Shown one piece after another: positions 1 to 55,825 of a stretch of 55,825 nt of DNA. This DNA is from a virus. How positions within the stretch are numbered: the first letter of the stretch is position 1; each line of letters begins with the position of its first letter. The DNA is taken from positions 1 through 55,825 of IMG/VR virus record IMGVR_UViG_3300017706_000806. One strand, written 5' to 3'. The notes beneath the pieces are model-generated. The model made no database searches and was not told the origin of the DNA. It saw nothing but the letters and a program-made list of their open reading frames with translations. The position numbers and the translations under genes were made by a program.

Positions 1-2
1 AA

Positions 3-572
3 ATATTAAAACAGAAAGTAACACCAAACCAAGCTCTAATTCTATTTGGGATGAAGCAAAAAATTTCATTGCCAACTAGTAATGGAGATGACAAAGATGC
101 CCTTGTTGCAAGAGGTTTTCTTATTTATGATGGTACTTTATATAAAATAACTCCAGAAGGCAGAGCTTTCTGTGCAACCTTAGATAATTACTTTGTTAAA
201 GCTAAGAAGAAGACTGATATACAACTGATGGGTAAAGACTTTGCTGATAATATTAATGTTTATAGGCAGGTATTTCCTAATCAAAAGTTACCAAGCGGTA
301 AACCTGCTAGAGTAAATGTAAAAATGTTATCAGAGTCATTCAGGTGGTTTTTTGAGACATATGACTATGAATGGTCTGATGTTATAAAAGCAACTAAGAT
401 GTACGTAAATGAGTACAGAGATGCAGGTTATATGTACATGCAGACAAGTCAGTACTTTATATGTAAACAAGATAAGCATAAAGTTAAGTCTTCTACGTTA
501 GCTGACTACTGTGATATGATTAGAGATGGTATTGATACAGAACAGAAAACATTTAAAGAAAAAGTAGTATGA
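3..572 (+). CDS. Probable DnaD-like/winged-helix replication protein, 5' end outside window
   Basis: The first ATG is at 51, but the frame stays open to the window edge. The codons before it read as protein continuous with the next residues (TPNQALILFG then MKQKIS), so I treat the gene as cut by the window rather than starting at 51. The N-terminal part looks like a winged helix, with an 'LVARGFLIYDG..YKITPEG' wing pattern. The remainder has a helical region rich in aromatic residues (WFFETYDYEW, YMYMQTSQYFI) ending in a LADYCDMI-like helix. It lies just upstream of the DnaB-like helicase, with one 52-codon gene between. A role in origin recognition or helicase loading is inferred from fold and position only. 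No catalytic motif is visible. Confidence 0.55.
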   Translation: MLKQKVTPNQALILFGMKQKISLPTSNGDDKDALVARGFLIYDGTLYKITPEGRAFCATLDNYFVKAKKKTDIQLMGKDFADNINVYRQVFPNQKLPSGKPARVNVKMLSESFRWFFETYDYEWSDVIKATKMYVNEYRDAGYMYMQTSQYFICKQDKHKVKSSTLADYCDMIRDGIDTEQKTFKEKVV

Positions 573-727
573 CAGTAGAAGAACAGGAAGAAGCATTAAA
601 TAAATTAAACCTTATACTTGAGGATTTTCAAATGCTTAGAGATGGTGATTGGGTACCAGATACTGAATCATGTAATTCAAGTATAGACAATGTAACAAGT
701 ATTATATATATAATAGAGAATGGCTAA
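569..727 (+). CDS. Small acidic hypothetical protein (52 aa)
   Basis: This 52-codon ORF starts with an ATG that overlaps the TGA of the upstream gene (ATGA) and ends 8 bases inside the helicase gene. It exactly fills what would otherwise be a gap of almost 150 bases. The product starts MTVEEQEEALNKLNLILEDF and looks like an acidic helix followed by a short tail. The double overlap is typical of translationally coupled phage genes and argues that it is real. I do not recognise a family. Its place between a putative loader and the helicase suggests a replication accessory role, which is inference. Confidence 0.6.
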   Translation: MTVEEQEEALNKLNLILEDFQMLRDGDWVPDTESCNSSIDNVTSIIYIIENG

Positions 728-1676
728 ACCAACAGAAGGTTGGGTGGGGCAGTATGCCGCATTCAATGAAGCATTGAAATATATGCAAGGCAGACAGAAT
801 GGGACTGAAAAGTCAATATATACACCTTGGCCTAAGTTTAATGATGCTGCCACTGATGGTTTAGAATGGAATACTCTAACGGTTATTGGTGGTAGGCCAG
901 GTTCAGGTAAAACTTTGATTAAAGATCAAATTATACGTGAGTCTTTTGCACTTAATCCAAATGATGACTTCAGAGTATTAGAATTTCAATTTGAGATGGT
1001 GGGTAGAACCTCAGCCATTAGAGAGTTTAGTTCTGTTACTGGTAAGACTTACAAAGAGTTATGTAGCGCAGGCAGTGTTTTAACTTCTGATGTACTAAAC
1101 ACATGTCATCAGTATGCTAAGGAAAGAGTTAAGAATCCGGTTGATATTATATCAACACCTATGACTGTAAATCAAATGCGTGAGCAAATTGATATGTATA
1201 TGAATATGCATAAAGGAAAAAAGACAATCATAACTCTTGATCATACTATGTTAGTAAAGAGAGCACCGTATCAGAATAGTACATTAGATATGTTATTTGA
1301 GTTAGGTGAGTTCTTTACACAATGTAAAAGAGATTATCCGTGTTTGTTTATTGCATTATCACAGCTTAATAGGAATATAGATAACCCAGACAGAGCAATC
1401 AATGGTAAGTATGGTAACTATATACTTGAGTCAGATATATTTGGTTCAGATGCTATGCTTCAACATGCTGACATGTTAATTGGTATCAATAGGCCTGCTA
1501 AACAGAAGATTGGATTCTATGGTCCTGACAGATATATCATTGAAAATGATAGAACTCTTGTATTACATTTTCTTAAAGCAAGAAATGGAGATGCAAGGAT
1601 GAGTTTTTTCAAGGCTAAGTTTGAACAGATGCAAATAGATGAAATGGCAACACCGGGACAACAAGAAAGAAGATAA
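720..1676 (+). CDS. DnaB-like replicative helicase (RecA-fold domain only)
   Basis: This is a RecA-fold ATPase of the DnaB/gp4 type, expected to unwind DNA at the phage replication fork as a hexamer. Walker A is GGRPGSGKT (residues 57-65). Walker B is ITLDH near 171-175, and a SQLNR segment at 214-218 matches the conserved glutamine-containing motif H3 of DnaB-family helicases. At 318 residues it is shorter than bacterial DnaB (about 450-470) and lacks most of the N-terminal domain that binds primase or loader, so those contacts must be made differently. It sits at the head of a run of replication genes and overlaps the preceding small ORF by 8 bases. Confidence 0.85.
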   Translation: MAKPTEGWVGQYAAFNEALKYMQGRQNGTEKSIYTPWPKFNDAATDGLEWNTLTVIGGRPGSGKTLIKDQIIRESFALNPNDDFRVLEFQFEMVGRTSAIREFSSVTGKTYKELCSAGSVLTSDVLNTCHQYAKERVKNPVDIISTPMTVNQMREQIDMYMNMHKGKKTIITLDHTMLVKRAPYQNSTLDMLFELGEFFTQCKRDYPCLFIALSQLNRNIDNPDRAINGKYGNYILESDIFGSDAMLQHADMLIGINRPAKQKIGFYGPDRYIIENDRTLVLHFLKARNGDARMSFFKAKFEQMQIDEMATPGQQERR

Positions 1677-1695
1677 TAAATTAAAAAGTAAAACA

Positions 1696-2217
1696 ATGGG
1701 AATAACACCAGATCAACGTAAAAAGAAAGTAGCTGATTTAAGAGAAGAACATGAGGATTACTTTCAGACTGAAGGTAAAATTAATGCATTATATATTCCA
1801 AAGATGGCTTACAGGCCAGGAGGAAAAGATGAACTGCATATCAGTTTCTTTCCTAGTGAATTAGAAAAAGAAGAAAATATATATACAGAATTTGTAAGCA
1901 TAAGTTATGATTCTGAAGATCCTAAAAGGACACTGTATCTTTTGAAACATAATCCTCATTGGAGGGAAGAGTTTGAGCTTTCAACATCAAGCTCAGGGTT
2001 TCAAAGACATCTAGTGCCGGTAAGTGAACTGAAGGTAATTAATGATGTAACCAATAGAGGTAAATTAGATTTAGACTTTGCTGATTTACCAAATCCAGAT
2101 ACTAATAAACTTTCGGCAGGAACTGCTTCTGATAGTTCACTGGTAGATAAACTAGAGGAAATTAATCAAACATTAAAAACGTTAACCAAAGTAATAAATA
2201 ATAAATTAAATAAGTAA
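1696..2217 (+). CDS. Hypothetical protein in replication operon
   Basis: I place the start at the ATG at 1696, 19 bases after the helicase stop. An upstream in-frame ATG at 1639 would add residues that overlap the end of the helicase gene and look like out-of-frame lysine-rich coding. The 173-residue product begins MGITPDQRKKKVADLREEHE. It has a mixed alpha/beta centre (ELHISFFPSELEKEENIYTE) and ends in a predicted helix or coiled coil (VDKLEEINQTLKTLTKVINN). It ends one base before the start of the Sak4-like gene. I do not recognise the family. Co-transcription with the helicase, the Sak4-like ATPase and SSB suggests a replication or recombination accessory protein. Confidence 0.6.
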   Translation: MGITPDQRKKKVADLREEHEDYFQTEGKINALYIPKMAYRPGGKDELHISFFPSELEKEENIYTEFVSISYDSEDPKRTLYLLKHNPHWREEFELSTSSSGFQRHLVPVSELKVINDVTNRGKLDLDFADLPNPDTNKLSAGTASDSSLVDKLEEINQTLKTLTKVINNKLNK

Positions 2218-2218
2218 A

Positions 2219-2902
2219 ATGGCCCAAAGTGTATTAATCATTGCAGACTCAGGAACTGGTAAGTCTACATCAATTAGAAATTTAAATCCAGATGAAACGT
2301 TCATTATAAATATTGCTAATAAACCTTTACCATTCAAAGGATGGAAAACCAACTATACTTTAATAAGTAAAGAAAACAAAAAAGGAAACTTAGCATCAGC
2401 TTCATCTGCCGCAGGTATTATGAAAGCTATTAGTCATGTAGATCAAAACATGACACATATCAAAACGTTAGTTATAGATGACTGGCAGTATATGAGTTCT
2501 TTTGAGTACTTTGATAGAGCTAATGAGAAAGGTTATGACAAGTTTACTCAGATTGCAGCAAATCTTGCCCAAGTGGCTAAGATGCCTAAAGATCTAAGAG
2601 ATGACTTAACTGTTATATTCTTAACTCACTCTGAAGATTCAACTGATATCAATGGTAATAGAAAAATTAAAGCAAAAACCATTGGTAAAATGATAGACAA
2701 CACACTAACTTTGGAAGGTCTGTTCTCTATAGTTTTATTTGGAAAGGTAAATAAAAATGATGATGGTGAACTTGAATATGGTTTTGAGACTCAAAACAAT
2801 GGAGAGAACACATGTAAATCACCACAAGGTATGTTTGAAGATTTCTTCATCCCAAACAACCTGCAGTATGTAAAAGACTGTATTAAAAAGTATGAAGAGT
2901 AA
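2219..2902 (+). CDS. Sak4-like RecA-fold ATPase (recombinase)
   Basis: This is a small P-loop ATPase with Walker A at residues 9-17 (ADSGTGKST) and Walker B TLVIDDW near 83-89. A 'VIFLTHSED' strand at about 140 fits the sensor strand of RecA-like folds. Length (227 residues) and layout match the Sak4/Rad51-like single-strand annealing or exchange proteins found in many phages. Such proteins promote homologous recombination and usually work with an SSB. The next gene here is an SSB-like protein with an acidic tail, which supports the pairing. A plain AAA_24-type nucleotide-binding protein is the main alternative. Confidence 0.7.
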   Translation: MAQSVLIIADSGTGKSTSIRNLNPDETFIINIANKPLPFKGWKTNYTLISKENKKGNLASASSAAGIMKAISHVDQNMTHIKTLVIDDWQYMSSFEYFDRANEKGYDKFTQIAANLAQVAKMPKDLRDDLTVIFLTHSEDSTDINGNRKIKAKTIGKMIDNTLTLEGLFSIVLFGKVNKNDDGELEYGFETQNNGENTCKSPQGMFEDFFIPNNLQYVKDCIKKYEE

Positions 2903-2932
2903 AAAATCAAAATTAATTAAAAGAAAAAAATT

Positions 2933-3607
2933 ATGTTAAGTACAAGCGGAATGTCAGCCGGATCAGGCAAAGAAAAACCAGTAATTGAACCAGGTAATCA
3001 AGTAGTTAAAATTAACTCTGTTACTTTTGATCAAACACCATATGATGCAGATGCATATAATATTACATTAAACATTGAGAGTAAGCCTATGGATGGTGAA
3101 TTTCAAGGGTTTCTTGTAGATCAGAACAATCCTAACGGGCCACGTTATCAGGGTCAAGTTGGTAGAGTTAGATTTAGCCCTTATGCATATAAAGACACAA
3201 CTTTAGCTAACGGTAATGAAATTAGCCGTGACACAGAAGTTATGAAAGCAATGATCTTTTTATCTGAAGCACTAGGTAAAAGAGCTGAACTAGATAAGAT
3301 CAGTGCAAATACTATTGAAGAGTTTATGACAGCATGTAATTCATTGTTTTCTGGCTCAGAGTATGTAAATATGTGTTTAGGTTCACGTGAGTGGGAAAAC
3401 AAAGATGGTTATATAAACAATGATTTGTTTCTACCTAAGCTAAGTAAAGCTGGTGTACCCATTGAAGCATTGGGTACTGAACCAAGTAGACTCTTAACTT
3501 ATGACTCAAATAATAATAATCATTTGAGAAAAGTAATTAAGAAAGTTTCACCTACTACAAACAATTTTGAGCCTGCAAAGACAACAGGTGATGATTTTGA
3601 TTTGTAA
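2933..3607 (+). CDS. Probable single-stranded DNA-binding protein
   Basis: This 224-residue protein has a beta-rich N-terminal half (KINSVTF, YNITLNIES, GQVGRVRFSPYAY) consistent with an OB fold, then a helical region. The C-terminus is short, disordered and acidic, ending DDFDL, as in the partner-binding tails of bacterial and phage SSBs. It directly follows the Sak4-like recombinase, a common phage pairing, and is closed by a strong terminator at 3631-3660. Sequence similarity to classical SSB is not obvious, so the call rests on tail, fold impression and context. Confidence 0.6.
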   Translation: MLSTSGMSAGSGKEKPVIEPGNQVVKINSVTFDQTPYDADAYNITLNIESKPMDGEFQGFLVDQNNPNGPRYQGQVGRVRFSPYAYKDTTLANGNEISRDTEVMKAMIFLSEALGKRAELDKISANTIEEFMTACNSLFSGSEYVNMCLGSREWENKDGYINNDLFLPKLSKAGVPIEALGTEPSRLLTYDSNNNNHLRKVIKKVSPTTNNFEPAKTTGDDFDL

Positions 3608-3630
3608 TAATTTGTATTGATAAAGCTTTA

Positions 3631-3660
3631 AGGGGAGTGTAGTGCTCCCCTTTTTGTTTT
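3631..3660 (+). terminator. Rho-independent terminator after the SSB-like gene
   Basis: A perfect 7-bp stem (AGGGGAG at 3631-3637 with CTCCCCT at 3645-3651) and a 7-base loop are followed by a T-rich run to 3660. It closes the helicase to SSB transcription unit. It also shows that an in-frame GTG at 3642 inside the hairpin is not the start of the next gene. Confidence 0.85.
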
Positions 3661-3674
3661 ATAAACAGGACCTT

Positions 3675-4649
3675 ATGTTTAGCACTAAAAATTTAGTATT
3701 GGATATGGAAGATATACCTAGTTATTGGGTGTTTCAACATTATCTAAATTTATCAGAGTCATTGACTGGTCAAGATGTTAAAATAATTTCTGTATTTAAT
3801 CCTTCTGAAAAGACGGCAAGCTTATGTATTTATGTAGATACTAATCTACAACAGTATAAGTTTAAATGCTTTTCTACAGGTAAAAGTGGTAATAAGATTG
3901 ATTTGATAAAGCATATGTTTGACTTAAGTTATTCATTAGCCGCCATGAAGGTTGTTAGTGACTATAACTTATATGTAAAGACAGAAGACTTTAAAGAAGT
4001 AAAACTTAAACCTGCTGCTAAATGGCAGATAGATTTTATAAAACACAGACCGTGGAGTGAAGAAGATGGCCGCTATTGGCTGTCCTATAGAATAGGAATG
4101 TCTATACTTAATGAATATAATGTAAAACCTATTGAGTACTATAACATGATTAAAGAAGAGAATAATCAAGTTAGTGCTCTTAAAGTAGAGGGGTTGCATA
4201 TTTATGGTTACTTTGATAGATACGGTGAAGTATATAAAATATATCAACCAAAAAGCAAACATAAATTTCATAAAGTAAATTCACACCTGCAGGGACTTGA
4301 TCAACTAAAGTATGATAAACCGTACTTGGTAATATGTTCATCCCTTAAAGATGCATTATGTCTTAAATCAATAGGTTATAACCTTGAAGTATTAGCACCA
4401 GATAGTGAGAATACAATGATAAAACCTCATGTAATTCAATATCTGAAAAAGAAATATGATAAGGTAATTACACTATTTGATAATGATGAAGCAGGTAAAA
4501 CAGCAATTGAAAAGTATGCAAAAGCATATAAAATTAATGGTTGTGCTTTAACTATATGTAAAGACATATCAGATGCAATGAAGGAGTATGGTTTTGACAA
4601 AGTGCATGCTGAGTTAAAACCTTTAATTAAAAAAACATTAAATAAATAA
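3675..4649 (+). CDS. DnaG-type primase, CHC2-like plus TOPRIM
   Basis: The likely start is the ATG at 3675, preceded by an AGGA-type ribosome site. A longer frame from GTG 3642 would begin inside the upstream terminator. The 324-residue product has a CHC2-like N-terminal fold (FNPSEKTASLCIYV, then KCFSTGKSGNKIDLI, about residues 42-80) that lacks the usual set of zinc cysteines. A TOPRIM domain follows at about 214-290, with the metal-binding motif LFDNDEAG (D268, D270). The first TOPRIM motif reads VICSSLKDALCL, so the usual catalytic glutamate position is serine. The role is synthesis of RNA primers for the phage polymerase, assuming the variant site still works. The RusA-like gene starts one base after its stop. 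Confidence 0.75.
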   Translation: MFSTKNLVLDMEDIPSYWVFQHYLNLSESLTGQDVKIISVFNPSEKTASLCIYVDTNLQQYKFKCFSTGKSGNKIDLIKHMFDLSYSLAAMKVVSDYNLYVKTEDFKEVKLKPAAKWQIDFIKHRPWSEEDGRYWLSYRIGMSILNEYNVKPIEYYNMIKEENNQVSALKVEGLHIYGYFDRYGEVYKIYQPKSKHKFHKVNSHLQGLDQLKYDKPYLVICSSLKDALCLKSIGYNLEVLAPDSENTMIKPHVIQYLKKKYDKVITLFDNDEAGKTAIEKYAKAYKINGCALTICKDISDAMKEYGFDKVHAELKPLIKKTLNK

Positions 4650-4650
4650 T

Positions 4651-5052
4651 ATGGAAAAAAACTCAAATAGGAAATGGTTTATACCTGGTTCTGTACCCTC
4701 CAGTAAAAATGGAAGAAGGTGGACAGGTAAGTACTTTATAGCAAGTAAAACTGTAGTAAATTACAGAAAGCTCACTAAGGAATATTATCAAAAATATGCC
4801 AGTGAGTTCAAAGAAGAGTTAGCAAAGCATAAGATGCCCGCTAAGATATCTTTTACTTTTGTTAGAGGTACACGTCATAAGTTTGACTATATAAATCCAG
4901 CTCAGACTGTGCAGGATGATATGGTTAAAGCAGGATGGATAGAAGATGATAATGCAGAATTTATCTTACCTGTTTTTATTCAGTACACATATGATAAAAA
5001 GAATCCAGGTGTATGGATAGAGATATTAGATAGTGAGCCTGATGACAAGTAA
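4651..5052 (+). CDS. RusA-like Holliday junction resolvase
   Basis: This 133-residue protein matches the RusA family in size and in its acidic metal-binding residues. It has D79 in KFDYINPAQ, a D89-D90 pair in VQDDMVKAG, and D99-D100 in WIEDDNAEF, the pattern of RusA endonucleases (D.DN...K...D......DD). An N-terminal 'FIPGSVPSSKNGRRW' segment fits the substrate-binding strand and loop. RusA cuts four-way DNA junctions symmetrically and resolves recombination or branched replication intermediates before packaging. It lies between the primase and a small gene that overlaps its end. Confidence 0.85.
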   Translation: MEKNSNRKWFIPGSVPSSKNGRRWTGKYFIASKTVVNYRKLTKEYYQKYASEFKEELAKHKMPAKISFTFVRGTRHKFDYINPAQTVQDDMVKAGWIEDDNAEFILPVFIQYTYDKKNPGVWIEILDSEPDDK

Positions 5053-5326
5053 AGAATTTTTTCAAATTGTTAGACTGTTAAATGGATTACCAGAAGATTT
5101 TGACTTAGGAGTTAGTTGTTATAATAGTTTTGAGTCTAAGTCACCCATGTTTGATTTACTGTTAACTAAAGCACTGAGGTATAAAAAGAGATCCAGATTT
5201 ATCAAAGAAATGGAACTTAAGTATACACCTATAGAACTTACAGTTAAGGTAATAAACAGGAAGATAAATGGTGAGAAACAGAATTCTGTATACAAAAACA
5301 TTTTATTAGAAATTATGAATAATTAG
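5042..5326 (+). CDS. Hypothetical protein (94 aa)
   Basis: The gene overlaps the end of the RusA-like gene by 11 bases if started at ATG 5042. A GTG at 5033 would add three residues; I prefer the ATG. The product (MTSKEFFQIVRLLNGLPEDF...) is mostly helical and lysine-rich in its second half (YKKRSRFIKEMELKY) and could bind nucleic acid. I recognise no family. It ends two bases before the next ATG, so it belongs to the same operon. Confidence 0.55.
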   Translation: MTSKEFFQIVRLLNGLPEDFDLGVSCYNSFESKSPMFDLLLTKALRYKKRSRFIKEMELKYTPIELTVKVINRKINGEKQNSVYKNILLEIMNN

Positions 5327-5328
5327 AT

Positions 5329-6492
5329 ATGGTAAATATACAAGACTTAGTTGCTAAGACAACTAAAAATTTAATACTTAGTGAGCCCTTTTACGGGCTT
5401 TTTTTGATTGGTATAAATAAACAATTCAGTGATAAGATACCTACAGCAGGTGTTAGTAAACACGGTATTGGCATGCAGTTAACAGTTAATCCTGAGTTTT
5501 ACACTAGTTTAAGTGAGGATCACAGGTCAGGACTGATTAAGCATGAACTTTTACACATAGCGTTTGGGCATTTGATAATGAGAGATCTTTATTCAAATCA
5601 TAAGCTATTTAATATAGCTGCTGATTTAGAGATTAATCAATATATACCAGAGCATAAGTTACCAGAAGGTGGGTTATTACTTTCTAGTTTTCCAGAGTTG
5701 AATCTTCCTAATAAAGCAGGTACTAAAAAGTACTATGAGTTATTGGAACAGGCACAGGAGGATGGAAGTAGTCCATCTTTGGATAGCTTAATGGATGAAA
5801 TGGATGGTGATAGTCAGTATTGTCATGGTACATGGGATGAATTTGATGAACTATCTGAAGCAGATAAGAAACTGGTACAGAAGCAAGTTGATCATCAGCT
5901 TAAAGAAGCAACAGAAGAAACAATTAAGAAACAGGGTACTGTACCTGGAGAGTTATCTGAACTTATTGAAAGACTGATGCATATTGAACCTGCTAAGTTT
6001 GATTGGAAAGGGTACCTTAGAAGATTTGTTGGTAATTCTAGTATAATATACACTAAAAAACTAAGACGTAAGTACAACAAACGTTATTCAGAAAACCCTG
6101 GCCTTAAGATTAAATTCAAGAATCATATACTGGTTGGTGTTGATACAAGTGGGTCTGTAAACAATGATGAGCTAAAGGAATTCTTTAGTGAACTTACGCA
6201 TATGCATAAGACAGGTCACAAGATTACAGTTGCACAGTGTGATACTAGATTAAATAGTGTAAAAGAATTCAATCCAAAGAAGGATTGGGAAATACATGGT
6301 CGTGGTGGTACAAGTTTCCAACCAGTGGTTGATCACTTTAATGAAAAAAGAGGAGCTTATACAGCTCTTATATATTTAACAGATGGTGAAGCTTATCCGC
6401 CAGAAGACTGTCCAAAGAACACTTTGTGGGTACTAAGCAGTGTTTCTAGTATGAATGATAGCTTACCCGGTTTAGTAATAAAATTAAATTAA
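5329..6492 (+). CDS. VWA-domain protein with N-terminal putative metallopeptidase (DUF2201-like)
   Basis: Two domains are visible in 387 residues. The N-terminal half matches the DUF2201 putative metallopeptidase type: a PFYGLFLIG motif at 20-28, a zincin-type HELLHIAFGH at 72-81 (H72, E73, H76, with H81 as possible third ligand), and AADLEIN at 97-103. The C-terminal half is a von Willebrand factor A domain with a complete MIDAS metal site: D272-T-S274-G-S276, T328 in GGTSF and D352 in LTDGEA. In bacteria such proteins work with MoxR-type AAA+ ATPases to remodel or insert cofactors into target proteins, and the next gene is exactly such an ATPase. The phage target is unknown. A terminator-like hairpin lies inside codons 19-26. 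Confidence 0.85.
   Translation: MVNIQDLVAKTTKNLILSEPFYGLFLIGINKQFSDKIPTAGVSKHGIGMQLTVNPEFYTSLSEDHRSGLIKHELLHIAFGHLIMRDLYSNHKLFNIAADLEINQYIPEHKLPEGGLLLSSFPELNLPNKAGTKKYYELLEQAQEDGSSPSLDSLMDEMDGDSQYCHGTWDEFDELSEADKKLVQKQVDHQLKEATEETIKKQGTVPGELSELIERLMHIEPAKFDWKGYLRRFVGNSSIIYTKKLRRKYNKRYSENPGLKIKFKNHILVGVDTSGSVNNDELKEFFSELTHMHKTGHKITVAQCDTRLNSVKEFNPKKDWEIHGRGGTSFQPVVDHFNEKRGAYTALIYLTDGEAYPPEDCPKNTLWVLSSVSSMNDSLPGLVIKLN
5384..5406 (+). terminator. Terminator-like hairpin inside the VWA gene
   Basis: AGCCC (5384-5388) pairs with GGGCT (5395-5399), and seven T residues follow directly (5400-5406). It has the form of an intrinsic terminator but lies inside codons 19-26, in a part of the protein that is conserved in the family. 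It could act as an attenuator early in the gene or be an accident of encoding the PFYGLF motif. Confidence 0.4.
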
Positions 6493-6501
6493 TAGAAAAA
6501 A

Positions 6502-7770
6502 ATGGCACAAGTAAATTTAAATGTAACTGAGTTAAAAGGATTTGTAAATCACATAATTACAAACAACAGATTTTTGCAAGAACAAGGTAAGAATTCTGTA
6601 TCAGTAGAGGTAGTTGGTGAATCAGGTATTGGTAAAACATCTACTATTGTTGAACTGGCAAAGGAAAATGGTTTAAACTTTGTGAAGTTAAACTTAGCAC
6701 AGATAGAAGAGCTAGGTGATCTAGTAGGTTTTCCTGTTAGACAATTTCAAATGTATAAAGAGACAAAAGTTTCACCAAAGGCAAATGACATGTCTTATAC
6801 TGCAGCACAAAGAACGGCTGCATCATCTAATCTAGCACAAATTCAACATCAGGTAACAAAGAAGGTTGGTTTATGGGTTGATGAACTTGCTGTACAGGAG
6901 TATCTTAAAACAGGATACAAAATGACAGGTAAGAACAGAATGTCTTATTGTCCACCAGAGTGGATTGCTGATAAAAAATCAGGTGGTATCTTATTACTAG
7001 ATGACTGGAACCGTGCTGATGTACGTTTCATTCAAGCTGTGATGGAACTGATTGATCGTCAGAGTTATATCTCATGGACTCTTCCAAAAGATTGGCATAT
7101 AATGCTAACTGCAAATCCGGATAACGGAGACTATATGGTTAACAGTGTAGATAGTGCACAGAAGACCAGATATGTAACTGCTAATCTGAAGTTTGATATT
7201 AATGTATGGGCCCAATGGGCGGAAGGTGCAGGTATAGATACAAGATGTATCAACTTCTTGCTTCTTCATCCTGAGCTTGTAACTCAAGAAACTAATGCAA
7301 GATCTATTACTACATTCTTTAATGCAATATCAAGTTTTGATAGCTTTGAAGATAACCTTTCACTGATTCAGATGATAGGTGAGGGTAGTGTAGGAGATGC
7401 ATTTGCTTCTATGTTTACCACATTTATTAATAATAAACTTGATAAGTTAGTAACACCAAAAGATCTATTGACACATGATAGTCAACAGTATATACTTGGT
7501 GAACTTAGAGGGTGTATTGGTAAAGATGATACTTACCGTGCAGATATTGCATCAACTCTAGCAACACGTTTAGCTAACTATGCGGTTGTTTACAGTAAAG
7601 ACAATACTATAAGTCAGAAGATAACAGATAGACTAAAGACTTTATGTACGGAAGACTATTTTACTAATGACCTGAAGTATTTGATTGTAAGATCAATATT
7701 TGGTGGTAACAAGAAAAAGTTTAATAAATTAATGATGATCCCAGAGATTGTTAAAATGACAATGAAATAA
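6502..7770 (+). CDS. MoxR-type AAA+ ATPase
   Basis: This 422-residue AAA+ protein has Walker A GESGIGKT (39-46), Walker B ILLLDD (163-168, with Asp where Glu is usual at the last position), and sensor 1 TANP (203-206). It also has the MoxR-like pattern of 'LNRAD..F.QA.MEL.....' after Walker B, here WNRADVRFIQAVMEL. MoxR ATPases act with VWA proteins as chaperone-like remodelling pairs. The VWA/metallopeptidase gene ends nine bases upstream, so the two almost certainly form one functional unit. The C-terminal ~180 residues are helical and probably hold the lid and partner contacts. The substrate is unknown. Confidence 0.85.
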   Translation: MAQVNLNVTELKGFVNHIITNNRFLQEQGKNSVSVEVVGESGIGKTSTIVELAKENGLNFVKLNLAQIEELGDLVGFPVRQFQMYKETKVSPKANDMSYTAAQRTAASSNLAQIQHQVTKKVGLWVDELAVQEYLKTGYKMTGKNRMSYCPPEWIADKKSGGILLLDDWNRADVRFIQAVMELIDRQSYISWTLPKDWHIMLTANPDNGDYMVNSVDSAQKTRYVTANLKFDINVWAQWAEGAGIDTRCINFLLLHPELVTQETNARSITTFFNAISSFDSFEDNLSLIQMIGEGSVGDAFASMFTTFINNKLDKLVTPKDLLTHDSQQYILGELRGCIGKDDTYRADIASTLATRLANYAVVYSKDNTISQKITDRLKTLCTEDYFTNDLKYLIVRSIFGGNKKKFNKLMMIPEIVKMTMK

Positions 7771-7772
7771 TT

Positions 7773-8819
7773 ATGGCAAATAAATCAGTATATCAAGATT
7801 TTGATGCTGATGCTTTAACTTACTTTGCATTAGAGAGTGACACTGTTTACGGTGTCCTCTCTAGTTCAGGGGAGTGCAATAAAGTATTATGCACACAAGA
7901 TCACACAACGTATGATAAAATAAACAGTATATTAACGGTCCCCACAGAGGATGACCAAACTTTTAGAACTAAAAAGAAAGCTTTTATATTACCTAAATGT
8001 AATGTATCACAAGATAGATTAAAGGCTGCTCTTAAAGAGCACAGTATAACTGTAACAAATGATTATGAATTAGCAGATCTTATAATTGGACATGAGGATA
8101 TCAGTACTCATACATTACAAAATGCGGAAAACATTCCTTCTACAGTAATGATGAATAAGATATGGAATTATGAAACTACATTAGGTGATGCAACAAAAGA
8201 TGGTGTTCTTAAAAGCGTATCAGATTCCGGACTAGAGTGTATTGTTACACCTAAAATTACAGATCATGTAATGTACTATAATATAGATATAGAAAATAGT
8301 TTATATGATAACTGGATGATCACTGGTATGGCTTTGAATTTAGCTCATATAATTGATACTACAAACGTTAGTGTTATTGATCCTGAGACTGTACTTCATG
8401 CGTCTGCTACTAAAATGATTCTTGATGAAGAGTTGCTTGCAGACCTTAAGAGTCAGTTGGATTCGTATAGGGATGATAAAGCTTTAGCTCTTAAAATTAT
8501 ACCAACCTTGGATTATAAGACAAACTATCACTTACTGTGGCAGTTTGCCCAAGATTGTAGTCAGATAATATATGCTGACAATAGAGACAAAGACTTACAG
8601 TACTGGATAAAGGAATCTGACTTTCACAGTCTGATGCGCAGGAGTGCACAAGACATGATACTGTGGTTAGAGGAACAGGAAAAGCTAGATAAAGTAACAT
8701 TTAGATATTTGGAACCTATTGTAAGGAAAGAAATATCTATAGATAACAGAGATCTATATACGTTTAAAGTCTCTGTTAAAAAAGAGTATCAGAAATATTT
8801 AATAAAAGAAAAATTATGA
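7773..8819 (+). CDS. Unknown protein, first of a tandem paralog pair in the MoxR/VWA module
   Basis: I do not recognise this 348-residue protein. It starts two bases after the MoxR-type gene and overlaps the next gene by ATGA. Residues around 68-110 (KKKAFILPKCNVSQDRLKAA, then ITVTNDYELADLIIGHEDI) line up with a segment of the next protein (GKKIYRYPSLDLPRQKVDLL, then VKVTRNRDKADLCITSFKHI). A later segment (DKALALKIIPTLDYKTNYHL) also aligns with ENRTLALEMLANCNLNSSFD there. The shared first block resembles a small alpha/beta domain ending in a buried 'ADLII' strand, faintly BRCT-like. The position suggests a substrate or adaptor of the AAA+/VWA pair. Confidence 0.6.
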   Translation: MANKSVYQDFDADALTYFALESDTVYGVLSSSGECNKVLCTQDHTTYDKINSILTVPTEDDQTFRTKKKAFILPKCNVSQDRLKAALKEHSITVTNDYELADLIIGHEDISTHTLQNAENIPSTVMMNKIWNYETTLGDATKDGVLKSVSDSGLECIVTPKITDHVMYYNIDIENSLYDNWMITGMALNLAHIIDTTNVSVIDPETVLHASATKMILDEELLADLKSQLDSYRDDKALALKIIPTLDYKTNYHLLWQFAQDCSQIIYADNRDKDLQYWIKESDFHSLMRRSAQDMILWLEEQEKLDKVTFRYLEPIVRKEISIDNRDLYTFKVSVKKEYQKYLIKEKL

Positions 8820-9946
8820 AAAAATTATATAGAATGAATGCAGGATTGGAACAGCATCCTGTAATATTTAATAAACAAGCAAGTAAAGATTGGTTTAGGA
8901 TTGAAGAATCTGGTGACTATCATATGGGTGCTGCTGAGTATTGGCATCTTAGAGCGGAAGATATATCTGGGTTTAATATACCTATTAGAGATGTTAAAAA
9001 TTCTCCAATTGTTTTGCAAGGGAAAAAGATATACAGATATCCATCTTTAGATCTACCTAGACAAAAAGTTGATTTACTTAAAGAAAACTTTGATGTTAAA
9101 GTCACTAGAAATAGAGATAAAGCTGATCTTTGCATAACATCTTTTAAACATATTAAAAGTTTAATAGATATAAGCTGGATAGACATTGTATCATTTAGGG
9201 AGTTTTATTCTATATGTTTAGACATGAAAGAAGAAGACTTATTAGATAGTTTAGCATTGGATCAACTAAGGACTACGTTAAGTGAAATGGATAAAGATTC
9301 TGTTGTTGCCCTTCCCAAGTATCATTCTTATGGTAAGAGTGATGACGTGATAGAGTGGTATGATAAGTTTACAACAATTTGTCACAACCGGAAAAATGTT
9401 TACAAACATGCTAGCAGAAGTTTTATATTGCATGCTGAGGACTATTCATCTTACTTGGGCTTAATAGATCCAAGTAATGATACAGTATTTGACACTGATG
9501 TTTGTAATGTAATAGATGAAGATTTGGCTGTACTGGATAATTCGGAGTATGATACAATAGAGTCTATGATTTGTAATGATGGAATAGAAAACAGGACACT
9601 TGCATTAGAAATGCTAGCAAATTGTAATCTTAACAGTTCATTTGATGTAGTTTCTGGTATATTCTATTGGCATTATGAGTGGTGCAAATCCACAAGCAAT
9701 TGGAATACAGCCAATGTAAAGACGTTAAGAAATAGATTAGCTGAATATCAAGGTGATCATCCAAGAAACAGTGTTCATTCTCATGACAGATATATCATGG
9801 CATTACGTAACAGCAATAAACTTACAGAATTTGCAATTAACAAAACCAGAGAATCACTGTACAAAAATGTATTAGGTAATGTTGTTGGAAAAGATGCAAG
9901 CGTATTCAGCGTTGACTTTGAAAATTTAAAACTAAAAGAAGAATAA
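8816..9946 (+). CDS. Unknown protein, second paralog in the MoxR/VWA module
   Basis: This 376-residue protein is coupled to the preceding gene by a 4-base ATGA overlap. It has no recognisable catalytic motif. It shares at least two aligned blocks with its neighbour, a 'KADLCITS' alpha/beta block near residues 70-120 and an 'LALEMLANCNLN' helical block near 265-300. This indicates duplication and strong divergence. It ends one base before the RecB-like nuclease gene. The role is unknown; the conserved neighbourhood with MoxR and VWA genes is the main clue. Confidence 0.6.
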   Translation: MKKLYRMNAGLEQHPVIFNKQASKDWFRIEESGDYHMGAAEYWHLRAEDISGFNIPIRDVKNSPIVLQGKKIYRYPSLDLPRQKVDLLKENFDVKVTRNRDKADLCITSFKHIKSLIDISWIDIVSFREFYSICLDMKEEDLLDSLALDQLRTTLSEMDKDSVVALPKYHSYGKSDDVIEWYDKFTTICHNRKNVYKHASRSFILHAEDYSSYLGLIDPSNDTVFDTDVCNVIDEDLAVLDNSEYDTIESMICNDGIENRTLALEMLANCNLNSSFDVVSGIFYWHYEWCKSTSNWNTANVKTLRNRLAEYQGDHPRNSVHSHDRYIMALRNSNKLTEFAINKTRESLYKNVLGNVVGKDASVFSVDFENLKLKEE

Positions 9947-9947
9947 G

Positions 9948-10946
9948 ATGAATAGAAATTTAGAAAAAGAAGAGCAGTTTTACTTGAATGATAAGTTCAA
10001 GTTTAGCTACTCTTCATTAAACAAACTTTTGTTTTCACCATCCTTATTTTATAAGGACTATATTTTAAATGACCGTGAGGTTAGAACAGACAAACATCTT
10101 GTAGAAGGTAAACTTATACATTGTTTGGTGTTTGAACCTGAAGAACTGAATAATAAATTTAACATTGTTCCGGGTAAAAGCCCTAGTGACAATATTAGAA
10201 AGGTGCTAAAAGACATGTCTCTGCATACTGATGCAGAAACATTAGCAAGTTGTGAGGACTCTATAATTTTAGATTCTCTTAAGAACCTTAATTTGTTTCA
10301 GTCACTCAAAGCAGATGAGTCAAGAATTGCTAAAGTTAGAACAGAAGACAATGAGCCTTATTGGAAGTTTCTTAGTAACACTAACGTTGATGTTGTTGAT
10401 CAGGATACTTTATTAAAGTGTCAGGAGCAAGCAGATAACATCAAGAGTAATGGTGAAGTTATGTCTATATTTGGAGAAGTTGAAACTGATTTTGAGTTAG
10501 ATCCAATTGAAACCTACGCAGAAAAGTATCTGACGTCAGGCTTGTCTAACATGCCTTTTGGTTTACACGGTTACATAGATTACTATAAAGTTAATCATAA
10601 AGATAAACTGGTAACAATATGTGATCTTAAGACAACAAGCAAATCAATATCTGACTTTAAAGATACTGTTGACTATTATAACTATTGGTTGCAGGCAGCT
10701 ATATATTGCAAGTTAGTTTATGAAAATCTATCTAAGCAGGTAGATGACATTGACTCTTACAAAATATTGTTTAAGTTTGTTGTTGTAGACAAGTACAATC
10801 AAGTATATCCTTTTGATGTAAGTGAAGAAACACTAAACAACTGGGCAATGTCTCTATTAAATGTAATAAAAGCTGCTGAATATCATTATAATGAGAGAAA
10901 CTACTCTCTTCCCTATGAATTTCTAGTAGAAAAAGTTAAATTATAG
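9948..10946 (+). CDS. PD-(D/E)XK (RecB/Cas4-like) exonuclease
   Basis: This 332-residue protein has the ordered motifs of RecB-like nucleases: an N-terminal 'EGKLIHCL' motif with H58, G208-Y-I-D211, the metal-binding ICDLKTTSK (D226, K228) and a following WLQAAIY motif (Q249 region). The start of the protein, 'FSYSSLNKLLFSPSLFYKDY', is the usual entry helix of Cas4/RecB-type phage nucleases. It probably resects DNA ends for recombination with the Sak4-like protein and SSB, or degrades host DNA. All catalytic residues appear intact, unlike the related-looking domain in the virion protein at 27031-32661. Confidence 0.8.
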   Translation: MNRNLEKEEQFYLNDKFKFSYSSLNKLLFSPSLFYKDYILNDREVRTDKHLVEGKLIHCLVFEPEELNNKFNIVPGKSPSDNIRKVLKDMSLHTDAETLASCEDSIILDSLKNLNLFQSLKADESRIAKVRTEDNEPYWKFLSNTNVDVVDQDTLLKCQEQADNIKSNGEVMSIFGEVETDFELDPIETYAEKYLTSGLSNMPFGLHGYIDYYKVNHKDKLVTICDLKTTSKSISDFKDTVDYYNYWLQAAIYCKLVYENLSKQVDDIDSYKILFKFVVVDKYNQVYPFDVSEETLNNWAMSLLNVIKAAEYHYNERNYSLPYEFLVEKVKL

Positions 10947-10947
10947 T

Positions 10948-11523
10948 ATGAGTTCTGTATACACAGATTATTTTCAAAAGAGTAAAGTCTTTTTATACCC
11001 TTTATTGCAGTTTAAAAAAGGCTTATCATATGTTCCTAGGCAAACATACATTGCTATGGATCATATGTACTCTTTTGATGATTATCGGTTCCTGTGTGAG
11101 TATCATGTTAAGATGTCAGAAAAGTTCAAGGAGTTCTTTAATACACATATTAAAAATCATCCCAGGTTTGATCATCATATTGATTTAGGGGATGATAAAC
11201 ATGTGTTTGTGTTTGACTTTGTTACCTTTAAAAGTGACTATAAAAGATTTCTAGTTGGTAAGTACTCACATTTTACATTAGAGTCTAAGTTAATTATCTT
11301 AGATTTTTTTAGTGAGGGTAAGTCATCTGAATATATAGAAGTCTTTTTATCACCTGATGGGTATCATGCAGACTACGCTGATGCATTGGATGTAGATATA
11401 GATATCATAGAAAAGGTATCTGAATTATGCAGTGTACCAGATCTTGATAAAGAGACCTTAATTAATAAAAATACACAATTACTTAGTTTATTAGAAACAT
11501 GTAATGTATATTTGTCTAAATAA
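10948..11523 (+). CDS. Hypothetical protein (191 aa)
   Basis: The ATG follows the nuclease stop by one base. The product is rich in aromatic residues and His/Asp (for example HPRFDHHIDLGDDKHVFVFD) and ends in a predicted helical region (DKETLINKNTQLLSLLETCN). No family is recognised, and no signal peptide or membrane segment is seen. Tight spacing on both sides places it in the replication operon. Confidence 0.55.
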   Translation: MSSVYTDYFQKSKVFLYPLLQFKKGLSYVPRQTYIAMDHMYSFDDYRFLCEYHVKMSEKFKEFFNTHIKNHPRFDHHIDLGDDKHVFVFDFVTFKSDYKRFLVGKYSHFTLESKLIILDFFSEGKSSEYIEVFLSPDGYHADYADALDVDIDIIEKVSELCSVPDLDKETLINKNTQLLSLLETCNVYLSK

Positions 11524-11532
11524 AAAATTAAT

Positions 11533-11949
11533 ATGGCACAAGTAGGACAAAATATGATGTTAGTAAATTCTAGTTTTAGAAATGCTAAATCATTTACAAT
11601 GATCCCTGTGAGTATTGACTCACCATATGTAGAAGCTATGTTTGATCCAACGTCAGGCATTTTAGCAGTTATCAGTAAAGTAATGAAGCAATCATATCAT
11701 ATGGTTGCTAAGTTAGATGATAACGGTCAACCAATAAGATTAAAAACTCCTAATCAGCAAACTGGTAAAACAGTTAAAGAAGAGAGAAGATTGGTTGATA
11801 CCTTTTCTGAGTTTTATTTATCTGATGAAAAGGATATTGAAAACTTTATCAATATATTTGCAATGAATGCATCAGCTTTTGATTACAAAAGTTTTTTCGT
11901 AGATGCTAAAGAGACAAAAGTTTCTAATATCATAATGCCTGGTTCATAA
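11533..11949 (+). CDS. Hypothetical protein (138 aa)
   Basis: This compact protein begins MAQVGQNMMLVNSSFRNAKS and continues with strands (FTMIPVSIDSPYVEAMFDP, ILAVISKVMKQSYHMVAKLD), suggesting a small beta-rich fold. A helix (DEKDIENFINIFAMNASAFD) follows. I do not recognise it. It is the last gene before a double-hairpin gap at 11965-12042 and so probably ends a transcription unit. Confidence 0.55.
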   Translation: MAQVGQNMMLVNSSFRNAKSFTMIPVSIDSPYVEAMFDPTSGILAVISKVMKQSYHMVAKLDDNGQPIRLKTPNQQTGKTVKEERRLVDTFSEFYLSDEKDIENFINIFAMNASAFDYKSFFVDAKETKVSNIIMPGS

Positions 11950-11964
11950 TTACTCTCTAAGTAT

Positions 11965-11988
11965 TAAAGACCCCAACTCAGGTCTTTA
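11965..11988 (+). terminator. Hairpin after the 138-aa gene
   Basis: TAAAGACC (11965-11972) pairs perfectly with GGTCTTTA (11981-11988) around an 8-base loop. The sequence after it (GTTTGTT) is only weakly T-rich, so it may be a poor terminator or a transcript-end stabilising hairpin. Confidence 0.45.
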
Positions 11989-12008
11989 GTTTGTTAACAG
12001 GTATGAGA

Positions 12009-12042
12009 AGAGCCCATTGATTTGGGCTTTTTTTTTGGCTCT
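12009..12042 (+). terminator. Strong intrinsic terminator, with possible competing pairing
   Basis: AGCCCA (12011-12016) pairs with TGGGCT (12023-12028), followed by nine T residues. The 5' arm overlaps AGAGCC (12009-12014), which could instead pair with GGCTCT (12037-12042) beyond the T run. This separates the gene ending at 11949 from the polymerase operon. Confidence 0.75.
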
Positions 12043-12054
12043 AAATTTTAAATT

Positions 12055-12327
12055 ATGAAGAATCTTACCAATGAAGAAATAATAGATGTAAATATTTTAC
12101 TTGCGCTTGTTAAATGTACAAGTGAGATGTCACATAACTTACAGTACATGCATACTGAGAAAGAAAGATTGAGAATTAAGCAGGTTAAGAAGAGTACTGG
12201 TTTATATGAAACACAGTTAAGTAAGAGATTTAATTATTCTCAGAAAAATGCTGTAGAAGAAATATATGATGTAATCATGGACCTTATATTAGATGCTAGA
12301 CAGGTAAGTTTAGAAAATGCAAAATAA
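12055..12327 (+). CDS. Hypothetical protein (90 aa) upstream of DNA polymerase
   Basis: A small, largely helical, charged protein (MKNLTNEEIIDVNILLALVK...) with Lys/Arg clusters (KERLRIKQVKKSTG). It follows the terminator at 12009-12042 and ends 14 bases before the polymerase start, so it opens the polymerase transcription unit. It is not recognised. A polymerase accessory or DNA-binding role is possible but unsupported. Confidence 0.5.
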   Translation: MKNLTNEEIIDVNILLALVKCTSEMSHNLQYMHTEKERLRIKQVKKSTGLYETQLSKRFNYSQKNAVEEIYDVIMDLILDARQVSLENAK

Positions 12328-12341
12328 AAAAGAAAAAGAAG

Positions 12342-14351
12342 ATGGATAAAAAACACTGGGTAATGGATTATGAGACACTTTATGATTGTTTTACTGGTGT
12401 TTTTGAACATTATAAAACTAAAGAAACAAAGATTTTTGTAATAAGTAGACTTAGAAATGATCAAACTGAATTTTTAGAATTCCTTGATCAAAATATTAAA
12501 AATAAAGAGTGGCATATATCCTATAATGGATTAGCATTTGATGCACAGGTTACTCATTATATATTAGATAACATTAGTAACTGGAAAGATGAAGAGGGGT
12601 TGGATCTTGATGGTCATCTAGTTGCTAACCTCATCTATAAGTATGCACAACGTACTATAGATAAGAGCAACAGGAAAGAGTTTAGTGATTACCCGCAGTG
12701 GAAAATGGAGATAGGTCAAATTGATTTATTTAAAATGCATCACTGGGATAACCCTGCTAAACGTTCCAGTCTTAAATGGATTCAGTATAGCATGGATTGG
12801 CAGAACATATTAGATATGCCAATTCATCACAATACAGAAATTAGAACTCAAGATGAACTTGATACAATAATTGAATATTGTGTGAATGATGTTCAGTCAA
12901 CTAAGGAGATCTATAACAGATCAAAGTCTCAGGTAGCTTTAAGAAAAGAGCTTACTAAAAAGTATGGGATTAATATGTTTAGTGCATCTGAACCAAGGAT
13001 AAGCAAAGAGATATTTGGGTATTATTTATCTCAAAATCTTAATATTCCAAAGAGAGATCTCAAGAACATGAGAACTTATAGGGATAGCATTAAAGTTAAG
13101 GATATAATTCTTCCTTATATAAGCTTTACTTCTCCTGAATTTAATATGCTGCTGCAGCGTTTTTCTTCACTTGAGGTTGACGCAAGTAGTCTTAAGGGTA
13201 GTTTTAAGTATCACATTAACTACAAGAATGTTAAAACACATTTTGGTTTAGGTGGTGCACACGGTGCTAATAGTAAAGGTGTATATGAACCAGAGGATGG
13301 CATGATGATTATGTCTTCTGATGTTACTTCATTTTATCCTAATCTGGCTATCAAAAACAGATGGTCTCCAGGACACTTTCCTAAAGATGAGTTTTGTAAT
13401 CAGTATGAGTGGTTTTTTGAAGAGCGTAAGAAGATCCCTAAGAGCAATCCAATGAACTATGTATATAAGATTATACTTAATTCTACTTTTGGTCTTAGCA
13501 ATGATGAAAAGAGCTTCTTCTATGATCCTGAGCTCTGTATGAGAATTACTATTAACGGTCAGTTATCTCTTATGATGCTTTATGAGCAAATAATGGAAAG
13601 AATACCCGGTGCAATAGCTTTATTACAGAACACAGATGGTGTAGAAACTATAATTCCAAAAGACTATTATGATGAGTACATGCAGATATGCAAAGAATGG
13701 GAGGAGAAGACTAATCTCAATCTTGAGCATGATGAGTATCAGAAGATGGTCATTGGTGACGTAAACAACTACATCGGTATAAATAACTGGGTGGAAGTGG
13801 ATCTTTCTTCATGGAGAGATATTAAAGCTGAAAACCCGCATTACTTATTTAAAGTAGAAAATGATAAGTTTAGTTTTGCACCTGTGAAGCTGAAAGGTAG
13901 ATTTGATTTTCATAACCTTCAGTTGCATAAAAACAAATCTAAACTTGTAATACCTAAAGCAATCTATCATTATTTTGTACATAACGTTCTTCCTGATGAC
14001 TATCTTGATACTAATAAGAATATTCTAGATTATTGTATAGGAGCTAAATCAAAAGGTGACTGGAAACAAGTTGCAAGACAGATAAAAGAAGGTTCTTTTG
14101 ATGAAGAAGATTTGCAAAAGATCAACAGATATTTTATATCTAATGATGGAGTGAAGATTATAAAGGTAAACAAAAAAGATGCAAGAGAAATACAATTAGA
14201 ATCAGGCCGCTGGATGCAATCCATCTTTAACAAGATGCACATTAAACCAAAGTGGGAGGAATATAGTATCAACAAAAGATATTACTTGGATGCTATAGAG
14301 CAAGAGATTAATAGTATTATCACCGTATCAAATCAATTAACATTATTTTAA
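12342..14351 (+). CDS. Family B DNA polymerase with 3'-5' exonuclease
   Basis: This 669-residue replicative polymerase has an intact proofreading domain: Exo I D9-Y-E11, Exo II YNGLAFD (N62, D69) and Exo III Y179-x3-D183. A 'GLGGAHG' linker at 302-308 corresponds to the YxGG/A motif. Palm motifs are motif A SSDVTSFYPN (D327, Y332), motif B K376...N380-STFG and motif C QNTDGVE (N430, D432). Motif C therefore has Asn where the usual DTD begins. The protein is shorter than cellular family B enzymes, fitting crAss-like and other phage versions. I saw no separate processivity factor in the window. It sits with MazG and accessory genes downstream. Confidence 0.9.
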   Translation: MDKKHWVMDYETLYDCFTGVFEHYKTKETKIFVISRLRNDQTEFLEFLDQNIKNKEWHISYNGLAFDAQVTHYILDNISNWKDEEGLDLDGHLVANLIYKYAQRTIDKSNRKEFSDYPQWKMEIGQIDLFKMHHWDNPAKRSSLKWIQYSMDWQNILDMPIHHNTEIRTQDELDTIIEYCVNDVQSTKEIYNRSKSQVALRKELTKKYGINMFSASEPRISKEIFGYYLSQNLNIPKRDLKNMRTYRDSIKVKDIILPYISFTSPEFNMLLQRFSSLEVDASSLKGSFKYHINYKNVKTHFGLGGAHGANSKGVYEPEDGMMIMSSDVTSFYPNLAIKNRWSPGHFPKDEFCNQYEWFFEERKKIPKSNPMNYVYKIILNSTFGLSNDEKSFFYDPELCMRITINGQLSLMMLYEQIMERIPGAIALLQNTDGVETIIPKDYYDEYMQICKEWEEKTNLNLEHDEYQKMVIGDVNNYIGINNWVEVDLSSWRDIKAENPHYLFKVENDKFSFAPVKLKGRFDFHNLQLHKNKSKLVIPKAIYHYFVHNVLPDDYLDTNKNILDYCIGAKSKGDWKQVARQIKEGSFDEEDLQKINRYFISNDGVKIIKVNKKDAREIQLESGRWMQSIFNKMHIKPKWEEYSINKRYYLDAIEQEINSIITVSNQLTLF

Positions 14352-14359
14352 AAACAAAC

Positions 14360-14662
14360 ATGGATTATTTTGAATTAGAAGCAGTCATAGAAACATGGGC
14401 TCAAGAAAAAGGTATTCTTGCTAAAGCTACACCAATGGCCCAGGCACTGAAGACACTAGAAGAAACAACAGAGCTTTGTACGGCCATCAATAATGATGAC
14501 CGTGCAGAGATTATAGATGCTATGGGTGACATAATGGTCACCTTGATTATACAAGCAAAGATGCAAGATCTTTCTTTAGAAGGCTGTTTAGAGTCAGCTT
14601 ACAATGTCATATCCAAACGTACAGGTAAAATGGTTAATGGTCAATTTGTTAAAGACAATTGA
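14360..14662 (+). CDS. MazG-like nucleotide pyrophosphohydrolase
   Basis: This 100-residue all-alpha protein has the MazG catalytic pattern: E34-E35-T-T-E38 followed by E50-I-I-D53 and the DAMGD segment (D53, D57). Such enzymes hydrolyse (d)NTPs to monophosphate and pyrophosphate, and in phages are thought to tune nucleotide pools or alarmones. The gene follows the polymerase by eight bases. Its TGA overlaps the TTG start of the radical SAM gene, implying translational coupling. Confidence 0.85.
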   Translation: MDYFELEAVIETWAQEKGILAKATPMAQALKTLEETTELCTAINNDDRAEIIDAMGDIMVTLIIQAKMQDLSLEGCLESAYNVISKRTGKMVNGQFVKDN

Positions 14663-15492
14663 TTAAGATCCAGAAGACTAAAACTTTAATTACTAAGACC
14701 AATAATAATAGTAGTAACTGCATAGCTCCCAATATCATCTATGGATGTTTTGGAGGCTGTGTAGATACCTATTGTTATATGTCAAGATACAATGGTAAAA
14801 GAGTTTTTGTAAATAAAAACGTTGATGACATTTATCAGTCTGTTGTAGAATGGGAAAAAGAATTTGTCAAAGTCCCTGATCAACAAGACCCTATATATAC
14901 TATGGTAGACATTGCTTGCAACTCAGATTTAGTTCTGATGCAGAAGCATATGCCTGAACCATTGATTGATTATCTTAAACGTTATGATGATCATCCTCAA
15001 CTAAATAGTACTATGGCTACTAAATATCCTGGTTTGTTGAACCTTAATGTAAAAACGTTCAACAAAAAACCAAGAGTACGTGTAAGTCTTATGCCTCAGA
15101 AGTATTCTAATATATTAGAACCTAAGATGCAAAAGATAGAGAGCCGTATAGCTGATGTTAACCGGCTCAAGGAGTTAGGATGGGAAGTTCATTTAAATTA
15201 TAGCCCTCTAGTTTTTTATCCTGGATGGAAAGAAGAATATGATAATCTTTTTTCTATGGTTAAAGATGCTGCTGGAGAAAACAAATGTGAAGTCATTGCT
15301 TTAACTAACCATGTTAAACAAATGAATAAAGCTAAACCAGAGGCAAGAGAGTTAATGAGAAGATCATATGAGATAAAGAATCAGTCAGGAGTTATGAGAT
15401 ATCCTTTAGAACATAAGGGAAGATTGTTGTCTGAATTTAAGGAAATTTATTCAAAGTATTTTTCTATAAAAACAATCAGATATATATTTTAA
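14659..15492 (+). CDS. Spore-photoproduct-lyase-like radical SAM protein with unusual cysteine spacing
   Basis: I use the TTG at 14659, which overlaps the mazG stop. The first in-frame ATG lies after the cysteine cluster and would destroy it. The 277-residue protein has a cluster GCFGGCVDTYCYMSRY with C30, C34 and C39, that is CX3CX4C instead of the radical SAM standard CX3CX2C. The second half matches the SPL family: RVSLMPQKYSNILEP (141-155), ESRIADVNRLKELGWEV (161-177) and YSPLVFYPGWKEEYDNL (181-197). SPL enzymes use a 4Fe-4S cluster and SAM to repair UV thymine dimers of the spore photoproduct type. Here DNA repair or base modification is plausible. Whether the cluster forms normally is open. 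Confidence 0.7.
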   Translation: MIKIQKTKTLITKTNNNSSNCIAPNIIYGCFGGCVDTYCYMSRYNGKRVFVNKNVDDIYQSVVEWEKEFVKVPDQQDPIYTMVDIACNSDLVLMQKHMPEPLIDYLKRYDDHPQLNSTMATKYPGLLNLNVKTFNKKPRVRVSLMPQKYSNILEPKMQKIESRIADVNRLKELGWEVHLNYSPLVFYPGWKEEYDNLFSMVKDAAGENKCEVIALTNHVKQMNKAKPEARELMRRSYEIKNQSGVMRYPLEHKGRLLSEFKEIYSKYFSIKTIRYIF

Positions 15493-15523
15493 TTGGTTAT
15501 CCCATATAAAATAGTTACCTTTA
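15493..15523 (+). promoter_or_regulatory. Bacteroidota-type promoter for the DUF932-like gene
   Basis: TTGG at 15493-15496 is followed after 19 bases by TACCTTTA (15516-15523), close to the Bacteroidota consensus TTG...TAnnTTTG with one mismatch at the last base. It sits in the only gap between 14351 and 16430, directly upstream of the gene at 15543. Confidence 0.6.
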
Positions 15524-15542
15524 CACTTTAAAAGTTTAAATT

Positions 15543-16430
15543 ATGCGTTATAAAAGAGCAGTAGAAACAACACAAAATTATTTAGAAAGTCAACCTTTAC
15601 CTAAACATGGTAAGAGTTATACAGTCATATCACATAAACAGGTGATAGATGACACAAAAAATTTATTAGAGAATAGTGGATTTACTATTCGTAAAGAATT
15701 ATATAGAGCAAACATGAATGCCAATGTAGCACAAGGCATATATCATATCTATCCTTCACAGACTACTGATGAAGATATCTCTAAAGAAAGAGAATTAGGG
15801 ATGATGTTTGCCTGGACAAACTCTTATGATAAGAGCACAAGATTTCAGTGTGCAATTGGAGCATATGTTATGGTATGTAATAATGGTATGGTAGCTGGAG
15901 ATATGATGAACTTTAAAAGGAAACATACAGGATCCGCAGGTCATGATATTAAAATGCAGTTAAGCAATCAAATTAAGAATGGTGAAGTTCACTATTCACG
16001 TATTCTTAAAGACAGAAATGCTTTAAGGTCTACAGTATTAACTAAGACAGAGCAAGCAGCTTTGGTAGGTAGATTGTTTATAGATGAGGAGATTATAACT
16101 TCTTCACAGGTATCTGTCATTAAGAAGGAAATCAATAAACCTTCTTATGATTACTCAACAAATGATGATAATGCCTGGGCTTTCTATAATCATGTTACAC
16201 ATGCATTAAAACTGTCTACGCCAAGAGATTGGCTACAAGATACTCAGAACTTTCATGATTTCATGATGTCAAATGTTGTACCCAGCATTGATTTAAATGC
16301 TTTAGAAGAGATTTCACATAATAAAGATTACTTTAGTTGGGCCGTAGACTTCGGTGGTAACAATGGTATTGTTGAAATAGATGAAGAAGTACAAAATCCA
16401 TTTGGAATTGTAGACATTGCACAGATTTGA
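15543..16430 (+). CDS. DUF932-like phage/plasmid protein
   Basis: This 295-residue protein has the DUF932 hallmark segment AWTNSYDKSTRFQCAIGAYV followed by MVCNNGMVAGD (90-120). In the family this is the 'S.dgs.al......vCsNGm' core. The function of DUF932 proteins, widespread on phages and plasmids, is not settled. The gene has its own promoter (15493-15523) and is followed by a gap with a probable small RNA. The C-terminal acidic tail (IVEIDEEVQNPFGIVDIAQI) is another visible feature. Confidence 0.7.
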   Translation: MRYKRAVETTQNYLESQPLPKHGKSYTVISHKQVIDDTKNLLENSGFTIRKELYRANMNANVAQGIYHIYPSQTTDEDISKERELGMMFAWTNSYDKSTRFQCAIGAYVMVCNNGMVAGDMMNFKRKHTGSAGHDIKMQLSNQIKNGEVHYSRILKDRNALRSTVLTKTEQAALVGRLFIDEEIITSSQVSVIKKEINKPSYDYSTNDDNAWAFYNHVTHALKLSTPRDWLQDTQNFHDFMMSNVVPSIDLNALEEISHNKDYFSWAVDFGGNNGIVEIDEEVQNPFGIVDIAQI

Positions 16431-16433
16431 AGA

Positions 16434-16464
16434 TTGTTCTCTTAATTGTAGGTGCATATATTTG
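16434..16464 (+). promoter_or_regulatory. Near-perfect Bacteroidota promoter
   Basis: TTG at 16434-16436, a 20-base spacer and TATATTTG at 16457-16464 match the TTG/TAnnTTTG consensus exactly in the -7 box. It starts four bases after the DUF932-like gene and points into a gap without a gene. Confidence 0.65.
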
Positions 16465-16469
16465 CATTT

Positions 16470-16556
16470 GTATGAGCAAGGGTAGTGAAAATCTTTGATT
16501 CAGGAAGACCAACCAACTAGAGGGAGTTTTATATTCCCTCTAGGTCTTCTTTTTTA
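16470..16556 (+). ncRNA. Candidate small RNA (about 85 nt)
   Basis: A consensus promoter (16434-16464) would start RNA near 16470, and a strong terminator ends it at about 16556. The interval holds no credible ORF; the only ATG gives eight codons. The transcript would be a single-stranded 5' part of about 35 nt followed by a long two-part hairpin. Start position and expression are inferred. The alternative is that the promoter serves the gene at 16576 and the hairpin is only a partial terminator. Confidence 0.45.
16504..16556 (+). terminator. Long two-part terminator hairpin
   Basis: CTAGAGGGA (16517-16525) pairs with TCCCTCTAG (16535-16543). Below an unpaired stretch on the 5' side, GAAGAC (16504-16509) pairs with GTCTTC (16544-16549). 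A T run follows to 16555. This is the most elaborate hairpin in the window. Confidence 0.85.
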
Positions 16557-16575
16557 CATTAAATAATAATAAAAA

Positions 16576-16818
16576 ATGACAGAACAAGAGTTACATGTAC
16601 TATTAGAGATACAGTATCTGAAAGGAAGGTTGGATGAGTTAGAGTATAAGGCACTACCTAATACTTTAAATCTACATAAAACTAGAGTGTTAGACCAGCG
16701 TATTTCTAAGTACTATAATAAATTAAAAAATACTTCTGAGCTTGCTTACCATTTACATATGGTAGAAAGATCAAACATAAAAGAAACTAAACGTAAGATT
16801 TTAAAAGAAGAACAATGA
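16576..16818 (+). CDS. Hypothetical protein (80 aa), helical
   Basis: A small charged protein, largely alpha-helical (ELHVLLEIQYLKGRLDELEY ... RKILKEEQ), that may form a coiled coil. Its stop overlaps the next start by ATGA. It is not recognised. It is the first gene after the strong terminator at 16504-16556. Confidence 0.55.
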   Translation: MTEQELHVLLEIQYLKGRLDELEYKALPNTLNLHKTRVLDQRISKYYNKLKNTSELAYHLHMVERSNIKETKRKILKEEQ

Positions 16819-17174
16819 AAAAACATATAGAAGAAAAAGAACTCCCTGCTGTTACAGCTTGTGAAGCTTTGTATCCTGAAACAATTGCTGAGTTTAGAAA
16901 GATACAAGAAGAACAGTTAAAGTTGTTCTGCAGAAAACAGATGGACTACGGCCCTGAGAATATCACTCTTGGCAAAGATTTAGGAAAAGCTAAGAATCTT
17001 AAACTTAGTTTGCTAGGTGTATGGTTCCGTAGTAATGATAAAATACAAAGAATATTAAACCTGGTACAGTCAGATCGTAACCCGCAAAATGAAAGCTTAG
17101 AAGATTCATGGGTTGACTTATCTAATTACTCAATCATCTCTATGTTGATCAGTCGTAATAAATGGGGTAAATAA
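16815..17174 (+). CDS. DUF1599-like (Nmad1-type) small helical protein
   Basis: This 119-residue protein shows the conserved run FRKIQEEQLKLFCRKQMDYG followed by GVWFRSNDKIQRILNL and a late NESLEDSWVDLSNYSII segment. This matches my recollection of the DUF1599 family, also named nucleotide modification associated domain 1. These are all-alpha proteins found in phages near nucleotide and DNA-modification genes. The biochemical role is unproven. Here it is coupled to the upstream 80-residue gene by ATGA and sits in the same strand block as mazG, fitting a nucleotide-related job. Confidence 0.6.
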   Translation: MKKHIEEKELPAVTACEALYPETIAEFRKIQEEQLKLFCRKQMDYGPENITLGKDLGKAKNLKLSLLGVWFRSNDKIQRILNLVQSDRNPQNESLEDSWVDLSNYSIISMLISRNKWGK

Positions 17175-17192
17175 AAATAATATTTATAAACC

Positions 17193-17495
17193 ATGAGTTT
17201 AAAAAAGTTAAAAAAAGAATATCAAGAAACAGATAGTACTGAAATACGTAATGCTATATTAGAAAATGCAGTTTATGGTTTTCTTGGTTCTATACTTGTT
17301 GTCTTTATTGCTGAAAGAGTGGATATCCTTGTATTACTTGGATACATGACTTACTACTTTTATGTAGGTAAGGTAATCAACCGTCCCAAGTATGTTACAA
17401 GCCTTGGTAAATTTATAATATTTCCTGTCCCTACAGCTTTGGGTGCATTTGCTGGATACAAATTAGCATATGTGTTATCTTCTTTAATGGCATAA
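17193..17495 (+). CDS. Small multi-pass membrane protein (100 aa)
   Basis: After a charged N-terminus (MSLKKLKKEYQETDSTEIRN) there are about three hydrophobic segments: YGFLGSILVVFIAERV, ILVLLGYMTYYFYVGKV and FIIFPVPTALGAFAGYKLAY. This predicts an inner-membrane protein. No family is recognised. Superinfection exclusion or lysis help are possibilities without direct support. It is the last plus-strand gene before the convergent terminator. Confidence 0.6.
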   Translation: MSLKKLKKEYQETDSTEIRNAILENAVYGFLGSILVVFIAERVDILVLLGYMTYYFYVGKVINRPKYVTSLGKFIIFPVPTALGAFAGYKLAYVLSSLMA

Positions 17496-17530
17496 AAAAA
17501 GGGTAATCATTTCTGACTACCCTTTCTGTT
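17494..17530. terminator. Bidirectional terminator between convergent blocks
   Basis: AAAGGGTA (17498-17505) pairs with TACCCTTT (17518-17525). An A run before and a T-rich stretch after give a U tract in both directions. It lies between the last plus-strand gene and the tail fibre gene read from the other strand. Confidence 0.8.
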
Positions 17531-17559
17531 TATTTAGAGTTTATTCTCTTTATGATATA

Positions 17560-20500
17560 TTAAATTTGAACCACTTTATCACAACTAATCATGCTTAATC
17601 CTTTAAAGTTAGTGTTGTTGTAAACTAAGAACTTTAATAAGAATGTTTCATTGTTACCTACAGGAAGAACACTTATAGAACCATTTAGTACTTGCCATGC
17701 TTTATTTTGAATAGCTTCTGTACCATTTGATATTCTTTCCTGTTGTAAATAACCTATATGGAAAGGATCACTTCCTGCTGCAGATGTTACTTCTACTATT
17801 ACCTCTGTTCCAGCAGGATAGTTGGTTGGAGGCGTGAAGTATAAGTCATTTTTAGTTCCTACAGAAGCAGTACGATCTACATTATATCTGCTATAAGGTG
17901 CTGTTAAAGTTTCTACGTAATCAGAGTCAACTTCAAATTGGACTAGAGCACCTGTAGTAATGGTATTTGCATTAGGGCTTACTGAATCTACTATAATATC
18001 CACAAAACCACCAGCTACCACAGTTAACTGTCTAACAATAAAGTTTGCAGTAAATGGAGTTCCTCCAGCACTACCCAACGTAATCAAAGCTCCTACAGAT
18101 ATATTATCAAAAACAGTTTGTCTGCTTGTACTTCCACTATCTAATACATTTACTCTAAGACCTTCTACATTACTTATTGTGGCTGCTCCTGTATGCTGAA
18201 CACAAATTCCTCCAATAGGTGGGTTTGTTAAAGCTGCATTTGCAACAGTTGTTATACCATATGTATTTATATCAAAATATTGATTATAAGTTAATGCTGT
18301 TCCAGTACCAGGTCTTACAATAGGAGCAACAACATCCTCTTCAATTATTTCACCTGATGATGTAACACCAAGCATTTTTGTTGCTGTACCATTAAATTTA
18401 CCGGTACCGTACTCATTGGCAATTAGTTCCCCATCATTTTTTATTTCAAGTTTAGTAGTTGGAGAAGCAGTACCATCCGGTGTTGTTGTAAATTCTATTC
18501 TAGTAGGATAATCTCCACCTCCTGATGCACCATCTCCTTTGAAGAGAATACTTGCAATATCTGCACTAAATACAGAAGAACGGGCTATAAGCTCTGCTAT
18601 TTCTGATCCATCAAATAAACTAGGAGTTGAATTTTCTAATTTAAGTGCTGGAGCATTATTACTTCCTTTTAATGTTAAGAAGTTTGAGGCTGCATTCCAA
18701 TTAAAGTTTGCTTCAGCACCAAATGCACCACTGTTGTTATATTGAACATCTCCATTTGCTCCTGCTGGAGCAGCTGTAGTAGCATTTATAGTTAGTGTAC
18801 TACCAGATAATGCTGTAGTAACGTTTGTACCACCAGCAATTGTAACAAAACCACCACTTGTTACAGGGTCAATATCTCCTGTATCAGCAAATAAACTCCA
18901 ATCGTATGAAGAGCCTGAACTTCCGTTTGCAACAGCTGTAATTCTACCTTGTTGATCAACTGTTAGGTTTGCATTAGTATATGCACCTGGTGTTACAGCT
19001 GTATCATTTAAGTCTATAGTTAATGTATCTGTTGCGGATGCTGTTGATGTTAAACCAACACCTCCAGCTACCAGTACAGTGTTTCCACTTGAAATTGTTT
19101 GTGCACCACCTAAATCTCCAGTTAAATTCCAACCAGTATAAGATCCAGGTATAGCTGCCCAAGTATTATCTCCTCTTAAGAAAGTAGAAGCACTTGGTGT
19201 TCCAGTTGCTGATAGATCAATTATGCCTGTACTAACGGCTCCTGTAGCTGCAGTATTTACTGTAGCTGCAGATATAAATGTTCCATTAGCGTTTGTAAAT
19301 GAATCAACTCCTGTACCACTTGCTGGTAAAGTAACTGTTTTAACATTTACTGCTGTAGGATGACCTGTTGCATCTTGTGTAATAGAATCTACTACTGTAA
19401 ATGTACCACCTGCAGCAGGAGATGCTGTAGATGTTGTGTCAGTTCTTGTTGTGTTATCATGCTCAATAGATAATTGTTTATCAGATCCAATAGTACCTAC
19501 TTGTGTAGTAATTTTATCTCCACCTCTAAATTCAACCTCTACTCCATTTGTTACAGCTTCAATACCTGTACCATCACCAACTGTCCAACTAGACATAGTA
19601 CCTACAGTAGGGAATGTTACTAAATCACCTGCACCATCTACATACTGAGAATTATTTCCTGCCCATGTAAGTGATATTGCGGGTGTACTAGATGCATTTG
19701 CTACTGCCACATCTAAGGCTGTACCTGCAGTTGAAGCAGAAACAAGAGTAACACTACCTCCACCACCTCCGGAGTATATAGGTATGTTTAACACTCCGCC
19801 TACTAAAGTAGCAGCGCCACTTCCACCTGTAGTAGTAAGACTAGTAACTAATCCACCTCCACCAGAGACCCATGGTACATTGACAACTAACTGTTGAGCA
19901 GCATTAAACTGAACACCATATGTTCTAGCAGCTGTACTAGTTACTGCAGCAGCGGCAATAGGTTGTGCTGTGTTATCCCAAAGTTTACCTGTTCCAGTAA
20001 CAGTGTCTGTCATTACTGGTACTGCAGAAGGTATAGAAGGAAAAGTTTGTAAAGCACCTGTTCCATCTATGTACTCTGCTGCTGTACCTGCTCCTGATAA
20101 TGTTATTACCCCAGAACCCGTTATTGGTGAGCCAGCAACAGTAAATGCAGAAGGAGCTGACAAACCAACGCTTGTAACACTCCCTACACCAGCAGATCCC
20201 CAAATCAGTTGACTGCTACCATTAGCTACTAATACCTGACCAGCTACCCCAGGATTACTTGCTGAATCTGTTACAGGACCTTGAATATTAAGTGTACTTT
20301 CTATAACAGTTGTCTGAGTATCTGAAGTTCCTATTGTTAGAAAACCTGGTCCACCAGGAGTTTGTACCATTGGTACTAAAGCACTATCACCTATTGTATT
20401 AGGACCAGTCCACATTGTCATATGGTTTGGAGTACCTGTACCGGCTACACCTGGTGCTGCCCAATTTGCAGTAGTTCCATCTGATGTTAACACTTGTCCT

Positions 20501-21099
20501 GCGGCTCCAATAGCTAACTCTTCTTTAACATCTGTAGAGCTACCTCTCCAAATACTTCCATATGAAAGAGCTACAACAGGATCATCGTCAGACCAAACAA
20601 CTCTACCATCTGCAAGAGATCTTAGAATTCTATTTGCTGTTCCAGCTGGATTACCTGTTGAATCATGTATGACATTAAATAAAGACGTTGATTTAACTAC
20701 ATCTCCTGATGTACCTAATTCTACACGTCCAGATAATCTAGAATCTACATTTACTGTTAAACTTCCGTTTACTGTTATTAAAGTATCTGTAGCATCTTGA
20801 CTTACAATACTATCTTTTAATGCATCTAATGAACAGATTCCATTTTTTACAGTGTATACAGGCAATCTGCCTTCTACTCCTGAACCTGCTATAGTTACCG
20901 TAAGATCCTGTCTTACATCACAGAAAAAATCCTCATACTTAATAGTATAAGGTTGCATTTTAGGATTGTAACTTGCACCTGTATTTAGAGTGCTAGATGT
21001 TAATCTACCAAATTCAAGCCAATCATGTTTTGGCTTTAAGGTAGTCTTTATTTGTTTTCTTTGTATAAGTCCTAAGACTTCTTGTATAAAATTGCTCAT
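17560..21099 (-). CDS. Tail fibre / receptor-binding protein with repeated beta modules
   Basis: This 1179-residue Gly/Ser/Thr/Ala-rich protein has the low-complexity beta-repeat style of trimeric tail fibres. The N-terminal ~120 residues (MSNFIQEVLGLIQRKQIKTT...) are less repetitive and probably attach to the virion. Modules of the type 'GSVTSVGLS...GSGVITLSGAG....YIDGTGALQTFP' recur (for example YVDGAGDLVTFP and FLRGDNTWAAIP). A 'YTNANLTVDQQGRITAVANG' segment is a common phage fibre signature. The C-terminal ~200 residues are non-repetitive and probably hold the receptor-binding head. It is last in the minus-strand block after a small structural protein. Confidence 0.75.
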   Translation of the reverse strand: MSNFIQEVLGLIQRKQIKTTLKPKHDWLEFGRLTSSTLNTGASYNPKMQPYTIKYEDFFCDVRQDLTVTIAGSGVEGRLPVYTVKNGICSLDALKDSIVSQDATDTLITVNGSLTVNVDSRLSGRVELGTSGDVVKSTSLFNVIHDSTGNPAGTANRILRSLADGRVVWSDDDPVVALSYGSIWRGSSTDVKEELAIGAAGQVLTSDGTTANWAAPGVAGTGTPNHMTMWTGPNTIGDSALVPMVQTPGGPGFLTIGTSDTQTTVIESTLNIQGPVTDSASNPGVAGQVLVANGSSQLIWGSAGVGSVTSVGLSAPSAFTVAGSPITGSGVITLSGAGTAAEYIDGTGALQTFPSIPSAVPVMTDTVTGTGKLWDNTAQPIAAAAVTSTAARTYGVQFNAAQQLVVNVPWVSGGGGLVTSLTTTGGSGAATLVGGVLNIPIYSGGGGGSVTLVSASTAGTALDVAVANASSTPAISLTWAGNNSQYVDGAGDLVTFPTVGTMSSWTVGDGTGIEAVTNGVEVEFRGGDKITTQVGTIGSDKQLSIEHDNTTRTDTTSTASPAAGGTFTVVDSITQDATGHPTAVNVKTVTLPASGTGVDSFTNANGTFISAATVNTAATGAVSTGIIDLSATGTPSASTFLRGDNTWAAIPGSYTGWNLTGDLGGAQTISSGNTVLVAGGVGLTSTASATDTLTIDLNDTAVTPGAYTNANLTVDQQGRITAVANGSSGSSYDWSLFADTGDIDPVTSGGFVTIAGGTNVTTALSGSTLTINATTAAPAGANGDVQYNNSGAFGAEANFNWNAASNFLTLKGSNNAPALKLENSTPSLFDGSEIAELIARSSVFSADIASILFKGDGASGGGDYPTRIEFTTTPDGTASPTTKLEIKNDGELIANEYGTGKFNGTATKMLGVTSSGEIIEEDVVAPIVRPGTGTALTYNQYFDINTYGITTVANAALTNPPIGGICVQHTGAATISNVEGLRVNVLDSGSTSRQTVFDNISVGALITLGSAGGTPFTANFIVRQLTVVAGGFVDIIVDSVSPNANTITTGALVQFEVDSDYVETLTAPYSRYNVDRTASVGTKNDLYFTPPTNYPAGTEVIVEVTSAAGSDPFHIGYLQQERISNGTEAIQNKAWQVLNGSISVLPVGNNETFLLKFLVYNNTNFKGLSMISCDKVVQI

Positions 21100-21103
21100 A
21101 ATG

Positions 21104-21448
21104 TTATATATATAATGCTGCTACTGTAACCGAAGCTGCAGCAGTATAATTAATTGTTAATTGTCCAGATGCATCATTGAATGCGCTTGTTTCAAATGGT
21201 CCTAAAAAACCTTCTTCTCCTGCTGCAAGTGTTAGGCTTGCCGTTTCCTTTACAAGATCACCTAATAAAGGATCAACTACTGTCGTTATAACAGGAACAA
21301 CAGATGAAGTAACAGATACACCACTTCCATTTTTAACATGAAAATACTGAATACCTGTATTAACCAATATATCTCCAGCTACAGTAGCTGCACTATAGAC
21401 TGGTTTTAAACCAGCTTGTGTAATTTCTTGTGCTGTTAATATTGCCAT
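21104..21448 (-). CDS. Small beta-rich virion protein (114 aa)
   Basis: A Thr/Val/Ala-rich protein (MAILTAQEITQAGLKPVYSA...) with alternating short strands and a 'LTLAAGEEGFLGPFETSAFN' segment. This is the profile of small phage decoration or fibre-attachment proteins. It is located four bases upstream of the tail fibre gene in the direction of transcription, so a joint structural role is likely. I cannot assign a precise position in the particle. Confidence 0.5.
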   Translation of the reverse strand: MAILTAQEITQAGLKPVYSAATVAGDILVNTGIQYFHVKNGSGVSVTSSVVPVITTVVDPLLGDLVKETASLTLAAGEEGFLGPFETSAFNDASGQLTINYTAAASVTVAALYI

Positions 21449-21453
21449 GGTTA

Positions 21454-21693
21454 TTATTTGTTAGCCTTTCTATATTCGTTAGCATAGCCGTTTTTAAATG
21501 CAGCTGACTGTTGAGGTTCTACAGCTTTAGTAGATACTTGTGAAGCCTGAAAACCTTGCGCAGCTAGTCTTTCTCTAGCAGCAGTTGCAGTTGCATTCTT
21601 TTTTGCTTGAATCTTTGCAGGAATACATGTTGGATCATAATAATGATTTTCAACTATTCCATCTCCCATAGGGAATGATATCTTTTTTGCCAT
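21454..21693 (-). CDS. Hypothetical protein (79 aa)
   Basis: Starts MAKKISFPMGDGIVENHYYD and continues with an Ala/Gln/Lys-rich helical half (KIQAKKNATATAARERLAAQ). It is packed between the small structural protein and the CDGSH-type microprotein with gaps of only a few bases. It contains no cysteine pair or membrane segment. A virion or assembly role is inferred from position. Confidence 0.5.
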   Translation of the reverse strand: MAKKISFPMGDGIVENHYYDPTCIPAKIQAKKNATATAARERLAAQGFQASQVSTKAVEPQQSAAFKNGYANEYRKANK

Positions 21694-21697
21694 AATA

Positions 21698-21778
21698 TTA
21701 TTTATTTAAATGTGAACCATCACAGTTTCCATTAGGATCCTGAGTATTTCCACATAAACATGTTGTTTTCTTTTCCAT
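21698..21778 (-). CDS. 26-residue CDGSH-type iron-sulfur-like microprotein
   Basis: An 81-base ORF fits exactly between the flanking genes, with four bases free on each side. It encodes MEKKTTCLCGNTQDPNGN followed by CDGSHLNK. The C-x-C ... C-D-G-S-H arrangement is the ligand set (three Cys, one His) of CDGSH/mitoNEET 2Fe-2S proteins. The spacing between the second and third Cys is nine residues; eight is usual. Known CDGSH proteins are longer, so this would be almost only the metal loop. Cluster or zinc binding and function are inferred. Precise packing and an exact CDGSH signature make chance unlikely. Confidence 0.65.
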   Translation of the reverse strand: MEKKTTCLCGNTQDPNGNCDGSHLNK

Positions 21779-21782
21779 AATC

Positions 21783-22040
21783 TTAATACATTTTAGATTT
21801 TTTCATGCGGGCGCTCTTTGGTGGCACCATCATGCCGTTTTGAGCTTTCTCTTTACCATACATCATTTTCTCTCTGCCATATTTAGCTTTTTGAGAATAA
21901 GTTACAGAATCTGATGAACCACCATTCATCATCATGTTTGTGTAGTCCATAGCATCACCACCATCCTGCATTCCTAATAGACCTGCAGTAAGATCTCCAT
22001 CACCAGCACCTCTAGTGCTTTTATAATTCTTGTCTTTCAT
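21783..22040 (-). CDS. Hypothetical virion-block protein (85 aa), Met/Lys/Gly-rich
   Basis: The protein (MKDKNYKSTRGAGDGDLTAG...) is probably disordered, with Met runs (YTNMMMNGGSS) and a basic tail (PPKSARMKKSKMY). It carries EKAQNGMM near its end, a KAQxG motif that recurs in other proteins of the minus-strand virion blocks. It is not recognised. A minor virion component is likely. Confidence 0.5.
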   Translation of the reverse strand: MKDKNYKSTRGAGDGDLTAGLLGMQDGGDAMDYTNMMMNGGSSDSVTYSQKAKYGREKMMYGKEKAQNGMMVPPKSARMKKSKMY

Positions 22041-22059
22041 TTTTTCTGTTTTTAAAATT

Positions 22060-22518
22060 TTATCTTTTATTATCTATTGCTTTAAATTTTTCAACACCCC
22101 TAGAACCAAAGTATGCTACATAAACAGTTATAAGTAATGACTTTAATAAGTCAACCCATTGTGGTTCTACCTGGAATCCCCAATCAAAACTATCTAACAA
22201 CATAAATATGATCATTGATATTGTTAAAAATATCAAAGCCATTGGTCTTGTATTTTTACTAAGCCATGAGTCTGATGTCATATCACTAGACCAACGCTTA
22301 CTAATTTCTTGCATCTCAACCATGTCTTGCTCTAATAACTTTAAAGCAATTTCTTTATCTTCAGGTGAAATATTAGCATCTTTTGAAATAAGATTTTTAA
22401 CAATACCCAATACACCTTTGTCCGGTAATAAATCACCTGCAACATCAAGTACTGCTGGAGCAGTTTTGCTTAAAAACTTACCCAACTTGGTATCTCTAAA
22501 TTTCTTTTTCTTATCCAC
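22060..22518 (-). CDS. Holin, 3-TM gene-transfer-agent type
   Basis: The 152-residue protein starts with GTG, sharing its first base with the TAG of the upstream gene. The cytoplasmic N-terminus has an amphipathic helix (FLSKTAPAVLDVAGDLLP). The C-terminal half has WLSKNTRPMALIFLTISMII (85-104), a second hydrophobic segment near 121-138 and the closing signature YFGSRGVEKF. This is the layout of the GTA_holin_3TM family: a 'W.s..RP' entry, membrane segments and a 'yfg.R..eK' exit. It would form lesions in the inner membrane for lysis. No endolysin is visible in this window. Confidence 0.75.
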   Translation of the reverse strand: MDKKKKFRDTKLGKFLSKTAPAVLDVAGDLLPDKGVLGIVKNLISKDANISPEDKEIALKLLEQDMVEMQEISKRWSSDMTSDSWLSKNTRPMALIFLTISMIIFMLLDSFDWGFQVEPQWVDLLKSLLITVYVAYFGSRGVEKFKAIDNKR

Positions 22519-22844
22519 TACTTTCTTTTTTTAGGCTTACCACTAAATGTATTATGTGTTCCGCCACCCAATTTATATTCTTGATAAGAATCTCTTCCTG
22601 TTTCATTATTACGTGCCGTTCTTTTAGCATTAGCACCCTTTCTCATTTTTTCAGTAAAAGAACCCAACATCATTTGATCTAGTTCTGCTCCTGATTTCAT
22701 TAGTAACTTAGACTGTTGTCTAGTTAACTTTTGAGATGGCATAGAACCTCCACCTTTAAAATAACCCATTTTCTTAACAACACCAGGAGCTTCCTTTTTT
22801 AAGGCAGCTAATCCGGGTTGTGCTTTTGCGTTTATCTTTTTCAT
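22518..22844 (-). CDS. Basic hypothetical protein (108 aa)
   Basis: I start it at the ATG giving MKKINAKAQPGLAALKKEAP. A further-upstream ATG would add 12 residues that overlap the 47-residue gene. The product is strongly basic and Gly-rich, ending SGKPKKRK, and carries KAQPG at residues 7-11, again the KAQxG motif. It is coupled to the holin gene by a one-base TAG/GTG overlap. It is not recognised. A DNA-associated minor virion protein is possible. Confidence 0.55.
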   Translation of the reverse strand: MKKINAKAQPGLAALKKEAPGVVKKMGYFKGGGSMPSQKLTRQQSKLLMKSGAELDQMMLGSFTEKMRKGANAKRTARNNETGRDSYQEYKLGGGTHNTFSGKPKKRK

Positions 22845-22854
22845 CACTATAAAA

Positions 22855-22998
22855 TTAAAAATTAAGTGTAAATGTTGCAATCAACAAATACAACTTAAGT
22901 GTCCTGTAATCATACTCTTCATCCACATCCATAAATTCCCAACCTAATGCAAATCTATTATGAGGATAATGGAAGCATACTTCTAGAGTCCAATTCAT
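22855..22998 (-). CDS. Hypothetical small protein (47 aa)
   Basis: This 48-codon ORF fills the space between its neighbours with gaps of 10 and 5 bases. It encodes MNWTLEVCFHYPHNRFALGW then EFMDVDEEYDYRTLKLYLL and a hydrophobic end. The pattern of aromatic strands and a DEEYDY acidic turn looks like real coding sequence. It is not recognised. The C-terminal hydrophobic stretch may be membrane-associated. Confidence 0.55.
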   Translation of the reverse strand: MNWTLEVCFHYPHNRFALGWEFMDVDEEYDYRTLKLYLLIATFTLNF

Positions 22999-23003
22999 TT
23001 TTT

Positions 23004-23168
23004 TTACTTTAAGTCTCCTTTTATAGCTTTTTTAACAGCTTTAACTCTTGACTTAGTTTCTTTAGCTGCAGCAATTGCCTTTTCATCTACTTCAGTCTTA
23101 GACCATAAGTAAACCCAAAGGTCCTGCAAACTACTGCTCCACAACAAATAAAAAAATCTCTTAATCAT
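23004..23168 (-). CDS. Small protein with hydrophobic N-terminus and basic tail (54 aa)
   Basis: I prefer the internal ATG giving MIKRFFYLLWSSSLQDLWVY. A longer form adds 13 residues of poor quality upstream. The N-terminal half is aromatic/hydrophobic and may sit in a membrane. The C-terminal half is a basic helix (AIAAAKETKSRVKAVKKAIK). It is part of the small-gene cluster with the holin, so a lysis or membrane role is possible. Confidence 0.5.
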   Translation of the reverse strand: MIKRFFYLLWSSSLQDLWVYLWSKTEVDEKAIAAAKETKSRVKAVKKAIKGDLK

Positions 23169-23239
23169 AATTTCTATTTCTTTACATATTACACTAATAA
23201 TATACAAAATTTTAATAACTTAAACAAACTTCAAAATGC

Positions 23240-23551
23240 CTAAACATTTTTTAATCTCTGATTCTCAGTTTCTAAAAATTCCACCTTAACTCTCAAGCTG
23301 TTAACTTCAGCTGTTAACTCAAGCACAAAATTTCTTAATTCATCTTTTTCATCAGCTGATTTAGCCAGAAGTGTTTCAAGATTCCTAACTCTATCTTTTA
23401 AATCATCTCTATATTGCACTCCGTCATTGTTTTGTAGTTCAAATTTTCTGTTGTCTGATTTATCTTTAAGTCTGGCTTCAAAATATTTCCATATAGAAGC
23501 TGAGCCTAAAACTCCTATTACTGTTACAATTATCTGTACAACCGGATCCAT
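23240..23551 (-). CDS. Membrane-anchored coiled-coil protein (spanin-like candidate)
   Basis: The 103-residue protein has one N-terminal membrane segment (residues ~5-22, VQIIVTVIGVLGSASIWKYF). A long charged coiled coil follows to the end (residues ~50-103, with VRNLETLLAKSADEKDEL and VNSLRVKVEFLETENQRL). This is the architecture of inner-membrane spanin (Rz-like) subunits and of some other phage lysis helpers. It is the first gene of the minus-strand cluster with the holin. No second gene nested inside it was seen. A small lipoprotein at 26779 could be the outer partner but is far away on the other strand. Confidence 0.5.
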   Translation of the reverse strand: MDPVVQIIVTVIGVLGSASIWKYFEARLKDKSDNRKFELQNNDGVQYRDDLKDRVRNLETLLAKSADEKDELRNFVLELTAEVNSLRVKVEFLETENQRLKNV

Positions 23552-23658
23552 TATTCTGTAATTAAGTTATTAGTGTGTGTAGAGACAACAATACTCCACG
23601 GAAAACTAGAATACTTGAAGAATTTCATAATTTTTTTTCTAGTCTTGATCATAAATAG

Positions 23659-23666
23659 TACCTTTG
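23659..23666 (+). promoter_or_regulatory. Consensus -7 element in the divergent gap
   Basis: TACCTTTG matches the Bacteroidota -7 consensus TAnnTTTG exactly, 40 bases before the start at 23707. No TTG lies at the ideal -33 distance (a TTG at 23645 is too close), so the promoter may rely on the -7 box and the T-rich stretch upstream. The gap 23552-23706 separates divergent genes and should also hold a leftward promoter, which I could not identify. Confidence 0.5.
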
Positions 23667-23706
23667 TAATTATTGGTATATAATATAATATACAAAAATT
23701 CATTAA

Positions 23707-23895
23707 ATGAAAAAAGTAAATCCAGCAATTTTTAAAAATAAACTAGCCATAGAGTTTTTACCAACAGAGACTCTAATAGGACTCAAACTTGTTAATTGTG
23801 AAGTGTTATGTGATGATGACACTTACCACCCAGTAATTGGAATAGAAATGGGTTTCATATTTTTTACACTTACTTATGTAAATATGTCACAATAG
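23707..23895 (+). CDS. Hypothetical small protein (62 aa) at head of RNR cassette
   Basis: Begins MKKVNPAIFKNKLAIEFLPT and has a beta-rich profile with an acidic turn (CDDDTYHPVIG). It directly follows the promoter-like element and precedes a hairpin at 23934-23966. No family is recognised. Being first in the cassette it would be the most strongly transcribed gene. Confidence 0.55.
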   Translation: MKKVNPAIFKNKLAIEFLPTETLIGLKLVNCEVLCDDDTYHPVIGIEMGFIFFTLTYVNMSQ

Positions 23896-23933
23896 TTTTC
23901 TAATTACGTTTAAATTTACTAAATTGAATATGG

Positions 23934-23966
23934 AGCTGCATTTCTCACAAGAGGTGCAGCTTTTAT
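23934..23966 (+). terminator. Terminator-like hairpin before nrdB
   Basis: AGCTGCA (23934-23940) pairs with TGCAGCT (23955-23961), and an inner CTC/GAG pairing shortens the loop. Four T residues and an AT-rich tract follow. It may partly separate the 62-residue gene from nrdB or act as an attenuator. Confidence 0.6.
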
Positions 23967-23991
23967 ATCTCATATAAACTCAAATAAGCAA

Positions 23992-24972
23992 ATGAACAAA
24001 AACATTTTTTTACCCAGAATTAATATTTTACCATATGAATACCCACAACTCCTAGCATATAAAGATGCTATTAGACATTCCTATTGGATTGACACTGAGT
24101 TTAATTTTACAACAGACATACAGGACTTTAAAGTAACTATCAGCAATGAAGAGAGAGATGTAATTAAAAAGACTATGCTTGCAATTGCACAGATAGAAGT
24201 CAACGTAAAGACATTCTGGGCTGATATGTATAAGCGTATGCCCATCACAGAAGTAGGTGATGTAGGTATGACCTTTGCTGAATCAGAGGTTAGACATAAA
24301 GATGCTTATGCAAAACTTCTTAGGATACTTGGTCTAGAAAAGGAATTTGAAAAAGTAATTGAAGTACCTGCAATAGCTGAAAGACTTAAGTATCTGAAAA
24401 AGTATTTAGATGGTACACGCAGCAGAGAAGATAAAATGTATACTAAATCAGTGTTATTATTTTCTCTATTTATTGAACATGTAAGTCTTTTTAGTCAGTT
24501 TCTAATTATGATGTCTTTCAACAAAGAAAAGAATTTGTTTAAAGGAATATCAAATGTAGTTGAAGCAACATCTAAAGAAGAAGAGATTCACGGTAATTTT
24601 GGAGTTGAAATAATTAACATTATTAAGTCAGAAAATCCAGAATGGTTTGATGATGAGTTTGAAGAGTTAATATATTCTGCATGCAGAAAAGCATATAGAG
24701 CTGAATGTAAAATTATAGATTGGATCTTTGAGAAAGGTGAATTAAGTTTCTTACCAAAGTATACAATATATCAATTTATCAAAAACAGATTCAATAACTC
24801 TCTCAGTAAAATTGGAATGACTCCAATCTTTGAGGTAGATAAAAAAGCATTAAAAGTTACAGAATGGTTTGATATAGAAATCACCGGTACTAAAGAAGGT
24901 GACTTCTTTTACAAAAAGTCTGTAGATTATAATAAGAAAAGCAAGTCTATCACAGCAGATGACTTATTTTAA
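23992..24972 (+). CDS. nrdB: Ribonucleotide reductase class I small subunit
   Basis: This 326-residue R2 protein holds the di-metal site and stores the radical for ribonucleotide reduction. All metal ligands can be placed: E69, E99 and H102 (ESEVRH), E162 (FIEHVS), and E197 and H200 (EEIHGNFG). The expected radical Tyr is Y106, four residues after H102, as in E. coli Y122. This makes it a canonical, oxygen-dependent class I enzyme. It pairs with NrdA downstream, with a small membrane protein gene between them overlapping its end. Supplying dNTPs during replication is the clear role. Confidence 0.9.
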   Translation: MNKNIFLPRINILPYEYPQLLAYKDAIRHSYWIDTEFNFTTDIQDFKVTISNEERDVIKKTMLAIAQIEVNVKTFWADMYKRMPITEVGDVGMTFAESEVRHKDAYAKLLRILGLEKEFEKVIEVPAIAERLKYLKKYLDGTRSREDKMYTKSVLLFSLFIEHVSLFSQFLIMMSFNKEKNLFKGISNVVEATSKEEEIHGNFGVEIINIIKSENPEWFDDEFEELIYSACRKAYRAECKIIDWIFEKGELSFLPKYTIYQFIKNRFNNSLSKIGMTPIFEVDKKALKVTEWFDIEITGTKEGDFFYKKSVDYNKKSKSITADDLF

Positions 24973-25156
24973 AAAGTTCATTTCATTCTTTCTAGTTTGG
25001 TATAGTCAGCAAATGGCTATACCATTCTGGATTGTGGGTCACGTACACCTTCACTTCGTAAGTTGGCATGATCTATATGAGTATATACTATCAATCATAT
25101 TACACTTAATGGTGGCAATAGGATTCTGGATAGATTGGAAAAAAAGCAAAAAATAA
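24959..25156 (+). CDS. Small membrane protein between nrdB and nrdA (65 aa)
   Basis: The ATG overlaps the end of nrdB by 14 bases and the gene ends seven bases before nrdA. Two hydrophobic segments are evident (FISFFLVWYSQQMAIPFWIV and YILSIILHLMVAIGFWIDW), with a His-rich turn (VGHVHLHFVSWHD) between them and a basic C-terminus. It is not recognised. Co-transcription with RNR is clear, but a functional link is not; it is not a glutaredoxin (no CxxC). Confidence 0.6.
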   Translation: MTYFKKFISFFLVWYSQQMAIPFWIVGHVHLHFVSWHDLYEYILSIILHLMVAIGFWIDWKKSKK

Positions 25157-25163
25157 AAATAAT

Positions 25164-26789
25164 ATGGAATATAATAAATATTACTGGCTAAATGAAGACA
25201 GCCGCACATTTCTATCAAGAGGATATATAACAGAAAGTCCTGAGCAAAGGATAAAAGATATTGCTATTAAAGCAGAAAAGTATTTAAATATAAAAGGGTT
25301 TGCTGAAAAGTTTGAGGATTATATGGCAAAAGGGTTTTACTCTTTGTCTACTCCTGTATGGATTAACTTTGGCAAGCAAAAAGGTCTACCTATTAGTTGT
25401 TATGGATCTAACGTTGATGATAATTTAGACAGCATTTTAAATGCAGGTCGTGAAATAGGGATGATGTCTAAGTATGGAGGAGGTACAAGTGCCTTTCTTG
25501 GAAACATTAGAGCTAGAGGAACTGAAATATCTACAGGAGGTAATGCTGATGGACCAATTCATTATGCTAAAATTTATGATACTGTAGTAGACGTTTGCAA
25601 GCAGTCTGAGGCCAGACGTGGTGCTTGTGCAGTATACCTACCAGTTGAGCATGCAGATATCTTAGAGTTCTTAGATATTGGCACAGAGGGTAATCCTATA
25701 CAGAATTTACAGTATGGTGTTACAGTCACTGACCAATGGATGAATGAAATGAAAGAGGGGGACAAAGCTAAACGTAAAGTATGGGCCAGGATTATTCAGA
25801 ACAGAAGTGAGTTTGGTTTTCCTTATGTTATGTTTAAAGATAACTCTAATAACAACTCTCCTTATAAAGAGCTTGGAATGGATATTACAGCATCTAATCT
25901 GTGTTCAGAGATCCAGCTTCCTACTGATAGTTATAACTCTTTTGTATGTTGTTTGGGTTCTATAAACCTATTGCACTGGGATCAGATAAAAGAAACTGAT
26001 GCAATTGAAACATATGTGTATTTCTTAAATGCAGTAATGGATGAATTCATTATTAAGTCTGAGACTATGCCAGGTATGAAGAGAGCATTTAACTTTGCTG
26101 AAAAACATAGAGCAATTGGTCTTGGTGTATTAGGTTATCACTCTTTGTTTCAATCTAAGCTTCTTGAGTTTGACTCATTGGAAGCTAAAGGATTAAATAG
26201 TGAAATCTTTAGAACGCTTAAAGACAGAAGTGAAATTGCTTCTAGAGAGTTACATAATGAGCATGGATACACATCTCTTAGAGAAGGGTATGCTAACACC
26301 ACTCTTATGGCCATTGCTCCTACTAAGTCTAGTTCATTTATACACGGTGCTGTGTCTATGGGTATAGAGCCTATCAAGTCTAATTACTTTATCAAGGATC
26401 TTGCTAAGTCTAAGACTATTTACAAGAACCCATTTTTAGAAGAGGAGCTTGAGAAGTATGGTCTAAATACAGACAAGACTTGGAAGTCTATCCTAAAGAA
26501 AGATGGTAGCGTACAACACTTAGATTTTCCTAGTAAGGCAGTGTTCAAGTCTTTTGTTGAGATATCTCCTAAAGAGATCGTGTTACAAGCAGCACAAAGA
26601 CAAAAATACATTGATCAATCGCAGTCATTAAACTTAATGATTGATCCATCCGTATCAGCTAAAGATGTTAATAAACTTTATATATACGCATGGGAGGAAG
26701 GTGTAAAGACTCTGTACTATCAGTTTAGTAAGAGTAGTGCACAAGACTTTGCTCGTAATATATTAGAATGCTCTAGCTGTGAAGGTTAA
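25164..26789 (+). CDS. nrdA: Ribonucleotide reductase class I large subunit
   Basis: This 541-residue catalytic subunit reduces ribonucleoside diphosphates. Catalytic features are the redox Cys C79 (LPISCYGS), the active-site triad N245-L-C247-S-E249, a partner redox Cys in VCCLGSINL (C262/C263), paired tyrosines in TLYYQF and a C-terminal Cys pair (C536, C539 in ECSSCEG) that would be re-reduced by thioredoxin or glutaredoxin. It is shorter than cellular NrdA (about 750) and starts directly in the catalytic region, so it lacks the ATP-cone and dATP feedback through it. Lack of that brake is common in phage RNR. Confidence 0.9.
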   Translation: MEYNKYYWLNEDSRTFLSRGYITESPEQRIKDIAIKAEKYLNIKGFAEKFEDYMAKGFYSLSTPVWINFGKQKGLPISCYGSNVDDNLDSILNAGREIGMMSKYGGGTSAFLGNIRARGTEISTGGNADGPIHYAKIYDTVVDVCKQSEARRGACAVYLPVEHADILEFLDIGTEGNPIQNLQYGVTVTDQWMNEMKEGDKAKRKVWARIIQNRSEFGFPYVMFKDNSNNNSPYKELGMDITASNLCSEIQLPTDSYNSFVCCLGSINLLHWDQIKETDAIETYVYFLNAVMDEFIIKSETMPGMKRAFNFAEKHRAIGLGVLGYHSLFQSKLLEFDSLEAKGLNSEIFRTLKDRSEIASRELHNEHGYTSLREGYANTTLMAIAPTKSSSFIHGAVSMGIEPIKSNYFIKDLAKSKTIYKNPFLEEELEKYGLNTDKTWKSILKKDGSVQHLDFPSKAVFKSFVEISPKEIVLQAAQRQKYIDQSQSLNLMIDPSVSAKDVNKLYIYAWEEGVKTLYYQFSKSSAQDFARNILECSSCEG

Positions 26790-26994
26790 ATTCTTATTGC
26801 TCTTGATTTGCCTAGGTTGCAGATCGGAGCAGGGTCTAGATAAAAGTCCCTTGCGGAATGATCTAGATAAAGATACTAATATACTAGACTGGTACGTAGA
26901 TGGTCAAGACACAATCATCTATACTAAGCAAGACTCTATAAGAGATGAACGTGAAAGACGTATCTTTATAGACTCACTATATCATGCAGAATAA
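26779..26994 (+). CDS. Small lipoprotein (71 aa), possible outer-membrane spanin
   Basis: The GTG start overlaps the end of nrdA by 11 bases. The N-terminus (MKVKFLLLLICLGCRSEQ) is a short signal peptide ending in a lipobox-like CLGC, so Cys14 would be lipidated. The mature part is small and charged (DSIRDERERRIFIDSLYHAE). Size and type fit small phage lipoproteins such as Rz1-like outer spanins, but the low Pro content and location in an RNR cassette leave this open. Confidence 0.5.
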   Translation: MKVKFLLLLICLGCRSEQGLDKSPLRNDLDKDTNILDWYVDGQDTIIYTKQDSIRDERERRIFIDSLYHAE

Positions 26995-26998
26995 AAAG

Positions 26999-27026
26999 AA
27001 TCCCCGGCAATTACACCGGGGATTTT
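26999..27026. terminator. Strong bidirectional terminator between RNR cassette and virion block
   Basis: A perfect 9-bp GC-rich stem (AATCCCCGG at 26999-27007 with CCGGGGATT at 27016-27024) has an 8-base loop. T-rich sequence follows on the plus strand and, read the other way, CTTTTTATT on the minus strand. It closes two convergent units. Confidence 0.85.
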
Positions 27027-27030
27027 ATAT

Positions 27031-30000
27031 TTAGTATCTAATATTATACTTCTGTTCTTCAATTAAGTTATTCCATTTTTCTATACTATATAAAATTGGA
27101 ATGACATCTTTCCACTCTTTCCAAAGCTTCAGTTGACCTTTTCTATACCCTCTTTGATAAACATATGTTTTGTTGCTGCGGAACTCTTCATCAGTTTTTG
27201 TTATTAAACCAAGAGGTGTTCGTCCTGTTATTAGCAATGCATCAACCAAATTTTCAACATTTTTTGATGCAGAAATTGGATTGTTTACAAAACCAACTAA
27301 TTGATCAAATCCTGCTGCAGGAAAAAGAGGTACAAACTGTGTAGTCTCTGCAACTAATCTACCAGACTGTTTCTTCAATGCGTTTTTTAATTTTCTTACA
27401 TAAGGGCTATCATCATCATCTCCAGCAAGTGCTGAATCAAGAACTAGATTTATAGCCATAACAGATAGGATAATACCTAATTCACCCATACTTCTATAGA
27501 CACCTAATATTTTATTTGTTGCATATTGATCTCTATTACCACCCTCACCAACAAAACCTTGTTCTTTTAAAAATGAATCTTTATATTTTGCAATATCTAA
27601 ATTGCCTTTATAGATTTGTTCTTTAGCATGTCCTAAAAATTTCCAAAAAGATCTGTATCTTCCTTCCATATGACCTAAATTTTCATCAAAGTATTCTCTT
27701 TGAAATCTAGATCTTATTGCTGGTGCAACCCACTTCTTAAATTGAGCTGCAAGATTACCCAATACATAACTTTGTAAAACCATTTTATCATCGCTAGAAT
27801 AGTTACCATGTATTTGTTTATTGACTTCTCTTATTTCTTGGGTTATTATTGCTTTTGTTGTTTCATTGTAGTCTCTCTCAGTACCATTTTTAAAAATTAC
27901 TTTATCATATCCTTCTTTTAATCTAGTCTTATGAGTTTTAGTATCAAAGACATGAGCATCATAATAAGATAATGTCTCTCCAGTCTCTGAGTTTTTCATC
28001 ATATAGTTTTGAGAACTCATGATGATTGCCATTCCAACCTTAGTTTGGACATTATATTCAGCAGCATCTTGCATTACATAACCAACTCTTTTAAATCTTT
28101 GCCAGATGGTTTCAGCATCTTTGCTTTTATTACCAGACTCACGGAGATCACTAGAAGGATCCATCATGCGTAACTCCTCTACAAAGGCTTCATATAAGTT
28201 ATTTGCTAAATCTGGATCATAGGTTGATGTTTTAATACCGGCCTTTCCAAGTGTAGCTATATCTGCTAATTCAACAGTAGCAGATCCAAGTCTCTGAAAA
28301 AGACCAGACTGTAATCCCTGTAGATTAAACTCTTTGCTTGCTCGGATGTAAGCACTTTTATCAAAAAATCTTCCACCAAGCATTTCAATGTTATTGTTAA
28401 TCCTACCCATCAAGTAGTTATTAAGGTTACCCAAAGGGTTAAATGCAACATAGGTTAAAGAAGAAAGAGATATTAACTTTGAAGCAATCTTGCTAGCTGC
28501 TCCTTTTGAAACAAGTTCGTTATCATAGAACACCATAGACATATACTTCCTTGCTCTCTTTTCTACATTGGATGCATCTCCTGATTCCTGTCTTGAAACA
28601 CCAGTTGTTCTTAAAACACCATCAACACCTTTTTGAAACCAAGTTTCATTTGAGTTACTTGATTGATAATCTTTATCTGAAATAACTTTTACAAAGGCAT
28701 TTAAGGTATCTTCAATTTGACCCATCACCTCATAATGCTCTGCCATTGCACTAAACTGTAATAAACTTGAAGCCATATCTGTGCTTACTTCACCCACAGC
28801 TGGCTTATTCCTTAGTGAATTAGCTTTACCATTTAACAAAGCTATCTGTTGTTTGTAATTAGCTTTTGTTATTTTATCTTGTTTATAATCATCTTTCAAA
28901 GCTCTAATATCAGCCTCTACAGTTTCAAGTGCTCCATCTACGGCTGCAGATCCGGTTAAGAATACAGGTAACCCTTTATATATACTACCATCTTCGTTAG
29001 CTAACAAAGTCTTTTCACTGGCCGTTCTTTCAGTAAGGTTCTTCCAACTCCTAACTGTATTTGAATATAGTTTAGTAAATAGTGATCCCTCTTCTTTTAA
29101 TGTAGACACCAACTCATTTCTAACTAATGGCACTCTACCAAGCATCTGATTCTGTTGCTGTTCTGGTAGCTTCTTTAACAGTTCATCTTCATAGTACTGA
29201 ACATACATCTCATAAAACTCTCTTTGAGCTAAAGTTAATGCATCTGTTTTGCTAGGATCATATAGAGCTTCATACTTTTCACTACGCATGCTTTCTCCAT
29301 TTCCTGACACCTCTCTTGGTTCTATATAGTCTCTCTTAACTCCTTTATTATACTCTTGATTTAAGATAACTGCACCTGTAGCCGCTCCATCAACTCTTAT
29401 AGCTTTTGTATATGTTCTGTTTTCATAATACTTTGCTTTATAAGCAGTGTACTCTGCTAAGTCAACGTTATTTCTAACAATCCAATATCCATTGCTTAAA
29501 ATTTCAAACTTATTTCTAGCATCTATGAATTCCTGAGTATACTTATGGTATACACCATCTAGTCTATTTCCATTATCATCAATGATTTCTGCCCTCATAA
29601 AGTCAGAGTATGCCTTCTTCTTATCCGCTAAATCTTTATTAAAAGCTAACTCTTCAGCTGTACCATCTTCTACATTTAGTATAGGATTATAATCATAAGG
29701 AGTTCCATTATTGTCAGACAATTCTTTATACAGGTCTTGAGCCATAGTATAATACTTCTGGCCTATTTTCTTTGTGTAAAATCCTGTAAATTTATTATCA
29801 GAATCAAACTCAAGCATAAAATCAAAAATTCTTTGTTTGTCAGAACCTGGAGATAGCTTAAATAATTTTTCTCCAGTCTTTCTAATAACTTCTTCTCTAA
29901 CACCTATCTTATTTAAAAGAACTTGCTTTTGTCTTTTGTAGATCTTGTCCATAATAGTTAACAAGGTCTCTCCTGAAGTAGCCATGTCTTTTGTCATTAG

Positions 30001-32661
30001 TTCAGTAAGACTTATGTCCCTAGAGAACTTTACCCCACCACCTTCTATTATTTCTTTTAAATCTTCTTCTGTGAACAAACTGTTCTCAGCACCAAATTCT
30101 TTATTAGAAAGCTCTCTTACTTTTTCTGTAACAAAATCTACAACAGCAGTATTTATTATACCCTCTCTTTTCTTCGTACCCACTAATTGATTATACAAAG
30201 AATTCATTTGGAGAACCATTGATGTCTGGGTTGCATTAAGCTCATTACTTTCTGATAAATTAAAGAGATCTTTATAGGTAGTTAGAAATCTCTGAAAGTT
30301 CATAACATAGCTTATATACTCAGGCTTGTTAATATTTTTAGGATTTTCAACATACTCTTGGAATTCTCTAATTTCTCTTAAAGCATATCTTAACATAGCT
30401 GTATAAGTTCGTGATCTTTGAATTGATCCTTCTCCCATAGTTAAAGATATAAGTCCTATTGCTTTAGATATCTCATCTCGTGTTGCTTTTTCACTCTGTT
30501 TTAAAAATACTTTATTATCAATCTGTTCTAGACCTTTCAGTTTCTTTGTTAGACCTTCTCTAAATGCAGCCAGTGCATTAAAGATTGTATTGTATTCAGG
30601 ATATTCTGCAGCTGTACCCTCCTCTGTATTAACAGATTCATCATCTCTACCTACATAAGGTTGTTCAGGATCATTCTTAATCTTTTCATTTAATATATCT
30701 TGCTGAAAATTATCTATCTGATAAGGAAGTAATTCATTAACAAGATTAATATTTTCACTTGGCGCATGTTGATGCACACCATCTATATCAATCTTACCAT
30801 TAAACTTTTGATTCTTACCTTGACCACTAACACCTGATATAACATGAATGGTGGCAGCACCATGATAGTCTGCTTGGATCTTATAACCCATGTTTTCAAG
30901 CATGCGTCTTTGCAGTCCTACCTTTAAGTTATGTTTAGCCCTAGCAGAAAGTTTGTTTTTATTTTTTAATCCTTTTAAAGAAAATATATCACTGAAGCTG
31001 CTTGAGGTGCTCATTAAATCAATAACCTTTATTGCACCAGTAGGATCCATTATAACAACATCAGCTTTTGTAGCAACTTTCTTTTCAGAATCAAATAAAA
31101 CAACTTGAGGAATAGCTACAGACCCCATAGGTTTCAAAACTTTCAATTGATACGTAAACTTCTTGTACATTTCTGCAGCCTCTTCTTGACTTAAAACTTT
31201 CATTGTGTCAGCTGCAAAGTCAGATCCAATAATTGCAGCACTCAATAAAGTATTTAAATCATCTTTGATGTTTAAATCTAATTGTGTTTCTTTTTGATCA
31301 ACTGATGTATCTTCAATTAATTGATCTACTGATTTATACACTTCACCTGTAGTGATATTATAATATGTATTATCTGATTTATTTAATACTACAATATCAC
31401 TTCCTTCTGCTGCCACGTTTATATTTGCTGATAAACTATCAATTTTAGTTTTATCTTTTGTTACAGAATTAAACATCTGCTGAATAATAGTCTTCTGTGT
31501 AGGATTATCTCCTGCTTGTTCTAATAAAGAATCATAGACTTTCTGCTTTTCTGGTGTAAGAGAATATCTTATTTTACCATTAGCAACTTTTTCTAATTTA
31601 AACCTTATACCTTCAGTATTCAAAAGCTTTGCTAAATCACTAAATGTACTTTGGCTATTAATTGCAGTAACAGGCAATGTCCCACCTGTTATATACTTAC
31701 TCAAATCTTTTATGACATTCATAAACCACTCTAAAGCTTCTTGAATTCTATTTAAGAAAGATTTAGTAGGTTGATTTTCATATTCATTTTTAAAATGTCT
31801 AGTTAGTGCTTGAGTTACTATTTCAAGATCTCTTTCTAACTGAGTAAAGTTTCTTCTTTTGTTATAAGCATCAGTAATTTGTTGAGCTAGCTCAGGAAAA
31901 TTTTTCTTTGCTTCAGCAAGTAACCCATCAAATAATTCTGAATTATCTACTTTAATTGCATCAATGAATGGATGCAACATTTCTTCTATTGCTGTTTCAT
32001 CAGTGACTCTACCTCTAATTAAATACGCAGTTCCATCAACATAAAAAGAATTAACCTCAGAAAAGTTAGCCGTTGTCTTCTTCCATTGTGGCAATCTAGC
32101 ATATAATGCTTCAGCATCAGAAACAGATAACATCTTTACTCTAATCTGCGGAAACATTTTCATTAGATGTGTAACTACAGCCCTTGATCTATTAGTATCC
32201 CATGATCTAGAACCAGGTAATACATCTCTAACAGTAAAAAGATCACTATCAACTTTAACTTTATAACTTAATGGAGTTCTTGTTATGCGTACTGACTCAA
32301 GAGGAATATTATTTATTTCTAAATATCTAGTTAGTCTATTAAGATTGTTCTGTAAAAATCTTTCATCATACTCTCTAGTTTCAGGATTGGAATTATTAAT
32401 TAAATAAGTATCTTGATACTTATGAATTATCTTTTCTCTTCTTAAGTTATTTAATACACTTTCCCCAAAGCTTCTTTGCTTTAATGCAAAAGATGTTTTA
32501 TTAGTTTTAACAAAGTCCTTTGCTTCAACAACAGTTGGAAACACATCAGTATCATTTGTATTTTGCCAAGAAATAATAACATTATTAGTAACTAATTCGC
32601 TACCATAAACCTTTTGTAGTGCTTTATATTCTGCAGTATTTTTATTTGGACATGTTGCCAT
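27031..32661 (-). CDS. Giant virion/cargo protein with degenerate zincin-like and PD-(D/E)XK-like domains (1876 aa)
   Basis: The last of the five giant genes. Near the N-terminus a zincin-like helix reads AIEEMLHPFIDAI (E226-H230), where the first His of HExxH is replaced. The helices after it (IVTQALTRHF, KSFLNRIQEALEWFMNVIKD) align with those after the intact HEAFH site in the 4874-residue protein. Around 530-580 a RecB-like fold reads TKADVVIMD (D534) then VIDLMSTS (D548), with Met550 where the catalytic Lys should be, followed by a KHNLKVGLQRRMLENMGY helix. The C-terminal quarter has a hydrophobic segment near 1720-1745 (LGIILSVMAINLVLDSALAG). This fits a packaged, ejected multidomain crAss-like protein; enzymatic activity is doubtful. 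Confidence 0.75.
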   Translation of the reverse strand: MATCPNKNTAEYKALQKVYGSELVTNNVIISWQNTNDTDVFPTVVEAKDFVKTNKTSFALKQRSFGESVLNNLRREKIIHKYQDTYLINNSNPETREYDERFLQNNLNRLTRYLEINNIPLESVRITRTPLSYKVKVDSDLFTVRDVLPGSRSWDTNRSRAVVTHLMKMFPQIRVKMLSVSDAEALYARLPQWKKTTANFSEVNSFYVDGTAYLIRGRVTDETAIEEMLHPFIDAIKVDNSELFDGLLAEAKKNFPELAQQITDAYNKRRNFTQLERDLEIVTQALTRHFKNEYENQPTKSFLNRIQEALEWFMNVIKDLSKYITGGTLPVTAINSQSTFSDLAKLLNTEGIRFKLEKVANGKIRYSLTPEKQKVYDSLLEQAGDNPTQKTIIQQMFNSVTKDKTKIDSLSANINVAAEGSDIVVLNKSDNTYYNITTGEVYKSVDQLIEDTSVDQKETQLDLNIKDDLNTLLSAAIIGSDFAADTMKVLSQEEAAEMYKKFTYQLKVLKPMGSVAIPQVVLFDSEKKVATKADVVIMDPTGAIKVIDLMSTSSSFSDIFSLKGLKNKNKLSARAKHNLKVGLQRRMLENMGYKIQADYHGAATIHVISGVSGQGKNQKFNGKIDIDGVHQHAPSENINLVNELLPYQIDNFQQDILNEKIKNDPEQPYVGRDDESVNTEEGTAAEYPEYNTIFNALAAFREGLTKKLKGLEQIDNKVFLKQSEKATRDEISKAIGLISLTMGEGSIQRSRTYTAMLRYALREIREFQEYVENPKNINKPEYISYVMNFQRFLTTYKDLFNLSESNELNATQTSMVLQMNSLYNQLVGTKKREGIINTAVVDFVTEKVRELSNKEFGAENSLFTEEDLKEIIEGGGVKFSRDISLTELMTKDMATSGETLLTIMDKIYKRQKQVLLNKIGVREEVIRKTGEKLFKLSPGSDKQRIFDFMLEFDSDNKFTGFYTKKIGQKYYTMAQDLYKELSDNNGTPYDYNPILNVEDGTAEELAFNKDLADKKKAYSDFMRAEIIDDNGNRLDGVYHKYTQEFIDARNKFEILSNGYWIVRNNVDLAEYTAYKAKYYENRTYTKAIRVDGAATGAVILNQEYNKGVKRDYIEPREVSGNGESMRSEKYEALYDPSKTDALTLAQREFYEMYVQYYEDELLKKLPEQQQNQMLGRVPLVRNELVSTLKEEGSLFTKLYSNTVRSWKNLTERTASEKTLLANEDGSIYKGLPVFLTGSAAVDGALETVEADIRALKDDYKQDKITKANYKQQIALLNGKANSLRNKPAVGEVSTDMASSLLQFSAMAEHYEVMGQIEDTLNAFVKVISDKDYQSSNSNETWFQKGVDGVLRTTGVSRQESGDASNVEKRARKYMSMVFYDNELVSKGAASKIASKLISLSSLTYVAFNPLGNLNNYLMGRINNNIEMLGGRFFDKSAYIRASKEFNLQGLQSGLFQRLGSATVELADIATLGKAGIKTSTYDPDLANNLYEAFVEELRMMDPSSDLRESGNKSKDAETIWQRFKRVGYVMQDAAEYNVQTKVGMAIIMSSQNYMMKNSETGETLSYYDAHVFDTKTHKTRLKEGYDKVIFKNGTERDYNETTKAIITQEIREVNKQIHGNYSSDDKMVLQSYVLGNLAAQFKKWVAPAIRSRFQREYFDENLGHMEGRYRSFWKFLGHAKEQIYKGNLDIAKYKDSFLKEQGFVGEGGNRDQYATNKILGVYRSMGELGIILSVMAINLVLDSALAGDDDDSPYVRKLKNALKKQSGRLVAETTQFVPLFPAAGFDQLVGFVNNPISASKNVENLVDALLITGRTPLGLITKTDEEFRSNKTYVYQRGYRKGQLKLWKEWKDVIPILYSIEKWNNLIEEQKYNIRY

Positions 32662-32687
32662 AACTTATATATCTTATTATTTTTGAT

Positions 32688-35600
32688 TTATAAACATCCT
32701 AAAGATTCAAGAAACTGTTCATCTGAAGTATAAATATTATTATTCTTACGTGACTCAATTAAATCATTCAAAGATAATATATTTTGTGCTTTTAATTTAG
32801 TCAACAAATCAGCATTATTTTTAATGTTTTTGTTCCAATAATCTACTATCTCTGTATATGGATCCTCAAGCTGTAATTTTAATTGATTATACAACTGTGA
32901 ATCCAATGATGTAACAGATTCTTCTGTCTCTAACAGTTCATTTTTAGTTCCACTAATTGGTTGAACTAACTTTAAAACAGCTTTTCTATTTCCGTTATCT
33001 TCACCCCATTTCATTATTTTACCTGTTGTTACAGACATTATTTTATTGTCTTTATTAACAAGATATTTCTTGCCAAGATATTCAACAACTTGAGCCTGCC
33101 CTCTTTGTACAGCTAAGTTTCCAGCAAGCTTATTTCTATCAACACTGCTTTCTTTAAATACCTCAACTCCTTTTTTATTGAAAAATTTATTACCCCTTAC
33201 AGTATAGGTTTGTTTTTCTTTACCTTTAGGTGTATACGTTATTGTTTCAACCTCACTAGCTTGTTGTGTTGGTTGTGCTGGTGAATTTAAAAGATCCATT
33301 AAACCAGCAGCTGATACAGAATTGTCCTCTACATCTGTTTCTGTAACTTCATCTATAGGTTTACCATTAACTTTTAATGTATCAGATGTAGCTTCAATGT
33401 TTGCACTTTCATCTTTTAACAGTCTTTCCCGTATCTGATCTTGTTGACTTTCTTGATCTTCAGTAAACGTTTGATCTTGGACAGGTTGATTAGGACTTAA
33501 ATTCTTTTCAGACACATATGCTCTATTTTCAGCATACGTTGGTCTTTTACCAAACATAAATCCTATACCGCTTTGTTGATTAGACCCATACGTTGAAACT
33601 TCTACAAAAGTATCTGTAATGCCTCCTTCATTTAATTGTTCACCAGTGTCAACTTCTGACCTAATATATGTTACATAAAAACTTGAAACGTTATCTGTGT
33701 AATTTACTCGGATGTAATTAAATCCTTCAGATTCATTTCTTTCAAATACAAGTGATTTATCCTTTCTGTTTATCTTTCTTATTGTACTTGTTGTATCTTT
33801 ATTTGCATCCATGTTAGTTACAACAGTGTATGTATTTAATAAAGCATTATTAACATTAGATTGCATATAACCATCAACAAACTCTTTTTCAAATTCATCA
33901 AAAGTTAAACCAAAGGTTGACATCATCTTTTCATCTGATGCATCTCTTAATCCTTGATTTGCAGTATCAATTTGAGATAGAAAATCATTCATTATAAAAG
34001 GACTAACAGCATCTAGTAATGAACCATACTTTAATTGCAAACCATCTTTAACCATCATGTAATTAACAATAGACAAAGCATCACTTCTAGTATCTGCTGT
34101 ACCATATATTTTAGCAAATGAAGTTTGAAGATCTACTTTTTGTAATGGGTTCATACTTAAAAAAGTATTTGCCTCAGCTAAGTTCATTCCTGTTTGATTA
34201 CTTATATCATTAGCACTTTTCACTTGAACAAAAGAGTTTAAGAAAAAGTTATCTTGCATATCTTCTCTTGCCCTAAGCTTATCAACTAACTTAACAATTG
34301 AATTAACTGACTCTATTTCAGGAAGAGGGTATATAAAATTATTATCTAAGTTGGCTACAAACTGTGAGTTATTTTCAGACTTTAATTGATTATGTTGATA
34401 TGCTTTAATTGTAACATATGATAATAAGTCTCTTGATACTGCAGCAAGAGCTTCTTCATTAAATTCAATATTATTTTGATTTACATCCTGTAATGTAGTA
34501 TTTAATATTGACTGGAAAGGTGTACTAGCAGACAAGAATGTTGCTGGTAAGATCTGATCAACTACTTGATTAAATATTTCAATGTACTTAGATTGCCAAG
34601 TTTCACTTTTGTAGATCTTAGACAAATCCATCATTGGCTTAATTTGTTTTGTTTTACCACTTTTTGATAATAGAATTTGTGGCTCAAGTAAAGAATTTAT
34701 ATCAGCTTTCTTTTTATTTACAGCTGAAATATCTTTACCAAGACCAGTAGTAAGATTTGACACAGATGACATCTTTCTTGTAAACTCTTGAATCTCAACT
34801 CCTTTTAAAAATTCAGTTAATATAGAAATTTTCTCAATATCACTGAGGTCTTCTTCATTTTCAATAGCTTCATATAGTAGTTCATCTGTTAATGGAACCA
34901 AAGATAAATCTCTATTAGCTGGTGTTCTCAACTCTTCTATTGCTGCTGTTGCTAACTTCTTAACTCCAGGATCTAACTTTTCTACTTTATTTAACGCCTT
35001 ATCATAAATCTTTTGTATAGTAGGATTATTGACCAATAACAAAGAGGTGCGGATTGGCACTCCCAATGCAGTAAGATTTCCTACTAAGTTTAATGCTGAT
35101 CTATTAAGACCAAGTTTTGCAACTAATCTTTCTTTTGCATCATCTGTAGCCATAGTAATTAAAGAAGAAATAATATCTTGCTTTCTAAGGCCATCTTTGT
35201 CTTTAGTTATCTTTTCTCTAAGAACACCAAAGTTATCATATGAAACACCATTAATATTGATAATCTTGCTTTTATCTTCAATTGAAACATCATACTCAGT
35301 CAATAAACTTAAATTGACATTAGGAGATACAATGGCTCCAATAGCAGCCCCTTTGTTATTTTTAAATGCATTTATTTTTCCTAGTAAGTTGTTTATATCA
35401 ATAGAATCTTCAGCATCTCTTTTCGCAAATAAATTTCTTGTCTCACCTGTACTAAGATTAATTAATCCTTGTAACTCACTTTTTAATATATCTAAAGCAG
35501 CAGGCTGGTAAGAAATAGGTAACTCTTCACCTACTGTATCTTCAGTAACTGCAGTGTTCCCCATTAATGCATACTTGTAATCTAAGATCCTGTTATTCAT

Positions 35601-38600
35601 TGGAGCTTGATAGGGTTCCCCATACTTTTCTAAATACTTTTTATACTCTTCTAAAGATATAGGTAGTCCTAATATTCGTAATGCTTTTATTCCTGATTCA
35701 CTTAAACCAGCTTCAGATGCAACTTCATCTTCAGCTGTATCTTCAATGTTTTGCATTTCAGCTGATTGTTCACTTTTATTAAATAGATTGTATGCCTCAG
35801 AATAAGTTGTCCCTGGTTTACCTACCTTTTCATTTACATAATTAATATACTCATCATACTTATCTTCAGTATTCTCAGCTTTACCGTATTCAACAAACTT
35901 TCTATCTTTAACATAAAAGTCTTTAATTTGAGCATATACTTTATCAATATCAAAATCCGCTCCTGATATTTCTACAAGCTCCTGAGCAAATGATGCAGAA
36001 GAACCATAAAATGCTGGTAAAAAATCTACATGTTTTATATTAACAGTTGAATGATTATCTTGAGATGGAATACGTATACCAAACATCTTAGATAATACAT
36101 CTGGCATTTCCATTCCTCCATTTTCTATTAAGTCCATTACACTTTGGAAATGAGCAGGCATAAGCATTTCAGTATATCTTAAGCCGGTAAACTCTCCATT
36201 GCTGTCATACTCTTTGACATCTGATCTTAAACGGTCAATTACAACAAGCCCTTCTTTAGGAAAGTTGCTTCTAGATAAAGTGTCAAACTCAACAATATCT
36301 GGTTTATTAGTAATCTTGTCCCAAACCTTTTCTCTTATGATTTCAGATCTATCTGGAATACCGTTTTCATCTACAGAGAAAACTCTTCTATAAACTTTCA
36401 TTCCAAAATCAGAAACTAATGTCAAGCTTAATCCAGGTTGCTTTTCAGCTAGAGAACCTTTACTCAGATAACTCAAAAACAACTGTTCAAACTTATTTAC
36501 AGTAATTGGATTATTTAAATTATATTTTTGTTCTCCTTCTTCAGTTGAGAAGAACTCTAATAATTGTGAGCTAGATTGAGAAGCTTTTAATCCTTCTGTT
36601 GCATATCTTAAAAAAGCTGTCAGATTAGGTGTAAGCTCACCTTTATCTTTTGAGATTGCTAATTCATCCATGGCACCATTAAAAGTAAAAATAAGGTTTC
36701 TCTTATTCTTAAAGTTTATCTCAACTCTCCTTGAAATGGCTTCATTATATAATCTTCTTACATCACCAACTTTCATCACCTCACCCTTTTCATTTAAACC
36801 CATTCCAGGTATTGGTGTTGAATCTATTTGTTCAGAAGTAACAAGTGCTTTAATTTGTGTTGGATCAATAGACTCTAATTTATTAGACGGTGTGGCAGAC
36901 TGAAGACCCATGTCCATTGCAGAAAGAGTTGTATAGTCTTTCTCATTAAATGGTTTATCTTGATTAATTCTGTCTAAAGGTTGAACTCTTTGCTTTAACA
37001 TCTTCAACGCACTTTCAGGTGCAGCTATACCAAGAGTTTCCTTTTTAGATTCAATCTCTTCAAGTCTATTTAAAAGATTATGTAGTCCTTCTCTATTTGG
37101 TTTAGCTTCATAAATAGTAGTACCATTTTCATCTGTCCCAATTGGGTTAGAAGTAAGCTGACGAGACAACATAAAAGCAGACATCTTTATAAAAGTAGTG
37201 CCATCAAAATACACAAGCTTCTTAGAATTAAGCATTGCATTATCTTGATTGACATAACCATCTAACCTAATAGGTTTCTCTTTTTTTGCTAATTCAAGTA
37301 CTTCAGTTCTAGCTTTGCTATCATCTATAAGTACTTCAACATTATCATTATCAAAAATCTTTTTACCTTTAACTATATATGTTTCTTCTTCTAACTTAAC
37401 AACCTTAGCGCTTTCTCCAAACATCTGCCAAGAAGTTACTTCCTCTCCCTGATCTATTTTGTCATATAAAGCTGCTATACTAGGTGTCAATTGACCAAAA
37501 CCAAAAGACATATATCTGCTAGCTTTGGGAGTCATCCACATCTGTGCATCAGCTACATCAATATTGTTTCCTGTTAATGCAGAAATCTCCTTAATCTCTT
37601 CTATTGCTATTAAGCTTATATCATCTACACTATGATTAATGCCTTGCTCAGGTGCACTGATAGAGCTGTATGCGCTTATGTATGCTGCATTTTGTGCCTT
37701 TGCTCTTTTAATTGCATCAACACCATTTTTTAAAGTAACTGCTTGATCACCCAAAAATATTTCATTTATTGCTTGAGTATTAATCCAGTCATTCAAAAAT
37801 ATTTGCTTCAAATTATAATCAAAATCATCAGTAAGATTTAACAAGTAGTTAGACTCTACTAATGCAGGAGTAGCTTTGCCACTTTTTCCAATCAAACCTT
37901 GTTTAATCTTTTGGCTAATTTGCATATCTACACCAAGACCTTCTAGCTCAGATTTGAACTCCTCAAACTGTAAATCTAATTTTTCTCTAACCTCAGATTT
38001 AAGCTGGTCCATTGTCACATCCCGTTCAAGTAATGCTTGCTCTAATGTGGTTCCATCAAAACGCTTAGCAATTTCCTCTAAGTTATTTTTCAAATCTGAA
38101 GTTAACAACAAAGAAGAATTATGTAATGTGTAAGCTTTCATTGGAAGAGGCTTTCCTTCCTCATTATATCCTTCTATATTATATCCAACAATTTGCTCCT
38201 CTGTTTTAGTATCAGGATTTGACTCTCTTTGAATACGCTTATATTCTGTATCAATACTATTTATATAAACATCAATTGCGTTATCAGTAATTTTAACAGC
38301 ACCAGAATTTCCACTTTCAAATTCTACAGCTCTAATGATAGGCATGTACATCATGTCTCCAGTGTTAGAAGACTCAAGTACTCTAATTAAACTTGGCGCT
38401 AATGCCACCTTTAATCTTTCATTTGTTATTGGATCAATTACTTCAACATAATCAACTTTATTTGATTTAGTATTGACCAGTGCTGTATAACTGTTTATTA
38501 AACTTGATGCAAACTCTTGAGGCGTAAAGTTTCCATAAGTAGATTTATATGATACACCTGATATATTTTCATTAATCTCTTCCTCTGTACTATTAAGTTC

Positions 38601-41600
38601 TCCAACTTTAGTACCTGCAACTCTTATTACACGCTGTCTTTTTTGATTAGACATCTCTATAAAAGCAGGATTATTTAAAAGATGATTGTTTTCTAAATAC
38701 AAATCTTCTTTTTTAGATTCTAATGTTGCGGGGTTATTTAATGCTTCAATTTGTTTTAAATGGAATGTTGGTTTCTGATGAGCATATACTAAATTACCTT
38801 CAGTATTTCTAAATACAGATAGTCCAATTGTTTCATCAAATGGAGCATTTCCCTGAGCAATCTTTACTAATCTAGATCTCATTCCATCTTCACCATCACT
38901 AAAGATATTTTCTTTATCTCTAACTAAAGTATACATCTCTCTAATAACTTGAGATGTAAGCGGTTCATCTTCATACTTGTGAAGATCAACCAATGCTTTT
39001 TGTTCATGATCTACTTCAGTTGTTTTTGTACCATCTTCATTTTCAATAGTTTCTGAAAAAACGTTACCTGCTTCAACTCTATTATATAAAATACTATACT
39101 TTAAATACTGAGCACTTATCCTTATACCTGTTAAATCAAATAATAATTTGCTATATTTTCTAGCATCTTCAGTGGCCGCTCTACTACTTTTTTTATCTGT
39201 TTGATTCAACAGCCCTATTAATTCTACTAATGTCTTTTCAGCTTTGCTTGCTGTAGAAGTATTTGACTTAATCTTCTTAAAAGCATCATTCCATGCCTGA
39301 GACCATTCATCTACTTGAGAGTTAATATCATCTCTTTGTGCAGCAGAATAAGTTATAATATTACCTAGTAAATCTCTTTGTGTAAATAAATAATCTACTC
39401 TAAAGTTTTCAAATGCTTTAGTAATAGATTGGAACAACAAAGGATCTTGCATCTTTGGTAAAGGGCTATCATTCAATAGTGTTTCTGTAGATACTCCTAT
39501 ATCTTGTAATATTCTAGCAACTACAGCACCTGTTGCTGCATTTTCCTGTCCAAAGAAATACATTGTTTGTAGCATCTTTTTTGGATCAGTAATGTTTTTA
39601 ACTGATTTTAAAAGGCCGTTGTATACTTCTGTAAAAGGAACAGGTATAATTAAAGGTTCTTTATCTTTAATCAGTTCTTTATTACCAAAGAAATCTGTTG
39701 CATCCATAGTAGTAGTAGCAATATATGCCCTAATCATTCTTGGTGTAGAATTTATTCCTCCAATTAAAGAGGCATCTGTATTCCATTGACTAGAAGCTCT
39801 AACACCAACAGCATCTTCAAAGTACTCAGTGTTATATTCCTCTTCAGCAATTTGACCATCTATAACATTTAATATATCATAAACCTGATCTTTAATAGAA
39901 TCATCATAATTATCAAATGCATTTGTTATGCTATCTAATATTTCTTTTTGTGTTTCAGATCTTTCTTTATTTACGTCACTTTCAGAATTATATAATTGAT
40001 AAAAATCATCAATTACCTCTTCCAAAATATCACCCCTGTTTGTGTTAGGTTTTGTAACTTTAGAAACTCTAGATAGATACATTGCTGCAATACTTCTAAT
40101 TAAAGGATCAGCTATTGAGCTATCTAAATAAAGGTAACCTTCATTATTACTATCTTTATCTGTAATCTTCTTATATGGTATTAATGCATTAGCTTCTAAT
40201 GTTACACCTGAAGATAAACCAGTAGTAAATTGATTTAACATTGTTGCTGAAGTTCTATATTTTCCTCCATCAATGTTTTCAAATAAAGTAAGCAGTTCAT
40301 TTTTATTATATGAATTGAAGAAAGATTTAATCCATTCTAAAATTCTAGTAAAGAAAGATTTAACAGAAGAGTCTGTTTTAGATGATCTTGGATTTGCTTT
40401 AAATTTTTCAAATTCATTTGCTAAATACTCTTCATAGTATTCTTGCTCTAATCTAGACCTACTCATATTTGAGTATGTGTCAGCTGATTTTCTAAACTTG
40501 TTGAGTTCTTGCTCAAAGTTTTTACCTTCAGCTCTTAAGTTAGCTCTAACTTCCTTTCTTGCAAATGATAAATATTTATTAATCTCTGCATCAGTTAATA
40601 GCATTCTAAAGACACCGTGAAATGCTTCATGGTATCTATATGGTGAATTAGCTCCTGTATACAATGTACCTGAAATATTCAAGCCTCCAGCTAAGTGATT
40701 TAGATTTAAACCAAATGCACCAACTCTTACCCCACCAGATTTCATATTATTACCTAAAGTATTAATATCTTCAATGCTAATAAAGTCAGGCAAATTTTCA
40801 CTAGCCCAAGCTACAAAGACATCAATATCTTCAACATCTTTTTGTGTTAATGCAGGTGCTATCTTATTGGCTATATTACCAAAGTTTTTAATTTCTTTAA
40901 GAAGTTTTTGGTACTCAGCACTTTTCTTTAATATCTTTCTATGCTTCTTTATGTCTTCACCAGCAACAAGTTTATCTTTAAGAGTATCTAGTTTCTGATT
41001 AAGCTTTTCTAATTCTGTAACCTCACTGCTAGTTGTATCTTCTTTTAAAATTTCTTCTACTTGCTCTGCCTTTTCTTCTCGCATAGCCTGCTCTTGAGCA
41101 GTAAGTTCTTTACCTGCTTTAATCTTATTTGCTATAGCATTAATACGGGCATCTGATACTGTAGCATTATCAGTAAATTCTCTAAACTCTTTCTCTGTAA
41201 CCTCACTAGTAAGTGTTTCTACTGTTTCTATACCTAGCTTTTGTTTTTGTTCAATAGTTAATTGAGCTATTTTTTTAGGATTGTTTATTTCAGCACCACT
41301 TATCTCTGATGTCTTTTTAACAATACCACCAAATGCAGCTACAACCAGTTCTTCAGCAGTTAATCCATCTCTAATAACTATATCATTGTCTGCAAGTCTT
41401 TGTTTAGTTTCTCTATCTTTATTTCCGTCTGCATCAAAAAACACAGATTCAGCTCTATCAAGTGAACCATCTAAGTAAGTTTTTACAGTTACCTCTACTG
41501 TAAAACCATTTTCTTGATTTACAGTAAATGTTTCTTTCTTTAAAACAACATTATCATCTTCAAACTTTTTTTCACTATTTATCTCAGCTGTATTACTTTC

Positions 41601-44600
41601 TTCAGCTATCTGCTCAAGAGTTTTAGTACTTTGTGTAGCTGTAGCAATCTTTTTAGCTTGTATAGATGCTGAGTCTGCACCTATCTCTATTTTAGATACT
41701 CCAGCTACTTGAGGTTTAGCATTCGTTCCAGTCTTTTCTATTAACTCATTAATACCAACTTCTCTTCCATATGACTTTTTAAAATTATTAGTTGATAATA
41801 CTAAACCTTTTTTGTTTCCTGCTTCAGCACTACTTGTTGAATTTTTAAATAAATCACTTTGATTTGCCTTAGCAAGTAAAGTATTTAATTTTGCCTTTAA
41901 TGTAGCTTTGCTATTAACTTCTGATTTGTCTAATGTAAAGTAAAAACGTTGCTCTCCGGTTAAAACTTGAAGCTGAACTTTACCATACATATCTACTTGC
42001 AAGCTAATATTAAGATTTCCATAGCCAGAAATAAATAACCCATCTCTTATAATCTGATTGGTCTTTGGATCTATTTTATCCTTTCTAAGTTCTTCATTAA
42101 ACTGGTTGTTGAATGTAGGATTTTTACCGTCTTTATTTTCCTTTTGAGTAAGTTGTGCTCTTTCAAACACTTCAACTAATAATGTATCTAATGATTCAGG
42201 AGAAAGAAATTGTGACTTTAAAGGAACCATTCTGTAAGTTCCGTCTGGTAAAAGAACTACTGCTTTGTATGCATCTGATCCTTGTAGTAAATTACTATTT
42301 AATTCTGATTTTCCTATAGCATTTTCTACTTTATTTTCTAAAGCTTCTAATTCAGTTCCTGATAAATTACTAATAGGAATTCTACCTCTTCCTGTACTTC
42401 CTTGTTCTAGCTGATAAATTAAATAGTTTCCTGAGTTATCTGCAGCACCTTCATTTACTAAATCTTTAATGCTTCTAGCTTCTTTATCATAAACAACATT
42501 ACCCAATATGGAATTAAAAAATAATCCTTCTGATAAATCATTTTGAGTGATAGTTAAAAATGATCCGTCTGGAACATTTTCCATTAACCTATCTACTTCA
42601 GATATCAACAAACCCTGCTTTGTCCAATTATCTCTAACCTTATCTAATATTTGAGCTTTAGTAAGTTTACTCTTTAATTTTTCTGTACTACCAATTACCT
42701 GATTTAACTGTTGTCTAGTCAAAGCCATTGGGTCTACACCTCCAAAAAACTGAAAGCTATCATTGGGCATATAAGCAAAAATCTTTGTATCTACACCATC
42801 ATTATCTAACTTAACAAACGCATTTGGTTTTCCATCTGAATCATTTGATGAAAACAAAGCATCAATCTTACTTTGTACAGCAGAACTACTGGTTCTAATA
42901 CCTATTTGATACTTTGATTTTTTATTAATAATATATGGATTAGGTTCAAGATTTCCATTACTATACTGAGTAGTTGTTAAACCTCCTTCAGGATCTTTCA
43001 TTACAACAAACTCTAACGTCTTTATATCCTCATAACTCAAGACATTTAAAATCTTATAATACCTATCCTTAGCCGCAGCCCAGTTATTCTCTCCTGGATT
43101 TTTACCACCATAGGGTGTAACAGGTTCTGAATATGTTATCCTAGAAACACTTGCTGGTAAAAGTTGAAAATCTTTGTCTTCAAGTTGATAAAACTCACCA
43201 AACTGACCAGCTTTTAAATTTATATATACACCATTATCTTTTTTCTCTTGTGAACTTAATGATACAGCAGATGCAGGTATTAATGTTAATCTTTCTCTTC
43301 GTATAACATTATCAGAATTGCTAAAAATAATATACTCTGCAGGGTTACCATTATCATCTTTTTCAGTTAGGCTATATACTTTTGTACCAAAAGATAAACC
43401 TTCAATACCATCAAAATCAAATGTGCCATCACTTGGCATATTTATCTTAAGTAGTTTCCAAGCATCTTTTGCTTTATCTTTTTCATTAAAAAAGTTAATG
43501 TCAGATGCTACACCTGCAGCTTGAAGCATGTCACCAGATATTTTTTCTCCTGTCTTAGAGTCAATAATCTCATATACATCACTTATGTTGCCTTCTGCAT
43601 CAGCCATCTTTTTAGTACGTACTGAAATAACAGAACCTCTTAACTCTGGCTCAATTCTATAATTGCTATTGCCTTCAAGATTTTCTCCAGTTTCAGATAA
43701 CGTTATATCCTGACCTGAGATATCTGCCAATGATATATTTAATGTATCTAATACTTGACCAACTAAATCATTATTTCTACCTTCTAAAGATGTTAACCAG
43801 TTCATCAAACCAGCATCATTATTTATCTGTTCTTGTGTAAGCTGTCTATCTGCACTTAAAACCTCTCTATCATTATTTATCCATATTTTTTTAATAGCAG
43901 TATATGCTTCTCTATAGGCTTCACCTTCTTGAGTATTAACCCAATCTTTATACTTAAGTGATTTTTTACGGATTATTGCTTGAGTGCGTTCATACTTTCT
44001 ATAAGCCCTTTTTAATATACTAGTTAAAACTTTTGATTCACCTGCAGGAATTTCAACATCAATATCTTTTATAATATCTTGAATGTCCTGTCTGTTTTCA
44101 GCTGTCTGAGCTTCCTCTGTTGCAGACTTTACTTCTTCTTGAGTTGGTGCCGCTGCTTTAGCGTATATAGCTTTTAATCTATTAATTTCATTAAATGCTA
44201 CAGGGTCATTTTGAGGACTTATTATACCTCGCTCATTATAAAAAACTGCTAAATCTTCTACGTTGTTTGTGCTAGCAAATTGAATAACGTCTTGAATCTC
44301 AGGAATAGGTGTTCCAAATTCTCCTTCTACTGAATCAATCTCATTAAACAATCTATTTTGCTCTACAGTATTTAAATATTTATCTAAAGACTCTCTAAAG
44401 ATTTTTTCTTTATTTCTATATATTGCTTTTATTTCTGTTTTGCTTCTTTCAAAAACTTCTTTAAATTTCTCAGGATTAGCTAAAGCCTCAATAGTTTTAT
44501 TATAAACTTTTGCTCTTCCTTCTAATGCACCATGATCAACAATTAATTTTAATGCTTCATCTATAGCGTCTTGATTAACAAATGATCCTGACTTCTTAGC

Positions 44601-47312
44601 CATAAACTTGACATAAGCACTAAAATCATTTCTAAGCTTTGCTATTTTTCTTCTATCAAAAGAACCATCTTTAGTTAAATTTTTTGGATCACTTAAAATT
44701 TCTTTAATTGCTGATAGTTTTTTTATTTTTTCTTGTTTTTCTTTAACAAGATCTGTTTGAGATTTATCCTCTTTTAAGTTATCTATTTCAACCGCCAGAA
44801 AACTTAATTCCTTATCAATAGAGTCTTTATCTAATAATACAGTAATATCACTAGCACCCATATTCTCAAAAAGTGGATCTTTAGCAAGAGTTTCAAAAAT
44901 ACTATTTGATCTTTCTAGAGCTCTTTCAAAACCATCACGTGTAAACATAGCTAAGTAAGTGGCATGATCCCAACCTAACCTTGCTGTTAATTCTTCATTA
45001 TATTCTGTCTGCTGAGTTTTTCTATTGAATGCAGATTCATTAAAAGGATTTGGAAATTTATCTCTTAACTGAGTATAGTTTTCTTCCATCTTACCAATTT
45101 GACCAATCATATCCTGAAAACGCTCTCTTGTCTTACCAGACTTAATATCTTTTTTAGAAGTTGGAAAGGCTTCTGCTAATTCTTCATCTGAAAGCTTCAT
45201 GTAATCTTTCATTTGTTGCTCAAAATATTGCGCACCTCCTGTACTAATTACATCATATATTTGTTGAAACTTAGCATAATCTGCTTCATCAATATGATCA
45301 TAGATGCTTGCCATTGCTGCAGCTGTAGTTTGACCTTTAGAAATTTGATTTTGAATTAAAAAGCTAAACTTTTTTTGATCAAAAAGTTCTCCTTTTGTAG
45401 TGTATGCATCATTATAAGATTTTACAACACTATCAACAAATGCTTGCCTGTTTTCTTTATGCTTTTGATATCCTGCAGAATCAGTGGTTCTTTTATATAT
45501 AGCAGGTATACCTTGAAAAAATATTCTCTGAGGTACAGAAACAACACCACCCATTAAAAATCCTGACATGAATGTATCAAAACCTTGTGCGCTAAATTGA
45601 GAACGTACAGCAGAACTAAAGTTTTCATTAAACAAATCCATACCGCCAGCTAAAGGATCTTTTAATAAAGTAGTATAATAACCTTTTGTACCAACAGAAA
45701 TTGCTTCTTGCCCTAGTTCTTGTATCCCTTCTCCAAAGTTAGCAGCAAAATATCTAACAGTTCCACTAGCTGCCTTTTTTAAATTTCCTTTGACACCTGC
45801 ACTAATAAATGTTCTATATGCACCTCCTATACCAGTACCTGCATCTTTAAATGGATTTGTAACTGATTTAGTTTTAATAATTCTTCTTCCTACATCTGAT
45901 ACTTTATCATTCATCATTCTTGCAAATGACTTATTAAATCCTCCAAATGCATTACCTAATACAAGTTGATTTGTAGCAAATATAAGAGGTCCATTTATTA
46001 ATGTAGTTTTAAACGCAGCCTTAGATGCTTTATCCTGAATGTTAGTCATTTGCTCAGGAGTAATAGGTCTTCCAAAATTTTCTTGAGATAAGAGATCTGA
46101 ATTTTCTCTAATCATATCATTGTAAACCATACCTGCTTCAAGCTTGCTTTCTGCTAAGGCAAGGTTAAGTGATCTAAGATCCCTATAAAATCCACCAAAC
46201 AAAGTTGACTGTTTAGCTAAATTAGCTGCGTTCTGAGCACTATTGGCAGTGCTCTTTAACTTTCTAATAGCAGCAACTGTCTCAGGAGCAAAGAAGTTTA
46301 AAGCTGAGCCTGCAGTTACACCTTTTTGCATTGACCAAAAATCTCTAGCATTGTCTACTGACTTTAAAGATCTGACCATGTTTCTAGTTTGGCTAGCCAT
46401 TCTACCAACACTAAAACTATTTGCTATAGTTGAACCTATTTTTTTTAATCTTAACACATTCCTTGCGGTAGCAGTCATTAATGCTGCATCAGATACAGGA
46501 TTTAATCCTCCTTGTAAACCAGCAGCTGCTGCTAATGCTATTTCTTCTACTGCTATAGAAGATATGATACCCATAGTGTAAGCTGAATTTAATAACATAT
46601 TATTAGTCCACGCTAAAGCACCACCTCTTGTAGAATTACCAATAGCCATTGCATCAGCAAATTCATCAGCTGATTCCAAATCTGGACTAAAAGAACCACC
46701 GGTAAAATAATCTGCAATTGATCTGTAAGTGCTTTTAAAGCCAACTGCAGCTAAGGTGTAATACTCGCCCCACATTCTAGCATTATCTTCATATGCAGTA
46801 GTGTTAGCATTATAGTATGTTTCCATATCTGAATATGGAGTAAATCCTAATTCATTAAATTTTGGATGACTGTAGTATCTTAGAAAATTTGATTGACGTA
46901 TACCCGCATATACAGGAGCTACAATTTTTTTACCAGGTGCAGGTTCCTTATATACATCTGATGCATCCATTTCCATCAACCTGTTAAAGTATTCTGGATC
47001 TTGTTCATTAAGAGGATTCTGTTGTAATACAGGATCATATGTGTCTGTGGCTAGAGTTGGTCTCTTTAAACTCATATTACCATAAGAACCGCTTAAAGCA
47101 TACTCATTAATAAAAGGTTCTACTTCAGCCATTTCTTGTATTACAGAAAGATCTGCTGAGTCTATATATGCATCATACTCAGGAGTATTAAACATTTCCT
47201 CAATAGGAATGAATGGTAAGTCTTTATTTATTACACCACTAGTAACTTGACTATCCTTTATAGTTTGATCTAAACTATTATCTTGTGACTGATTATCCAT
47301 CTGCATATCCAA
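32688..47312 (-). CDS. Giant virion protein (4874 aa) with zincin and virion RNA polymerase-like core
   Basis: One uninterrupted 14.6-kb frame. The N-terminal ~200 residues carry a segment I associate with crAss-like cargo proteins (NFLRYYSHPKFNELGFTPYS, near 142-161), followed by a hydrophobic region near 238-266. Helical and coiled-coil regions follow. A zincin-type site YHEAFHG lies at H2228-E2229-H2232, with a candidate third ligand in EQEYYEEYLA near 2290-2297. ISGADFDIDKVYAQ places D3786, D3788 and D3790 as the DxDxD metal-binding motif of a single-chain RNA polymerase; the upstream IRIPSQDNHSTVN segment matches the strand before that motif. It is expected to be packaged, ejected and to transcribe early genes. 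Possible processing by its own protease is inference. Confidence 0.8.
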   Translation of the reverse strand: MDMQMDNQSQDNSLDQTIKDSQVTSGVINKDLPFIPIEEMFNTPEYDAYIDSADLSVIQEMAEVEPFINEYALSGSYGNMSLKRPTLATDTYDPVLQQNPLNEQDPEYFNRLMEMDASDVYKEPAPGKKIVAPVYAGIRQSNFLRYYSHPKFNELGFTPYSDMETYYNANTTAYEDNARMWGEYYTLAAVGFKSTYRSIADYFTGGSFSPDLESADEFADAMAIGNSTRGGALAWTNNMLLNSAYTMGIISSIAVEEIALAAAAGLQGGLNPVSDAALMTATARNVLRLKKIGSTIANSFSVGRMASQTRNMVRSLKSVDNARDFWSMQKGVTAGSALNFFAPETVAAIRKLKSTANSAQNAANLAKQSTLFGGFYRDLRSLNLALAESKLEAGMVYNDMIRENSDLLSQENFGRPITPEQMTNIQDKASKAAFKTTLINGPLIFATNQLVLGNAFGGFNKSFARMMNDKVSDVGRRIIKTKSVTNPFKDAGTGIGGAYRTFISAGVKGNLKKAASGTVRYFAANFGEGIQELGQEAISVGTKGYYTTLLKDPLAGGMDLFNENFSSAVRSQFSAQGFDTFMSGFLMGGVVSVPQRIFFQGIPAIYKRTTDSAGYQKHKENRQAFVDSVVKSYNDAYTTKGELFDQKKFSFLIQNQISKGQTTAAAMASIYDHIDEADYAKFQQIYDVISTGGAQYFEQQMKDYMKLSDEELAEAFPTSKKDIKSGKTRERFQDMIGQIGKMEENYTQLRDKFPNPFNESAFNRKTQQTEYNEELTARLGWDHATYLAMFTRDGFERALERSNSIFETLAKDPLFENMGASDITVLLDKDSIDKELSFLAVEIDNLKEDKSQTDLVKEKQEKIKKLSAIKEILSDPKNLTKDGSFDRRKIAKLRNDFSAYVKFMAKKSGSFVNQDAIDEALKLIVDHGALEGRAKVYNKTIEALANPEKFKEVFERSKTEIKAIYRNKEKIFRESLDKYLNTVEQNRLFNEIDSVEGEFGTPIPEIQDVIQFASTNNVEDLAVFYNERGIISPQNDPVAFNEINRLKAIYAKAAAPTQEEVKSATEEAQTAENRQDIQDIIKDIDVEIPAGESKVLTSILKRAYRKYERTQAIIRKKSLKYKDWVNTQEGEAYREAYTAIKKIWINNDREVLSADRQLTQEQINNDAGLMNWLTSLEGRNNDLVGQVLDTLNISLADISGQDITLSETGENLEGNSNYRIEPELRGSVISVRTKKMADAEGNISDVYEIIDSKTGEKISGDMLQAAGVASDINFFNEKDKAKDAWKLLKINMPSDGTFDFDGIEGLSFGTKVYSLTEKDDNGNPAEYIIFSNSDNVIRRERLTLIPASAVSLSSQEKKDNGVYINLKAGQFGEFYQLEDKDFQLLPASVSRITYSEPVTPYGGKNPGENNWAAAKDRYYKILNVLSYEDIKTLEFVVMKDPEGGLTTTQYSNGNLEPNPYIINKKSKYQIGIRTSSSAVQSKIDALFSSNDSDGKPNAFVKLDNDGVDTKIFAYMPNDSFQFFGGVDPMALTRQQLNQVIGSTEKLKSKLTKAQILDKVRDNWTKQGLLISEVDRLMENVPDGSFLTITQNDLSEGLFFNSILGNVVYDKEARSIKDLVNEGAADNSGNYLIYQLEQGSTGRGRIPISNLSGTELEALENKVENAIGKSELNSNLLQGSDAYKAVVLLPDGTYRMVPLKSQFLSPESLDTLLVEVFERAQLTQKENKDGKNPTFNNQFNEELRKDKIDPKTNQIIRDGLFISGYGNLNISLQVDMYGKVQLQVLTGEQRFYFTLDKSEVNSKATLKAKLNTLLAKANQSDLFKNSTSSAEAGNKKGLVLSTNNFKKSYGREVGINELIEKTGTNAKPQVAGVSKIEIGADSASIQAKKIATATQSTKTLEQIAEESNTAEINSEKKFEDDNVVLKKETFTVNQENGFTVEVTVKTYLDGSLDRAESVFFDADGNKDRETKQRLADNDIVIRDGLTAEELVVAAFGGIVKKTSEISGAEINNPKKIAQLTIEQKQKLGIETVETLTSEVTEKEFREFTDNATVSDARINAIANKIKAGKELTAQEQAMREEKAEQVEEILKEDTTSSEVTELEKLNQKLDTLKDKLVAGEDIKKHRKILKKSAEYQKLLKEIKNFGNIANKIAPALTQKDVEDIDVFVAWASENLPDFISIEDINTLGNNMKSGGVRVGAFGLNLNHLAGGLNISGTLYTGANSPYRYHEAFHGVFRMLLTDAEINKYLSFARKEVRANLRAEGKNFEQELNKFRKSADTYSNMSRSRLEQEYYEEYLANEFEKFKANPRSSKTDSSVKSFFTRILEWIKSFFNSYNKNELLTLFENIDGGKYRTSATMLNQFTTGLSSGVTLEANALIPYKKITDKDSNNEGYLYLDSSIADPLIRSIAAMYLSRVSKVTKPNTNRGDILEEVIDDFYQLYNSESDVNKERSETQKEILDSITNAFDNYDDSIKDQVYDILNVIDGQIAEEEYNTEYFEDAVGVRASSQWNTDASLIGGINSTPRMIRAYIATTTMDATDFFGNKELIKDKEPLIIPVPFTEVYNGLLKSVKNITDPKKMLQTMYFFGQENAATGAVVARILQDIGVSTETLLNDSPLPKMQDPLLFQSITKAFENFRVDYLFTQRDLLGNIITYSAAQRDDINSQVDEWSQAWNDAFKKIKSNTSTASKAEKTLVELIGLLNQTDKKSSRAATEDARKYSKLLFDLTGIRISAQYLKYSILYNRVEAGNVFSETIENEDGTKTTEVDHEQKALVDLHKYEDEPLTSQVIREMYTLVRDKENIFSDGEDGMRSRLVKIAQGNAPFDETIGLSVFRNTEGNLVYAHQKPTFHLKQIEALNNPATLESKKEDLYLENNHLLNNPAFIEMSNQKRQRVIRVAGTKVGELNSTEEEINENISGVSYKSTYGNFTPQEFASSLINSYTALVNTKSNKVDYVEVIDPITNERLKVALAPSLIRVLESSNTGDMMYMPIIRAVEFESGNSGAVKITDNAIDVYINSIDTEYKRIQRESNPDTKTEEQIVGYNIEGYNEEGKPLPMKAYTLHNSSLLLTSDLKNNLEEIAKRFDGTTLEQALLERDVTMDQLKSEVREKLDLQFEEFKSELEGLGVDMQISQKIKQGLIGKSGKATPALVESNYLLNLTDDFDYNLKQIFLNDWINTQAINEIFLGDQAVTLKNGVDAIKRAKAQNAAYISAYSSISAPEQGINHSVDDISLIAIEEIKEISALTGNNIDVADAQMWMTPKASRYMSFGFGQLTPSIAALYDKIDQGEEVTSWQMFGESAKVVKLEEETYIVKGKKIFDNDNVEVLIDDSKARTEVLELAKKEKPIRLDGYVNQDNAMLNSKKLVYFDGTTFIKMSAFMLSRQLTSNPIGTDENGTTIYEAKPNREGLHNLLNRLEEIESKKETLGIAAPESALKMLKQRVQPLDRINQDKPFNEKDYTTLSAMDMGLQSATPSNKLESIDPTQIKALVTSEQIDSTPIPGMGLNEKGEVMKVGDVRRLYNEAISRRVEINFKNKRNLIFTFNGAMDELAISKDKGELTPNLTAFLRYATEGLKASQSSSQLLEFFSTEEGEQKYNLNNPITVNKFEQLFLSYLSKGSLAEKQPGLSLTLVSDFGMKVYRRVFSVDENGIPDRSEIIREKVWDKITNKPDIVEFDTLSRSNFPKEGLVVIDRLRSDVKEYDSNGEFTGLRYTEMLMPAHFQSVMDLIENGGMEMPDVLSKMFGIRIPSQDNHSTVNIKHVDFLPAFYGSSASFAQELVEISGADFDIDKVYAQIKDFYVKDRKFVEYGKAENTEDKYDEYINYVNEKVGKPGTTYSEAYNLFNKSEQSAEMQNIEDTAEDEVASEAGLSESGIKALRILGLPISLEEYKKYLEKYGEPYQAPMNNRILDYKYALMGNTAVTEDTVGEELPISYQPAALDILKSELQGLINLSTGETRNLFAKRDAEDSIDINNLLGKINAFKNNKGAAIGAIVSPNVNLSLLTEYDVSIEDKSKIININGVSYDNFGVLREKITKDKDGLRKQDIISSLITMATDDAKERLVAKLGLNRSALNLVGNLTALGVPIRTSLLLVNNPTIQKIYDKALNKVEKLDPGVKKLATAAIEELRTPANRDLSLVPLTDELLYEAIENEEDLSDIEKISILTEFLKGVEIQEFTRKMSSVSNLTTGLGKDISAVNKKKADINSLLEPQILLSKSGKTKQIKPMMDLSKIYKSETWQSKYIEIFNQVVDQILPATFLSASTPFQSILNTTLQDVNQNNIEFNEEALAAVSRDLLSYVTIKAYQHNQLKSENNSQFVANLDNNFIYPLPEIESVNSIVKLVDKLRAREDMQDNFFLNSFVQVKSANDISNQTGMNLAEANTFLSMNPLQKVDLQTSFAKIYGTADTRSDALSIVNYMMVKDGLQLKYGSLLDAVSPFIMNDFLSQIDTANQGLRDASDEKMMSTFGLTFDEFEKEFVDGYMQSNVNNALLNTYTVVTNMDANKDTTSTIRKINRKDKSLVFERNESEGFNYIRVNYTDNVSSFYVTYIRSEVDTGEQLNEGGITDTFVEVSTYGSNQQSGIGFMFGKRPTYAENRAYVSEKNLSPNQPVQDQTFTEDQESQQDQIRERLLKDESANIEATSDTLKVNGKPIDEVTETDVEDNSVSAAGLMDLLNSPAQPTQQASEVETITYTPKGKEKQTYTVRGNKFFNKKGVEVFKESSVDRNKLAGNLAVQRGQAQVVEYLGKKYLVNKDNKIMSVTTGKIMKWGEDNGNRKAVLKLVQPISGTKNELLETEESVTSLDSQLYNQLKLQLEDPYTEIVDYWNKNIKNNADLLTKLKAQNILSLNDLIESRKNNNIYTSDEQFLESLGCL

Positions 47313-47323
47313 GTTATTTCTTA

Positions 47324-50300
47324 TTATTGTTTTTTAGCATTTAGCTTATGATCTTTAGACTTAGCAAGGCTATATCTTTTACCTGCTTGAGTAAAAACAC
47401 CTTGGACCCATTCAGACTCTAAACGAAGTGCTTCTGCAGGACCTTGCTCATCTATCTTAATATTTTTAGATAATGGTTGTGATGTTGTAAATGTACCACC
47501 TTGTACATAATTATTAAACTGCCAATTTAATTGGTATTCCATATCACCATTTCTAACAAATCTATATGTACCAATCACATCACCGTCCTCATTAAGAAAT
47601 GCTGGTGGTTCATAGTAATTATTAGGGTTAGCTGCAATTTCAGCTAATATAGGTGAACTAAACTCTAAAGATTGCATGTTAGACCTAGGACTTACATCAT
47701 CTATTTGTTCAAATACAACAGATACACCATTTTCAAGTTTTTCAAAATCACTAGATTTAATAGAACCATATTGTTTTTCAGGATCAGCTCCTCCTTTAAC
47801 TTTAGAAGCTAACCAATCTTTATTAAATATAATTCTATAACCTGCTGTAGTTTTATCACCATCAGCCGGTGCACCATAAACTGGTGAATATTCTATTGTG
47901 GCTCTTGGTATTGATGACAATGTATTAGAAGCTTTTGGATTTGAAAGGTAACTCACTAAATCCGCTCTAAACATTCTTAAAACCTCTTCACCTACATTAA
48001 AAGCTTCAGCATCTGAAAGATCTGAATCTTTAAAATCATTAAGAGATCCTTGTATATATTTTGGTGCTATACCACGTGCTTCTAATTCTGACATTTGTCT
48101 AAATAAATCTGCTGCCATTTGGTCTGCAAAAGGATTAAGTCCTTTAGCATCAATATCAGCAATGTATGTAGGATTACTAGATAAACCTGCATTACTTTCA
48201 GAAGCTCCCCTCATCATACTTTCAAGAGTAGCTGTCTTATAAGCATCACCATAGTTACCAGTAAGGGCCTGATTCATATTCTTTTTTTCTGCCTTATAAA
48301 ACATACCTGCCTCATTTCTTATACTTTTTTCATCAATTTCTTTTGCACGTGTATAATTTCCTCTTGGTTTTCTTTCTGGAGCTCTAACTCTTTCTCCTGT
48401 GTCATCATCTATAAAATATACAACACCTGTTTTAAAGGATTGATCAGTTGATCCTTTAAGTCGTCCTTCTTCTAAGGTTGAATAAACATGATTCATAACA
48501 GTCCTAGTTTTACCATTAGGTAATGTCACTGTCTCTGGCACAAAATTATACCACTCCATCTGTTTACGTTCATCCTTTAAATATTTTTTGTTATTATTAT
48601 TATCCCACCCAGTTGAATTGTAATTAGTAAGTTTGCCTTCCTTAGCTAGTTTAACTGCCATATCTCCATGCTGTGTTCTAGTCATTGGAAAAAATGTACC
48701 ATCATCTAACTTTTCCCATATACCAGGCATTCCATTTTTGTCAAATCCTGCAGCGTCAGAATTCTCTGCAAATGTTTTAGTTCTAGCTGCATCATAAGTT
48801 TGTTTCTGAATTCTTAATGCACCTTTTAGAAATTGACTAAGTTTAACTTCCTCTCCATCTAAAGCCTGCATCCCTTGTCTAAGACTAAGAAAAGATTTTG
48901 ACTTTTGAATATCTGGATACTTTGCCTCTAAACCATCTTTATCGGCTGAGTTATACATTTTATTTGAATAGTCCTTATAAAGCTCATTAATAAGTTTTTC
49001 ATTAGCTGTAGCTGCAAAATCCTTTTCTTGTCTAGAAACACCACCCATTCCTGATGAAGCACTTGCTATCTGAGTAGGAGCTATTAATGTTGTTTTAACC
49101 TCCTCAATAGTTCCGGTAAATACTTTACCACTAGCGTCTGTATATGAATATCTTTGACTACCGTCATTACCATTTGGTTCTAACATCGTCATGTATTTTG
49201 CTATAGCATCAACTTTATCTGAATAAAGCCTATCTGTTTTTGTATTATACGCTTTTATAGTCTCCTCATAAACTACATCAAAATCAGGGTTTGGCTTACC
49301 ATCTTTTGATTTAGCATCAGTAGCAGCCGGATCACCAGCTCTCTTTCTTTCATCTTTAAGAACCTTAGATAAAGAATTACCCTCTTCATCAAACATCAGT
49401 TCTCCCTTTTCTTTTGCTAGTTGTCTTCTATTAACTTGTTTAATGGCTTCTAAATTTCTAGCATTTCTAGCTGCATTATCTTGCAAAGTCTTTTTATACC
49501 TATACTTTGAATATGGTGTCTCTACTAGTTTTGCTTCAAACTCCCGCATACTAAATATTTTAGCAGCCGTTATCATGTCACCCATCATGTTAGCACCCAT
49601 CAACAATTGATAAGCTCTATTTAGTGAAGCTTGTGAACCTTCCCCAATAGGCTTGCGAGCAAGATCTTGAACTTGCATCTGATTGTTTAATTCAGCTTTC
49701 ATTGCTTCATAAGCATTCATCTGCTTCTTCATTGTTTTGTCCTGATCAGAACCAGGAATAATACCATTGTTCTTATGATAATCATCCCATCTAAGATTTA
49801 TATTTTCTAATTCTTGTACCTTAGCTTGAGTTTTAGATAAACGTGCATTATTATTTGCTTCTATTCTACTGATGGTTTCTGCAGCCCATGCTTGTTGTCC
49901 TTCTTGAACAGATGTAAAATCTCCAGCAGCAATACCTTCTGCTGCAAAATCTCTACTTTGTACATATGATTGAGTCTGATATGCTCTTTGTATTCTGGGA
50001 TCATCTTGTAAAGTCTTCATCAAATATTCTTTAGCTGGACCTACAACTAAATCACCATTTTGCTGTTCAATATTCCACATTGGATCAATTGTGCCATCAG
50101 GATTTTTTTTAGTGACAGTAACCTTCATTTTTAAAGGAGGCTTCATTTCACCTAAAATCTTCTGAGCAGTTTCAACTAAGTCTGCATCTTCAACATATTT
50201 TGGTAATCCAAAATTTAATGCCTGATCAGGAGTAGCATTTACAAAATCATCCATTTTATATTGCAATGCTTTTACACCAGGACCCCACCATTTTTCTCTT

Positions 50301-50698
50301 TGCTCTCTATTTTGGCTATCTAATAATCTATTAGCATAATCCATTTCTTTTCTATAAGCAGAAGTAAAAACTACATCTCTAACCATTAGTTTATCTTCAA
50401 AGAAAGGTGCAAAAACTGCTTTAGCAGAATCTGCATTTTGAGCAAGTGACAAATCCATGCCAGCAATTTTTTCAAGAGAGGGTGCTAAATTGTCAACATA
50501 CTGATCTCTACGTTCTTTATTATCTTCTCTAGACAAATCAGCATACACTACTTTGTTATAAACATCATTAGTAGCCTTAAAATTAGTAGAGTACTTATCT
50601 TGTCTAACATCTAAAACAGCAGACAAAAATTTATAATCCGGTGTAAACGGTTGAATGTCTGGTAAAATATTTTTTGCTCCTGGTACGTATGTTGCCAT
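47324..50698 (-). CDS. crAss-like capsid cargo protein (1124 aa)
   Basis: The N-terminus (MATYVPGAKNILPDIQPFTP, then DYKFLSAVLDVRQDKY, LSREDNKERRDQYV and GMDLSLAQNADSAKAVFAPF) follows the conserved start I associate with crAss-like cargo proteins, which are stored in the capsid with the DNA and ejected. The rest is long, helical and charged, without obvious enzymatic motifs or membrane segments. It ends 11 bases before the 4874-residue gene in the same transcript direction. It is preceded by a gap of about 60 bases with a weak hairpin and a promoter-like pair. Confidence 0.75.
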   Translation of the reverse strand: MATYVPGAKNILPDIQPFTPDYKFLSAVLDVRQDKYSTNFKATNDVYNKVVYADLSREDNKERRDQYVDNLAPSLEKIAGMDLSLAQNADSAKAVFAPFFEDKLMVRDVVFTSAYRKEMDYANRLLDSQNREQREKWWGPGVKALQYKMDDFVNATPDQALNFGLPKYVEDADLVETAQKILGEMKPPLKMKVTVTKKNPDGTIDPMWNIEQQNGDLVVGPAKEYLMKTLQDDPRIQRAYQTQSYVQSRDFAAEGIAAGDFTSVQEGQQAWAAETISRIEANNNARLSKTQAKVQELENINLRWDDYHKNNGIIPGSDQDKTMKKQMNAYEAMKAELNNQMQVQDLARKPIGEGSQASLNRAYQLLMGANMMGDMITAAKIFSMREFEAKLVETPYSKYRYKKTLQDNAARNARNLEAIKQVNRRQLAKEKGELMFDEEGNSLSKVLKDERKRAGDPAATDAKSKDGKPNPDFDVVYEETIKAYNTKTDRLYSDKVDAIAKYMTMLEPNGNDGSQRYSYTDASGKVFTGTIEEVKTTLIAPTQIASASSGMGGVSRQEKDFAATANEKLINELYKDYSNKMYNSADKDGLEAKYPDIQKSKSFLSLRQGMQALDGEEVKLSQFLKGALRIQKQTYDAARTKTFAENSDAAGFDKNGMPGIWEKLDDGTFFPMTRTQHGDMAVKLAKEGKLTNYNSTGWDNNNNKKYLKDERKQMEWYNFVPETVTLPNGKTRTVMNHVYSTLEEGRLKGSTDQSFKTGVVYFIDDDTGERVRAPERKPRGNYTRAKEIDEKSIRNEAGMFYKAEKKNMNQALTGNYGDAYKTATLESMMRGASESNAGLSSNPTYIADIDAKGLNPFADQMAADLFRQMSELEARGIAPKYIQGSLNDFKDSDLSDAEAFNVGEEVLRMFRADLVSYLSNPKASNTLSSIPRATIEYSPVYGAPADGDKTTAGYRIIFNKDWLASKVKGGADPEKQYGSIKSSDFEKLENGVSVVFEQIDDVSPRSNMQSLEFSSPILAEIAANPNNYYEPPAFLNEDGDVIGTYRFVRNGDMEYQLNWQFNNYVQGGTFTTSQPLSKNIKIDEQGPAEALRLESEWVQGVFTQAGKRYSLAKSKDHKLNAKKQ

Positions 50699-50702
50699 AA
50701 TG

Positions 50703-50733
50703 TAAAATTACTATAATTTATTAAGTTTAACAA
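50703..50733 (-). promoter_or_regulatory. Weak Bacteroidota promoter-like pair upstream of the 1124-aa gene
   Basis: Read on the minus strand, TTG (50733-50731), a 20-base spacer and TAATTTTA (50710-50703) resemble TTG/TAnnTTTG with one mismatch. The start codon lies only four bases beyond, so the transcript would be nearly leaderless. I give it low confidence. Confidence 0.25.
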
Positions 50734-50738
50734 GATCA

Positions 50739-50757
50739 ATTTTAAAACCCTTAAGGT
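50739..50757 (-). terminator. Weak hairpin after the 949-aa gene
   Basis: On the minus strand, AAACC pairs with GGTTT around TTAAG, immediately after the stop of the 949-residue gene, and a short AT-rich tract follows. It is too short to be a sure terminator, and read-through to the next giant gene is likely. Confidence 0.3.
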
Positions 50758-53607
50758 TTATGATCCCATCTTTCCTGTATAAAATGGTACTGCCATTTTT
50801 TTAATTTTTTTGCCTTTTGAACCCACTTCTAATCCTTTCTTTACTGTTGGGTATGAAAGAGGCATTCCTTTTCTTTGTGCTTCTGCTGCAGCATTAGTTA
50901 TATCACGTGGGTTACTATTATCCATACCCATATATAACTTTAAAAAATCCATATCAATTTTTTGATCTGGAGGTAGGTTTTTTCTTAAATCACTGTAAGC
51001 GTCTAATAAAGCTTTTTGATTGTCTGATCCAGGCCCAACTTTTTTTAATGCATTGGGATTAGTAAAGTTAATCATACCCCCAGTTAAAGGATTTACTGCA
51101 TAGTTATCATACATAGAATTCATATTAAATGTATTAGCTCTATTTGTAAGTGCAGTATTTTGGAGTAGAGCATTCTTCATAATTTTATTATTTCTAAAAG
51201 TCTGAGCATTCTGCAATGTTGCATTAGTATCATCATACGTCTTGATATTTCTTTTGTCATTTTCAAGATTTATAGCCATGTCTAGTTGCGGTTGCATTGC
51301 AGCCACTCTATTCATTATACCAACATTATTTGTATTAGTCTGCCCAATAGCTTTCATATTTGCATCTAACGTCTTTCCTTGTACGTTAGACATAGCAGCA
51401 ACAGCACCTGGACCTCCTATAGTACCTGCTATTCCTGCATTCATTGTATTAGCTGCAGCAGTATTAGCATTAGCTCTTGCTCTCCAATCATCTAAAGTAT
51501 AATCTATTTTTAATCTTTCAGCGTCTGGTGACCATGGACCAAAATAGTCGTCATTCATTAAATTTAATGCTATTAAATTATTTTGATCTTGTCTCCAAAA
51601 CTCAGGTTTAGCAGGCATATATTCTTCTGGTATAACTGTATCTATTTGATCTTGTTCTTCTGTTATAGCATCAATGAGAACAGTATCACTATCTAAATCC
51701 ATCTTCTTTAAACGTGGAGTATTAAAAGTATGAAGACCTTCAACTCCATCATATCTAGATCCACTTACACCATCCTCAGAAAAATAAGGAACATAACTAT
51801 CCAAACTTCCAAATTGCTCTAGATGTTCTTTTTTTCTAGTTTTCTCAGCAAGAACTTGGAATTTTTTCCATTGTGGATCATTAGCATCATTATCAAAACT
51901 AAACCCATCAATCTGTTCTATAACATCACCCCATCTATTTTTAAAATCTTTTATGGATGCTTCACTTCTAATTTCGGGAGAACCATAGGCATATACACCA
52001 CTGCTTTTAATTCCTTTAATATTCTTATCATATTCACCATTTACTATTTGATTATTGTAAATAGCTCCTTGTCTCAACGGTCTATTTCCACCCGAAAGTA
52101 TACCAGGTAAATATTGATAACCACTATCACTACGCTCCTCAATTGCTCTTTGTTGACCTGCAATATCTTCATTATATATAGGTGTACTGCCGCTTCCTCT
52201 TTGATTTCCTGCAGATGTAGCCTGAGAAGGTTTATAACTTCCTCTAGATTGTATTAATTTAATTTCAGTTTTACCATCAGGACGTACTACAGTTGTTGTA
52301 GTATAGTTACCTGTATTAAGTTTTTTATTCCACTCTTCATATTTTGGATGGTCTTTCTTTAAAGGATTATCAGGAATAACTATTTCTCTCTCCTCAGTCT
52401 CATTAACTTCAGTCTCATTAACTTCAATCTCTCGTTCAGAAGTATCAATTTCAGGTTCTCTGCTAGGATCATATATAATCCTAGGCTGCTGTGGTGGAGC
52501 AGATGCAGGTTCAGGTTGAAATCTGTAGTCATAATTCATACCCATAGGGGTTATGTCTATATTATTAGGAATACCATCACCATCAAAATCTTGGCCTGTA
52601 GGAAAAATATTTGAGCCTGGATATAAGCCGGGGTTTGATAGACCCAGACCCATAGTTCCAAACAAAGGATTATTACCCAATTGAGCTTTAGGTAACTCTA
52701 CACCATCTTGTGCCATAACAACAGTATCTTCTACAACTTCTTCCATAGGTTCTTCCATAGGTTGTTGCATAGCTTGTCCTCCTTCCATAGGTTGTTGCTC
52801 TTGCATTCCCTGTGTAGCACGTTGATCAGCTTGAGCCATCATTTGTTGAAGCATCATTATTTGTTCTTGCTGTTCAGGTGGAAGAGCTGCAATAGCATTC
52901 ATTTGTGCTTGCTCTCTACTAATCTGTTCAACTTGTGCAGTAAACTCAATTGGATCAATACCTTGTTGTATTAAATATGGATGAGCTGCTAATGGTACAC
53001 CATTTTCAAATTTCTTTTTTACTTCCTGCCCATAAGCTAATTCAGATAACTTATTCATGTTTTTGTTTAACATTAGCTCTGCACTTCTCATTTGTATATC
53101 ATCAGCAAATTGATCTTCCATTGCCCCATAATATTTATTTAAATCATACTTTCTAGAAATTGTTGCTGGAGTTTTCTTCTTTTTGCTTTCAATACCAAAC
53201 ATGGCCATTTCATTTCTAGTAAACTTCATTTTATCTGTATCAGAATAAATAAAAGATTGCTCCGGTAAAAACATTGGAACACCACCACTTGAATGACGTG
53301 GACCTTTAATACCATAAAGACCAAATCTACCATCATTAGTTAAATCAGTAAGGACTGTTTCTCCTCCTTCTGCTTCAATATTAGCTTTATCTCTTGGAAC
53401 ACTAGAAAGACTATATCTAACGTCTTCATCAAGATCATCATTAAAATTAGTATTACTACTACTATAACCTTGTGGTGTTGTAACTAAACCATAATCAAAC
53501 TGATCACCTGTCACATAACCACCATCTCTCATTGATTGGTCTTTTTGTATTTTACCATCAACAAGTTTAAAGCCTTCAGGTAGCTTATTTATTTTAATCT
53601 TTGCCAT
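50758..53607 (-). CDS. crAss-like virion protein with Gln/Met-rich linker and Ca-binding-type loop (949 aa)
   Basis: The N-terminal part has a segment typical of crAss-like structural proteins, GPRHSSGGVPMFLPEQSFIY followed by SDTDKMKF and MAMFG (102-138). A Q/M/E-rich linker (about 235-300) with short DNA repeats follows, then LPKAQLG at 305-311. A DFDGDGIPNNID loop (from D340) looks like a thrombospondin type 3 or EF-hand-like calcium site, not a polymerase motif. Next come Pro/Glu-rich repeats (EVNETEVNETEE) and a long C-terminal region rich in Asn/Ala helices (NAGIAGTIGGPGAVAAMSNV). The basic tail is GSKGKKIKKM. It is probably a head-interior or tail-proximal protein. Confidence 0.65.
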   Translation of the reverse strand: MAKIKINKLPEGFKLVDGKIQKDQSMRDGGYVTGDQFDYGLVTTPQGYSSSNTNFNDDLDEDVRYSLSSVPRDKANIEAEGGETVLTDLTNDGRFGLYGIKGPRHSSGGVPMFLPEQSFIYSDTDKMKFTRNEMAMFGIESKKKKTPATISRKYDLNKYYGAMEDQFADDIQMRSAELMLNKNMNKLSELAYGQEVKKKFENGVPLAAHPYLIQQGIDPIEFTAQVEQISREQAQMNAIAALPPEQQEQIMMLQQMMAQADQRATQGMQEQQPMEGGQAMQQPMEEPMEEVVEDTVVMAQDGVELPKAQLGNNPLFGTMGLGLSNPGLYPGSNIFPTGQDFDGDGIPNNIDITPMGMNYDYRFQPEPASAPPQQPRIIYDPSREPEIDTSEREIEVNETEVNETEEREIVIPDNPLKKDHPKYEEWNKKLNTGNYTTTTVVRPDGKTEIKLIQSRGSYKPSQATSAGNQRGSGSTPIYNEDIAGQQRAIEERSDSGYQYLPGILSGGNRPLRQGAIYNNQIVNGEYDKNIKGIKSSGVYAYGSPEIRSEASIKDFKNRWGDVIEQIDGFSFDNDANDPQWKKFQVLAEKTRKKEHLEQFGSLDSYVPYFSEDGVSGSRYDGVEGLHTFNTPRLKKMDLDSDTVLIDAITEEQDQIDTVIPEEYMPAKPEFWRQDQNNLIALNLMNDDYFGPWSPDAERLKIDYTLDDWRARANANTAAANTMNAGIAGTIGGPGAVAAMSNVQGKTLDANMKAIGQTNTNNVGIMNRVAAMQPQLDMAINLENDKRNIKTYDDTNATLQNAQTFRNNKIMKNALLQNTALTNRANTFNMNSMYDNYAVNPLTGGMINFTNPNALKKVGPGSDNQKALLDAYSDLRKNLPPDQKIDMDFLKLYMGMDNSNPRDITNAAAEAQRKGMPLSYPTVKKGLEVGSKGKKIKKMAVPFYTGKMGS
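52395..52431 (-). repeat. 15-bp tandem repeat coding EVNET
   Basis: Two exact copies of the 15-base unit (52395-52409 and 52410-52424) are followed by a partial third copy. They encode EVNETEVNETEE in an acidic linker of the 949-residue protein. This is a likely slippage site for length variation. Confidence 0.8.
52741..52798 (-). repeat. Short repeats coding a Gln/Met/Glu-rich linker
   Basis: A 16-base word (ttccataggttgttgc) occurs exactly at 52753-52768 and 52783-52798, and a shorter version starts at 52741. It encodes the repeating QQPMEG/QQPMEEPMEE part of the 949-residue protein. Confidence 0.8.
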
Positions 53608-53609
53608 AA

Positions 53610-55784
53610 TTATAAAATTTCTATATCTGCTCCAGCTGCAATTAACGCAGCTAAAGTATCATTATCTACATTTATTTCTCCACCTTCAGCCTTCATTTCA
53701 CTTCCATACTTGGTTGTAGCAAACAAACCAGTAACTTTATCTGCATCAGAACCATAACGCCCACTATTAACATCTGGTCCTAAACCTCTTTTAAAATTAG
53801 GATCTTCATATGTACCGTATATATTATCTGCTAACAGACTATTATACTGATCTACTTTAGCATTGTTAATGTTGACGTCATCAAAAAAATCATTTGCCGT
53901 ATCTGCAAGATTAACCGCAAACTCTGAGGCATCTGCATAAGCATTAACAATATTACTATCCTTAAGTCTTTCTAAATTTCCTGCAAATCTATTTTTTCTT
54001 TTTACTTTAGGATCATCATATTCAAGTGTTTCTGTAGGTGTTGCTTGTCCAGCATTATTTGCCTCAAAAGATTCCAATAACTCCTTAAGGTTTAATTCAT
54101 CCATCCATATACGTCCCATTTGAGCTTTAGGTAAACTTCCACCATCTTCAAATGATGTGTTATTATACATTTGACGGGCTTGAGATAAAGGAGTGCTTTG
54201 CAACATAACTGCATTCTTTATTCTCCATTCTTCAAAAGTAGGAACGTTTCTTGGTGGTTGCTTAGATGTATTAGTCATTGCAGGTGCACTTGGTATCATT
54301 GCTAAAGGAGCTGCAACAATAGGAGCAACAGCTTGATTAATTGCAGGAGAATTACCTGTTGCAGATCTATTATAACCCATCATTGTATTATACTGATTAG
54401 GATTATCTGTATCTGGATCTACATAACTTACTGCACCGGTATCTGGATCAATACTAAGTGTTGTTCCTTCTGGTGCATTTTTTAAATCTTCTCCATAATC
54501 TAAAATGGTTTGTCTAGTTGTATCATCTACACGGTTAAAGTAATTTAAATTTTCACCTTCCAATGCATTTTCTATTGACTTGTTACCATCTAATAAACTT
54601 TTCTTTTTTAAACCAAATCTATCTCTATACTCATATTCTTCTGGTCCTCTACTAGATGCAAATACATCATATTTTCCAGTTTCCGTATTAAAGTTAGCAT
54701 ATGAATTTTCATTAACATCATCTGTAAAATCTTGTAAAGATCTTAACTTACCTTTTCCAATTCTTTTTGATGCATTAAACAAATCTAAATTATCAAATCC
54801 ATAATCATTAGGATCATTTAGATCTGTTTTAATCTCATAATCATAATAGTTACCCTTGTTTAATTGATTTGCTTTCTTTTTTCTTTTCCAATCTCTAAAA
54901 GAACCATCCTTAGTTCCATCTTCATTTTTGTCACCAGCAAACATTCTACCAAAACCTTGACCCAAAACATTGACAAGTTTACCAACACTAAAATTATCAG
55001 AACTTTCAAAAGCTAATGGATTAATATAATTAGGAGCAAATGTAACTTTATCTTGTTTATTTATTATTCCTGTACCCATTTGTGCTTTAGGAGCATCATG
55101 TCCGTAACCGGCTTCTTTAAGTCTAAGATGTGTCTCCATATCTTTAGCTCTAATCTTTCTATCACCTTTATACATAAAGTGTGGTTCAAAAGTTTTCTGT
55201 TCACCACCTTCTTCTTTTTTCCATCCTGCAGCATTCTTTGCAAAATTAGCCATCTTAACTACAGACGGTGGATATGCATCAGTATTGCTCATAACTTTAT
55301 TATAAGCTTCAGATACTGACATACCACGTGCTTTAGCCCATCTAGTAAACTTACCTTTATTCTTAGGATCTATTTCTATACCAGACTTTGCTTGAAGTTG
55401 TTGAGCCATTGCATCTTGTTGAGCAACCATTGATTGCTGTTGTTGCATCTCCGCTTCTTCAATCATTGACTCATTTCTAGCAATCTCCTGTGGATTTTTA
55501 GTTTGTTGCTCTGGAGTTGATGGAGGTGCAGGTTGAGAATTTTCTTGAACCTTATTAAATAATGCAATAACATCTTCCTCTTGATAACCCAATTGCATAA
55601 ATGCTTGAGCAATCATTTGCTGATCTACTTCTTGTTGCATTAAACTCATAACAACATCTGTTGGATCCTGCCCTTCATTTACAGATGTACTTACAAATTC
55701 TGTAATTTGTTGAATAGCGGGATCAACTGATTGATTTGTAGCAGGTCCACCCATCTGTTTTAAACTTAATTTGTTTACTTTCAC
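53610..55784 (-). CDS. crAss-like virion protein (724 aa), first visible gene of the giant block
   Basis: I use the GTG start at 55784; an in-frame stop lies 21 bases upstream. After a Gln-rich region (EEAEMQQQQSMVAQQDAMAQ) comes a conserved-looking segment, GIEIDPKNKGKFTRWAKARG then MSVSEAYNKVM and VVKMANFAKNAAGW (135-188). This recurs in many crAss-like structural proteins as a short helical domain. APKAQMG (231-237) and LPKAQMG (551-557) are two copies of the KAQxG motif, and the N-terminal LKQMGG is similar. The rest is low in recognisable folds. It ends two bases before the 949-residue gene. Location inside the virion is inferred. Confidence 0.65.
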   Translation of the reverse strand: MKVNKLSLKQMGGPATNQSVDPAIQQITEFVSTSVNEGQDPTDVVMSLMQQEVDQQMIAQAFMQLGYQEEDVIALFNKVQENSQPAPPSTPEQQTKNPQEIARNESMIEEAEMQQQQSMVAQQDAMAQQLQAKSGIEIDPKNKGKFTRWAKARGMSVSEAYNKVMSNTDAYPPSVVKMANFAKNAAGWKKEEGGEQKTFEPHFMYKGDRKIRAKDMETHLRLKEAGYGHDAPKAQMGTGIINKQDKVTFAPNYINPLAFESSDNFSVGKLVNVLGQGFGRMFAGDKNEDGTKDGSFRDWKRKKKANQLNKGNYYDYEIKTDLNDPNDYGFDNLDLFNASKRIGKGKLRSLQDFTDDVNENSYANFNTETGKYDVFASSRGPEEYEYRDRFGLKKKSLLDGNKSIENALEGENLNYFNRVDDTTRQTILDYGEDLKNAPEGTTLSIDPDTGAVSYVDPDTDNPNQYNTMMGYNRSATGNSPAINQAVAPIVAAPLAMIPSAPAMTNTSKQPPRNVPTFEEWRIKNAVMLQSTPLSQARQMYNNTSFEDGGSLPKAQMGRIWMDELNLKELLESFEANNAGQATPTETLEYDDPKVKRKNRFAGNLERLKDSNIVNAYADASEFAVNLADTANDFFDDVNINNAKVDQYNSLLADNIYGTYEDPNFKRGLGPDVNSGRYGSDADKVTGLFATTKYGSEMKAEGGEINVDNDTLAALIAAGADIEIL

Positions 55785-55825
55785 AACAATTATTTTATAA
55801 TATTAATATACAAATAAATCCAGAG

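Follow-up and report, generated by a model that had tools for sequence, protein, structure and literature searches.

A 26-residue microprotein encoded in the window (the whole stretch of DNA analysed here, a virus record of 55,825 bases) is a real gene, and its metal-binding ligands are kept. It is an accessory gene, found either intact or cleanly missing at its locus. From its sequence we read the microprotein as a new, minimal variant, similar to the CDGSH iron-sulfur proteins and perhaps alike in function, that stands outside that family as currently defined. A 17-residue CDGSH-type module plus short tails makes up the entire protein; nine residues separate C9 from C19, and T12 occupies the Ser/Thr position of the module (Table 1).

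Table 1. Features of the microprotein locus (positions in the window).
Feature	Position	Strand	Remarks
Nine-gap CDGSH microprotein MEKKTTCLCGNTQDPNGNCDGSHLNK, 26 aa	21698..21778, stop included	minus	ORF translation
Metal-site module CLCGNTQDPNGNCDGSH	21710..21760	minus	ligands C7, C9, C19, H23; T12; DxxG turn
Upstream neighbour, 85 aa, glycine-rich small phage protein	21783..22040	minus	stop 4 nt before microprotein ATG
Downstream neighbour, 79 aa	21454..21693	minus	start 4 nt after microprotein stop; syntenic partner conserved in relatives
Holin, phrog_3427, E 4.7e-19	22060..22518	minus	recurrent neighbour of phage nine-gap microproteins
Tail protein, phrog_16194, E 1e-8	21104..21448	minus	member of the microprotein's cassette

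The initial annotation of this ORF, that it carries all four CDGSH ligands and that its flanking genes leave exactly the space it needs, agrees with the sequence, in which a gap of 4 nt lies on either side. On the minus strand the genes follow the order 120-aa gene, holin (phrog_3427), 85-aa gene, microprotein, 79-aa gene, phrog_16194 and a 1179-aa tail-like protein. The virion/lysis cluster proposed earlier is better described as a lysis/tail-fibre cassette (phrog_3427, phrog_16194), a context that does not mark the microprotein as a virion protein. The ORF had also been set among crAss-like genomes, and its nine-residue gap against the usual eight. It is no crAss oddity, and the gap is no anomaly: nine residues characterise a large family common to phages and marine bacteria. 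A crAss-like origin of the window itself is weakly suggested; its 1876-aa protein is ~22% identical to crAss-like RNA-polymerase-region proteins over 20–30% of its length.

Of 300 simulated windows (order-2 Markov), none contained the motif. In IMG/VR, the DNA pattern CxCG-x8-CDG[ST]H, which places nine residues between Cys2 and Cys3, matched at least 120 stretches, whereas an out-of-frame control (23-nt gap) matched once. Versions of the nine-gap pattern with a ligand replaced gave one (His to Tyr), two (His to Gln) and three (Cys2 to Ser) matches; the translations of all six were noise, with stops in most. Motif position 6, which was left free in the search pattern, was Ser or Thr in 84 of the 86 new matches listed. 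The four ligands were invariant across 49 aligned members, as the searches themselves required. Close pairs of full-length genes had a dN/dS of 0.19 (phages) and 0.11 (bacteria); restricted to codons that the search patterns left free, the values were 0.30 and 0.18, respectively. The ORF is coding and under purifying selection, its ligands are constrained and its genomic linkage is established. The pattern controls and dN/dS bear out the earlier view of a CDGSH-like microprotein and show that it is genuine and selected as a protein. That the ORF is non-functional, or arose by chance between two closely spaced genes, would suit the length of just 26 codons and the lack of the microprotein in some close relatives, but recurrence that is specific to ligands and frame, purifying selection and conserved synteny leave it a negligible probability. 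The pattern and selection controls rule out chance, a degenerate remnant and an annotation artefact alike.

Gene order was compared in 80 loci that had been retrieved via the holin, with the microprotein not used as bait. Seven of these contained the microprotein at the same place, in two kinds (L176-type and L190-type). In L057, L091/102/108/117, L176/178/181/186 and L190–192, the microprotein was present with all four ligands and the same gene order. It was missing from 13 relatives that share its neighbours (L172–174, L177, L179, L180, L182–185 and L187–189); here, the 79-aa gene directly follows the 85-aa-like or another small gene. No degenerate copy was found among the relatives with the same gene order. 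The initial annotation had named absence of the ORF or loss of its ligands in such relatives as evidence against it; ligand loss was not seen, and clean absence was, in the 13 loci.

The CISD/NEET proteins (Pfam PF09360) comprise types 1–7 and share the consensus hydrophobic-CXCXX(S/T)XXXP-hydrophobic-CDG, with an eight-residue gap; their definition includes an N-terminal beta-strand, a GP-motif lid-proline and a beta-sandwich dimerisation module (Lin et al., 2011; PMC3174974). The nine-gap family has the CxC...CDG(S/T/A)H ligands, the invariant CDG and the Ser/Thr three residues after Cys2 in common with them. It differs in its Cys2–Cys3 gap of nine, in the lack of a hydrophobic residue before Cys1, and in a [D/N]xxG where CISDs have xP-hydrophobic (Gly takes the CISD Pro position in 81 of the 86 nine-gap matches listed). 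In the window microprotein, Thr precedes Cys1 and Asn precedes CDGSH, in place of the hydrophobic flanks of CISDs. With a total of 22–45 aa, the microproteins are without beta-strands, lid-proline and dimerisation sandwich, and the 26 residues of the window protein offer no sequence for any of these elements.

Against Pfam PF09360, the window protein gave no match and its relatives scored 11.8–15.2 bits, below the gathering score of 29.5. A family profile searched against the PDB returned CISD/NEET chains as seven of its eight matches (3TBM, E 8e-4, then 3TBN, 3TBO, CISD2 and plant NEET); the near-exclusive return of CISDs supports the kinship. AlphaFold2 models of two relatives were of low confidence (pLDDT 64 and 50), too weak for a comparison of fold or dimer. 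Since the ligands and Ser/Thr agree with the CISD definition, and the spacing, proline, flanks, fold and Pfam score do not, we regard the microprotein as a variant rather than a member of the defined family. Most free-standing nine-gap copies are 22–45 aa long, in keeping with the earlier remark that the ORF product would, if it folds, be among the smallest proteins of CDGSH-like type. Opitutae members carry two motifs in tandem on one chain, as do the type 6 CISDs (MmCISD 3TBN, human Miner2/CISD3), but are 54–72 aa long, with a linker of ~8–13 residues and hardly any hydrophobic residues.

In PHROGs and NCBIfam no CDGSH family was matched, and the open-licence literature searched held no paper joining CDGSH with YceI and none on phage CDGSH microproteins. 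This family of 22–45-residue metal-site proteins is apparently undescribed so far. The usual lower limit of gene-callers is 30 codons; the conserved family lies largely under it, and most of its members are too short for ordinary gene-finders.

In GTDB genomes, the nine-gap scan matched at least 120 stretches. The bacterial matches listed came mainly from marine Flavobacteriia (e.g. Polaribacter), in which free-standing members of 26–35 aa dominate. Around one Polaribacter genome, the microprotein was present in 27 of 98 genomes of the genus and in 15 of 299 of the family; in a phylum sample of 395 genomes, the query genome itself gave the sole strong match. Most of the Flavobacteriaceae genomes that encode the microprotein are small (1.2–2.7 Mb), which hints at pelagic, streamlined hosts.

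A YceI gene (PF04264) lies directly upstream of 64 of the 86 bacterial microproteins listed, and in seven longer bacterial copies the module forms an N-terminal fusion with YceI. At 17 bacterial loci an HxlR regulator is encoded divergently. At 15 loci an FMN reductase gene (PF03358) lies downstream, beginning 12 nt after the motif end of the motif-bearing gene, and DoxX is sometimes encoded alongside the microprotein in marine bacteria. From their gene content, the YceI/microprotein loci look like redox-stress operons. This set of YceI and HxlR, sometimes with FMN reductase or DoxX, fits a role as redox carrier or sensor. One precedent is BcnA, which we take to belong to the YceI family. Together with its cytochrome b561 partner, the lipocalin BcnA guards envelope membranes from lipid peroxyl radicals (PMC9113575), and mitoNEET, when a flavin reductase is present, takes electrons from FMNH2 and hands them to oxygen or ubiquinone (PMC9490426). 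The operon of YceI, microprotein and FMN reductase matches parts of both systems, from which we infer an electron carrier or redox sensor. As in the BcnA–LcoA pair (PMC9113575), a YceI-family protein in the bacterial loci would be joined by a partner from its own operon that can carry electrons. In the microprotein loci examined, unlike in that pair, this partner is a CDGSH microprotein, and HxlR, FMN reductase or DoxX is often encoded as well.

We give an even chance to the reading that the microprotein is a minimal CDGSH-type 2Fe-2S protein, acting as a redox carrier or sensor in bacteria and late at the envelope in phages; its cluster type, electron carriage and phage role are drawn from sequence and context. 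The microprotein would most likely hold a single [2Fe-2S] cluster with 3Cys-1His ligation in which, as in mitoNEET, one iron is bound by CxC and the other by CxxxH. As there is no hydrophobic core, folding would have to be metal-driven, perhaps aided by a partner or by dimerisation. In bacteria, the small protein could act between a flavin reductase and an envelope system that handles quinones or lipid radicals, either carrying one electron at a time or sensing redox state. Against this reading, the microproteins lack the spacing, the proline and the hydrophobic flanks of known CISDs, as well as their dimerisation module. If a 2Fe-2S cluster is bound, the microproteins would rank with the smallest iron-sulfur proteins in nature, holding it without the dimer scaffold of solved CDGSH proteins and allowing a direct test of the minimal requirements for doing so.

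Further bacterial fusions place the nine-gap module at the C-terminus of bS16, a ribosomal protein, and of a PSP1-domain protein. These fusions would suit RNA or protein binding and thus a zinc knuckle, in which the C3H site holds structural zinc and the microprotein serves as a small adaptor that binds proteins or nucleic acids. Phage fusions to proteins with a weak Rho_N/SAP-like match and the lack of a hydrophobic core point the same way, and CxC also occurs in zinc motifs such as SEC-C. The CDGSH pentapeptide is nevertheless retained unchanged, as is the Ser/Thr that characterises iron-sulfur CISDs; moreover, the bacterial operons have a redox theme and the PDB profile matches are nearly all 2Fe-2S CISDs, which makes a zinc knuckle rather unlikely. 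Among the fusions, three verrucomicrobial bS16 proteins (L245, L249 and L315) bear the module on a long acidic C-terminal tail; L245, the one scanned, was identified by PF00886 (E 4e-21). The PSP1-domain protein (L234, RicT/YaaT-like) has 383 aa, with the module at its end.

Among nine-gap matches listed in viral contigs, 126 of 205 are ORFs of at most 45 aa, and the IMG/VR counts are lower bounds on family size. The strongest association of the microprotein in phages is with holin and endolysin genes. A holin of the window's family lay within 3 kb on the same strand for 55 of the 98 distinct phage microproteins listed, which are not independent and form 25 similarity groups, 12 of them with a holin neighbour; counting a recurrent endolysin family as well raised the number to 65 of 98. 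By comparison, a holin lay within 3 kb of five of 69 longer nine-gap proteins (Fisher p 1e-11 versus the microproteins) and of none of 97 eight-gap proteins (Fisher p 1e-21). The latter form a separate class in phages, with the classical proline and a median of 59 aa. YceI, FMN reductase and HxlR were found in none of the phage loci, so the bacterial role may not hold in phages. When 50,697 phage records were searched by tblastn with the microprotein and with three of its variants, no relative was returned, and hence no isolated phage carrying the microprotein among these records; the holin region of Nonlabens phage P12024L contained no CDGSH ORF.

Phages carry the microprotein alone, in a late lysis/tail cassette; expressed together with the lysis genes, it would come into play late and close to the envelope. 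Under the 2Fe-2S reading, its most likely role would be that of a late redox carrier or iron-sulfur sensor in envelope protection or lysis timing. We consider it possible, if doubtful, that 22–30-residue single-cluster Fe-S proteins, overlooked by gene-callers, are widespread as stand-alone electron carriers that partner YceI in marine bacteria, and that the phages of these bacteria use them, from the lysis cassette, to control envelope redox state or lysis. The family connects an unexplained accessory gene of phages with a host operon whose redox role can be tested. A rival view, in which the microprotein is an iron-loaded part of the virion or tail and aids marine phages in using iron-uptake receptors, as in the 'Ferrojan horse' literature (e.g. 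PMC11705849), would account for the position of the window gene between lysis and tail genes and for the module within long proteins resembling phage structural proteases (L461, L471, L479 and L521). It is distinctly improbable, given that holin and endolysin are the strongest link and that the same microprotein occurs in non-viral bacterial operons.

The long proteins L461, L471, L479 and L521 start with MKIVKLDIDENSILAGIDAVALVEQPAIEEDF and are possibly XkdF-like structural proteases. The nine-gap microproteins L005, L009, L012 and L463, several of them holin-adjacent, have a C-terminal tail in common like LFDMNNLPFPYL. In L446, L496 and L010, the nine-gap module is followed by a cysteine-rich tail (KITxxKxxLxWC...CC) that could form a second metal site. 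An eight-gap minimal CDGSH motif stands at the N-terminus of the long phage proteins L328, L334 and L329, which by eye resemble 2-oxoglutarate/Fe(II) oxygenases.
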